Source: Dillenia suffruticosa (Eukaryota > Streptophyta > Magnoliopsida > Dilleniales > Dilleniaceae). Taken from it: 64,000 nt of DNA. A program made the translations under genes and the position numbers. The notes beneath the pieces are model-generated. The model had not been told where the DNA came from. It made no database searches and saw only the letters and a program-made list of their open reading frames with translations. This document shows positions 1 to 64,000 of the stretch, in pieces (position 1 is the stretch's first letter; every line of letters starts with the position of its first letter). The stretch is from the NCBI GenBank assembly GCA_033439265.1, contig JAVTVX010000005.1:72001-136000 (forward strand), in the 5' to 3' direction.

Positions 1-1360
1 ACAGACCTGAGAGCCTAAGGAAACTAACAAGCAAGAGCATGACAACTATGAACTTGAGCTTTTTCTTATTCTGCAACTCGAATATGCCCATAAAACTTGA
101 AAACATATGCTGGCCAATTATTGCAATACAAATTTTGACAATATGATTGGAGAGGAAATTAAATGGACATCAGCCACGGGCAAAATATACAAAGGGGCAT
201 TCTTTATACATTGCATGAGAAGAAAGTGGCATTTGAACATTGTAGGAGAATCCATTCTATTTTTGCCAATATTTTGCTCAAGTCTCTTTGTGTGGTCTCT
301 GTTAGTTGTATCTGATGAAGATGCTCCTATGAAGCATGACACTCCAAAATTCATGAAACAATGGTGTCAAAAACTGCAGGGACAAGGACATGAAGGGGAT
401 AGGTGTCAGCCATGCCATCTGGCACCCCCCCAAAAAAAATATTTTTGAAATTCTGGACATAGTTTGAGCACGTGGAAAACTTTCAGAACATGGCAATGCG
501 CACGCCAAGGTATTGTGTCCCCTTTTCTTTTATTATTTTTGAACTTATGGACACGGCCATAGAACACACAAAAGACTTTGGGGTTACGACAGAGGTTTCC
601 TTTAAAGAATTCTTTATTGATAAGTTTTAAGGACCCACTATAAACCTTGACAAAAGATTTTTGATTATGTTGAAAATTTCACAAAAGCAATGTTATATTG
701 CTAAAAAATAAAGATGTCTCTCAAATAGAAACTATTTCCACTCTCTAATGTTTGCCTTTTTTAGTTCTACCGGTTTCTCTTCATCTGCAATAAAAGACTT
801 CTTTTTTCTTCTCAGCACAAACATTTTGCATTTTTTTTTTTTTTGCTTTTAAATACTCTCTTGTTGGTCTGCATAGCTTTGTGCATTTCTTCCTTTGCTT
901 TCTTCATTCTCAATCCTACTCCTTTGTCTCTCTCTTTCGAGCAGCTTCTCAGCCCAATGTTTGTGCCTTTTACTTGCCCTACATTCAATGTGTTTGATGA
1001 AACGCATTTCCTCTAGTTGTCAGAATTGAAATTTTAAACCTTTATTATGTTAAAAATAATTCTAGATCACAAAAATATTTTATTAATCTATATATTATTT
1101 TATTGTCATGTCCCAGCCAAATCCATGACCTGCTTTTTGAAAATTCAAAGTACAGGTATCCGTGTCAATGCTTCATAGGGAGGCTCTTTCGTTGTCGCTC
1201 TGGCCTTAGGTTTTTAAGAGTGCACCACATTTATGCTTCCCTTGATTTATCTTTTCTTCTTTTGTTAAAGAAAAATAAAAATAAAACACACACATATTCA
1301 CAATTGCAGACACAGTGCTGAGATCATAGTTCAGCCTTTTGATATAAAATGGATGAATAC
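1..1360. other. Left-edge non-coding DNA, probably intron of the HUA1-like gene
   Basis: The HUA1-like gene reads off its sixth exon at 1361 through a good GT donor (gtattc), and its remaining zinc fingers are not present on the minus strand to the left. This stretch is therefore most simply the start of a long intron whose acceptor lies outside the window. It is AT-rich with a T-run near 830-845. The stretch around 340-560 (many GACA/CACG words) looks like degenerate dispersed repeat. I recognise no gene in it. Confidence 0.45.
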
Positions 1361-4300
1361 CAGTCGTATAGGCAGTCCTTTGGAGTTATATGCAAGTGCA
1401 GGGGTGACTGATTTCACCATCTGTCCAGCTAAACTGCTGTCCATAACTGTTGCAGTCTGTTTCCCATCAGCATTATCTTGGCCATCTTGTGGTATTTGGA
1501 CATCTTTGGGATGATCAAATTTGCAGGATGCACCAAATTTACATTTCCCAGTCTTTAGATAATACTGTTGAGAAAAAAAAGAGATGATGCAACCATGTTA
1601 ACATCACAACAAAGTGTATTGCTCCCACAGCAAAGAGGAAAACATCTAACCGAACATGCTGGCTCAGATGGCCTTTCAGGTAAAGCAGAAACATCCACAA
1701 TTTCCAAAGCACCCTTAGATAAATCATCAAGAGTATTAGAATGTTGAAAATCTCAACCATGAACAGGAAAACCAAGCATCAGTCCTGAGATACCACCCTA
1801 TCTTTGGGATGGTTGAATTTGCATTTAGTGCCAAACTTGCAACGTTGAGTCTTCAGAAAAAACTGGGTGAAATTGACAGTATAACGCAAGCATTTGTCAA
1901 GTATATTTCAAGCGTAATACAGCTAAAATTATAAGTTGAATTATGACTTACAGGACAATCAGGTTCTCCTGGTCTCTCGGGAAGGGCTTCGCTTGGGGCA
2001 ATGCCAGAAACCTGAGCAAAAAATAACAAAGTTAAAATTTTATATTGAGATGATGCTACAATGGAATTTTAAAAGTTCATATGCACAGAGCTGCCACTAA
2101 ACACTTTTTTTTTTTTTTAATTTTTGAAAAAGAAAACCCACATATAGGCCAGTAGGTAAAAGAATACTTTATTCAACCACAATATGCTGGTATTTAATCA
2201 ATAATTATGAGAAGTAAGAAATCCAAATTCATTTCATTTAACAACAGTATAGGTATCTGAAAGAGGCGACACCAAAAAGAACTCTTTGTATGTGTGTAAA
2301 ACAAGTCACAATTTCCATTGGGTTAAGAAAATTTTCAATTTCCAAACAAACAAATCGTGATAAAGTAAGAAAAGCTATTTTGAGGCTTTTCTTTTGTCAT
2401 TTAGGAGTCATGGACCATAGAAAATCATAAAGAGTGCAACAAAAAGAACTTTGTGTATGCATGTAAAAACAACTCATCATTTCCATTGGCTTTAGATAGA
2501 GTAACTTAGGTCCACAATTTTCATACCCACCCGAAAGCCATCAATTTTTGATGCAACAATATGGACAATGAAAACTCAAACTCACATCCCAGAACCCAAA
2601 CACTAAGCTCTTAGCCCAAGAAACCAATATTCAGGCACGGTCAAACTAACCAAAAAGTTCTCACTCTGGAGCGACTAGCAATATTGATCTCCAAGGTAAA
2701 AGAATTACACAAGCAATTGTTCACAGATTATATAGTAATGGCTTATATATGCAGGGTATTTGATCCATAAGTCCTACCAAAATGGACCAAATCTAATGGG
2801 GTTGAATCAAACACGTGTGTGTGTGTGTAAGAAGTCCACAAAAAATTCATCCTATACCAATATATGGTCAATAATATCTTCCTAGGTTGCAGGCTTGCAA
2901 GCTGAGTTCAATGGTTATTCTACACAAATCTGAAGTTAATCTTTTTCAATGATGATATTTTACCAAATTGTGCTTGCTAATGAGAACACATTTTTTGATT
3001 AGACACATGAGAATACATTATCAAATATAAAACTTGTCTAATTTATTCTCAGTTCCCTCCTTTGGTAAAATATATCTAAATTACCACGTATGTGCCAACA
3101 ACCAATTGTCAATGCCAATACTTTTATTGATGATTTTTCAATACTAATGTTTATAAATATAATTATTTATGACAAAAAAAATGATGTTAGCGGTTCAACC
3201 TCCATTTTGACCGGGGTTGAACCCATGACCTGAACCACTTCCTGTCCAGTTCATAGAATGGTCTGGCTTCAAAAACCTTGAATTGGGCAGACATCTACTA
3301 TTACACAAGGTATATTTCCTAAACAACAAATTTAAACATCATCATCATGCCAAACTCACAGGCTTTTAGTCCCTCATTAACAGGTGAATATATGTATAGG
3401 ATAATGGTGGTACAGTTCTAGTAATGATGAAAAGAGTACTACTAACCCACAGATGGAGGAAATTATAAATATATATATACACATACATATAGATTATATA
3501 TTCATAAACTTAACAAGTTATCTTATACAAAGTTTATATACATTAGCGAAAGGGAGAAATACAAGGAAAGATCATGGTACAGAAACCAGTGTTACATGGT
3601 TGTAGAAAGAAAGTTCTTGGTGTTATTCAGCAATTACAATGTACGAAAAACAATTATATAATGCCAGAATGGCATACATATAGGCATCAGAATGCACTAA
3701 TATAAGAATAACAGACTACATTATAACTTTCAGAATATGAGTATATATGCTATTGATTTTTATAATAAATGCTGGGCTTTTTGACTGTAACATCTAATAT
3801 CGATATACTCATCCGAATATATAAAGCAAAAAGTTATATAAATAAAATTATAAGGGTAGACCATACTTACGTGTATAAGGTCAAAATTAGTTAAAATACC
3901 ATTAGCAATAGAATATAGTTATAAGCCATCACCTCTTTCCAATCTGGGATTCCACCTTCAGGAACCCATATGGGATGGTCAAACTTGCAGCTATCTCCAA
4001 ATTTACAGGTTCTTGTGAGCATATAGTGGGCACAATCCTTCTGTCCTGGCCTCTGTGGATATATAGGTAAATTGCTTGCACTCTCCAATCTAGGGCGCTT
4101 GGCCAAAGAATTGGCTGATAACCAAGCATCACTTTGCCCAACAGTATTATGGACACCGATAACAGACTGATGGTAGAGCACTATAATACATAGTAAACAG
4201 GTATGGGCAACAAATCACAGGAAACATATATGTTATTATATATAGGACTTCAAAATAGATGAGAACAACATATGGTGGCTACAAACGTTGAAACACAGTA

Positions 4301-6293
4301 ATATCTTTTTTTATAAGCAAAATAACTAATTAGAAGGCACAAGGGCCTATAAGTATAACATAAAATAATTTAAACGATCATATGAAACTAATAGCATATT
4401 AAAAGTACAAATTATAGTTATTAACTTGGCAGGAAATTGTAAAGGATATGTCATCAAGTTTGTGTATATTCAGTTTCTATAATGCTTGAGAACAAAGAAT
4501 TTAGGACGCTGTATGAAACTAAATAAGTAAACTGTTATGCTAACAAACCATCATATTTCCAAAGTGTCCATTTAACATCTTAGACTGGCTATTCGTTTCA
4601 AGTGCAACTTTTATGATGACCTCAAAAGTGTTTCCACAATCCACTCTGGGCAGTTACAACCAATTGTCAATTAGTGCAAAATATTTGGTTTTCTTGGTCC
4701 CAAGATGACCTAAAAACTCGAATAATAATCGAAATAAATGCATGACAGTTTATGTTATCCTTAAAGAGTAAAGTAGAACCACTATAAAACTACTTAGAAA
4801 TAGATATAAATAAGTCCATAAAACAGAAAAAGATCAAAGCAGTAGATGCCATATTTTTAACACTGCTATTAGACAGAAAGGTATGTTTCCAGAATTTCTA
4901 ACATGTTACTCACGTCAACAAATAATTGTTATTTCAAGTATATTTATAAACTTACCAAATTTATTTGTGATAGATTATTTTGTTTGGTTTATACTTTAGT
5001 ATGGTTTCATAAATGTAAAAAGCTTCTAATATGATATGTTCCTACTCACAACAAAATTTGTTTTATATCCAAGTACTGTATGCATTGGCAACTTAGGTAA
5101 TATTGTTGTTCATAGTAGTCAATGTATGCCATGAATTGGCTAAATTCACATGTTTTAAGCAGTGGACAAACTACCTAATATAAAGGAGATCTCATTAAAA
5201 TGGCATCTTCACCATCCATTCCCAAACCCTAGAAAATTAAGTAGACATAGACCTACAATGGAGTATTTATTACATCCCTGAGATGAACATAAAATTAAGA
5301 TGAATATATTTACGGACTCTTTATCTTGTGTTTAGGTTGCATTTGGTGGCAACCTTTTGGTGCTTTAGTTTATATTTTCTATCCTTTTTATTAGAAAAAT
5401 CTTCATTCACACAAAAATGATTTTAAAGGGGATTATAGCACACTAGTTACCAGAATCACTATACCCTCTAGCAATTACAATCCATAACATGCAATCCCAA
5501 ACTTGGTACTATAGCACACTACATCACAAAAATGGAGGACATTGTGCTGACTGCCTGGCATCTATGACCAACTGCCCACAGAGAGACAATATCTGCTGCC
5601 AAAATTATGCGCACAATCTCAAGCTAATTTCCGCCATTGTTCAGGTAACATAAGACGAACACTCTTTAGATTCATGGTCAAAATCATCGACTTTGGCCAC
5701 TTCCGTGAACTAGAATGTCATATTTAAGTATAACACAAGATGCTAACGCCTAAAACCCTTCCAGGCAACCGAATTCTAATTCATCTCCATAAATTAAAAC
5801 AAAGCAACGGCTAGAGTCTAAATTTTCTATAAAACGAAACCCTAATTAGTAATTGTCACATTCCAAACAGCTTGCGAGAGAGTATAAAGTATAAACCTTC
5901 AGTAGGACGCTTAATGCCGGGTATCACAGACTCGACACCTGCACTGTCAACGTCAATGGCAGGCAACCAGGAGTGGTGGTGCGCGGCGGCTAAGTGCGGC
6001 ACTCTAGGAGCCGAGAAAGTAGCAGCAGAGCCAGCGCCGGCGCTGAGGTCGGAGGTGGCGGAGAGCCTGAAGGGGTTGCTCTGGCTGAAGAGCCTGGAGG
6101 AAGAGGAGGAGGCTCGATGATCGGCATCAACGGATGAGAGTGGGAAAGAGTCGGAAGCTCCGAATCTGGAGGAGCCGATGAGAGAGGAGCTGGAGTAGAT
6201 GAATGAAGGTGCAGGAGATCCTGATCCAGATCCTGCTCCTGCTCCTGCGTACGTGCTGGAAATTGGATTATAGCCGTAAAGCTTATTTGCCAT
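1361..6293 (-). CDS. HUA1: HUA1-like zinc finger CCCH protein, 5' part (cut by window edge)
   Basis: RNA-binding CCCH-type protein. Arabidopsis HUA1 (zinc finger CCCH protein 37) acts in the nucleus in floral-organ identity by processing AGAMOUS pre-mRNA. Exons seen: 5897-6293, 3933-4180, 1952-2011, 1794-1862, 1651-1713 and 1361-1564, all with GT-AG borders and compatible phases, giving 347 codons. Residues 1-132 are a Ser/Ala/Gly-rich head. Three C-x8-C-x5-C-x3-H fingers follow: C182/C191/C197/H201, C234/C243/C249/H253 and C278/C287/C293/H297. The last two are split across exon borders. Family signatures include IKRPTE, KRPRLES, PIYPQRPGQKDCAHYM and ALPERPSEPAC. The start is the first ATG of the long exon 1. 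The intron between exons 4 and 5 is only 80 nt. HUA1 has six fingers, so about three lie beyond the left edge. Family assignment is very likely; function is by homology. Confidence 0.9.
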
Positions 6294-6731
6294 TTTCTCT
6301 TTCTTTTGTGACTTGAGCTAATCCAAATCCCTATAAATTGGATTTCTACTGCTTCGCGATCGCCTACCACCGCGACGGAATTTTTGCTCTTTACAAGGTC
6401 CTCCAAACGCAGTCTAGGACACCGTCTCTATTAAGAGGGCGAGTTGTGGATCCGATCTATTCCATTCCCGACCATTAATACTTTTCTAAAACTCTGGCCA
6501 CTAAAACAACAAAATACCGAAAAATCTTAATTTAAAAATTAAAAATCTTAATTTTTTATTTTAATTAATTAATAATAACACATATATATATATATATATT
6601 AAGTGCGGTGAGTTTTCGTGGGTTTCTTCGTCCTCCACGTGGCAAAAAGTGATTTGTCCTTTGGTTGGCAAGATGTAAGAGCACTCCTCTCTCCCTATCT
6701 CCCTCTCCCCCTTTCTCTCCTCATCTCCTCT
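6294..6731 (-). promoter_or_regulatory. HUA1-like 5' flank (UTR and promoter)
   Basis: This is DNA upstream of the HUA1-like ATG, up to the flank of the MULE insertion. It holds a (TA)n run at about 6581-6598 and a pyrimidine-rich tract at 6685-6740. No defined TATA box could be assigned. The transposon begins only about 450 bp upstream of the start codon, so it abuts the promoter. Confidence 0.4.
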
Positions 6732-6740
6732 CTCATCTCT
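6732..6740 (+). repeat. Left 9-bp target site duplication of the MULE
   Basis: The sequence ctcatctct is identical to 11614-11622 on the other side of the element. Chance is a concern because both flanks are pyrimidine-rich, but length and position match the family rule. Confidence 0.6.
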
Positions 6741-6964
6741 CAAGCTTTGTACCGAAATAAACTTATTAAAACAAAAAATTAAAACGATCCTCGGAGCAAA
6801 ATAATTCCCGATTTAACTCTTATTTGTTATGGATTCAACCTGCGACAAGGCCATGTGGCACATTCTAGATAGTGCTACGTCTTCAAGACACAACACAGCC
6901 TGTCATGTCTTCAAGACCCGTCACGTCTTGTCACGTCTTTAACTCACGACAAGGCTATTACGGG

Positions 6965-7325
6965 CCCAGCTTGCGGGCCAATTGGCCCAACATGGGACAC
7001 GATGGACCCCACCATACCATCGATATATGTGTTAGGTAATACAAAAATCCGACTTCCTAAGCATACCATGGCTCAAACCCATGACCCTTGGCCCACAGGC
7101 ACAACTGGTCCTACCCGAGACAAAGAACCTTGGGCCCAACCCGTGACTCAGTGGGCACGACCCTACCATCCATCTCTATGTTCGACAATACCAAAATCTG
7201 ATTTTCTAAGTATGCCACAGGTTAAACCTATGAGAAAAACCCGCAGACCCAACGGGCCGAACACATAATACAGTGGGTCTCACCCTACCATCCCTATGTG
7301 TATTGAGCAATACATTCTCAACAAT
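6965..7325 (+). repeat. Degenerate tandem repeat (about 125-170 bp unit, 2-3 copies) inside the MULE end
   Basis: Three successive blocks share a GGGCCCA-type start, then ccctaccatc (or a variant), tatgtgtt-like words, aataccaaaaTC(C/T)GA, a ctaag.at.cca word and aacc.atga. The first two copies are nearly full; the third is cut short near 7325. The stretch is GC-richer than its surroundings and lies just inside the left inverted repeat. Subterminal repeats of this kind are common in MULEs, often as transposase-binding or recombination-prone sequence; that role is inferred. The frame open across it is not a gene. Confidence 0.6.
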
Positions 7326-7648
7326 GTATAAATACGAATCTAGAACAATACATTCTCACCCTACCTTCCTGTATGAAAAAAACAAAATTATATCCGATAT
7401 GGAATTCGAATAATAAATTCTGAATATCATATAAGTACAATGTCTAAGCAGTTCAAAAAAAAAACAACATTATTGGACAAAAAACTACATGAAATATAAT
7501 ATCCAAACTTCTGAAAAATCCATAAATTAACTTCTTAAAAATATAACAGAAACGAGAAATCAAACAAATCTAATCGGAGAACTAAACATATATAAGAGAA
7601 TGGAATTATTAATAATATAATACAGGATACAAAGTACATAATACTTAA

Positions 7649-9425
7649 TTAACGTCGTCGTTTTCTTCTATCATAACATCTAACACCTAAATTTGTCATA
7701 ATATCTGTAGTGTCGTCATGAGATAGTAAACTCAGATCTTCTCTCTGTGAGATTTGGGAAGGTCCTATATCACTAAAACGTGAAGGAGACATATGGTATA
7801 TCTCTCGTGCATCATCTCTCTGAAACTGTGTCAATCCCTCAACTATACGAACTCTCCTCTGTGGGGTGTCAGTAGTAGAAAAATGAGATAAATCAAACAC
7901 AGGTATGTAGAAGGAAGATGAGTCTACATACACACTAGAAGGTCTGGCGATATCCTTTGAATGTTGAGATGGCAACGGTGACACATGATGAGATGGTGGT
8001 CTCGGACATACTCTCGCTCGACTCCGTCGACGTCGCTGCTCCTCGTCATCTCCGTTATCACACCTCTAGGCGGTCTAGGTCTCAAGAGGTAAGTCATACC
8101 ATCACTCAAAGCCGAAATGGCTGTATCCATGAGTCCACGAACGCGAACATCCTTAGAGTCTCGAATTTGATGCAATGGATCATACTACAAAATTTCGATA
8201 TATGTTAATTAACGAAAGAAAATATAATAAGTGATGTAAATATAAATAATTAAATTATACACTTACCACATATCCCAAACAAATTTTTCGCTGACCAATA
8301 AATATACGAGAGATAACGCGGTATCATGCGGTGTAAGAAGGATCGACAGTGGATTCAAATGACGTGTTAACAGGGACTAGGTAATCATGTCGGTGAGTCC
8401 AAATGTCGACGTAACGGCCAATCTCGATCGACCAATCTGTCTCCTGCAAACCACGTGAGATAGTGTCATGCAGTTGATCCTTAGTATCACAGTGATCTGA
8501 GATAAACTGAAATCTTTCATACTGACGGATCACTCAACGTGAAAAATGTCACTCCACAATAGAAAAACAAATAAGTGGTGCGCAAGCATATCCCCGTGAC
8601 AATAGTCGAGGAGGGAAGACAATACGTTCTCAGTGTAAGGCAGTCACACGACGTCAGCACTCGTCAGTCTATCGAATACCTTCCTATACACAGTCACGAC
8701 GTGTGTAAGAAGGAAACTGACATCAAAATCCGCCATCTACCGCAAAATTAGTAGCTCATCCCTTTCTACGTATAAAGATCGCCTAATAGGAGTTATGAAT
8801 GGGAATATCTCTCATGCCCAAATCTGTAAAAGAATCAGAACCTCCCGATTTCATGCGAGTTTGTGTGCGAGACTATACAAAACTGTTTGTATATGTAAAC
8901 CAAGTACGCAAAACCCCAACTATAACGACTAGAGTAATCTAAATCCTCTAATATTAATAAATATTGTAAATATATACAATAACTATTTTTATCATAAAAC
9001 AAAACACCCCTATCAATAGTAAGATAAACCCCCGTGTCCAACGCAAAATATGAACATCATCTGTATTATGGGGTATTTCACCAATGAAATCTGACAATCA
9101 AAGCATACTCAATGTATAGCCCCTAAAAGAGGTGCACGGAGGTTTAACACATAATAACCTCTCACACATAATAACCCACGAGAAATCCGACGTTCTACAT
9201 ATTACGGGTATCCCATCTACAGGTAAATCTAAAATAATCTCTGCATCCTGTAGGGTAACAGTAAGCTCATCGTAGGGTATATGAAATGTGTGTGTCTCCT
9301 GCCTCAATCGCTCAACTAAAGCGGTGATAAGATGTCAATCCAACTAAATGAAACGAGGTCGAGCGATTTCCAAAAAACTTAACTCCTGTAGGAGCGGAAG
9401 TATCCTCTCGTTGATATGATCATGC
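7649..9425 (-). pseudogene. Plant mobile domain (MAIN-like) gene remnant carried by the MULE
   Basis: Read on the minus strand, 9425-9100 gives blocks typical of MAIN-LIKE/plant mobile domain proteins: HLITALVERLRQETHTFHIP, then the LTVTLQDAEIILDLPVDGIP block. Then 8533-8263 gives DWSIEIGRYVDIWTHRHDYL and a tract ending YTA-stop-YRVISRIFIGQ, with a GTAAG donor after GYV. A second exon-like block at 8190-8040 gives MHQIRDSKDVRVRGLMDTAI and SALSDGMTYLLRPR. In-frame stops occur where the family has Trp (for example the TGA after YTA, and two before HLITALV), so it is a pseudogene. MAIN/MAIL1 proteins act with PP7L in heterochromatin silencing, and the domain is also carried by MULE and other transposons. 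Its place between inverted ends says it is element cargo. Exon limits are approximate. Confidence 0.75.
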
Positions 9426-9599
9426 CCCAAACGTTGTAATTGTGTCTTACGTTTACGGTACACAAGTCAGATACTATCATCTCCATCCTAAACTTTAGTA
9501 TAGCAATGTCCTTACTACAAGCGTGAAAGGTTCGAATAAGTAGGTCCGAGATTAATCTAAAATATAAAAAAAAGTATAACAATTAGCATATATAAATAT

Positions 9600-9917
9600 G
9601 CATTAAGAATTAAGAACTCAATAGTCCCACTTATTCCTATACTCATTGCAAACTCTATTAAATTAAAAATATTGTCATCATTATTTATCGGAACCCAATT
9701 CAAACCGTACATTACCGCCTCCCATGTACGACAAGGAAAAACGATAAAAAATCTTCACATGTTGTCTCAAGAGATTTATTCGAATATCTTTACATACTAC
9801 ATTTAGCAACCCATTACAATTACAATTTCTCCGCACTTTAATCTCCATCCTCCCCGTCACAATTCCACAATTGATATAGTATAACACACTTACCATATCC
9901 GTCATTATTCTATATAT
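9600..9917 (-). pseudogene. MuDR-type transposase N-terminal domain remnant
   Basis: Minus-strand blocks read VLYYINCGIVTG, a MEIKVRRNCNCNGLLNV tract, IRINLLRQHVKIFYRFSL, and, after a frame change near 9690, VPINNDDNIFNLIEFA. The order matches the N-terminal domain of plant MULE transposases: a tyrosine-rich start, a leucine-rich 'sxxeLxxxi' helix, an 'I.YR.P' strand, then a 'vPI..DDDi..l..fa' end. It lies upstream of the MAIN-like block in the same direction, as in elements where the two were once one transcription unit. No DDE catalytic core was found downstream. The assignment rests on pattern recall only. Confidence 0.55.
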
Positions 9918-9924
9918 CAAAAAT

Positions 9925-11110
9925 AATAATTTTAAACAATCTATAAATATTCAACAAATATGCAAAATAACTTATCAATTTAAAAATAAATCAATTAATA
10001 AAACCATAAATACTATATTAATTAACAAATTCTATTACTAAAAAAAATTATTACAATAAAATATTACATTATAATAAAAATTTATACTAAATTAGAACCC
10101 TAAACTCACTTTAAATTTATTTTACGGTTTTATGAATAATTTAACAATTTTACAAATATACTAAATTTATATTGAAACCAAATTTATATTAATCTACACT
10201 AACTAAATTTTTTTACCACATTAAATTTATATTTATCTACATTAATCTATATTAAATTTAATATTTAAAATAAAAATACTAAATATTAACTAAATTTATT
10301 TATTAATTAATTTTACAATAAAATATTTAAATATATTTATAAAAATGTTACATGTTTTAAATATTTACTGATATTTTTATATTAAACTAAAAGTATTAAT
10401 ATATTTACACATGTTATTTTATAATATATTTTCTAACTATATTTATTATAACTATAAATATATTTACACATTAATACTTACTAAATTTAATTATGCTCAT
10501 TTAATTTAAAATATTTTAATGTAAATATATTTAAATATCAATATTAATATTTAATAAAACTATTAAATATATTTTAGTAATTAAAATATGATCAAGTCTC
10601 AAGTGTATAATAATTAATAGTTTAATATAACTATTACTATTTTTATTTAAAAATTTTAATAAAAATTTAATTAGTACTAAATTTTTGTATTTTATTTTAT
10701 AATTATGAATTTAAAATTTATATTAATGTACATTAACTAAATTTATACCTACATTAAATTTATATTAATCTACATTAAATTTAATATTTACAATAAAATG
10801 ACTTAATATTAACTAAATTTCTTATATTAACTAAATTTACAATAAAAATACTAATTTTATATTAATCTACATCAACTAAATATTTAATAATCATTAAATT
10901 CGTTAATCACCCTAAATCCTAATTAAAAGGTCATTAATTTAAAATTAATAAAACAATTCATATAAATCTATTTAATGTAAAATATAAATTTCATTCACAA
11001 AAATTCATTACTCATCAAATTATCCATTTTAAATAATTTAAATTGGAATAGAAACAAATTTATACTTTCGGATTTTTTTTAAAAAATATTGTAAAATATT
11101 GAAGAAATCA
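9925..11110. other. Very AT-rich gene-free interior of the MULE
   Basis: About 1.2 kb made almost wholly of A and T, with recurring words such as aaatttatattaatctacat and actaaatttat. Every frame is closed by frequent stops. The repeated ~30-bp words suggest slippage-type growth or decay rather than coding sequence. Confidence 0.6.
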
Positions 11111-11613
11111 TCGCGGAACGTTAAAAATTGCAAAATAATGTTGTAATACCTTTCTTCTTCCTCTGGAATGGATGGATTTGGTGGATTTTGGGGGAGGGGG
11201 TTAGGGTTTGTGAAGTTTTTGGCGCAATAGACAAGAAGAGGGGAAAGGGGAAAGGGAGAAGAGAAAATGGGGAAAAGGGGCATTTTAGGGCATATGTCAT
11301 GGCTTCAGTGCCGGCATATGGTATCGTGTGTTGAAAGCACGAGATAGCTTGTCGTGTCTTCAACAAGTGACAAGTTATGTCGCGTGATCAAGACGCGACA
11401 CGTGTTGTCTTGTCTTAAAAACGCGACATAGTGTGTCGTTCATGACCAACAGTCACGTAGAGATTGTCACGCGATCTTGTCATAGGTTGAATCCATGATA
11501 GAGCTTATCACGGGTTGAATCATAACAAATAGGAGTAAGATCCGTAATTATTTTAATCTGAGAATCGTTTTAAAAAAAAAAAAATTTAATAAGTTTATTT
11601 CGATAAAACGCCC

Positions 11614-11622
11614 CTCATCTCT
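11614..11622 (+). repeat. Right 9-bp target site duplication of the MULE
   Basis: An exact copy of 6732-6740, placed directly after the right inverted end. Confidence 0.6.
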
Positions 11623-12341
11623 CCTCTCTCGCTGGAAAAAACCATCGCTCTCTCTCTCACTTTCACTCTCTCTCTCTCTCTCTCCCCTCCCTCCCCTTTC
11701 TCTCTCTCCTCTCCTCTCTCGCTAAAAAAAAAAAAAACCTCTCTCTCTCTCTTTCTCTCTCCCCCCACCCCCACAAGAAAGTCCCGGAAGCAGCCCCAAC
11801 AAAATTAGGTATACAATGATGAACTGGATGAGGTTTGTGAGCAATATTAGTAGCTTCCATCAAATCTCAAATCCTCTTTCGAATTGTCCATTTCCAGGCT
11901 TTGGGATCGTCATTCGACTGAGTTTCTCTCTCAGAGGTCTCGGCGATGGACTGACGTGCCTTGGAATCGAGGGTTGCGGGAAGTCTCACAGATAGAGAAA
12001 GAGAAGAAGATCAAGAAATGTGGAGGCATGTGACTTCTCTTTCTGGCTTGCGTGACTCATCCTAATCTCGTCGCCTTCATCAGGTACTTTAATTTCTCAT
12101 TATGGTGATTTTCAATGTTTTGATACCAAAAATGTTGGTGAATTTTAGTTGATGGGCATGATCCTTTTTTTCTCGGAAATGGAATACCCACTTGGTAATT
12201 TTTCAGGGATTGAGTTTTTTCTCCATGATGATTGAATTTCTGGGTGTAAATGTTTTGAGTTCAGTTTTAGGTCTATAAATTGGTAGCTTTAATGCGGGTC
12301 AATTTTAGTTTCCATCGTGATGAATTGTTTATTAGGATCGT
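11623..12341 (+). other. Pyrimidine-rich tract and possible untranslated first exon
   Basis: From 11623 to 11772 the strand is dominated by CTCTCT and an A-run. At about 11880-12083 the base composition turns gene-like, ending gccttcatcag followed by gtacttt, a fair splice donor. This could be the leader exon of a plus-strand transcript that includes the exon-like blocks at 13.0 and 13.5 kb. No convincing reading frame starts here. I cannot tell an active non-coding transcript from a dead gene. Confidence 0.25.
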
Positions 12342-12668
12342 TGTTAGAAAATAATGGTAAATCAAATAAAACCAAAAAAAAGGAAGAATACAAGATTTAC
12401 GTGGAAAACCCAAATCGGGAAAAACCACGGGCAGAGGAGAGCTGTAAATCCACTATTTCAAAGGATGGTACAAGGGAAGAGAGTGCAAAGGCAGGCTACG
12501 AAAGCATCTAATGATGCTGAAATCCGAAAAAACAATAGATATATATGCACAGATAACCTCCGCTACCACAATAGATCCCCAATTTTTTGCTTAAAAATAT
12601 TTCTTCACCAAACAGATCGCACCGTGAACTTTCGAGCCGGGCCAAGAATTCGGGTCACCAACACTAAC
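12342..12668. mobile_element. Solo-LTR-like fossil insertion, 327 bp
   Basis: The block opens with TGTTAG and closes with CTAAC, and is flanked on both sides by gatcgt (12336-12341 and 12669-12674), which fits an LTR retrotransposon target duplication. The internal words 'acaagatttacgtggaaaaccc' and 'gggaaaaaccacggg' are, from memory, common in plant LTRs. No internal coding region is attached, so it looks like a solo LTR left by recombination. The superfamily cannot be told from this alone. The matching flanks suggest moderate age. Confidence 0.6.
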
Positions 12669-13012
12669 GATCGTTGATTAAACTTTTGGTTTCAGAGACA
12701 ATGTATGCAGAGCCGTGATGAAATTTGACAACTCTGACGTTGCATGTGTTGATTGATGATTACATACCTCGAATGTGTGTGCTAAGATCTTTGTAGAACG
12801 TGTAGTCAACTGGAAGTAAATATGAAGAAATTGATTTATGGTTACTAAGAATGAGAAATGTAAGATTTTAGTAGGGGCATAGGAAATGCAAATATATTGG
12901 AGTATACACACCTTGCTATTAGCACTGTTTATATGAATTCTGTATGAATCATCTGTTAAGTGATGACCTACAATGCAATACTGAGATCTTATATTTAAGT
13001 TATCAAATTCAG

Positions 13013-13572
13013 GTAGAGCATAACCCATTTTTATGGTGCTGCTCCTTCTGGACAAGTGTGTAAGATTCATGTCGAGGAACTTCCAATTTTCGGCTATGTT
13101 TTGCAAGCTGCACATCAGGTAAAAGATATTGCAACTGTATACTACTGGGACATTGGCCACCGTATATTAATTTTTCTTCCATCTTTTTCTTGGAAATTCT
13201 GATGATTAGAATAGTGTGTTATGCCATGTGTCTTCTGGTAAATTGATTCGCTTCAATCTTGGAAGTGAAACAAGGCTTTCATTTGGTAACAACAATGGGT
13301 AACCCATAGTATGATCAGCATAAATATGCATCATTTGTTTCATCCGTTACTGCACTTCATAGATTTGAAATGTTGCTTTTTGTGGTAATTTCAATTTGTT
13401 TTCCTTTTCTTGCTTTGATACCTCCAACCATGAACTTGTTTATTTTAGGAGTGTAATGGAAAAAAAGTTGTTTCTCTTGCTTATTGTCTAAATCCATTTG
13501 TCTTTGGGTTGCAGGACAGTGGTGGATTTGGAACCCCTCTCAAGGAGATAATCCCATTTGTTACTTTTTGTC
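13013..13572 (+). pseudogene. Unrecognised pair of exon-like blocks
   Basis: Block one (13013-13118) ends cacatcag then gtaaaag and, in one frame, reads THFYGAAPSGQVCKIHVEEL and continues PIFGYVLQAAHQ. Block two (13515 to about 13572) follows gggttgcag and reads DSGGFGTPLKEIIPFVTFCL before ttag and gtgatc. Both have good splice-like borders and coding-like composition, but no start codon, no further exons and no family that I can name. The long minus-strand frame across 12678-13160 looks like a shadow. It could be a gene remnant cut up by the solo LTR upstream. Confidence is low. Confidence 0.25.
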
Positions 13573-15084
13573 TTAGGTGATCATGAAGTACCTTCGGCAA
13601 CTTAGTTTGTTTTACAATTCCAAGCATAAATCGATTCTCTATAAGGGAGCCTCTTTGCCCTATGGCATTTATTTAGACAGGTTTGTGGGGTTATAATAGA
13701 AGATAGAGTTTCTTTATATTTATATATTTTATAATTCAAAACCTAAATAAAACATGGCTAACGCATAAGCCATCATGTTCCGAGATCTTAAAGCAAATAA
13801 TTGTTGAAAGGAAGCCTAAACTATTTCAAATGAGCTTCTCACTACACACCTTGTTTGTAACTCTTTTACACTAATTCTGAAACAATAGAAAGGAAGCCTA
13901 GCTAGGATGCAAAACTGACGACTACGTGCTAAATCCATCATCTTTAAGATTTTAGGATTCCAAACACATGTTACACTCTTCAATGCACATCATAAAATTT
14001 CCTCCCACTTGCTATGGAAAATGATACCATTACGCACCTTGCTCCACTCTACTATGTTAAGATCTCCATTCAACTTGGTCATCCCCTTCTAAGGACAGCA
14101 CCGCCCCAATGTAACTTGGACCTGTCAAGAAAAATAAGAGCTTAAACTTGCTAATCATCCTCTACACCTAATAAAAAGTATAACAAACAATGCTTGATAT
14201 CATATTCATCAACTAAAACCTACATAAACCTCCCTCAATAGATTAAACCTAGGGTAAACAACAAAATTCTCATAGATAGGCCTAACTGGTCTACAATCCT
14301 TACAAAGGTGAACCACCGACTTAAGAGCGTCACAAGCATAAACAGGAAGGCTTCACCCCAACGAGTTGCGGATAAAACACATCCCTAGTTGAGAGAATAT
14401 TCAAAGTTGCCCACCACAAGAAGTTAACTATATTGGTTTATATTTGTCAAATTAAATTCCAAAATGCTTGGAGAGAAATAAACGAAAAGCTATACCGACA
14501 CAAGAGCTATACCTCGCCAGATACTTCCCATTGCCATCAAACTGCCACATCAGCTTATCCGTGTGATTGGAATGCCTAAAGGAATTTTCTTAATTGTATC
14601 AATATCTACAGAAAACACAACTCAAAGAATTAAATTCCAATCTCACGCTCAACGATCTTTATCAGTTAAGGCCAACCATGTAGGGTAAGTATTTGTAAAG
14701 AAGAGACGATGAATCTCATTTTTCATGTTTATTTACATATATATCTTCTTGGTATTTATTATCTTTCTGTATCATTTTTCCTTAGATACGTGATTAATTT
14801 GGTACATTCTCTCTTGTAAGTTGGATAGCAAAGCATAAAGGATTTTGGCCCAAATGAAGTACAACCGAACTTTCTAACCTTAGAATGGAAATAGGCGTAG
14901 TTCTGCAAATTAGATTGAGACGATTCCAAAACTCGCGAAAAGCAAAAACATAGAACTACAAATTTCATATTCATGACTGTTCCAAATTCACGACAGTTCT
15001 AGACTAGACATGTCACAATCCATTCCATTAAAAGCTTCATCACTTTGGCTACATAATTTGTGTCGCCCTGATTCTGGATCCCAT
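13573..15084. other. No intact gene; possible decayed coding fragment on the minus strand
   Basis: At about 14410-14210 the minus strand has one open stretch containing CDALKSVVHLCKDC, a Cys/His pattern reminiscent of the C-terminal zinc-binding region of plant LINE reverse transcriptases. It is too short and isolated to call. The rest is AT-rich with no gene, RNA or transposon end that I recognise. Confidence 0.3.
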
Positions 15085-15262
15085 GGTTAGGGGTGTCTAA
15101 CGGTTTCGGTTCGGTTTAGTAATTAATCCGAACCAAATCGAAAACCGAAATTAAAAAAAAAAAAAATTAAACCAAAAAACAAATCGAATTTAATTCAGAT
15201 GAAACCAAACCGAACCAAACCAAAAAAATTCGGTTTGGTTCGATTTAATTCGGTTTAAATCG
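15085..15262. repeat. CGGTTCGGTTT / AAACCGAACC repeat block, probable non-autonomous transposon piece
   Basis: The block starts taggggtgtctaacggtttcggttcggttt and then alternates complementary words (cgaaccaaatcgaaaaccga, then cggtttggttcgatttaattcgg), so it can fold back on itself. The TAGGGGTGTC-type start followed by GGTTCGG repeats is a common plant dispersed repeat, often linked to hAT-type elements. The matching far end was not found, so limits and class are tentative. Confidence 0.5.
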
Positions 15263-16960
15263 AATTTTTTATAAAATTAAAATTCAATTGCCTCTCTGCC
15301 ACGAACGACCTTCAAGTAGGCAGAGAGATTGGGGTTAGAATAAGGAGGTGGATCTGGTAGCAAAGGAGGCAGATTTAGAAGGAGGAGGAAGAGGGAGAGG
15401 AAAACGAGGGCGGGGATCGGGGGGTTCCAGGAGAAGGAGGCGGAGGTCACGATCACTAGATATGGGGTGGAGAAAAGGGAGAGAGAAAGTACGGATTTCT
15501 GATGGAAGTAAAGAGCCAAATTTCGGTTAGAATCATTATTAAGTAGAGATAGAAGCGGGAGAGAGAAAGTAGAAACCTAACGAGGAAGGAGACTGGATCT
15601 GATGGAATTGAAGACGTGCTCGGTAATGGGTTGTGGGTTCCATTGAGAGAGAGAGAGAGAGAGAAAGGTACCGGGTGTGGGTTCCATCGAGATCGAGAGA
15701 GCGGGGTAGGGTTGTGGGTTCGAGAGAGAGAGAGAAAGAGAGAGGAGAGACGATATTATGGGAAGAGCGGATGGGGGGACCGACTTGGCAGATATGTTTT
15801 TCTTTATTTCACAAGCTTGAGGACCAATTCATGAAGATTTCTAGTCAAGAAAGCAAAAGAAGAAGAAAATATAAAGAATTCCCCTTCAGCTAACAAAAGG
15901 CCACGGCCTGTACAAGTGAAGCCACGCATAAGAGGTGTTAAGACTCACATGTTTTTAGCCAGCTGCAAGATGTGTCATTGAACCCTAGCACCATCACATT
16001 ATAGCACTAATGAAGAAAAAGGAGAGGCGGCCCTAAAAATCAAACCATGACACTAACTACGCGAAGGTCGCGATGTCAGATTTTGTGACCATAGCGCACA
16101 CGGCTAACAGATTATGAAATTCAGACCCCTTTCTCCTATGAAAATCCTCCTTTCACTCCTAAATCCAACATTCTTCATTCCCCAACATTATAGCCACCAT
16201 AAAGGTAGAGAGATAAGAGGATTGATTATGCGTAGGATAGATTTTAGATTAGGAAATAAGGGGAGATTTTGGGAGAGAGAGAGATCTGAAAGGAAATGTG
16301 AATATCATCAACAGCAAAAAAAGAGAGAGGGCTTCAATTATGAGTGATGGAAGATTGGAAGAAGATTTTCATCAAAACATTAGGTATTCTTTATTTTCTA
16401 TGTTGATTGCTTTTTAATCTAATTTCTCACGTCTCGTATTAAATTTTTGAAAAGATACTCATAAAATTCTTGTATTTTAATTTTTATGAAAAAAGTATGT
16501 TCTTGTAATTGCATAGATCTCGTTTTATGTGTTTGATATATTTATTTGATCAATTCTCAAGCTATTTTCATGCTAGGGTTATATTGTATATTCTACAAGG
16601 AACGAATGAATTATGACTAAATCTAGATAAATAGTTTTTCGACTTGATATTATGTTTTATAATATGATATTATACGTTGAGTTTTATATTTATTTAAATA
16701 TTTTTATAGAAACATATAAATTTCATAATTCTATTTTTAAGAAAAAGATATTAAATATTTTTATATTAATAATTTTAATCTTAAATAGAGAGAGGTAGAT
16801 AAAAATTAGATTTAAATTGGATCTGCTCTTCAAGAATAATTTGAACTAAAAACTGTTGGTTACTATATAATTTAAAAATACCAATACAATTGGGTATTAG
16901 CTAACATTGCGTGTCACCCATGTAATTCAGGATTCAGTGTCAAAATTATAAAAATATTGA

Positions 16961-16991
<31 letters not shown>

Positions 16992-17090
16992 TGTCATAAA
17001 AAAAGATTAACTTGAGAAGTCGATTTTCAAAAAATGGAGCTCCCTGAAAAAAAAAAAAAAAAAAATAATCGTGTGAAGTCTATGTCTTAG
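15263..17090. other. No gene seen; purine-rich simple sequence
   Basis: GA-rich tracts at 15645-15664, 15722-15748 and 16276-16290 keep artificial Arg/Glu-rich frames open. A (TA)n run lies at 16960-16982 and an A-run at 17049-17065. Composition from 16380 to 17000 is very AT-rich. Nothing coding was recognised. Confidence 0.5.
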
Positions 17091-17094
17091 AAAT

Positions 17095-17740
17095 TGCCTT
17101 CAGGTTTACTGGACTTCAGCTTAGTTAGATTTAAACATCGGCAGTTTTTCCTCTGGTAAATGCTCTGTAATTGTAGACAGAAGGGCAGAGCGCTCATTTC
17201 TGCTGTCTCCATGTCCAAACCCCCCAATTCAATAACCAAGTACATTCCTCCCGGAGACTTCAACGGCACAACGACGACATTCTTCAACATCTGAACCTCT
17301 AACAATGGGCTCTAAAACAGTTACATTCATGGGATTTTTTGCTGAAAGACACTTATCGAGCCACTTGATAGTTCGATCAACTGAGCTTTGTTCCTCTTTT
17401 TGGAAACCCATGCAGGCATGTCGTCGGCGAGAGAAACCCACCAGTTGGAGGGAATTGATCAAATTCATGTATTCGGAAAGTTTAATTAAGCGACGGCCAC
17501 CTGGGGTTTCGAAAGAAGCCCCAGTTTTGTTGGTTCCATCACAATCGGGGAAGAGAAACAATGGAACCCCTGGAACTGCCATGAGCCCATAATCATGGAA
17601 ATTCAAGCCAACCATGTGATGGAGACCTCCAATGTCGGAGATAGTTTTAGCGGAAATTCCTCCTAAGAAGTGAAGAGGACTTATTTGAAGAAGATGGGAA
17701 GCGGGCGAAGGAGGAGAAGGGAGGAAATCAAGATTTTTTT
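17095..17740 (-). pseudogene. Queuine tRNA-ribosyltransferase accessory subunit 2 (QTRT2-like) pseudogene
   Basis: The intact enzyme exchanges guanine for queuine at the wobble base of certain tRNAs as a heterodimer with QTRT1. The minus strand reads HLLQISPLHFLGGISAKTIS, DIGGLHHMVGLNFHDYGLMA, GTNKTGASFETPGGRRLIKL, SVDRTIKWLDKCLSAKNP and VEECRRCAVEVSGRNVLGY. It then meets TGA where Trp is expected, before IGGFG and LPEEKLPMF. It covers only a middle part of the protein, has no introns, lacks the N- and C-terminal parts and has at least one in-frame stop plus further downstream stops. There is no A-tail, so a genomic fragment or an old retrocopy are both possible. Family assignment is from memory. 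Confidence 0.65.
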
Positions 17741-17759
17741 TTAGATAATTTTCGAACAA

Positions 17760-18676
17760 TATTTCAAATTGATTTTTTAAAAATTAATTTTACTATTTTC
17801 ATGACCAGAATAATAATAATAATATTTTTACAATATTGATTTCTAAATCTAATATTTAGAAAAATAACCATAGTAATTTGGAAAAATGAAATAATACGCC
17901 TTGATCTTGAGTTAGTTTAGCTCATTTTGTTTTATTCATTTATTTATTTTACTTATAATATTTTTAATTAAAATTAAATTTTTTAAATAAAATATAATGT
18001 TTTAAAATAAATATTAATTTTTTGTAAAAATAGAAATTATTATTATTTCACCAAAATTTTTTTTATTCCATCCTATTCAATGAAATCTAACTTTCACAAA
18101 TCAGGCCATATGCGTCACAAAAGTATAAACAAAAGGATATGAATTTTCTTAACAGTAATTCACTCACTTTTGAGTAAATTGCTAATCAACCCTCAATTTT
18201 TTATTTTTATTTTTTGTCATTGCAAATTTTGTATTGAAAAATATCAACCTTGATCTTGGTGTTCGGCTAAATTTGCACTTGAGAAGTCATCATCCACCAC
18301 CCCTTGAGTGGCCATTTAACCCTAATTTTTTTTTTTTTTTTTTTTGGATTCATAGGACAAGGAACGAAATAAAAAAAAAAGGACAATTTGGCCCATACGT
18401 CCCTTCGGAGACATCCGACAATTTGGCCCATATAAATTGAAGACAAAATGCCCACCCCAGAATCAACAATATTGTCCACTGGGCGAAGGATCCATTTTGC
18501 ACAACTTGCATTCCTGAATTCTGTTCACACTGCATCAGAGTCGATTCACAGAAGGTCCAGATTTTGAGAAAAGAGCATCAGATGCATTGTACTTTTATCT
18601 GCATTACATGCTATAATCTACATATTTATTCCAACTAATGCATGCCAAATTGATAGGAAGGAATAAAAGGGGCATG
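17760..18676. other. Intergenic AT-rich DNA downstream of the DUF212 gene
   Basis: No gene was recognised. The stretch at 18175-18330 ('gctaatcaaccctcaattt', 'cttgatcttggtgtt') resembles the ends of common small non-autonomous transposons, but no paired end or target duplication was found. A T-run lies at 18326-18345. Confidence 0.4.
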
Positions 18677-21600
18677 TTACATTATAGTGTATACAGCCAA
18701 GCTTACAACCAAACCCAACAAGGCACCGGCCATGACTTCAATTTCAGTATGACCAATGGACTCTTTTAGTTTACTAGGTTTGCAGGACTTTTTATCCGAG
18801 CCTTCTTTGAAATCAACTGCTAGCCTAGAGGACGAGGGCCTTGCACTGTTTTGTGTTACTTTCATGTCTGATCTCGCTAGTATAGGTGTTTTTGTGATAT
18901 TTAGTGAAGAATTATCCTCCTGTGACAAAATGGTGCCAAAGGTCTCCAGTTTTCCAGTAGAGGTACCTGATTTGGAATTTATTTCGGTTGTGTCCACTGA
19001 AGAAACTGAATTCACCATAGTCTTGTGCAGGTAATTGTTTAGAACTCTTGCATGAATTCCGACTTCCCGCCTTACTCCCTACAGCATGGTTAAGACACTT
19101 CATGGATAAAAATCAAGCTCTAAGCTTCAAAGTGCAACAAATTATGAATGTTTATGATTTATATTAAACTTACAGCACAGAACGGTAGATTTAATTCACG
19201 AGTCCCCCATGCACTTCTCCAAAACAAAACAACAACAACAACAATAATAAAAAATACTACCAATTTCAAAATATCCTTCTGTGGGTGCATGTGAATGAAG
19301 TCCATGATCATGAAAGCGCTTGAATGAAGAGAGATTAAAAATGCTTGAGTCGACAACTTTCTGTCCAAGTTGAACCTTCATTATTCCGTGAACTAGGTTT
19401 TTTATTGCCTACCCCCTCATTTTCCTCTTTATTGATCCCGGCCCAAAATTTTCTGGTGGCTAAGTTGCTTTTCATTAACACAATTTTTTTTACTTTCTCT
19501 ATATTACTTACCAGGTTAGACCATCAGTTAATGTTTTCCCAGAATCTCCCCCGCCAGAATTACTAATCGTGCTAATAGATAGTTAATGGAATGAATAAAA
19601 AATTTGCCAATTGTAAAATGGTGAAACAAATTACTTGTTAAACTCTTCAACTATATCACAGCCAATAAATAAAGTTCGAACTTTGATTTGCTATACTTGA
19701 GGTTTTAAAGTTTAATTTTGTGACATGTCATGTCCGTTGTGCCTTCATGAAACTTCTAATGGCTGTGGAATGGAAGATAGACAGGAGGGAGAGAGAGAGA
19801 GAGAGAAAGGTCCGATGCCTGCGAAGAGAGAAAGAAGAGAAGAGACAGGAACAGGGAGAAAAAGAACCACACAACTGGAGAAATGATCAGATTAAGCCCA
19901 CCACACAACATCATCCTATGTGTCATCACCTGCAAAGCCACACCCACTCAATTGAAGAAGAAGAAGAAGAAGAAGAGATAAATGTTCCGATTTTTGAAGA
20001 GAAAAGAGTCGTCCGAGACATGATTGAGATGGAACTTGCTTATGGTTGGCCTACGGTTCCAGCAAAGACGATTGAGAGGTTGCTGCTGTGTGCAGTGGTT
20101 GAGTAGACGAGAAAGAAATAGAGAATGGAAATGGAATTTGGAGAATGATTAGGCATTGGCATATGGAAGTCTCCATTCACTCCCACGCTTTAGGCAAAGA
20201 ACAAGCAACAAGCAAAGCCTTTAAAACCACATCAGAAGAAGAACCGAAACTTCCACAATGCAAAGCCCTTATTCTCGACATTCTCTCTCTCTCTCTCACA
20301 CAAAAACACCACTGCACTCCCGCAACTCTATCCCCTCATCTCGCTCATCTCTATCCTCTTCGTCAGCATCATGATCAGTCCAAACATCAGCAAATTACAC
20401 CGCACTTTCCTCACAAAAAATCTGAACATTCCTCTCTTCTCCTTGATTACTTGTCTTTTTCTTCAACTAAGTTTAGGGTTTGTTCTTAGTGGTGATAGTT
20501 TTCTGCAGAAGATGTTGTGAGATGGATTAATTTGAGTTGTCAGATCTCTGCTTGAGAACTCAAAGTAATCCTGATTGTACAATGAGGATGTGGATGATGA
20601 AGATGAAATAAAATCATCTCTGTTTTCATCATCTTTGTTGGTGGTGAAAGCATCCGTCTATATTCGTCCTCTTCATCTCTCTTTCTTTCCTCTCCTCTCG
20701 CCAGCAAGCCTTTCTCTTCCTGTCTCTCTCTTTTTACGGCCATTGAAGTCCCTTTAAACCATTGATGGCAAAACCTTATACAACAACAACCAAATATATA
20801 TCCCACTAAATGAGGTTGGCTGTATGGATTTTTCTACACCATTGTACTTTATTTCGTATCGTATGCTCACCTATGATTGTTTTCTTTAAACGACATAGCA
20901 AAACCTTGTGTTACAAAATTAAACTTTAAACCTTAGACGTAGCAAAATCAAAGTTTAGATACTTATTTGTTAATCGAGGCATGGTTTAAAACCTTGACAA
21001 GTAATTTTCTCTAAAATGATCACAAAATATATTTTTCACTTCTTCGCATTTGCTTCCCCAATATCACAGTCCCAAGCAGAATCCAAATTAATTTACTTGC
21101 AAAGCTTGATGAGAACCAATACTACAAGACCACCTTAAAGAGAGTTATTTCTTGTCCTCATATGCTTGCGACATGATTTTCATTTAACAGGATCTGCAAG
21201 GGGTTCTCATCTACCATCTCCCTACTCGGATGATTCACAACATAACTTTACCCCTTAATTTTCCTTTAAGAAAATGAGTTCAAAGATTTTTTTTTTGTTT
21301 TTTTTTCTTGTCCAGTATCTTCTGTTTCATGCAAATTATTTGAGATTTGTTGGCATGACAGGAAGAAAAAGAGAAAAGAATGGGAGGGAAAAAAAATTCT
21401 GTTTCATTCCAATTGCAATTTTAGTGGCTCATGTTTTCTGGAATAGGACCTCATTGGTAATCAAAACTATCCATATGCCTATCACAAAACCTACAAGAGG
21501 TCAACAGGAGCCAGAACAGAATTCAATTTTACGAAAGAAAACACTGTATATCAATTAAAGAGAGACGTAAATGATAAGACCTTTGTTTTCTTCTAATAGA

Positions 21601-24395
21601 ATAAACCATGAGACCTTTGCAAAGAAAGAAGAGTTATCTTGCCTTAGCTGCATCTCACATGGATCTCTCTCCCACAGTCATGCAACAGAAACATCTTGGA
21701 TCTGTAATCTCCTCACGTGAGGTCATTCCTTTTAGAGAAAAGTGCAAAATTATCCCCTAAACTTGGGACCATTGTCAAGTCCTTCCATGAATTTATAATT
21801 TTGACAAATCTCTCTCTGAAAAGTCCCTCCATCCATTATTCCAACAAAATTAGCTTTCTGTACTTTCCTCCTCTAAACTTTGAATTTTAACAAAATTGGT
21901 GTTTCCACTCACCATTTCATCAAGAACTAGCATCTGTTACCATAAACAACACACATGACTGCAATACAAAGAATATAGAAAAAATAAAATAGAATCATAA
22001 AAAATTATAAGAAGAAAAAGTAAAATTAAAAAATTGAAATATGAGAAAAAAAAACTCAAAAATAGTTGAAATTATTATTTACAATTGATGAGTGCAAGTA
22101 CTTGTTAGAAATTTTTAAGACTACTACCGGTATGGATCTTTCTATACATGCACTTAATTAGCTATTGGCTTACCCTTTTTCTCTTTTTTTCTTTTAATTT
22201 TTATCATTTTATCAACAAAAATAATGGGCCCCAATTTCAAAATAGTTAAAAGAAATAAATTTTTCTTGGTACTCAATTGTCCACTTATTAGTTGATAATA
22301 AATAAATCTAAGAGAAAAGAAAGATGTTAGTTGATAATAAACAAATCGTTCACTGCCGTAGAAAATAAAAGAAATGGTGCTTTTAGAGTTCTAAAATTTT
22401 CAACATACGTCAATTATAGAAAAGGGTTTCAACCACTTTGAGCTCCCCCCCCCATTTCAAAATTATTTTTCAGATTATTTTTAATGTTCATATTTGTAAT
22501 ATTTATTACTTTTTTATATTATTTTTTACTATAATCAAATGCCTCACATACGCAGATATTAGATTTTGACCAACAAAACGTAGATGGAATGACCAATTTT
22601 GCCAAAAAAGTTTTGGGGAGAAAAATGTAAACTTTAAAGTACAGAAAATTAATTATGATGGAATAATGGACAGTGCGATCATTTTACTACACTTCAAAAT
22701 TCAGGGAGGACATTGCCAAAATTAAAAGTTCATAAAGTTATTGTAATAACCTAAAAATTTCAAGACTTCAATTGTACACAGATAGATGGAATGGCCGGAT
22801 TTTTTTTTTCGCCCTTTTCCCCCTCATGAGGACGAACAATCTTCTCCATGAAAGTACGAAGAGGGACGTTACAGTAAGTGGTAATGAAGAAGAAAGCTTT
22901 CAACCTTGATAACTAATGGATGGAGGGGAATGGAGAGGTGATTCTTTATAACAGAATATGGTCACAGACAGAGAAATAATATCTGCCACATGGTTCTCTC
23001 ACTTTCTACACTTCTTTGTTTCTTCATCAAAAAGAATTGGCCACGATGGATGGATGACAAGTTATGTAGTTAAGGCTTTTGTTATCCTGTTTGGAAAAAA
23101 TTAGAGGAGACTCAAATGCTTTCTCATGAGGAGTGTGCTTTAAGATGAGAAATGGGATGCAAGTGTCCTAGAATCACACGTGGGCCACCTACAGCTCCCA
23201 GGGAATATCCGGTTTTCTAGGTTTTCTGAGTAGCCACATATAAGAAAGCTTTGGTGGGTGAATGTTGTCCTTCCAAGGAAGCCACTTGTGTAGTGTAAAT
23301 ATCATTCAGTGGCTAATGACAAGACAAGGAGTTGGAGAGTTTCTTTAATTTAGTTTTTGGGGGGAGTGCAAGTTGATGGAAATAGAGCAGAATTTGAGAT
23401 TTGGAAGGGATCCGGAGTCATTCACTTGCTCCTTGATTGTTCATGGACTTGTTTGTTGTGAAAAACAGTTTTCTCTGCCCTACATGTCTATTGGGTGAAG
23501 TCTAATTTAGAGTTAAGTGAGTTGTGCGCTTTAAGTAGCTTAATGATTCATACAACAGATAGTGTAGTTAATATGCTCCCTTTAACCAATGTTTGGCTAG
23601 TTTCGTGAAAATGCAATATGAGGATTTTAAAGGGGGTTGACAAATTGTTGATAGCAATTTTGTTGACTCGTGTAGTTCTTGTGCAATATATTCTTTTCTT
23701 ATATAAAATTCAAGAGATGATAACTTTGGAAAAGAAAATGCATCAGAGATTGCGTACTTTCTTAATTCAATGAAGGTAGATGCTTCTGTAAGTTCAAATA
23801 GGGTAAAAATGGGTAATAAGAGTCTTATCCTATGTTTCAAACTATATAAGCTCCTACCATTGATTAAGTATGCCAAAACCTTGAGAGATGTAATCCAAGA
23901 AAAGTGAACATGTTTCAATTTTCCCCACAAATTTAATTTGTTTTCAAATTAACTTATTTGAATATGAGCATATTCGTTAGTCCTAAAGGTCATCCATTTC
24001 ATTTAGTGCTCCTAGCGCAGAATGCAAGGTGACCTATAACAAGGATCTAATGACAGATGAATTTCTAAAAAAGCAAAAAAATAAGAAATAAAAAATAAAT
24101 CAAGATGATGCCCTAGCACTGGCCCATGCTCAGCGGCAGCAATGGAAGGCAGAAGCAACTCAACATCACATCTCCCTGGTGCCAGACTCACCGCAGCAGT
24201 GGTGGAAGAGAGCACTCGGATTCAAAGTGCCCATCACCACAGTGGTGCCTTCACACCATACGGACGATGGTGACAGGCTCTGTTTTTCTCCTCTGCCGCA
24301 TATGACTTGTTTTGAAGGGTATTTTTGGAATATAGGGGGCATAAAAGGGTCTGTAGGGCATTAACTCTTCATTCTGCATTCATTTGTTCATCTTT

Positions 24396-24432
<37 letters not shown>

Positions 24433-27400
24433 ACCCATTTTTCTCTCTTTCTTGTAGATAAGCTTAGGTTAGAATAGAGAAGGGGATTTTTGGAGAACAA
24501 GAGGAAGCACTCATGGAGGACTAACGATATTGCAAAATCTGGAAAGGAGGTAAACAACTTCCAAGGAAGACTTGAAGCTTGGAGCATCTACAACTATATT
24601 TTCTAAGATTCTTCCCTAGATCTCACACTACCCTTTGTTTGCAATACACTCTAAACTTTATTGCTTCTTTGAAATCAATGATATTTGGAGGTATTTCATC
24701 AATCATTGTGTGTGATTTCTCTTATTCCATGAGTGGCTAGTTCTTTTGTTCTAGGGTTTGGATGTAGCAATTAAATAGTCTATGGTTGCCCAATTGGGAT
24801 TGATTGATTTGTTTTGTTAAATTAATCTTTTGTCTTAGAATTAAGTCTTCTGAATGTTTGGCCACCATTTGCATCTTTAAAGTGTTAGGTCCTTCTTCTT
24901 TTTCAACATTAAATTCAAAACATAGATCAGATGGTAGCAAGACAAAACGTTAACTAAGCCAATTCGTACATCAAAATATCTTCTAAAATATTATGCTCTC
25001 TGATCCCAACAATATAGAAAGCATCACATATCACATTTCTTCTATTTTTCCTAAGTATCAAGGCCTAATGCCAACTAAACTGACCCGAGAACTTACATCA
25101 AGCCATTCCAAAAGGTCATGGTTTCTATTCTCAAATATCCAGAAAGAACTACAATTTCGGATGGAGTTTTCAGGGATATCTCAAGTCGAATTACCAGAAT
25201 GACCAAAAACCATTTCCGTAAGAGCATTCCATGGACCAAGCTTGATAAAATCATGGCAGATCTAGTTTTATATTCTAAATCCATAAGGTATTATTTAGGT
25301 GAACTAGGAAAAAGTAATGATGTCAGCAACCAAAATTTTTTCTTTTAACATAACAGTAATAGTAAAAATAATACTAATAGTAATAATAATGATGATGATG
25401 TTAACGACTCCTAGAATCAGAAGAAAAGCAGTGGAAAGCAAGGACCATGCATGATGAAAACACAAATACATATATAAAATATGTACCTGCGAATCATACA
25501 TGACAAGGCCAGCATAAACAACAGCCATGCCAAAAATTGAATCAGAGAACCCCCTGCAAATGAAAAGACAAAGAAACACATATTATAGACACCAATAAAT
25601 GATAATAAATTGCATCATTTGTTTTGTATTTTCTATTGAAAATTCTATGATCAAGGGAAATTGGCTTCAGTTCATGACTTTCTCATAAGTTAAAGAAGAC
25701 ATTCCTGTACATCTCCAGGTAACAAATGACATAAAATGACTCATCCATAATTGTTAATTGGATTACACAACAATGGTGAACACCATAATGGTATGCATAA
25801 TCTCTTAATAAGTTAAGGCAATGGCCACAACTAGTCACATTTATATCCTGGAAATCTTTTAGATATAGCCCCACCGAATTTATAAAATGGGTAAAGCTGA
25901 AATCTTATTTTTATAACGCAAAAACTGCAAAAATTGACTTTGAATTTTTCATAATTGGATTGCAATGATCATTATTAGTTCCCATACAAAAGTTAAAATG
26001 AGAATTATTATTTCTTAGAATTTTGGATATAATTTATATCAAATAACAAATTAGAGGTTTAAAAAAAATTATGTTGGCTAAAATCAGTTGCCAGTCATAC
26101 AAGTTGTACTTTTATGTATCATGTATACAAAATGTTTTCTTAGTATGTAGCTTATAGGATGTAGGAAATTACTAGTTAAACTAATTATGCAAATTTCACA
26201 CTTACTATATAAAAATACCACGTTCACTATAAAAAAATTCCCCACGTATTTAGTCGTTTGCCACATATATTAATAGTTATGATTTTATATCCCCTCATAG
26301 CTGTATGTACAAATATTATGAATCCTGAAATAATTCATAATAGACTACTGCCAGCTGCCACACATGATGTGATGCTCATATGACAGAAAAAGCAGGGGGG
26401 AGAGAGTTGGAAAAGATAAATTTGAGGGCGAAAAGTGAGAATTGGACAGAATAATGGATTTAGTCCCTTAATATGTGTAATATCAATCAAATGTTCTGAA
26501 CCATTTCTACAAAAAAAGAAAGAAGAGAAAGAAACACAAGTCAAGGGAGAGGGTATTTGCAGAATAAAATTATTTATATGCATCTTAAAAAATCAGGTAA
26601 AAAAACTCAAGTCAGCTATGTGAGTGAACAACATTAGGTAACATAAAGCATAAATTTAGGAACTCAAAATGCATTCACCAAAATAGTCTGAATACTCAGA
26701 ACATCACAAATTTGATAAATGAGTCACTAAAATGGAAAACAAACATATTAGGGAATCGAATCTTTCAAGTGCCAAAGAAGTTGTGGTGGCCATAACTGTT
26801 AGTTGGATGCCATAGAGCCATGTGAAACTATATTTGTATAATTATTACCAATGGCTTCATTCTATATTGTTCTTAAGATTGCTTTTACTTAATTTGGAAC
26901 TTTAGTCCTTAGATATTGTGGAGAAAGTTTCATTTCCAAAAGTGATGGGAATATGAGTGACGAAACTTTTTAACATATCAAACATCTAAAACTGTTCATG
27001 ATCATCAGATTTAAAAGCGGGAATCATGATACCGAAGATCGCTGCATGTCCCAATCATGATCATTATGTGACATTGATGAATATAAACCAGTGAGTCTCA
27101 TGTTGACACACACATAGACACTTACGTGATAAATGGGCTAAACATGACGCAGGAATGTCAACAGGATGGTCATATATCTATGTCATCATATTGTCATTCA
27201 GATCATGATAGTGCACATCATCCTTCCATCTAAGAGTATAAACTATCTCGCTTACAGGTGATTAGCAATTTGCAGGTGTCATAATTTTGTGCTGATCATA
27301 CATGAATTTCTCAACTCCTTGTGGCCCTAGTCAGTTATACGTAGGAGAAGGTATTGTCAAGAAGAAATTCATTTCCCCTAACGAACGGAAATAAGTTCAT

Positions 27401-30400
27401 GGTCTATCTCGATGATTTAAGCCATTGGTCAAGGCAGCTTGACGTGATTAGAAAAGGGCTTTCTAATGAAAGTCTTGTTGTCACAAGATTTGTCCTTTAC
27501 AGTATATGCCAATGACCATGAGCCTCAATAAATACTAAGCTTGAAACAAAGAGATCTGAGTGTGTAATCCTGATCAAGGTTTGTTTAGAATGTTGAAAAA
27601 CATTCATTACTAGTTGGCTAGCCATGATATACAATGTTAGGTTTCACTCACTTTTTATAAAAGATAGGTATTTTGGTAGTTTTACCTCAATGACGGAAAT
27701 ACACTTTCTTAACAATATCTAGAAATGATATTATATGTCTTATTGCCATCTAGAGATGAACCCAGAAAGTCACACAATAGAGCATAAACTTACCAAAACA
27801 GGAATTTGATATTTAATCAAGTTCTGGACTAAGCTTTGAGTAAACTCAACAAACGGGTCATGAAGTTAAGTTCAAAAGGATCCAAAAGAGTTCCTAAAGA
27901 GCTAGGAAGTTACTATTTTTGGAAAGGTTCTTAATTAAGAAAGGTTTCTAATTTTAGAAGGTTCAAAAATGAGAAATAATTTTCTGACCTAGAGGGTTTG
28001 AAGAAGCCCTAGACAACATTTAGATGTTGGTAGGGGTCTATGATGCACTTACGTGCATATTGGATGGCCCATACCCATGTGCGCCCACTTTCTGTGGCCA
28101 CGCGCGTGGCACACCAGAGCGCGTGCTTTGCGCAGCAGTGGCTGCGCATGGCCGGCTTAATCATTTGGCCAGCACTTATGTGCTGTCCAAGTCCGTAAAA
28201 CATATTCATATGTGTTTAAATGATCAGCTTATATTTTAAAATAGGATGGATTTTGAAATTTTTTAATATGATTAATTTTAAAACCAAAGGTTAAAAAATC
28301 TGAATTTTGATTTTTGATTTTAATCTATAACCTACAAAATGTCCAAATTAATTTTGACCAAATCCATTCTTCTGTAACCCCCTAACACATTAGCTGCAAT
28401 TTAAATTGCATTTGAATGGAGGAAGCTTCCTTGCATTTAATGCACCAGGGGGTCACACTTTGTATGGTTTCTCTGAGCATCTAGTATACAATTTTTGGCT
28501 AGCACATGAGAATATAATTCTCATAATTCTCTGCAAAATTCTAGAGAGAGAATAGAGAGCATTCTCTAGAAAAAGAAATTTGCTTGGCAAATTTTAGAGG
28601 AAGAGACATTCTTCACAAAACATATACATACTTTGCGAAGAATACTTGTTGGAGAACAAAATATACATCGAGGGATTTGGCATCATCTCTCTAAGGATTT
28701 TTTGATTCGCGATTCAGGAGGATTCTTGAACTTTTGGTGATCTGCTCGTGTGGACAGACCGAAGGTCCAGCATTTGAGGGACTCAAATATTTCTTGTGAT
28801 GGGGACATACACTTCAAGGGTAATCCCTTGAACCTTCTCTTTCTCTACACTATCAATTGCATATACAATGTATATATATATATACGTATATGGTTGTGGT
28901 ATGAAATCAAACAATGTTTGCATGGAATGATATTAAATTAAGTTGATCCAGAATAGCATGATATAGGCTTTAAGTATTATTTAAATAAAAAATTTTAAAA
29001 TGTTCATATTCATGCTTCCATTGCACTTTGATCTAGCTTTTCTAACAGCAATAGCCTGTAAATTTCAATTTCCTTTAGAGCAAGTAATCAAAGCAGGAGA
29101 GGAAGAGAGAGATAGGATGGAATTTTACAAACAGAGGAATGAAGAGAAGGAAAACCGCGAGCCTGAATAGTCGCTTTAAAGTTGATATGGTTGCCATATA
29201 TAGCGGAAAAGGTGAAAGGCCTGAAAACTTGGCCAATTGCCGCTGATGTTGTGGTGGCTATCAGGACTTAGAATTGGATCGTACACAAGTATCAATCAAT
29301 CAGGCAATGGAATATGGATGAATTTGAATTTGAGGAAGGGGAAGAAGAAGATGATGAATACCTTGTTTTGAGCAATATGTGTAATGTTTCCAATTCGCAA
29401 TCTGAGACAAGTGACTTTGTTTTCTGAGAGACAAATCCCACTTATACATCTTGCATCATTGAGTTTAAGGTCAAGCTCAAGCATGAGCATGCCAAGTGAT
29501 CTTTGCCTAAACTATATGGTTGCAAAATTATGCTCAACCAAGCCAAGCCAAAACAAAATGAGACAAATTGTTCAATGTTTCTATCACTATTAACTGCAAA
29601 ATAGCAAAATGATGCTTTCAATCATCATTTCACATTACAGAAAAGTTAGTTTTACTCATTTGGCAATTGAGGATGGAAATCAACTCATAAAAAAAAATTG
29701 TAGAAATGAAACTAAGAATTTGGAATACACTGGGGATATATATTATTACCTCTCCCTAACTCTGTAACACAATGGCATTGTTGATTTGCTTTGTTCTTGC
29801 TTTGTGAGTCGCTCAATGCCAGGGTCAAAATTGATGTTTCACAGCCTTCTGCAGCTGCTAGACACCTCGAATCAAATGCCACCTCCGACACTTCCCGATT
29901 CCATATCCACTGGTGGCACTGCCTTTTGTGTCTCTTTCGACCCCTTATTCCACCCTCACATTGTCTTCACTCACTGCAGTTTCCACAATCTTGGTGTCTT
30001 CAATCCACCGAGTTTCAACCATCTCTACTCCTCCCGTTACCACCGCACTCTTTTGATGATCCTTATCCCTTTAAGGCAGCCGTCATTCACAAGGCAGATT
30101 AAAATTGATTACTAATGCCTCGAGTAAATTTGGTTATTGGCAATATTGACATGATCTCCCTCTCTTTCTCTCTCTCGAACACAAGGATATAAAGAGAAAC
30201 TGTAGTCCTTATTCTGCATTAGTTTATGATTCTCAAACGTTTCTTGTCCAGGTCATTAATACCATAAAAAAGAACAAATTCCTTTCTCATGTAAAAAATT
30301 AAGGATATGTGTGATAAGAAGAAAAACAGGATGAAAATTATACCATTAAAATTTTTTTCCCTCCTCTGCAAATATTTAGTAAATAAAATTTTTTTCCTAA

Positions 30401-30446
30401 TTTTTCATAAGGGCAATATTTATTCAAAATGAACTATGGGGATTTT

Positions 30447-30496
<50 letters not shown>

Positions 30497-32265
30497 GCTT
30501 CAACTTCCTCATCAATAGATCAAGAATGTGAGTCCAATCAACCAATCTACAACATAAGTTTCTCACGTCTCTTTCAATGTTTTGTGATTGTTTGCGTAGT
30601 TTTTTTTCATTTTTCATTGTGTTATTACAGCTGTTGTTTAAGCAACTTCAAAACCAGTCGAGCCCTAAATCGACTGCCTCCCAAAAGTGGGCAGCAGTAA
30701 TGGGATAATAATCATGGAAGGAGGGGGCAGTAATGGGAGGAATGGAGACAGCTGAAACTTGGGAGATGGCAGACGTGAGATTGCGGAAACTGTGGCAAGA
30801 GAAGACAAGGTGATGGTGGAGTAAGGGTCAAGGTAACACTCAAAGAGGGCCAAGGGGTCAGCGAGATGCAAAAGGCAGAGCTGGTAGTGGATATGGAATG
30901 GTAAGTGCCGGACACAGCATTTGAAGCAAGGTATCAGACGGCTGCAGAGCTGGAGGCAGTAGAACATCAATTTGACCTTCGACTGAGAAAATGAGAATAA
31001 AGCAAATCAGCAATTCCATTGTGGTGTTACAGAGAGAGGGAGAGGTAAACAGCCCAAAAGCTTGGTTTCATTTCTAAATATTGCTCTTTTCCGAACTGAA
31101 TTCCATTCTCCATTGCCAAATAGGTAAAACTTCCACTTCTATAATGTGAAATGGTAATTGGAAACATTAAACTGTTCATGAGTCAACAGTCACTTGATTG
31201 GCCACTTGATTCCACGGTCTTGATTTCCTTGTGAATATCAGAAATTAACACCCTTACAAGACATCTTAGTCTTGGGTCCTCTGCGACTTGAACCACGTCC
31301 ATGTAGAATCTTGAAATAATTCATACTAGACTATGGCAGGCTTCCACACGTGATGCGATGCTTGTGTGAAAGAAAAAGGGGGAAGATAGTGTTGGAAAAG
31401 ATAAATTTGAGTGAAAAGTGTGAAGTGACAACGATAATGGATATAGTCTCTGAATATGCAACACTAATCTACTGTATCTGTCCATTTCTACCCAAAAAAA
31501 ATAATAATAATAGCAATCAACATAAAAAGGCAGGGGACAAGGGTATTTGCTGCAAATATATTATATACATCTTAAAATAATTAGAATAAAAGCCAACTCA
31601 GTTATGTGATTGAACAAATTTGGCAGCATGAAGCATAAATTGTGGAACTCAAAATGCATTCAACAAACTACCAGAACAGTCAGAAATGCACAAATTTGAC
31701 AGACGAGTCGGGGAAATCAGAAACAAACATATTAGGGCTTAGTACCTTTCAAGCGCTAAAGAAGTTGCGGTGGCCACAACAGCCTGTAAATTCCAATTCC
31801 AATTACAATTTCCTTTAGAGGGTTGGGTACGATGAGCAAGAAATCAAAGCTGGATGTAAGAAAGAGAGAGAGAGAGAAAGGATGGAATTATACATACAGA
31901 GGAATGAGTAGACGGAAAACCGCCCGCCTGAATAGCGGCTTTAAAGTCGATAGGGTTGCCATAAAGGATGGCAGAGGTGAAAGGCTTGGAAACTTGCCCA
32001 ATCGCCGCTGATATGGTGGCGGCTATCAAGACCTGGAATTAGATCAATCGATAAATCAGGCGATGGAATATGAATGTATTTGCATTGAAGGAAGAGGAAG
32101 AGGAAGAGGGAATACCTTGTTTTGAGCAATCTGTGCAATGTCTTCAATTCCCAATCTAAGACAAGTGACCGTAGGTTTTCTGACCTGCTTCTTTGAGTTT
32201 GAGGTCAAGCCCAAGTGTGAGCATGTCAAGTGATCTTTGCCTAAACCATATGATTGCAACAACAT
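18677..32265 (-). CDS. DUF212 protein (acid phosphatase/vanadium haloperoxidase-related)
   Basis: The gene has five exons: 32116-32265, 31898-32032, 31746-31783, 25487-25553 and 18677-19078. All have GT-AG borders and phases that close exactly, giving 263 aa. Exon 1 looks like an organelle transit peptide (Ser/Thr/Lys-rich, few acids), then EDIAQIAQNK. Exon 2 has GQVSKPFTSAI and the hallmark AGGFPSTHSS (residues 86-95). Exon 3 gives AVVATATSLALER, exon 4 GFSDSIFGMAVVYAGLVMYD and exon 5 VRREVGIHARVLNNYL. A Ser-rich variable region and a final hydrophobic helix (EVMAGALLGLVVSLAVYTIM) follow. The family is membrane-linked; its biochemical reaction is not firmly known. Introns 3 and 4 are 6.2 and 6.4 kb. 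No in-frame ATG lies upstream of 32265, and a CT microsatellite sits directly before it. It is probably the counterpart of Arabidopsis At3g12685. Confidence 0.9.
20765..20880 (-). mobile_element. RTE-type LINE 3' end fragment
   Basis: The plus strand reads acaacaacaacc, then cccactaaatgaggttggctg and tatggatttttctacaccatt. This is the reverse of the 3' terminal sequence of plant RTE LINEs and related SINEs, which ends in a TTG repeat. It resembles the tail of the larger LINE at 47.8 kb. Only the tail survives. Confidence 0.5.
21735..22800. mobile_element. Non-autonomous terminal-inverted-repeat element, about 1.05 kb
   Basis: The left arm has 'atgaatttataattttgaca', then 'tccattattccaacaaaatt' and 'agctttctgtacttt'. 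The reverse complement of the right arm (22745-22605) has 'atgaacttttaattttggca', 'tccattattccatcataatt' and 'aattttctgtacttt' in the same order. The arms are roughly 75-80% alike by eye over more than 100 bp. The middle is AT-rich with no protein. The start 'aaaattatccccctaaactt'-like is a common plant repeat type. Exact ends and target duplication are not resolved. Confidence 0.55.
24398..24430 (+). repeat. (GA)n microsatellite
   Basis: About 16 uninterrupted AG units within intron 4 of the DUF212 gene. Confidence 0.9.
26318..29590 (-). pseudogene. Decayed partial tandem copy of DUF212 exons 1-3
   Basis: This copy matches the working 5' half of the gene (31308-32395) block by block. The exon-1 copy (about 29500-29363) still reads KVTCLRLRIGNITHIAQNK before a GTATTC donor. 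The exon-2 copy (about 29268-29130) reads AIYGNHINFKATIQARGFPS then LHSS. The exon-3 copy (26770-26796) reads TTSLALER. The copy is dead: exon 2 now opens with stop codons (aagtcctgatag against the live caggtcttgata), the exon-3 donor is AT instead of GT, the PSSH/PSTH motif has become PSLH, and a 2.25-kb LTR-type insertion lies at the exon-3 acceptor. The copied flanks extend beyond the exons on both sides. Without the insertion it is about 1.0 kb. Confidence 0.8.
26797..29047. mobile_element. Solo-LTR-like fossil, 2.25 kb, inside the DUF212 pseudocopy
   Basis: The live copy reads ggccacaacagcctg across this point. The dead copy reads ggccataac, then 2251 bp opening TGTTAG and closing CTAACA, then gcaatagcctg. 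The TG...CA ends with a short inverted TGTTAG/CTAACA and the lack of any coding domain fit a long solo LTR. Family is not certain; length and the 'gtggacagaccgaaggtccag' region suggest a large-LTR plant element. It contains a GC-rich island at 28060-28170. A clean target duplication could not be seen. It looks broken and old, but younger than the duplication it sits in. Confidence 0.6.
29748..30096 (+). repeat. Arm 1 of a large imperfect inverted repeat
   Basis: It reads ctctgtaacacaatggcattg, then ttgatttgcttt, ttgatgttt, ccatatccactgg, gtttccacaatct and finally aggcag. The same words in the same order appear on the minus strand at 31039-30670. By eye the arms are about 70% alike over about 350 bp. 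Arm 1 is the more eroded in its reading frame. It lies in intron 3 of the DUF212 gene. Confidence 0.75.
30451..30494 (+). repeat. (CT)22 microsatellite in the inverted-repeat spacer
   Basis: Forty-four bases of pure CT between the two arms. Confidence 0.95.
30670..31039 (-). repeat. Arm 2 of the inverted repeat, with a secretory-type reading frame start
   Basis: The minus strand matches arm 1. It begins with ATG and reads MELLICFILIFSVEGQIDVL, then LPPALQPSDTLLQML, which looks like a signal peptide followed by a Pro/Ser-rich mature start. The frame closes after about 57 residues. The parent gene was not identified; a secreted or GPI-anchored protein would fit. The spacer between arms (30097-30669) carries a (CT)22 run. 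Confidence 0.65.
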
Positions 32266-32289
32266 TCTCTCTCTCTCTCTCTCTCTCTG
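32266..32289 (-). promoter_or_regulatory. Pyrimidine/GA microsatellite directly before the DUF212 start codon
   Basis: On the coding (minus) strand the leader reads GAGAGA repeats up to the ATG at 32265, without a gap. The pseudocopy lacks this run at the same point, so the repeat grew after duplication or was lost from the copy. Such leader repeats often vary between individuals. Confidence 0.6.
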
Positions 32290-32395
32290 CGAGGAATGGG
32301 AAGTATCAGAAATCCAAAGCACATCATCACCATTCACCAACCAAACCAAACCAAGCCAAGCAAAGACAAATTGATCAATATTTCTATCACTATTG

Positions 32396-35300
32396 CGAAA
32401 ATGTCGCTATGCATAGGTGATGGTCCAAAGTTGAATTTCAATTATATTGGGGGAAATTAACAAAAATTCCATTTACTGTTTATTTATTCAACACGGGAAC
32501 CAAAAATTCCAATTATATTTTTTAAATTATAATGTTAAATATTATTTATTTCTTTAAAAATTATAAATTCTTCCCTTTAAAATTTATAAATGGCGATTTT
32601 GATGTGTTAGACATTGAAATGGAGAGATATCCATACAATGGGCCAAATGATGGGCATTGCCAATTTTTTTTTTGTTCGAATATGTTATCTAAAAAATTGA
32701 ATAATGGATCCCAATTAAGAAATTGACTTTTTTGTTATTATTTTATTATTTTTAAAACTCGAATCTTAAAATCTTAATTAAATAAATTTAACGTGCATCG
32801 TATCATTTTAACTCTACACCAATTTGAAACATCTCTCAGGTTCAGCTATAAGGCCACGTGTCAAATTTGCAAATCAATCCCAAAAAGGAAAACCTTCTTC
32901 CCCAAAGAGGAAACCTCTCTGCAACGAAGATGGTGGAGAGATTTAGATAATGCATATTAAAACAATCTTACCTCTGGACCGAGATCCATTTTGTAATAAC
33001 CCTACCTCTTTTTTTTTGGTAAACGTAATAACCCTACCTCTAGAAAGAGGTTTGTAAACCCTGATTTCCCTTTTTGTGTGTTAAATGCTTTTATAAAATT
33101 TTAAGATTTTACTTCAAAAGAAATAAATTTATTTTTTAGAACTTAAAATTTATTTTCCAAGTTCTAAATTTTTTAGAAAAATATTCTGTTTCTTAATCCT
33201 TCAAACCCTATAATTATTTTGAAATAAAAATCATAATTTTTGGACTTGTGTATTTTCAAAATATTCAGCTGTTTAATTTTGAACAAATAAAAGTATTTCA
33301 ATTTCTCAATTTCAAATTGATATTTTTTGTCAAAATAAATTATTAATTCAAATATGATTTTTAGAAAATTATTCAAAAATCTTTTGATACATTAAAATCG
33401 ATTTTTAAACTCCAAAAACTAAAAAATTAATTTTAGTCGTTCATTTGGAGTAAGGATGCCCCCACCGCTTTCCGTTCACCGAAGCAATGAATTCAAGCCC
33501 TGGCCGTTGATCTCCTCTAATTCAGCCATGGATTATCTATCATACAACAATATCAAATCAGTCCCCAATCCCCCGCAAGTTGACACGTGGAATGAAGTAT
33601 GAGAGGTTGAAGGTTGCGCGATGAAAGCAACATTAAAAAAAAAAAAAAAAATCCCAAACACATTCCTCTTTCATGGTTTCTCCGCTTTGGCAAGATATGC
33701 ATCAAACAGAGATCTCCCAAATCTTCCCCCAAATCCCCTAAATCCTGTTGTTTCTAAGATCTCCGTAATTATTGTCAGAGATTTGGCGTATAGTAGATTT
33801 GATTTGATTCAATTCCTCTAATATAAGAAGAGAGGTTGATCTCTACGGATCCGCATCAATCTTTCTTCTCTCTCTAGATCTGCATCCATGGATCTCCATA
33901 GACCTGCTTAGCTTTCATTTCTCTTCTTCTCTCGGTATAGGCTGCGGTAGAGAGAGAGAGAACAAGAGACATAGGTCTTGATAGAAAAAGAGAGAAGAGA
34001 GGAGAGGAGAAAGAAGAGAGGAGAGGAGAAAGAAGATAGAAAAGAAGAAGAAGAACAAGAACAAGAAGAAGAAGAAGAAGAAAGGAAGAAAGACAGAGCG
34101 TGTGTGTATGGAAAACTTAGCAGAAGTCAAAGGAAGAGAACAAACCAGAGCGATGACCCGCCTCAAAATTGAAGGGATGAAGAGAATAGGAAAATGAAGG
34201 AATAATCAAGACCAGATCTGAAAAAGAAAAAAAAAAAAAAAAAATTGAAAGGAAGACTGAACTGGGGTCTGAGAGTGAGAGATGTCGGCGATTTCCCCTT
34301 TTTTAGGTTTTTTTTTTTTTTAATTTCATGATGTGGGTTTCTACAAAGAGGGAAGTCGGATCAATGAAATTAAGACGAGTAGAGAGAGAGAGAGACGTGG
34401 GGGTGGGGATGGCGATGAAAGGGTCATTAGAAATGGTGAAAGTGATGGTGGCATCGAGGAAGCCGTGGAGGATAGATGGCTTGTGAAGTTGAAACTCATT
34501 GGACATATCGAAAGCTATTTGCATTTGCATTTAAGAGAACATTTATACCCATCACGATGTGATGGAAACATTTGAATGGTCATATATTCAATTAAAATTT
34601 AGGTGAAATTTTAATATAAAATTTATTGCAATAATGATTTAGTTTTTTAATGAAAAAAAAAAGAAAATTGACTTCCCTTCACAATTCTATTATATTACGT
34701 TAAAATTTTTCTATCTATATTAAAAATATTATAATTAATAAAACAGATTATTTTTCAAAATATTGAAAAAAATAGAACAAAATTATAAAAACATTGGATT
34801 TTTTTTTTTTTTTGGCTTCCAAAAGTACTGAATTTGATTTTCAAAAAATCAACTTTGAAACTGTCCAAAATATTACCTAATCCATAATAGTGATAAAAAA
34901 AAAGTTCTTTAAAAATCAAGAAAACAGTATTGTTGTTACTAAAGGGGATATACTCTATTGATATTTAATTTTTTTCCCCCTTTCTCTTGCTATTAAATTT
35001 CAAATGAGGGTATAATTATGAATATCTTAGTATCAGAATTTTAAATTTTGGTTTGATTCAAAATCTTAAAGTCAGAATGAAACAAATAACATAATTTAAA
35101 AATAACTTGAAAAATTTTGTGAAAATTGTAACTGATTTTTGATAAATGTAATTTATTAATTTGGACATGGTTATATAAATATCATAATATACACGCTCTC
35201 TTTGCATTTCCCTTTTTTTTGGTCTTTTTCTTCTCTTCTCCTCTCACACGTGACAATTAAAAAAAAAAAAAAAAAAACTTCTGTTTTCCATTTCCTTTCC

Positions 35301-36600
35301 TTTTTTTTTTTTTTTGGTTGTAATTTCCTTTTCTTTCTTACTTCTTTGGAACCGCCAACATCACCACCTTAAAAGCTAATTTCTCTACACCTTCAAGCCG
35401 ATTTCTCAAGTTCCTCCAATGAATTCTATAACCACCACCTTAAAGCTTTAATTCTTGCTGATCTCAAGAATCAAGGATTTCTCTGAAACGATGGCAAATT
35501 TGAGACCAAGAATTAAGCAACTTATTTTCTCACCGAAGCCTTAAGTTTTAATTCCTTTATTTTATTGCTTTCATATGCCATTATATTTGCTAATTCTCTA
35601 AGTAATTAAATTTTTAAACAGATTTAGAATACAGAGTAATTCTACTAATTATTGGATCATCTATTAATTATACGATCCATGTATTATTTACGTCTTTGTT
35701 ATTGCATCGCTATTCATGATAAATTTGTGCTAGATAGTCACAAAATTATCTATCCATTTTTTGTATCCTTGCATTATCTTCTTTTCTATTATGGTATCAT
35801 TATTCAAAACAATGTGGTAAATGATCAAATTATCTATCCATTTTAGGTAGACTTGTAATTTTATAAGATTGCATGATTTACTTCTCACAATAGTGTTATC
35901 ACATTTTTTGAGATAATCTATTTCTACTAACTCCAAAAATTATCCTTTTGTGCACTTAATCTAATTTTTTTAGATAGCTAAGTGCATTTTTCATGTTATA
36001 TTGTTATTATATTTGTAAATATTTGTCATTGGATATACAAATTTTTTATATCATTAATATTTATCACGTCAACTCATTGACCTCTTGGTATGATCGTTCG
36101 TATTTCAAAATCCTATGCATGTATAAGTTCCTCACATTCTCCTAATTCTTACTCAGCGACCGGGAATTATCCGGTCATTCCCCTTTTCCCAAGTGATCAC
36201 CGGCTTAGCCGTCTGCGTATGCGATAGGCAGTGAAAAGTTTTGTTTAGCCACTATAAGATAAAATAGCCTTTTTCGGTGAAGATTTTGGACTAAAATGGC
36301 TTAAACCGTAGTAATGAGTTTTGTCTATGTAAATATTGATTGTTTGTGAGTCTGACTCTTTTAGTAATGACCCATTATATGGGCAGTGTATAAAAAGTTT
36401 GCCTATTAAATAAAATAGATGTCTTTTTCCTTAATTTGACTATATGTAATGTCGTTATGATTTCAAGCACACAGCAGGGTTGTCATGATTGGTGTCATAG
36501 TCCTAGGCTATGATCTCGGCTTAAAAGACCTTAGGTTAAGAGAAAATTGGGAGGGCATGTTATCATGAGTCACGTGCATAATCTGTAAAACATATTTGTG
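32396..36600. other. Intergenic AT-rich DNA
   Basis: No intact gene was found. A purine-rich plus-strand tract at 33950-34100 and A- and T-runs (33632-33650, 34229-34244, 34800-34815, 35260-35277, 35302-35315) hold open meaningless frames. The gene-like composition near 33480-33930 and 34320-34570 could be untranslated transcript, but shows no protein family. The stretch at 36080-36260 (with 'cgaccgggaattatccggtc', able to fold back) may belong to the retroelement that follows. Confidence 0.4.
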
Positions 36601-37700
36601 ATTACCAGCTACAATTGGCACTCAGCAAACCTCATGGGGTATTAAATGAAAGCAATGGAAAGAAAGCAACCTTAAGAGACATGATAGGTATAATAGAAGA
36701 TATGGCGAACCAATGATGGACATCATAAGAGACGTGATGATGCAACCTTAAGCTCACACAAACACAGATCAGAATAATCATATGCAAGTGCAAACCGAAT
36801 CCAGTGAACATAGAGAAAGTTCTGGATTTCGACAAGCTCTTTGGGTACTTTAGCAAACGAAATACGCCAAAGTTCCATAACAGGGCAGCCCCGATAGTGG
36901 TTGATATGCGTATTGCAGCTCTAGAAAAATCTTTGTTACCTTTATTTGTCACGAGTTGAAAGTGAGTTTGATAATGGATCTTCCAGGGAATGATGCAACC
37001 TTCTAGTGGAAAACGAAACTCAAATTTGGAATTAACCACTCTTTGTGTCTTGGGAACAATTCCTAGAACTCTTTCGGGATAAGTATTTGTCAATTACCTC
37101 CCAAGATAAGATGATGGCCAACTTCCTCAATCTCACACCAGGAACTTATGAATGATTGAGTATGAACGAACCTCTCCTAGCATTAGCACGGAAAGATAGA
37201 AGGTTAGAAGGTTCATTCGAGGATTAAGATATGGGATTCGAGGTAAGCTGATTAGAGTTGATATTACAACATAAGAGAATATAGTAATATTAGCCTAGAA
37301 TGTAAAGGCCAACGAAATCGTTCATCCATGACCAGGGAAGAGGAGAGCAGATAATTCTGACATCAGAGAAAAATAAACAACAGGGATCTGGTAACAGATA
37401 AGCAAATTCTACTTGTCAAACTTGTGGAGAGAAACATAAAGAGGAGTGCTGCAATTTGATGCAAAGAAAAAAAAAAAAAAAGGAGAAAGGCTTGTTAGTT
37501 TGAACCGTATGAGATTTGCAAAGGTGCCCCACATGAGGACTTAAATGTCCAAAACTTAGGCTCGCCAAAGAAATGTTAAAGAGGAGTTCTGCAGCGAGGT
37601 CTCAGAAAAGCACAAAGAAGAGTACGAACTTTCCAAATCACGAACAATACGTGACATCACTCAAGGGAACACTAGCGTAGAGACACCAACGATGCACAAC
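36600..37700 (+). mobile_element. Ty3/gypsy-type LTR retrotransposon fossil, gag region
   Basis: The plus strand carries decayed gag features in the expected order: the retrotransposon-gag core block (about 36990-37130), a following helical region (about 37190-37310) and a cysteine-rich zinc-knuckle-like block (about 37415-37455). No polymerase, integrase or clear LTR is present, so this is a broken remnant with many lesions and looks old. The long minus-strand frame over 36632-37093 is its shadow. Confidence 0.6.
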
Positions 37701-38501
37701 CTAACATAAATTGTAGCAAAGCACAACTAAAATTCCAGACAAGGGGGTTCTCTGGGCTTGGAAAACCTCCAAAATGGATTGTACAATGCCCTTAATCATC
37801 ATATACATCATTCATTGTGAATGGTACCGTGGTGTGAAAATTTCGAAATGTTACACCAAATTCCGTGGTTTTTACCTTCACCTTAATGGATTTTTCACAT
37901 AAAAATTTAGCATCTTGATTTTGGTTGGTTTGTGTTAATTTGTGATTATATTAGTTGGTTTATTATGATCATGAGTTTATTTGGAGGCACAAATCCACAT
38001 CCATAGGCCCAAATCTACATTTCAAAATGAAAAATTAAAGAAATTAGAGATTGCGTGAGTAAGCAGTTATATGTCAGCAGTTATATGTCATTTCTATTGT
38101 AAGCTATCACAATTAGAACACAAAATCTTCTATTAATTATTTGGCTTCTTTTTCATTCAAAACAATGAAAATAAACTTCAGGAGTCCAAGAAAAGCAAGA
38201 TTAATATAAAATGTCTTTTCAGGACAATTTTTAAATTCCCAATACTAAAGATTATACAGAGAAGCTCCTAAGTTTAACTCCTGACTATAAGAAAACAAGA
38301 TATACAAAAAAGGATCTTTCATGTCCTTTAAATTATGATGAACAAAATGAATAGATTTTCTATCCATAAATAACAATTTTTATTCTTGTTTACAACAAAA
38401 TCTGACACACTCTAATCCAAAAATACCCATTTGAGATTGGTTTAGGCTTTTGTACTAATTTATATACCTCCAATTAAGGTTTGCAGTACCCTAAAGTATA
38501 A
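37701..38501. other. Intergenic DNA, probably 3' flank of the kinase gene
   Basis: This 0.8 kb holds nothing recognisable. The kinase stop codon is at its right border, so part of it should be the kinase 3' UTR. Confidence 0.4.
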
Positions 38502-40735
38502 CTAAAAGTACTCAAACTCAACATAAGAAGAATCATTTGAACAACTATTGTTGCTCTTATGAACACCACCTCCAATCTCTGTCATTTTGTTTTCTGCATG
38601 TGGTGCTGTTCTATCTTTCTCTTTGGAAGCAAATTGTGAGAAGTCAACAGGCTCTGGTATGTGGGGAGGTAAGGCACTCCTTACTAAAGCCCAATTGACT
38701 CCTTCAAAGAACGGGTGTTGCTTTATTTCTGTAGCTCCTCTCTTGTAAGCAATTCTTTTGTGAGGTTCTTTAACCAGAAGTCCTCGAATCAAATCACGAG
38801 CCATGACACTCACATTGGGAGTGTCTGGGAATCTCAATGGCTGGCCTACAACATTAAAGAGTGTAGCTCTATTTCCGGCCCCTTTGAAAGGAGTTGTCCC
38901 ATGCAACAACTCATACAAGAAAATCCCAAAGGTCCACCAGTCAACTGCACTACCATGGCCTTCGCCACGTATAATCTCTGGGGCTAAATACTCATGTGTC
39001 CCAACAAATGACATCGACCGGACATTTGTGGGCTCTGCCATTAGTTCTGGCAATGCACCCCCAACGAAGAGACCAAAATCTGATTTGGATTTACGATTCT
39101 TTTTACTGGGCAATATGCGTGGGAAAAAGCTTGATGGCTGAATACAGCCATGAACTGCATGTTGATCATCCAAAATGCCCGAGTTGCTGCTGCTCTGACC
39201 ACTACTGTTGCTTACATGGACAGATGATGACTTGACAAGTGTTGGATTGACAGAGCACTGTAATGATAGGTCAAAGTCAGAGAGCATGATGTGGCCTTCG
39301 TCTCTTACGAGCACATTTTCTGGCTTCAGGTCTCTGTAGACGATCCCCAACATATGCAGGTACTCCAGCGCCAACAGTACTTCTGATGCATAAAAACTGC
39401 AAAAAAGGAACTAAGAATATGTCAATTTCCATAAGCTAAAGTTTGGGTAGTAAGTAACCAAAATAAGCTATGGATAGAAACAGATTGAGGAGGGGGGGGG
39501 GAGGAAGGGAGTGGTGACACTTGGGTTGCTTATCTTCTTTCAATAATAGGATGGTTATACTATGACAGATCATTGATAGCTGCAAACATATTTTCACCTT
39601 GTATGAGTTAATTTTACATGTAAGTGCAACTCATTAGAAGGTAGATATTACAGGAAAACGCTGCTTTCTCGAAGAGATCTAGTATGAACAGTTGGGGGGG
39701 GGGAATGGTACTAAACAAAAATTTTCTGAAAACATGCTTATTTTTTGGCACGTGATTAGCTTCTGATTTATGGAAGTCCTTGGTGGAATTTACAAAAAAA
39801 AGAATAATCTGTCCAAATTAGTAATTAAATGCATAAACATAGAATAAAAGCAAAAATTCAAGATACGAATACAAGATTGAAGTTTATGCCAGGGATTATC
39901 TCAAAGGTACTTACCGGGCAGCTTCTTCAGTGAAGTGCTTATTAGGTTGCTTCTGTCGTAGAGCGTGAAGGTTTCCACCATTACAGAACTCCATCACCAA
40001 GCAATAGAACTTATCGGTCTCAAAATATGAGTACAAGGTTGGGAGGAATGGATGGTCAAGAAGCGAAAGAATCTTCCTCTCTGTTTGCGCTCTAAGTATC
40101 TTGTTTCTACTTGCAAGAGACCCCTTGTCCATAACTTTCATGGCAAAGTAGGCATTAGTACCTCTGAGTTCCACAAGATAGACACTCCCAATATCTCCAT
40201 AACCGAGGCGCTTCAGGAGCCTAAAATTGCCCAAACCAAGAGGGGAGTTGTTGACACTGGCCTTATTTATAGCATCCCACCGGAAATCGCCTCCAGTGTG
40301 TGGCCTAAGTGGTGCACAAGAGCTCTCCATGCTGTTACTGCGCACACCAACATTGTGGTGTCGACCATGATCAGGAAGTAGCTGGCTGTTTTTACCATCA
40401 CTAGTCTTTGCACTTGGCAATATTGTCGTTGTGGTTGGTGTTTCTTGAGTGCTCACAAGCCTGCCAGCACTTGCGAATGGAATATTTTTCTCTTGAGAAG
40501 GACTCATAGGGGTACATTGATCAGGGTTATTGGTTGAATTCGGTTCATTTTTGGCAAGTGAATCTGTCGAGCCAGTTTCAGATGGGGAAGAATTAGTTGA
40601 ATTGCTACTACTTTTTGCAATTGGGTCCTTCTTCTTGTCATAAGATGGTATTTGGGATTTATTAGTACCACCACCCTTGCAGATTGGATCCACCTCATTG
40701 GGCTCAACCGGAGATTGTGATGAATCGTTGCTCAT
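38502..40735 (-). CDS. AGC1.5: AGC-VIII serine/threonine protein kinase (AGC1.5-like)
   Basis: A plant AGC1-type kinase. Arabidopsis AGC1.5 and AGC1.7 act at the plasma membrane/cytoplasm in polar growth of pollen tubes, downstream of PDK1. Two exons, 39915-40735 and 38502-39396, join inside Arg274 (CG|T) to give 571 aa. Residues 1-165 are a Ser/Thr/Asn-rich tail. Kinase features: the loop [10 protein letters not shown] (178-187), invariant Lys200 in [12 protein letters not shown] (294-301), DFD (314-316) in place of DFG as is diagnostic of plant AGC-VIII, and an insertion of about 85 residues with a basic KKNRKSKS patch. The activation segment is [14 protein letters not shown] (401-414), whose Ser403 is the likely PDK1 target. 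It ends FEYF, a hydrophobic PIF-type (FxxF) PDK1 docking motif. All key residues are present. Which AGC1 member it is remains less sure than the class. Confidence 0.93.
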
Positions 40736-42016
40736 CTGGAAGTAAAAATTCTTTTTAATAGAAAAGGAAATTTGTATTAGAGGTGAATAACAATGTATAA
40801 GGATTTCAAAGAATAAGAAATCCATAACTGGCAAAAAAAAATGAATTACAAGAGTAAGATAAAAACCTAATGAAGGACTCTACGATCCATTTTCAGTAAA
40901 CTATAAACTATGGAGCCTTTCCTGCTAATTAGGAGTCACAAGACAATTAGAATATTAGTATAAACCCTCCCAGCACAAACACATAAGCAAATCAAATTGT
41001 ATAAATAGACTGAATAGGAGAAAACTACCTCTGAAAGAAGACAACTCTGTGTTGTTAACAGTAGATGAACAGCATAAACTTTGAGAAACTTCTTTCTGCT
41101 ATTATATTAATATCCAAATACATGTAGCCATTTTCTTTTAAACATAACTTATATGAACTAATTTTACTTAATTCACTCTCATAAAAAAATTCACAGAGTA
41201 TCCTATCCACTTCTTTTCCAAGTACTTTATCCTCTATGTCCCGGCATTTCTCTATGATTTACCAGATTAATTGTTACAATGTGGTCTGTGTGTCCTCACC
41301 TATATTATTATGAACATTTGAGCTGTTTGTTTCCTAGTAATCCTAATTTGCTATTACTTATTGAGATTTGTTTGGCTTTATTCCTTGATCATTAATAATT
41401 GTTTTCTACAAATTTATTTATATTTTTCGAACAGTTCTCTTTTTGTCTCTAATTAGATAAGATGGAGAAGGAACATAAGTATTAACCATTGTCTCTAAAA
41501 ATTTTTTGTGTTGTGAAATGCTTAGCCCAAACTATAGTTACTGTCTTCTGGGTGAGTTTGTCAATCCTCACTATAACTTTATGAAGTATTACTAATTCAA
41601 TATTCATTTATAAATCATCTCGTTCAAATTACAATTGTCAATTGTGTCTATAAATACAAAAACATTAGTTTGGGTAAATGTTTTTATTCCAAAAGTTTCG
41701 CAAGCAAAAAATTACTTTCTGATGTCTATGAATCCACCTAATAGCAATAATAATAATAATAATAATATAGCAGAGGAACCCCCCCCCCTTCCAAAAAAAG
41801 GATAGAAATATAAGCATTCGTCCTTTTACAATGCTTTTCTTCTGGTATCAGCCCCATAATGCATAGATATGGGCATTGAATTTCACATATATATTTAGGT
41901 ATGTTCTGCATTACATTAATATACAAAAAAGGAAGAAAAAGATGCAATAAAAACAAAAAAGAAAAATGAACACAGAGAAATTGACATAAAAAAAAGGATA
42001 AAGATTGAAGACGAAC
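40736..42016 (-). other. Probable leader (5' UTR) intron of the AGC kinase
   Basis: The bases before the kinase ATG on the coding strand are ttactttccag-like (acttccag|ATGAGC), so a splice acceptor abuts the start codon. A good donor, ggatttgag|gttcgtc, lies at 42016-42017. The 1.28 kb between is AT-rich and non-coding, with ATA triplet repeats (41747-41766) and a C-run (41780-41789). RNA evidence is needed for the exact join. Confidence 0.55.
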
Positions 42017-42240
42017 CTCAAATCCAAGAAGAGTTGAATGCAATGATTAGTGGATTGTGGGGACTGCGTCTACCTTCCCCGTTACATTAAATTCGTCCAT
42101 CGTTGATAAGAGGTGTTCATGCGATCTTTGTAACCAATATTAAAACTTGGTTCATTTCTTGAATGGAAATTGGAGGGGAGAGAGAGGGGGGGGGAAGGGA
42201 TCATGAAAATCCAAAAGTGAAAAAATGGGTAACAAAATTC

Positions 42241-42276
<36 letters not shown>

Positions 42277-42300
42277 GTGAGTGGAACGGAAGGAAACGGT
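42017..42300 (-). promoter_or_regulatory. Probable AGC kinase leader exon and upstream GA/CT-rich region
   Basis: Upstream of the inferred donor lies a gene-like leader. A purine-rich run (42175-42199) and a (GA)n microsatellite (42245-42273) on the plus strand appear as CT-rich leader or core-promoter sequence on the coding strand. Confidence 0.4.
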
Positions 42301-43722
42301 CTCCGTCTTGAGTGTTTGGTTGCGCGGGAAACGGATGGACAGCCGTTTTTTCCTGTTGGGGTCATTGATTGGTCTTTACTTTTAGATATTGTTAATCCAA
42401 TCCAACGTTAATGCCGACCAGGCGACCACCCTTTGTTTTCATCATCCGACACTCGGCCTCTTATTTTTTGGCTATCACTTCTCTTCGTCTTAAATGTTAA
42501 AGTATGAATTGAAAATTTTTCTTGATAACTAATGATAAAAATACTTGTAGAATAGTAGTTTGTCATCATCTATCTCACAACATTATGATAAATTTTGTGT
42601 TGGAGAGTATGTTATTAACATTCACAAAATTGTTATTCAAATCCATTTTAAATTTTTTACATATTAAACTGACTAAAAATTCTTATTTAATTAAAATAAT
42701 TTATTCTCAACTCAATTTTTTCTCTATATTTTTACTTATTTTACTTGCCTTTTTAAACACAAAAAAATAATCCTCCTACCTTTTGATCTGCCATGCCGCA
42801 AAAGTCATTCTATTAAGAGTTTGGAGACAAGGGTAATGCCTAATTACTGAGTATATGACATAAAATTTATTATTATTTCTTTGTGTACCCGTATAATTAG
42901 TAATAGAATTCATAGAGAAGTTTACACATGATAAATTTATTATTATTTCTATATATTAATAATATATATCATTTTTTAAAGTTTGTCATTTTCACGATAA
43001 TTACTATACCATGCGAAAGAATTTTTGAATAATTTTTGTTGAGAAAAATATGAGAAATTTTCTTTGCACATTTAGTAATTGTGACAAAATAATAATATAT
43101 ATATTTTATAATCATGAAAACTCAATTTTTTTTTTTTTTTTGTGGTAAATATGAAAACTCAATTGAGTGTACAGTGATGAGTCATCTGGATATGTATAAT
43201 ATCCAAATTTTATAAAAATAATAATATATATTAAACAATTATACAAATTTTAATTTAGATGTAGGCTCACTTAATTAGTAAATGTTGTAAAAAAATTTCC
43301 ATATTATAAATACCAAAACTGAAAGTCAATATTGAAAATAGAAAAAGATATATACAATTACCGTATTTAGAGGGTATTCAATTAAATTTATAATTTTTTT
43401 TTTAAAATTATGTTATAAAATATTTAAAATTTTATTAAATTTGTTAAGTAAAATTTTTCTAAAAATTTTATAAAATTTTAAAATAAGATATTTATTGTAA
43501 CTTTTTTTGAGAGATATTTTTTATAAATTATTTTCTTTTAACCTATAAACTAATAATTCTGAATCAACAACAACATGCCACGGAAGCATTGAGAATGCAC
43601 CTAGGGGTGGGGGAATCAAACAAGCGGGGGAAGTCGTCGCGGGGGTTGTTGGAGAGGTGCAGAAAGCACAAGGAAAGGATGAAGCGTTGGAGACTTGGGG
43701 GAAAGAATCTGTAGAGAAAAGA
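42301..43722. other. Intergenic region between divergent kinase and nitrobindin-like genes
   Basis: The two genes point away from each other, so this 1.4 kb should hold both promoters. Most of 42480-43520 is very AT-rich with T-runs (43120-43141). Composition rises near 43560-43722, the likely nitrobindin-like leader. The leader holds two out-of-frame ATGs (43575 and 43595) before the inferred start; the first makes a six-codon upstream frame. Confidence 0.45.
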
Positions 43723-46700
43723 ATGCATCCATCAATAGAAGCGGTGTCGTTCTTGCTGGGAACCTGGAGAGGCCAAGGCGAGGGTGGTTTCCCGACCATC
43801 AATTCTTTTTCCTATGGTGAAGAGATCTCCTTCACTCCTTCCCCTACCAAGGTAGCTACAAAAAACACTAATATAATCTCTCCCCCCTCTCTCTTTCTCA
43901 CTTGAATAATTTTTAGCCTGTGATAGCATATACTCAGAAGACATGGAAATTGAGCTCAGGAGAGCCTATGCACGCTGAGAGTGGATTCTGGCGTCCCAAA
44001 CCTGATGGCTCCATTGAAGTTGTCATTGCTCAGAGTACCGGTCTTGTTGAAGTTCTGGTATGTTATTCCTAACCCCCTTATTATTTCTATTTCCGTTCCC
44101 ACTCCCATTCCTCAATTTTAAAACCCTAGGGCAACTGTGTTTCACTCATCCCATTCCATTTATAAGTGAAATTACTCTCTTTGCTCCTTCTACAATGAAA
44201 AACCAGCAAGGGAGGTACGATGCGCAGGAGAAAGTGGTGAAGCTTCAAAGTGAACTTGTGGGAAATGCTACAAAGGTATGAATGATAATGCCAATAGGTT
44301 TAATTTTTGCACTACAAAGACTACACTAGCATCTGAGCACCTGAAATGTCAGGACCTGAGCACTTTTAGCGTTTTAGTGGTGATGGTGCAGTACAGATCC
44401 AAGGAGAAGGAGGGAGATGGAAAATTGAAATCTTGTATTTCCCTAAATATCCCTAATAATTACATGTAATCTCCGCAAAAAGATGATTTGTTTCCAAAAT
44501 AAAATCAATTTCTATCTGATTCCTATGCCTGCGGATAAGAGCAGAAATTTGGCATTGGTTGCCCACCATAAGAGTATAACCGGAAATTTTAAAAGCTGCT
44601 ACCAATTTAGTCCTATCCCAGGGCAATGGGCAATCAACATTGATCTTGGATAGGATGGCGTTAAATAGAGAAAATTAGTCAATGACATTCTTAATGTTGA
44701 GGTGTAGGTGGATTGACATATATGTTAATGTTCTACAATCAATACCAAGCCTAGTTGTTTCTCTGGATCAAGTCAGCTTTACAAGTCATATGATTAGGCC
44801 CCCAACATGAAAAAAGTTTAATCTTATATCTTCAATGTTGACGGAAAACAATGCCACCTTTGCTACTTCTTCCTGTCTTCAAGCAATTGTTCTACAACTT
44901 GATACCCTGAGAATAATATTTTTTTTTCCTTGTAAATAGGGAAGTTATGGTGGATCTTGATCAATTTAAGTGTCTACTTTGCCATGCCTTTGTCTTTTCA
45001 CTCAGTTTGGAAGGGAACTAAAGAAAATTTCTATGTGAGGTGAGATATTCTTGAAACAACAACCAGCTAGATTAGACTTGATGGGGAAAAATAAAGAAAA
45101 ATGAAGAAAAAATTGGTCCTTTCACTAGTAAATAGAGCAATGGAGAAGTTATTTCATGCGAAGATTTCTTGCTACTACTGATTATAAAGAGAGAGAAAAC
45201 GAAGGTTGCTTGACTTGATTGCAGATGTTTTGAGGTCAGATGGTAGGAGTTACTTGACGAGGTTACTAGGACGGCATAGAGAGTTGCATGTTGTGCATGC
45301 ATGTTAATGTGCTATATAGTCTGATGCCAAATGTGGGGTTCCAAGTGCTTTAATATTTCAGGTCTTTCAGAATCTAGAGGAGAATGAAAATGAATAGGAC
45401 AAAGTTGAAAGTGTTGACAAACAAAGAGGAATTCAGAGAGGAGATGACTAAATAACCAGCCGATTTCAAAATATGAAAGAATGAGCATTCTATTCTAAAT
45501 CTTAATTTTTTTAATCTCTTAAATAAATGTGATATATTTTCATATTTTACCAGTGATATTACTTAATCAGAACAATATTTTTATATAAAAATGGATAATT
45601 GTTTTCTGAATAAATATAAAATAGCAATTATGCTCATATTTTCTAATAAATTTTTATATAATGGTGAAATTTCTAATAAATTTTAATAAAATTTTTTAAT
45701 CCGGTTTCTGGATAGGCTGAGCAGCTTATCCTTGCCTAGCAATTTTTATTTGCTAACAATAACAAATATTAAATAGATACAATTAGTTGTGAAAGTCTAG
45801 ATGTCATCAAAGTGAAGTGAGAAAGATGCCATGCAGCATTTTTTAGAGTTATTGTAGTCTTAATTTTGATTTTATTTTTGTATTTATTTTGGGGCTTTGC
45901 ATATATAGTTAGGCACTAGGATATCATGCTTTTGGAATACTAAATTAATTGCTGACAAAGCTCTGAAGTTATCTTTCGCTTTTGTCATAACATGGTGTTC
46001 AGGCTTGGGTTTTGGGTATTGAAAGGAAGATGTTGATTTCAATGCAAAAACTGTTGCCATATGACCACTTTACACCCTCATATTGGGAAATCTGATATGT
46101 GTGAGTTTGTGTGTGTGTGTGTGTGTGTGTGTGATATTTTCGAAATCCTGTGAATTTTAATTTCTTTTCATATACTGATAATTGCAACAAGTTGAGAAAA
46201 GAAAAAAGGAAAACGAAAGTTAACCAAAGAGGACAAAGGAGGGGTACAATAGTTGAACCGATGGTTCTCCCCTTAAGAGGGGTTTCTTGGCTACACCTTG
46301 ATACATATCAGTTAGTTTTCTTTCGCTTAGCTTGAGTTGCTGAGATATAAACTAATAAATACACCGTAGGAGTGGGCAGAGATAAGGGGGTGCAGGGTAG
46401 GCAACTGTCCGCCTGAAATTTGGGGAAAAAAATTTAATATGTACACGTTTAGCGACATTTTATAAGATATCCCACAAATGCCGTTAAAAGTCACTGAAAA
46501 TAGCAGTAAAAACACCGCCGTAAAAGTTGTCAATGTCAGTAAAATTCTTAAAAATGTAATTCAAATTTTTTATAGTGCTATTTGTTTCCTAAAAGTTACC
46601 ATGTTTGACCATAACTATTGGTTTACCATTTAGCATCTAATAGAACATCAATAAGAGAAAAACCTGCACTACCTAACTTTCTGAAACAACTTGCAAGACT

Positions 46701-47837
46701 AGCTACAACTTGAGAAGGCACTCTTTTATCCATTAAGCATAGCAAAACAGTAAGAGAACACATCATACATCTCAGTGCAGACAAAGCAAAAATTACAATC
46801 TATAGTAAACCCAACAATAAACCAAAGCAAAAAGGGATTATTTACATTTTAAGTATGTTTCAGGCAATAAAACTTTAGTATAATCTAATTAAATCCTAAC
46901 AAAGATTTCATTTCTCTTGAAAATATAATCTTATCAAGTCCTAACAAAGATTTCATTTCTCGAGTCACAACATCCAAATATCTACCATAAATCTGAAAAA
47001 ACTATCAGAAGGGCAGAAAAGTTACCAGTGATCAAAAGAAACCGGAAGAAAGCTGTTTCATGAAGACAATGCTCTCTCTTACCTTCCCAGCCAAAATAAC
47101 GAGTTTTTTCTGCCCTTTTGATAATTTTTTCCTGATTTGCTGCAGATATTTGGATGTTATCACTCAAGAGAATTGAAATCTTTGTTGGGGTTTAATTAGA
47201 TTATGTAAAAGATTTATTGTCTGAAACATGTTTAAAATGTTAATATCTCATTTTGCTTTGGTTTATCATTGGTTTTACTGCAGATTTTAATATTCAATTA
47301 TGATAGGATGCTGCCCCTACATATAACTGGGAGCATGTAGATAGAAAATAATAAAATCGTATCGTTCAAGTTTGAGCTTTGAAGTTCTTTTTTGTTTCAA
47401 AAATCACAAATTCATAGTCACTTTTACCCGAAGGTAGTGGTGGATAAGCCCCAACTTTGGTGTTCTTCGAAATCGAGAATATGCCCTTTTGGATGAGAAT
47501 ACCTGAATGATCATACAATTTTTGCAATGCATAAGTTTTTCTATGCTTGTGATTGAGAAAAAGTTTTTGCTATTCTTGGAATTTGGTATGGCATGTCTTC
47601 CATCAAGACTTTACCACTTTTGATTCGAGAATGGGTTGCAAGCTGGCCCTTGAGGTTAGAAAATGATAGAAAGAATAACCAAAAATTTGATGTATTATGA
47701 CACTGTTTGGTAAAAATATCTCCTTCATATGCCACAGGCTCTCAAAACCTTTTCTTCTGCTGAGGCACTGTTTGGAAAAAATAATGCCTATTTTCTGACA
47801 TCCTGCTCCCTCAAACTAGTATCGGTTTGATGTATGT

Positions 47838-47872
<35 letters not shown>

Positions 47873-50005
47873 AACAACAACAACAATAATCTAAGTTTTA
47901 ATCCCAATATTTGGGGTCGGTCATTTGAGAAACAAATTTGAGAAACAAATTTGAAAAAGATAAAAAAATATCTATATATATAATAGATAAATAGAATAAA
48001 ATAAAAAGAATAAGAATAAGAAAAGTGAATAAATAAATAAATCAATAGATAAATATAAAAAATATATTGATTTAATTTGTGCAAATTCTTCTGCGTCATC
48101 CATTACTATCAAACACCATTTCCTCTTCTAAACTCTTAACTTTTGTGTCTTTACGAATAAGTTGCATCCAAGTTTTTCAGCGGTTTATCTCTCCGTTTTA
48201 TTATATATTTCATATTTAAGTTTTCGGTTCTCCTAACCAGTGCATTTTTAGGTTTTCTTTGCACATGACCAAACCACCTCAGATGATACTCTCGCATCTT
48301 ATCCACAATTGAATTAACTCCCACCTGTTTACGAATCTCTTTATTTCTAATTCTATCTCTTCTAGTCTTTTCATACATCTATCTAAATATCCTTATTTCT
48401 GTTACAGTCATCTTTTGTTCTTGTTGTTGTTTAATAGTCAAACATTTAATACCATACAATAGTGTATGTCTAACCGCGATTTTATAGAACTTTCTTTTCA
48501 AAAGCAAAGGCATCATGTGATCGCAAAAAACTTTGGATGCCCTTCTCCATTTCATCCAACCCGTTTGAATCTTATGGTTCATATCTCCATCTATATTGCC
48601 ATCATTTTGAATGATAGAACCTAAATATCTAAATCGTTCATTTTTTGGTTCATTTTGTGCATCTAATCTAATCATTTCTTCATCATTCTGATAACTGTTG
48701 CTAAACCTACATCTTATATATTCGATTTTCGATCGACTCAATTTAAACCCTTTAGATTCCGGTGTATTTCTCCATAACTCTAGTTTAGTATTAATATTTT
48801 CCCTAGTTTCATCAACTAATACTCTATTATCTGCGAAAAATATATATCATGGTATTTCATTTTGGATATTTTTTATGATTTTGTCTATCACGGTTGTAAA
48901 GAGGAGGGGACGTAATGCTGTACCTTGATAAAGTCCAATGTTAATAGGAAAACTATCACTCAAACCTCCGCGAGCTCTTACGCCGGTTACAACTCCCTCA
49001 TACATATTTCTAATAAGATTAATGTATCTCAAAGATATCCATTTTTTAATCAGCGCTCACTACAATAAGTCTGTAAAAACTCTATCATATGATTTTTCTA
49101 GATCAATGAATATCATATGTAGGTCTCTCTTTTGTGCTCTATATGTTTCCATCAAATATCTTAACAAGTGGATTGCTTCCGTTGTTTTTAATTTATTCCA
49201 AACATTGCTAAAAGCCTGAAAAAGCTCTGGAAAATTTAATTTGATGTCAAAATTTATGTGACATTGGTAGTTTAAGTGTATTGTCATAGGAGCAAATGAT
49301 GAGGAGGGATCCATTGACCGGGATGGATGCTACAACAAATCAAGTTAGTGCAATTGTTCTGTGCTTGCTCTCATTGGACTACTATTAAGAAAATGATGGT
49401 GATGGAATTATGATTTCTATTTAATTGATATTAAATGCATGAACAAGTTTTGTATCTTTAGTCTTCACAAAATAAGTAGAAACAAATTTTGAGGGAGAAG
49501 TAGATTTGGTACCAGGAGAGCTATCTAGTGAGAAGAAGTGAATTTGGTTGGATTTGTGTAAAGTGGATTACCCTGAGATATTTTGTGCATTCCTTTCCAA
49601 TCTTCCTCTGTTATAGTCCAAGTAAGAAAAGCTATTGTGTGAAATTCATTATCTCCTTCCTTGTCTTTTATTTGGTAATTAGATAGTCCATGGAAATCTG
49701 GTCAAACATTGTATAGAAGTGTTTTTGCATTTTTTTTTCAATAAGAAGTTTTTGACAATTGGGAGGGAATTTATTGATCTCCCTGAGAAAAGCAATTATA
49801 TTTTATGAATTAATGCTAAGCAGCTACTTGGTATATTTTTTCATAGGTGAATATTAGAAATAACATGGTCATCTTTTTTCACAAGGTGAGGGAGATAACT
49901 CGAGTTTTTGAGATACTTGATGGAGAATTGTCATATGTGGTTCAAATGGCTACCAATCTAACCAGTCTTCAACCACATTTGAAAGCTGTGCTCAAGAAGC
50001 TTTGA
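43723..50005 (+). CDS. Nitrobindin-like haem-binding protein (At1g79260/THAP4 C-terminal type)
   Basis: A small ten-stranded beta-barrel family that binds ferric haem and reacts with nitric oxide and peroxynitrite. Four exons, 43723-43851, 43917-44057, 44207-44275 and 49886-50005, all in phase 0 with GT-AG borders, give 152 aa. Signatures: [16 protein letters not shown] (11-26), [34 protein letters not shown] with His62, [21 protein letters not shown] and SYVVQMATN. The terminal LQPHLKAVL contains His144, matching the haem-ligand histidine of the Arabidopsis protein. ATG 43723 is the only in-frame ATG before the conserved core, although the frame stays open further upstream without an ATG. 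Intron 3 is 5.6 kb and hosts a LINE. The protein looks intact and of usual length. Confidence 0.92.
46107..46133 (+). repeat. (TG)n microsatellite
   Basis: About 13 uninterrupted GT units. Confidence 0.9.
47837..49185 (-). mobile_element. RTE-type LINE, 5'-truncated, in nitrobindin-like intron 3
   Basis: Reverse transcriptase blocks appear in order on the minus strand: [20 protein letters not shown] then [16 protein letters not shown] (49180-49070, motif A), [20 protein letters not shown] and a [20 protein letters not shown] tract (motif B). FFADN follows (the FADD catalytic site with Asp-to-Asn), then [44 protein letters not shown] and finally [10 protein letters not shown]. The 3' end is 'tatttggggtcggtca' in reverse, followed by a long TTG/TTA repeat tail (47837-47890). 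It is cut at the 5' end near the TTEAIHLL block, as is usual for LINEs, and carries frameshifts, for example between the blocks at 48379-48741 and 48151-48378. No clear target duplication was found. Confidence 0.88.
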
Positions 50006-53000
50006 TGCTTCTTGTCCATGTCCGTGTTCAACATGCTGCATGGAAGGTGAAGCTTCTCAAAGTTCTCTCAGCATTTTGTTATATTGTTATAATAATGCTG
50101 GATACCTGTTTATCATACTGGTATCTACCTTTGTTGGGTGAAACAGACATCAAAATATTAGATCCCAAAAGTGGATATATACAGCATAGTTTTACCATGA
50201 ATGCAGTGTGTTGTGTATTTGTTTAAGAAGCAAGATAATCTTAAAATACTCCTAAAACTACTAAAACTCTGGCAGCTGTTTTTTAACCTGGAAATTGGTG
50301 GGTTTTTTTTTTTTTTTTTTTTTTTCCCGTCCCTGTGGGCTTACATACTTTAAGATCTAGGTTTACCCAACTAGTGTAGTGGCTTCCACCCCAACCTCTC
50401 CTACCCTCAAAAAGACCCCCAGCCCTGCTTGTGTGAGATTTTCAAATGTATGTGAATCTGGTCCTATAGTAGAGCACTATGAGGTTGTGAATGGATGGAG
50501 GCATCTGTGAGATTCTTTGGATTTTGAAATCCATTTGTGTTGAAGTGCTTGGATTGGATGTGTTTTTAAGACCCAGTGGACTCACCTGAGAATTTAAATG
50601 GAAGTCTAGTATAATTATAAGAAATTACAAAATATATGTTATAATATGAGTATGTATATGTACATATGATAATTCATAATACTGTACTTTATTTTTGTAC
50701 TATTTATCATGTTTATATGTTAAATTTTATTTTTGCCTTTTTTAAAAACATTTTCATGTAATTTAAATTTATATATAATTTGTAATTTATATATGTATAT
50801 CTATTTATGTGTGTGTGTAAATACAAATTTTTTCGGCATATTATGCTGTTATGCAATATAAAAGTCTTGTATTGAGTTGTTGGGCGATGATTGCTCTATT
50901 AAGAAAGGGACCTTGGAGAACCTGCCCCTTTTTTTTAGCTTAGTGGAAAGCCTGCCTTTGTTATTAAAAGGGGAGTATTTTTTAATGTGTGCTCTATTAT
51001 TGGCTCCTATTCTAAGGGAGTAATTGCCATAAAGCCGCTTGTCATACTCGTGAAAAGCAAGGGACTATTCACTCTATGCAGCTCTTTGGTATTCAAATCC
51101 GCACGGAGAGAATTTATTCAATGCTATGAAACATAGTGGATCTGGTTCAATATTAATGGAAAGCCAGGGTTCTAACAAAAGAAAAAACAAAGTGTTGCAA
51201 TGATCCTTGTTGCTGAACCAAGATAACCTTTCCAACTGATAATGATAAAAGGTGAGGACTTCCAAGGCCTATAAATAAAACCTTCTTTTAGTCTTCTTTG
51301 GCAAAGAGACATTTAAATAACATTTTATATTACTAATATTACATTATTTTTCTATATTCATATATTCAATTTCTTGTTTATTTCATTTTGTATGTTTTTT
51401 TTGGGGGGGGGGAACAAAATCAAATTATGGGGATAATAATGATGTATTAATCTTAAACAGTGAAAAAAGTGCAATCCGCATTACTAGTAGGAATTTGAAC
51501 CAAGTATCTTAACCCCTAAAGTTCTTTCTTAATATCCAAGTCACAGACAATTTCTACGAAGTCTAAATTCATTATTAAGTTCAAAAGCATCTCTTTCGTG
51601 GCTTGAACGAATCTTGAACATGACTTCTTGAATACTGAAAAGTGATCTGAATCGTGAATTCAATCTAAGACTCGGAAGATGGAATCTGCAGCATCATCAC
51701 ATAAGAATGTATCCTCTTTGCTGTTTTGTGCATTGCTTGATAGAAGAGCACTATTCAACTTGTTGATTTGTCACTTGTCGAAACTCATAGGTGTGCATCT
51801 GCAAACCTAGCAAACTAAAGTTCATAAATTTCTCAGTTATTTATTTTGGTGGAGACCCTAAATTGTTCCTCAAAGATCAGAGTTGGTTATCCTCGAGAAT
51901 GTTTGAATAAGAAAGACGATGTAAAGAATCAATGTGCCACTGCGTTAGGAAAATGATAACACGAAGCAAGAGAAGCGAAGAACAAAGAACTACAGATGGA
52001 TTGGTTTAGAAGCCTATGTCCAGGAGCGTACGGGGAGTGAAATTCACCATTGATACACAACCCACACACACACACACTATAAAATTGAATTCTGTTGAGC
52101 ACAAATTGTGGGAAACCCCTAAAACCGCAACTTGCAAAAGTTGTCTTGGGTATAAACATAAATATTGGCCAATATGCGGCATATTGGCCATTTCATTTAC
52201 TACAATCATTATGATTCAATACATAATTATAATGGCCATTGTGATATTGATAATATAATGGTTTTGTTACCCCACGATTGGGTTGCTATCACAAGGACCG
52301 GCCACTACTTAACTGTGATTTCCATTAGGTTATCTTTGCTTACAGCTGGGCCACCACGAGGGCTCCAACTGTGATCAAGAATTAAATCCGTAGGTACTGG
52401 TTGAGAAGATTTTTTAGGCCTTCAGTTGGCCTCTTCAACCATCTATGACTTCCATCTTGTCTTACAATATGGGTTTTAAGGGACGTATAAAGATACAAAT
52501 TCAACACAATATAGTGCAAATTTGCAGGTTAGTGTTGCAAGTTGAGTTTGGTTGAGTTGGGCACATCATCAGAGCTCAACTTAGAAAAGTCGAATTTGTG
52601 TTGAGCTTGAGTTCCATAGATCCTTGTCCGATTTTCACATTGTGGGTGACTAAATTTTTTAGTTAAGCATCCCTATTTGGTCTTGTCAAGTATAATTCAA
52701 TTCTTTCACCTCTAAAAAGAATAGTTTACTGGTGCTGTATCGTTAAATTATCAAATATTTTGTGAATTGCTTGAGCTTGGCCAACTTGACTTGAGCTTTT
52801 CATAAGTTGAGAATTATTTCTGATATGATGCTAAGTCGGATTCTTCGCAGCTTTGACTTCTAAGCCAAGCTTTTGTCCTTGGGTGGGTTTGTGGTTCAAT
52901 TTGAACATGATCCTGACTTGCTAGATGTTCTCTTGGAACAGAAGACGGTTCTGTATATTAGCTTGCATTAGGGCTAATAGTGCTCTGCTTGATTAGCAAC

Positions 53001-54499
53001 TTAACATTTTTTTTTCCTTTTTTTTGTGTGTGTTAGTGGGGTGCGGGGGTGCCTTGATCCATTTTCTGGATTAGACCGCGGGGATATGAAAAGCGCTCAT
53101 TGCATATCTTGATTGTTGTAGCAAACAGCTTCCCTTTGTATAAACTTAGTTAAATGTGAACGAGTAATAGATCAAGTTGTAGCACATGAAAGCATAGGAT
53201 AATAATAAAAAAAGGAGGGGCAGCATTTTCATTGTTTGAGGTTGTCCGTTCAAATATAATAGCTGGTTACCATTTTGGTTTAAGTCAAGTCAAGAATGAG
53301 AGGATGAGAAGTGAGATTTTTATAGAATTTGCACATGGGGAGCTGATGACTTTGGTTTCTGTAAATAGAGTAGGTAAGCAGGTTACGAAAGCGCCTTGAT
53401 TTTGTGGAATATCATCTTTCTTTGTTTGGCTTAGCTTATGAACATGATCTGTTCAGATTTTAACCAGCTGAGCCTGTCCTATGGGGCTTCAAAGTTGGTT
53501 TGAGTCCTATTAAGTTAATATGGGGCTTCACCCTCACACGAACTCCAGTTTTTTGTTTAATATCATTGAGATGACATGTTTGAAATTAAAGGGTTTCTAG
53601 GGGGAAAAAAAAAAGATGGGTGTGAGTATTAAGGGGGATAATATGTGCATCGTTAGCATCTTTTAGGAGTATTCTGTAGTTGGTTGACAATAAGACATAT
53701 TTACAAAGGTCATGGGCGGCCTCCTTGTCCCCGCCCGCGCACATTATTGCCTCGTGGATGCTTCATAGATGCGCATCGCACTACCCACGTCATGGCTTCT
53801 TCCTCACTCCATGCGTTTAGATTTTTCCTGGATTAGACTGGGTGGTCTCTATCACTTTATAATTAACTAAATCCATTTTTTTTACTAAAAAAAATATTTT
53901 TTATTAAATTATTTGGGGGTCCGATGACATCAATTCAAGAGACAATCTAACTTTATTTTCTCTTCTTTATTGGGTAATTAAATGTCTGTACGCCAACGAA
54001 ACTCATTTGAAAATCTGCAACGCTGTAATCTGGTTGCGTACAAAATTTAGCTAATACTGGATTGGACCCATCTGAAATCTGCAATCATTTTCAATTTTGG
54101 AATCGGCCTGCCGTAAACATCCCGAGTTTTGAGTCTCCAATTATACGATTTTCTTTCGGTTAAATTTGATTTTTACAAGATTGACCTAGTTCAATGTGGA
54201 TTGAACTCAAGTATACAATGGGGTATGGCTTTGTCTATCCGAAAGTTTAAACACCCCAATCTTAGTATTGGTAAAATTTCATTACAGGTTTTGTTTATTA
54301 TACCAAGTTAAAAATCTTTAACATGCATTTTAAAAATTAAAATCCCTAAGTGGAAATTCAGATTGCAAGATCAATCCTCTTGAGCTTGAGACACAAAATG
54401 TGTCAAATGTATACAAAATACAATTTGAGAAAAATTACATGAAGAGCAAATCCCTCTCTTTGCTCATTTCGAGGTGCATGTGGAATCCCTCTCTTTTGC
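50006..54499. other. Gene-free intergenic DNA, 4.5 kb
   Basis: The first few hundred bases should be the nitrobindin-like 3' UTR. I saw a 22-base T-run (50307-50328), a G-run (51401-51411), a CA-rich run (52062-52076) and a GC-rich patch at 53710-53800. No reading frame here resembles a protein, and I could not match any transposon ends. Confidence 0.5.
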
Positions 54500-56382
54500 T
54501 CAATTCAGGGTGCATGTAGAAGGATAAAAGCCCAAGTTGCTTTGAACAAGATCAAATTCCCACAAATGGTTCTGTTGCATTATATTCCCAATTACAGATA
54601 CTCCGGGCCAAGCCGTGGACATAAATCCTAGGCATTTCACTCCATCCGCTACATCGATTACGTAACTCTTCACCGGAGGCTCCAATTTTGCCCCATCTGT
54701 GAAATGAAATCCCAATTTTGGCACCACAGACTCTTCAAATCCGGTAGAATTGAAGCAATACTCTAGAGGTCCAATATCAATCTCCAATTTCTTGAACTTG
54801 ACCAGTGACTCCTTCAATGCACTCATGACCGGAACGTAAGCTGGCACGGCGAGGAACGTGAGGCTCGAGCCTGAGTCTAGAATGGTCCCTCCAACCCCAT
54901 TCACATCCCAAACTGCAGCCGGGATTTCCAACATTTTGGCGCCAACAGAGATACCCTTCATGTTCACGGCATAGAATGGAGTCAGCACACCCAATACAAG
55001 CTTAGTGAACTGCATGCCATTTGGCTTGTTTTTTGGGTTGTTGCTGCCGAAAGTAAGATAATTTGATACGTTTTTGTGGCTTAGGTGATCAACTAGGCAA
55101 TAAGTGAAGACGCCACCGAAGGTTTTGGCAGCTTTGAGTGAGAAAGAGTACTTGCTAAAACCTAAGCCGACCACGCCATCTGCTCTCTGGAAGCTCTGAC
55201 CACGAAAAGACTCACTGCACCCAATCAATACATCGTGCAGTCTTGTCTTTCGACCATTTGTCAGGTCTACAGTTATCGTCTCGTTGGCAAAAATGCCTAG
55301 TGCATCTGACCCATCAGAGTACCTGATCATGATCATTAAAATTTAAGGATAAGTTAAGACTCATAAATGCTCCCCCTTTCTTTTTTAGTTGTCTGTGTCG
55401 TTTAAGGATAAGACTCATGAATGCACCCTTTTCTCTTTAGGTGTCTATGTCTTGTTATCCGACAAAGAAATAGATTTGGAGTTATGTATGTATGTCTTGT
55501 GTTTGAATCGGGGAATTATTATTGCAGCCCCAGAGAGAGTTGTGAGTTGACCATGAACTGTATGTTTCCCATCCCAGTTTGAGTGGTAGGTAAAACAATG
55601 CAGATCATGTGAACTCTCCTGCCAACTAGGGTGACACATTTAATTCATCATTATTAACCTGCTTGGCTATCTCTATCTACTAGCCAGAACAGAACTACTT
55701 CACAATCAATAGCCAAGCCCATAAGTCCTTTTTTTTTCCCTTTTCTTTTTTGGGGTGCAGAGCAATATATTAAGTACCTGAAATCATAAGCACATGGAGT
55801 CAATGGAGTAGGGCATTGGGCAAGTGAAAAGAGGTTGATGAGCTCAACCTTACACATCTCCGATAAGCAAGGAACAGTCTTGAATGACGAGGATCTTTCT
55901 GCATGAAAAACTCTCCTATGATGAAATCTCCGCCTCACTGGATCAGAACGCCGATATTTGCAATTCATCCAAGTCAAATCACTCCCAGTATCTGCAATCA
56001 GCATGAACTTCTGGGATGGTGTTCCTACTTCAAATTCCACAAAATACTGTCCTGCCCCATAATCTGCACCAGAGTGAATTTCCATTTCAGCTGAAACTGA
56101 ACTACCACTAGCATTGCTTGGAGTTGGAGTCTCGTGCACCCAAGCCTTTCTTCCTAGGCTTACTTTGTGCAAAATCACTTTCTGACGGATGCCATCGCTT
56201 TGGAGAAGATCTTTGAATCTCTCTTGTTGGTTGATTTTAGTTTTAGGCCATGTGTTTTGGTCAAGTTTTGGAGAATGTCTGTGGAGTAATTCGAAATGCA
56301 TTTGAAATGAAGCCGAAGAGAAGGCATGGCTAGTGAAGAAGAAGAACAAGAAAAGGGTAATGGGTGTTGATTTTAGCATCAT
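54500..56382 (-). CDS. NANA: A1-family (nepenthesin-type) aspartic protease, NANA-like
   Basis: A pepsin-fold endopeptidase. Arabidopsis NANA (At3g12700) is reported in the chloroplast and affects carbohydrate metabolism. Two exons, 55778-56382 and 54500-55322, join inside Arg202 (AG|G) to give 475 aa. Residues 1-25 are a strongly hydrophobic leader (TLFLFFFFTSHAFSSA). A pro-region with FELLHRHSPKL follows, as in nepenthesin-like precursors. Catalytic sites are DTGSDLTW (131-138) and LDSGSSLTF (350-358), with the second Asp at 351. Conserved Cys-rich inserts of the nepenthesin type lie between 141 and 236 (CKYRR, PCLSEMCKVE, CPTPLTPCAYDF, IGC). The end is IGNIMQQNHLWEFDL and GFYPSTC. Both catalytic aspartates are present and the length is normal, so it should be active. 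Two adjacent in-frame ATGs start the gene; the first is used here. Confidence 0.93.
55323..55777 (-). other. Intron of the NANA-like protease gene (455 bp)
   Basis: GT (gtacttaa) and AG (catgatcag) borders. The 'cttaaggataagactcatgaatgc' phrase occurs twice (about 55344-55370 and 55400-55425), a local tandem duplication of roughly 55 bp. Confidence 0.85.
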
Positions 56383-57408
56383 AGCGTATGGGCTAGTGGA
56401 TGGACAGAGAGAAATTTGTAGAGGGAGAAAAATAAAGGGTGGCTAGTTAGGATAACATGCTTTTGCATTGAACAACCTCATCTTTTTGTTGTGTTTGTTT
56501 CCTAAAAGTTTTTCCGGTGGGGATGTGTGAATGTGTTGTGGATGGGGTCCTTTTTTGCTTGGAGTGTCACCAGAGATATTATTGAGGAGGGAAGAAACCT
56601 TTAATTTGGTTCAAGTCTATTTATGGTTTTATCATGAAAGGGGTTGACCTTCTTTCACTCGCTCCACCCCAACCTGCACAAAGATTGCTCATAACTTTTT
56701 CCACCAGTTAATCTCCCTTCAAACAAATTTGTCATAATTTTTTAAATTATAGAATGGGAAAAGAATATTTGAACGCCCAATTTAAGATGTTGAAATTTCA
56801 GAAAGATGAAATTTAGGTTCTAGTGAGATTTATGTAATATTTTTAATACAAAAAATGATTTATACAATTTTTTTGTGTTAGAGATATTTAATTTCTTTAC
56901 TAATCATGTCTTATTTTTATTTTTTTCATTAAAAATTATTATAAACAAAATAATATAAAAAATTAAATTAAGTGAAAATTTTGACTCAACAACTTTTGTC
57001 TCTGATACTTATGAAATTTTTTTGATTAGTTTTTTTTTTTTTGTTTTGTATTTATAATTATATTTTGATTAATTTGATTTAAATATTAAGAGATTTATTT
57101 TAAAAGTAATTTTTTAAAAATAATTTTTTATATTTTTAATTTTTGAACATAAAACTTAATTAAATAAAGAAGTTAAAGTAATAAACAAATATGGACCGAT
57201 ATGTTTTTATGATTGCTGACATAAAATATGGTACCATCCAACAAAATGAAGGGAATAGAATTGAGGTTAAATTAGTAGTAGTTATTATAGCTGTCATTGT
57301 CAGGGCATTGGATGCACTGGTTTGTTGTCAGAATATTTGTCTTGACCATTCCTCCTCCTCCTCCGCTTCCACTTTCCCATTACCAATAATTATACCTTTT
57401 AAGCTAGC

Positions 57409-57413
<5 letters not shown>

Positions 57414-57451
<38 letters not shown>
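57414..57451 (+). repeat. (CT)19 microsatellite
   Basis: Thirty-eight bases of pure CT. Confidence 0.95.
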
Positions 57452-57455
<4 letters not shown>

Positions 57456-59331
57456 CCATGATCCATATTACATTGTTGCAATTAGAAGTAACCAATACAA
57501 ACAACGCTTTGTTTGGATTCAACGAAATGGCCATCCAATTAAAATTAGTTACCAAAAAATTTAAAAACGTTTAGCCTCAACACACCTTAACAAATTTGAT
57601 TCAACTCAAATTATAAGTATGAGTATGCTTTTCCGTTTCTCTTCCTACAATTATTTTCACAATAATTCCATACGTCTTATTGCTTTTTTCATTTAATAGT
57701 ATAAAGAGAATTATCATTTTATAGAACATTTTTTCACCATTAATAAAGTATTAAATTCAAGATAAATTATAAATATGCATTCGGATTTTTTTTTTTTTTT
57801 TTTTTGTTTACTAGAATTTCTAAAATTTCAAATATGTTATCCCTCTCTTAACCAAATGATATAAACAAATTTACCTTTCACTTATATTGAGTTGAGGGTT
57901 TGAGCCCTACAACTCATTTCTTGTCTGGTAAAAGTTATTGCCCTCCCATTAAAGTTAAAATAAAATAAAATTACTATTTGCACTTTTGGCTTAGTGGTAT
58001 TGTTTTGTGGTCTTGAAGTGAAGGGGGGTATAGCTGATCTAATTGCAGGCCATTTAATTTTTCATCTCCTTGTTGATTTCGTAGCCATGATTTTGGTGCT
58101 TTATGGGGAAAAAAAAAATTAAAACTGGGTTTTGTTGGTGGACAGATCAAAAGAGCAACTAGAGATAGACTCATATATGGGGTTGAGGATCTGCCTGCAA
58201 CTAGGGTTTACTTGAATGCAGCACCATAGAATGTCCACTGCGGAGATGATTGTTCCCTCCGTGGACGAACTGAACCAGAATCCGCTGATGATTCTCTGTC
58301 CAACCGGTAATATTGGAGAATAAGGTTTTAACAGAACAGTTTAATGATATAAATATCTCTCTCCAACTTAATAATTTTAAATTTAAATTCTTGTATAATA
58401 ACAAAAAAAAATATGGGTGAACAAGGGAGACAAGGAGAAGGAAAAGAAAGAAAAAAAAAAAAAAAGGAGGAAAGCAGCCTACCTGCCACATGTATTCTTT
58501 TTATTTTATTTATTATTTATATTTGGTGCTTTGAATCTTGAATTTTCCTTTCCCCTTTTGTCCTTCGTTTAGCATTCCACTTAACACTTCTGAATGTGCT
58601 GTCCTTGAATTTTGATCTTCTTTGAGTAAGTTGGGCTTTTTCAAGTATGATTTTTGAGGTTCAATGATATGGGCTTGAAGAATCCAATAAATTTTCACGC
58701 TTACAATCTCAGATGGATAAAGACATCCTCGAGACATTCAAACAAGTGACAATTAACCTACCCGTTCTAGAGGCAATCAAGCAAACACCAGACTATGCTA
58801 AATGTCTTAAAGATTTGTGTAACTTCTAAAAGAGAGTTAGAACAAAAAACCTTAAGAAGGCTCAATCTTTATTTTAAAAAAAAAAAAAAAAAATGAAACA
58901 AACTTGCCACCTAAATTTAAAGATTATGGTGTGCCTTCCATTTATTGTTATATTGGAGATAAGATGTTTAATTACGGTTAAATTTAGACTCCTGTATTGA
59001 TTTGCTCCCAAATTCTGCATCTGAACCATTAGATTTTGGAAAATTTAGTCGACTAATATATCTTTGCAATTAGCTGAAAATTTGATAAGTTCAACTTATA
59101 TTCATATTTTAAATTAAATTTTTAGGAGTTATTATGTATTTTTAGGTTAAATTTATAGAATTTCTTACTCGGTCAGTAGTGCAATTATCCTCTCGAGTTT
59201 AAAGTTATGTGAAATTAAAGGCCATGATCCATCGAAGTCCAAGTTCAAGATGAAAGCTCATTGTCGACTCAACCTCGATCGAACCAAGTCCTAAAACCCA
59301 AGTGCTCAAGCCCATTTTCAAGTTCAAACCT

Positions 59332-59357
59332 TACGATACGATACGATACGATACGAT
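59332..59357 (+). repeat. (ACGAT)5 tandem repeat
   Basis: Five consecutive acgat units, an unusual pentanucleotide for this AT-rich setting. Confidence 0.9.
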
Positions 59358-59550
59358 CAACTAATCGAATCTGAGAGCCCTCCCGCTGAGGTTGAGCCTC
59401 TTCTGCAGCTGGACGCCAAGGGAATCTCTTGGTGCAGAAGAAAAAAGAAAGCTTTTGTCTCCCTGTCAAGCCCGCCAAGGGTTAACTGATATTTTCTTGT
59501 TCTGCTGCCAGCGTCTGCTGGTATTTTTTTCTTTGTTTTAGTTTCCTTTT

Positions 59551-61139
59551 GTGTTGAGCTTCTTTGGTTCCTTTCCTTTCATGTACCGAAAAAAAAAAAA
59601 ATCAAAGAAACTCATTGTGCCGCCGTGGAAGAATGAACAGAGCTCATTTTCAGACAAAGCCCAAACCCAAGCCCAAATTCAAGCCCATTTCCTTTTCTTT
59701 CAAATGTTCTGGTGTTTTAATTCCTCTGAATTCCTCGTGCAATCTTCAATTTCGCCGTTTTCAAGTTCCATTCAAGCTTTCGTCTGTCGTCTTCAACCTT
59801 CCATAGCCTCCTGTCCAACCCAGTTTCGGTCAACATTGTTCATCTTCATCACCATTGATTCAAGCTTCAAATTCATTCGTGTCTTCGCCTTCGACTTTGC
59901 TCTTGTTCGAATTCGCCTCGCTGTGACATCACCAGTCTTCAATCCCCGTCATCGCCGTTCAATCCTCTTGTCAATTCCAATTCCAGCATCTTCAATCGCG
60001 CATCATTTTCATCGCCAATCGCCAGATTTCATCGCCTTTGAATCCTCAGTCGCCAAGCTTCTGCAGTTCCATCATCATCAATCACTTCAATTCGTCACAG
60101 TCTCAGTTCTTCATCACCGCCTTGTGATTCCACAGGCGAAACTTCAGTCGCGTTCGGTTTTCGATTCCGTCGCTGATTGTCTCCCCAGTATTCGATTGCT
60201 CTCTACAGTCGCCTTATGCTGTCGTTGCCGCCGCTTGTTCTTACCGATCGTCCACAGTCGATTTCAGATTCTGCCATTGAAGTCTTCGAATTCATCCTCA
60301 GTAGTTCGTTCGATTACCGTCTAAGCTCTGAATTTTCGCCGATCTCATCGATTACTCCAGTCTTCGATTCCACTGCCGCTCGCCATCGAATCCGTTCGTC
60401 TTCGTCAGCAAGTTGCCGTACTTCAGCATCCTTCATGACCGACTGTTGCCATTGCCGATTGAAGTTCGCCACGCAAGAGTTCAGACATCGCCACGGTCCG
60501 TCATCATCGAAACCATTGAGAATATTCTGTTTGCATTCTGTTTCTGGTTTTCGCTTTGAATTTAACGCCGCGTTTGCTTCTCTGTTTTTACTTATCTATC
60601 TCACACTAATTTTATTTTTTTACATTTAATTTTAATATCCTATTATATCTTATTTTTATATTTTATTTTATAATTATTTTTTAGAACTTTCATTTTATAA
60701 TTATATTTTAATTTTAAAAATAAAAAGAAAAAATTATTTATTAGTATTTTAGATTAATTTAATATATATATATATATATATTAATTTTAGGTTGTTAGTA
60801 GCTTTTAACTTTTGTTTTTCTCATTTTATAAATTGTTTTAAGAATAATTGTTAGAGTTTTATAATTAGCTAGATTTAATTTGTTTATTATTATTGTGTTT
60901 AATTGTTTTTTAATAAAATTAGGATTAAAAATTTGGTTGAATAAATTTATGTAATTAAAATAGATCAATATTAATCGCTAAAGTGATGAAACTTCATGTA
61001 ATGGATAATCCTATACTCACATTTACCGTACCAAATTGAACTGGAATCGTTGTTAGGGATTGAAATAGATTTTACAGTTAATTTTCTTGATTTTCTTTTT
61101 GATTATCTACGTTTTTCTGTTCATGCTATTTTCAGTTCA
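59551..61139 (+). other. Pyrimidine-rich region with long but unconvincing open frames, then AT-rich DNA
   Basis: From 59640 to 60560 the plus strand is rich in TTC, TCA, TCG and ATC words, so stops are rare in two frames at once (257 and 150 codons). The translations are Ser/Phe/Arg-rich with no domain, and the two overlap. The composition and the position ahead of a gypsy gag fossil suggest LTR or leader sequence of that element; this is inference. From 60620 to 61080 it is AT-rich with (TA)n at 60765-60782. Confidence 0.35.
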
Positions 61140-62580
61140 CACTAAGATTGAAAAGACAAGTGAAACTCAATGGAGAGGTCAAAGAGTTATGGAGGAGGAC
61201 AGGAACCAAATTGCTCTCAGGAGGACATTTGGTGAGCTTGCGGTCTCTAGATTCGTCAGCGAAGGGACGAGTATGAGGCGCGGCCAACGATCACTACTCA
61301 TGAACTTTGAGCAAAGGCACCATTAATTTCGTAAAGCAGAGCCAGTTCAGCGACTTGAATCATGAGATCCGTGTCCGTCCTAAATTTTGAGGAGATATGC
61401 AATGCCATAAGGTACTATGACGTTACAAATGAAGCGATTCAACTTCAATTTTTTCTATTCTCCCTTGAGGATAGGCCAAAGTTGTGGTTAATTTCATTTC
61501 CACGTGGACACAATTGGCAGATAAATTAGTCGGTGTACATTTCCTACATCAAAGAGTTTTTAAACTTAGGCAAGAAATTGGTATATTTGTGTTGGGACAA
61601 GACGACCCTTTTACAAGGCGAGGGAGAGATTGTGGGAGCCGATTCGAAAATGCTCCGATATGAATATGGTGATCTAGAAACACGTGCAAATATTCTGCAA
61701 TGGCGCTAGTCCTAACACTCGCGCTACTTTTTTTTGGGTTACGGGGCTCGAACCGTGGCACATGCGGTCGGGCTATTATTGATGCCGCAACAGGAGGGAG
61801 CATTTGGAGGAAGAAAGGTCAAGAAGTATTTTTACTAATTGATGGTATGGCTTCTAGGTCATGCTAATGGACCCACATATAAGACCAAGGAAGGAATTTA
61901 TCATGTCACTAAGTCCATGGTGACTCTAACTAAGACCAAAGCAATAGAGCACTAGCTATCTCACACGCGAGCGGATATCAAATTATTTATGAAGTGTATG
62001 ACCATAGTGTGCAACATGAATGAAAAAAATTCCAGCTCATTTTTAGCAACACTTTTAACTCGGTTGCATTTGAGGATTCTAGTTATCCTTCTAACGTGAT
62101 TGGTACAACAATCCATACAAAAACACCTAGAACTTTGGTTGGCGCAACCATCCAAACTTTTCGTGGGGGGACAACGGAACCCAAGACCCAATAGACCACC
62201 TGAATGCCATTTAGTAGCCCAAATCAAGAAGCAAGCATGAGAAGAGCCGATCGAGAAGCTGAGCAAACAAATCATTGATCAACAAGCTAGAATTGACACG
62301 ATCCAGATAGTTATGGCAAATGTCGTCTCAAATGGATTATCAACTTGCTGATATCGAGCGAGAATCAATGGGGACACCAAGGGGCTCCAAACACATAAGG
62401 CAATCAAGGAGGTTTTCGAGCAACGTAAAATCAGTCCCTGTGAACAAGTAAAAGCAATCACATTGAGGAGTGGCAAGGAGCTAGAAAGCACACCGAGAAA
62501 GATGATTAAGGAGCCGCCACAAACACGAGGAAGCAAAAGAGGAAAAAGTAGTGGTGTAATTTCCATGTAAAAGTGCCTCC
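61140..62580 (+). mobile_element. Ty3/gypsy-type LTR retrotransposon fossil, gag region
   Basis: Plus-strand remnants of a gag gene of the Athila/Tat kind are visible: the gag core region at about 61380-61560, and at about 62450-62500 the ALTLRSGKEL-type motif that marks the gag C-terminal part in these elements. No polymerase domains or defined LTR pair are visible in the window. It is broken in many places and looks old. Confidence 0.55.
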
Positions 62581-64000
62581 TAATGGTGTCAATTACATTG
62601 TGGGTTAAGGTACCGACACCACAAGTTGTGAAGCTTGCAAAATTGTGTACCAGGTGAGACATTTAGTGCTGGTGTCAAGCTTATTGGTAGGTAATCTAGG
62701 CCTGTGCCATCCTTGTTTGAGCCTGAGTCGATTAGATATATAATGGTCCTGTTTACACGTGAATTGGTTAGGTATTTGGGAAGTATGTCATCCCCATTAG
62801 CACATAGTTTGGCAGATGTTTGGTAAAACATACGCCATCGAGTAATATGAGGTGCCGACTTGAGTAGCTCCATGCAAGTATAGAAGCTTGACACCATGTT
62901 TCTTGCATGGTAAACGGAGTATTCGAAGTACTATCATCAGGTAGTCCAGGGTGCCTAAAGTACTTGAAACGTTGGTTGACTCTTTGTTTGTATTTACAAA
63001 TTGGGATTGTGAAATCGGGAGTTGTTGGCTGGGCTTACTGCATTCTAAGATGGTAGGTGGTCATCCAATTTTGCCCCACCTCCTCCCCTTACACGAAGGG
63101 AATTCATTAGTTCCTTGGGAACCAAGTCAGATAGGGCTTGGGTGTGTCCTATTGTCCATGAGTTAAAGCATTCTTCCCATGCATTTGCAACTTCACCCTG
63201 AATCATCTGGGGAGATCCATGTCGATTAATTATCAAACCAATTGGTCGGTGATGTCACCAATCTCTACATTGATTTATACTCGAATAAACAAAGCCATTG
63301 CCATGATAAGGGTAGTGGTATCTTTGAACTTGCTATTACTTTGTTATGCTGACTACGGTAGGACAAAGCAGAGTAAGGATCTTTTATATGAGGACTCGCT
63401 TCCGGTAAGAAGATGGGCTGAGTATTGTTCGGTGAAATCTGCCTATTTGAAGTTATTGGATGATTATTGGAGTTCTTTATCTAATTCTTCTTTCTTTCGT
63501 CTATTGGTACGATAGTTCATGATTGTGATGGCATAAATTAACTCACTGAGTTTTGGAAAATTAGGAATTTGTATTACCGGGCAATGCCCAAAAAAAAAAA
63601 AATTATATCAACTTAACGAATTAAGGAACTACTCATAATTCCCTTTGTATCACGCGATGGGTTGAGCACGCGACTCTACCGCTCAACTACGGATTATGGT
63701 GGTTTGCAAGATGAATAACAATGGCGGAATGAATGAAAAACTAAAATTTGTTAAAATTAAAAGGGAAGAACTATATAAAAACAAGAAGTATTGTAGTAAA
63801 TAAAGAAATTCGGGTGTAGTGTTGAATATCCTCAGGGTTCGCAAAATACTCCATTTATAAACTTCATCAACTAGCTTTCCTCTTTCAGATCTTGGAATCT
63901 TGATCGTTCTATCTATTAGAATTGATATCTTTTTTTTCTTTTCTTTTTTTTTTAATGACAATTTCTATACGTATGCCCAAAAGATTATATAGTTTTTGAT
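62581..64000. other. Right-edge DNA, no gene recognised
   Basis: Several open frames of 60-100 codons exist on both strands, none with recognisable motifs. Part may be further degraded retrotransposon. On the minus strand at 63698-63650, 'tccgtagttgagcggtagag' resembles the acceptor and D-arm of an organelle-type tRNA, but the anticodon and T arms do not follow. Confidence 0.35.

Follow-up and report, generated by a model that had tools for sequence, protein, structure and literature searches.

Why does the third intron of a DUF212 gene in Dillenia suffruticosa hold two long, related arms in opposite orientation, and does the hairpin that they could form have a role? A preliminary description of the locus saw in it a young source of microRNA or siRNA built from inverted fragments of a secreted-protein gene. 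The window analysed, a stretch of 64,000 nucleotides, is part of contig C5 in an assembly of 596 Mb, and the coordinates given for contigs C2, C12 and C31 are from that one assembly. The reading favored here, with a probability of roughly 0.6, is that the arms are a relic, an old, low-copy repeat of the foldback type that is decaying at the junction of a tandem duplication within DUF212 intron 3.

The model of the host gene consists of five minus-strand exons with GT-AG introns that join into an open frame of 263 amino acids. The spliced frame matches Pfam family PF02681 with E = 1.1e-34 and 119.8 bits, where the cutoff is 26.5. The exons of the gene model and the intron in question are:

32265-32116, minus strand: DUF212 exon 1, from the ATG
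32032-31898, minus strand: DUF212 exon 2
31783-31746, minus strand: DUF212 exon 3
31745-25554, minus strand: DUF212 intron 3, which holds the inverted repeat
25553-25487, minus strand: DUF212 exon 4
19078-18677, minus strand: DUF212 exon 5, with the stop codon

Given this open gene, we infer that intron 3 is transcribed; the preliminary description had called the intron transcribed outright, a term that goes back to the gene model. The minus strand of the window also carries a frame directly downstream of DUF212 that matches queuine tRNA-ribosyltransferase (17232-17783; TGT, 1.1e-07), a protein kinase gene (38505-40879; Pfam Pkinase 1.8e-37 for 38505-39410) and an aspartyl-protease-like frame (54503-55342; TAXi_C 2.8e-35, TAXi_N 1.2e-19).

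The inverted repeat was rightly placed in DUF212 intron 3, since the arms and loop (29612-31167) lie within the intron boundaries given above. Local alignment delimits them as follows:

29612-30097, plus strand, 486 bp: arm 1, with its outer end at 29612 and its loop side at 30097
30098-30673, 576 bp: loop, with (TC)22.5 at 30450-30494
30674-31167, minus strand, 494 bp: arm 2, the counterpart of which is retained in the C2 homeologue at C2:7475871-7476260

The alignment of arm 1 with arm 2 has 349/524 identical columns and an identity of 76.5% over 456 ungapped columns. Its score is 368, against a maximum of 116 among 281 random segment pairs from the same window, and the inverted repeat reported earlier is therefore genuine and far above chance. 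The arms had been put at about 350 bp, which cuts off about 130 bp on each outer side, whereas the loop, given as about 570 bp with (CT)22, was described well. Most probably the repeat consists of two convergent copies of a low-copy, foldback-type sequence of roughly 490 bp. The loop may contain a different dispersed repeat. Local alignments of its arm 2 side (30560-30681) to short stretches on contigs C8 and C21 show 76-81% similarity, and over 30443-30681, with the TC run included, the similarity to these stretches is about 66%. A separate 506-bp self-complementary stretch at 46789-47294, 64% identical to its own reverse complement, was unmatched by the arms in the self-search of the window.

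The repeat sits between two copies of the beginning of the host gene. The stretch 32402-31306, comprising the 5'UTR, exons 1-3 and the start of intron 3, is duplicated in direct orientation at 29602-29049 and 26796-26320, and the second copy is interrupted by an insertion:

31162-32402, minus strand: tandem unit U, with the 5'UTR, exons 1-3 and intron 3 start of the working gene
29049-29602, minus strand: 5' part of tandem copy U', with degenerate 5'UTR', E1' and E2'
26797-29047, 2251 bp: solo-LTR-like insertion with the ends TGTTAG...CTAACA, inside E3'
26320-26796, minus strand: 3' part of tandem copy U', with the remainder of E3' and intron 3 sequence

The copy U' is dead: the start codon in E1' is lost, E3' is split by the 2251-bp insertion and the donor of E3' has changed from GT to AT. 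E1' also contains an insertion, and E2' has a frame that is open but substituted (DUF212 match, E = 0.03). The insertion at 26797-29047 is taken as a solo LTR on account of its ends and since no internal repeat was found within it in the window self-search; its flanks, ATAAC and GCAAT, would fit a diverged 5-bp target duplication. A stretch of C2 (11581-11785) aligns to window positions 31382-31162 at 72%, which suggests that the 138 bp separating the unit from arm 2 also belong to U, and 31162-31305 is assigned to it. With this piece counted as part of the unit, arm ends and unit ends are no more than about 10 bp apart on either side.

Whether the arms are homologous to the region upstream of DUF212 was considered as well. 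A comparison of 29603-29900 with 32403-32800 scored 30, a value reached by 4/300 shuffles and 2/300 real segments. The shorter stretch 29603-29745 was unremarkable (173/300 shuffles, 79/300 segments) and the likeness was not common to arm 2 (104/300 shuffles, 99/300 segments). The identity was also far below that of the tandem copies, and this candidate was rejected.

Among the matches listed, the closest relative of the arms is on C2. The genome DNA searches score the best candidates and copy counts from them are lower bounds. A tblastn comparison of 420 window ORFs with 100 kb of C2 found the kinase gene at 94% over 300 residues, inverted relative to DUF212, together with collinear coding-like matches at window 1.3-6.4 kb, some further stretches and scattered weak matches. 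C2 and C5 are accordingly taken as homeologous blocks. The C2 DUF212 gene has, in order, the equivalents of exons 1-3, one arm that points the same way as arm 2, the remainder of the LTR, a remnant of E3', the rest of intron 3 and the equivalents of exons 4-5. It is without the loop and the other arm, and shares the LTR insertion with C5 in part. The C2 arm aligns up to window position 30722, and 27 bp further on the LTR begins at position 27886, the arrangement expected if the loop, arm 1, E1', E2' and some of the LTR had gone in a single deletion. C2 is also without window 31087-31649, which lies between exon 3 and the arm. DUF212 intron 4 (25486-19079) measures about 6.4 kb on C5, and the alignment to C2 (C2 stretch 13462-13470) skips 24917-19552; several kb of this intron would have been gained on C5 or lost on C2.

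How old is the inverted repeat? The K80 distance between arm 1 and arm 2 is 0.287 (95% 0.232-0.352), which is close to that between arm 1 and the C2 arm (0.296), and both are larger than the distance between arm 2 and the C2 arm (0.187). The inverted repeat is thus older than the duplication that separated C2 and C5. Each of the five C5-C2 distances measured (0.125-0.225) is smaller than the one between the arms. The divergence of arm 2 from the C2 arm is like that of the shared LTR (0.182) and the intron flank (0.162); the remaining two values are 0.125 for the exon 1-2 region and 0.225 for the U' intron stretch 26320-26796. For the tandem unit, the order of events is given directly on the exon 1-2 side, where the C5-C2 distance is 0.125 against 0.174 and 0.187. 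On the exon-3 side the three distances are about equal (0.225-0.231; U-U' 0.231), and there it is the LTR insertion common to C5 and C2 that sets the order. Hence all three events, the origin of the inverted repeat, the tandem duplication and the insertion of the LTR, precede the block duplication. The idea of a young locus does not survive this comparison, as the arms had split before the duplication that gave the C2 and C5 gene copies.

Has pairing between the arms been maintained over this time? The arms are diverged no less than the non-coding parts of the tandem copies that flank them (K80 0.287 against 0.218, 0.18-0.26; raw divergence 0.235 against 0.189, permutation p = 0.075), which indicates that pairing was not spared. 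Transitions that would preserve pairing as G:U in the transcript are not favored (34 against 29, p = 0.61), and neither the divergence comparison nor the G:U test found selection for pairing. The types of change differ somewhat between the arms and the tandem copies. The transition/transversion counts are 63/44 in the arms and 49/64 in non-coding tandem sequence (p = 0.023, nominal and one among several contrasts). Transitions in CHH context amount to 42/149 in the arms against 28/157 (p = 0.041), or against 46/272 in all tandem sequence (p = 0.008), again as nominal values. CG and CHG transitions are not raised in the arms (p = 0.33 and 0.49), and transitions per G/C site show no significant rise (p = 0.105). 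Taken together, these contrasts are no more than a weak hint that the arms may have been methylated in the past.

Arm 1 also matches C12, where a second inverted repeat is found at 29957149-29957579 and 29957691-29958095, with 314/449 identical columns and a score of 184.5, where 349 controls reach 59.5 at most. Its outer ends are equivalent to those of the window repeat, and extra tandem copies of the outer arm flank it on both sides. The 20 kb examined at this locus gave no match to DUF212. The C12 sequence has a predicted fold of -515.3 (minus strand) and -430.0 (plus strand), whereas 12 plus-strand controls average -232 (sd 26, minimum -299.6). The collinearity of C31 with C12 extends over about 10 kb, but C31 is without C12 stretch 9510-9941, that is, the inner arms and loop. 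The copies in this pair are:

C12:29957149-29958218: tandem and inverted outer-arm copies, in a block collinear with C31
C31:11095487-11096178: tandem and inverted outer-arm copies in the collinear partner, without the core

The C12-C31 flank distance is 0.134, whereas the distance within the C12 repeat is 0.244, so the C12 repeat is likewise older than the duplication of its block. Between the C12 arms and those of the window and C2, the six cross-locus distances are 0.25-0.43, compared with 0.252 within C12, and these values give no clear tree of the arms. In each of the two homeologous pairs, then, one member (C2; C31) has lost the hairpin core.

The folding check proposed in the preliminary description predicts a long imperfect hairpin. 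For the minus-strand RNA 31180-29600 the predicted energy is -607.8 kcal/mol, whereas 16 segments of the window with the same length average -362.3 (sd 33.6, minimum -417.7). In this fold 353 pairs bridge more than 600 nt (32 of them G:U), where the controls have at most 141. The longest unbroken helix is 18 bp. Of the 885 21-nt windows that place a third or more of their bases in the stem, 557 have four or fewer unpaired, and in a wider fold (31800-29000) 359/494 arm-2 bases are still paired to arm 1. A stable hairpin is thus predicted within the intron of a gene whose frame is open, and that part of the earlier claim holds. Is it a MIRNA? The criteria as given in the available part of PMC6611575 call for a foldback of less than 300 nt with a miRNA/miRNA* duplex. 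The stem-loop at 29612-31167 spans 1556 nt and by the usual size criterion the predicted structure would not be classed as a MIRNA. Duplexes of 20-24 nt with five or fewer mismatches do occur in the predicted fold (182 21-nt windows of arm 2 have three or fewer unpaired bases and a partner span of at most 24), a property that is not specific alone. At the gathering threshold no Rfam family was found in the window, the two C2 stretches or the 3.1-kb C12 locus, and within 29000-32000 nothing appeared up to E = 5.

Where did the arms come from? The preliminary description derived them from a secreted-protein gene after noticing an ATG in one arm; an ATG is in fact present in both (29772-29774, plus strand, and 31019-31017, minus strand). 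The frame that it opens runs for 53 codons in arm 2, and the arm 2 start, MELLICFILIFS, resembles by eye that of the right copy on C12, MRSLIWFILVFL. Because of these similar ATG-led hydrophobic starts, an origin from the start of such a gene, copied in inverted order, is still considered, but it is quite unlikely. In arm 1 codon 12 of the frame is already a stop, and on C2 codon 6 is. Both arms have stop-free frames of 113-115 residues, lengths that are equalled or exceeded in 88/1000 (arm 1) and 148/1000 (arm 2) dinucleotide shuffles, as is that of the C2 arm frame in 72/1000; frames of this length are within expectation for sequence as pyrimidine-rich as this. The differences between arm 1 and arm 2, and between C2 and each arm, show no clear codon-position pattern. 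Searches of Pfam gave no family at the cut-off for the arm frames (best E = 0.24, arm 1 frame) or for the C12 frames (a weak E = 0.051, and 0.039 as the best of four further frames), and PDB had no convincing match (arm 1 frame, E = 0.17 and 0.51; C2 frame, none). The genome DNA searches placed other copies, among the matches listed, on C2, C12 and C31 only, and an intact frame was recognised in none of them. A CASP-like protein, a further candidate for the parent, had no match in Pfam and was dropped. A better candidate for the origin, though a tentative one, is a non-autonomous Mutator-like DNA transposon with long TIRs, of which the repeat would be a remnant, and the abnormal transposition or recombination of which would have produced the tandem duplication. 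In its favor, the arrangement is inverted at both of two unlinked loci, with outward ends that agree. Mutator-like elements have a target site duplication of about 8-11 bp flanking their long TIRs. The flanks searched share no exact 8-11-mer for the window repeat and no exact 9-11-mer for the C12 repeat, a search that diverged duplications would escape. The copies among the matches listed are also very few, the frames tried are without a Pfam match at the cut-off, and the outer ends are not sharp. On the other side, the tandem outer-arm copies on C12 resemble MULEs with multiple TIRs, as far as these are covered in the accessible text of PMC3310237, and the position of the repeat where two direct tandem copies meet recalls Ac/Ds alternative transposition in the portion of PMC3744419 at hand. 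The transposon explanation concerns origin and is compatible with a relic.

What the hairpin does is a separate question. A working siRNA or proto-miRNA locus, in which DCL2/3/4 (or DCL1) cut the stem to 21-24-nt RNAs and these direct methylation of the host intron or target the relatives on C2, C12 and C31, is unlikely. It would suit the predicted stem, which is far beyond the controls, and the CHH transition excess in the arms. In the section of PMC3661559 available, two long rice intronic hairpins (listed lengths 1147 and 1681) yield such RNAs, and an excerpt of PMC9263138 describes tobacco hairpins with one mismatch in four that silenced in 33/33 lines, strongly in 10. However, pairing has not been preserved, the C2 and C31 homeologues do without the hairpin core, Rfam has no match, and among the matches listed in the arm DNA searches extended similarity is to the repeat's own relatives only. 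The relic explanation has to accommodate several observations that count against it: the stem would still pair well enough to be processed (the 557 of 885 windows above), the raised transition/transversion ratio and the CHH transitions are what small-RNA-directed methylation would leave, and at both loci one member of the homeologous pair still has its hairpin, which could also be retention. An improbable elaboration would explain the last two together. A low-copy foldback family could have seeded hairpins at two unlinked loci before a large duplication, and small RNAs from each hairpin would silence the relatives of the other. After the duplication only one hairpin would have been kept per pair (C5 over C2, C12 over C31), and the CHH excess would be the trace of RNA-directed methylation.

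If the repeat is a relic, a simple sequence of events can be proposed. A foldback-type repeat, possibly the remnant of a long-TIR DNA transposon, would have been caught where the two copies of a partial DUF212 tandem duplication meet, and carried along in intron 3. In the DUF212 pre-mRNA the two arms would pair into an imperfect stem, intron 3 would be removed by splicing and for the most part broken down, and some of the stem may be turned into 21-24-nt siRNAs by Dicer-like enzymes. A low output of siRNA from the intron hairpin is plausible. We think that the likeliest role of the hairpin is none, with incidental siRNA production at most. The biology is modest: what looked like a young siRNA locus proves old and dispensable. 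The two homeologous pairs, with the hairpin kept in one member and its core lost in the other, nevertheless offer a natural comparison for small-RNA output and DNA methylation in otherwise matched sequence.

How does the locus compare with known systems? The MULEs with multiple long TIRs (PMC3310237, as excerpted) have in common with it the long inverted arms and, at C12, the extra tandem outer-arm copies; they differ in that here no target site duplication was found in the flanks searched, copies are few and no transposase was found in the frames tried. The duplications made by Ac/Ds alternative transposition, in the part of PMC3744419 consulted, likewise consist of direct repeats in tandem that meet at a repeat element, whereas neither a target duplication nor known transposon ends were found here. 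The young plant MIRNA genes that originate by inverted duplication (PMC1790633 and PMC3237417, both in extract) share the inverted copies able to fold back. In contrast, the present repeat is old, the genome DNA searches brought up no founder gene and a conserved miRNA/miRNA* block was not seen. Rice MIR3863 and MIR2284, in the excerpt of PMC3661559, resemble it in structure: they are both inverted repeats of 1.1-1.7 kb in a gene intron with a long stem, and a long inverted repeat in a gene intron is what the window contains. The rice loci have thousands of mapped small RNAs, while the Dillenia hairpin is predicted from sequence and its arms differ at about 23.5% of ungapped columns. In maize, according to the available text of PMC10760457, miRNA-like structures are common in genes and are linked to CHH methylation, which makes the present hairpin ordinary in kind. 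Long intronic hairpins have precedents, and this repeat is one more.
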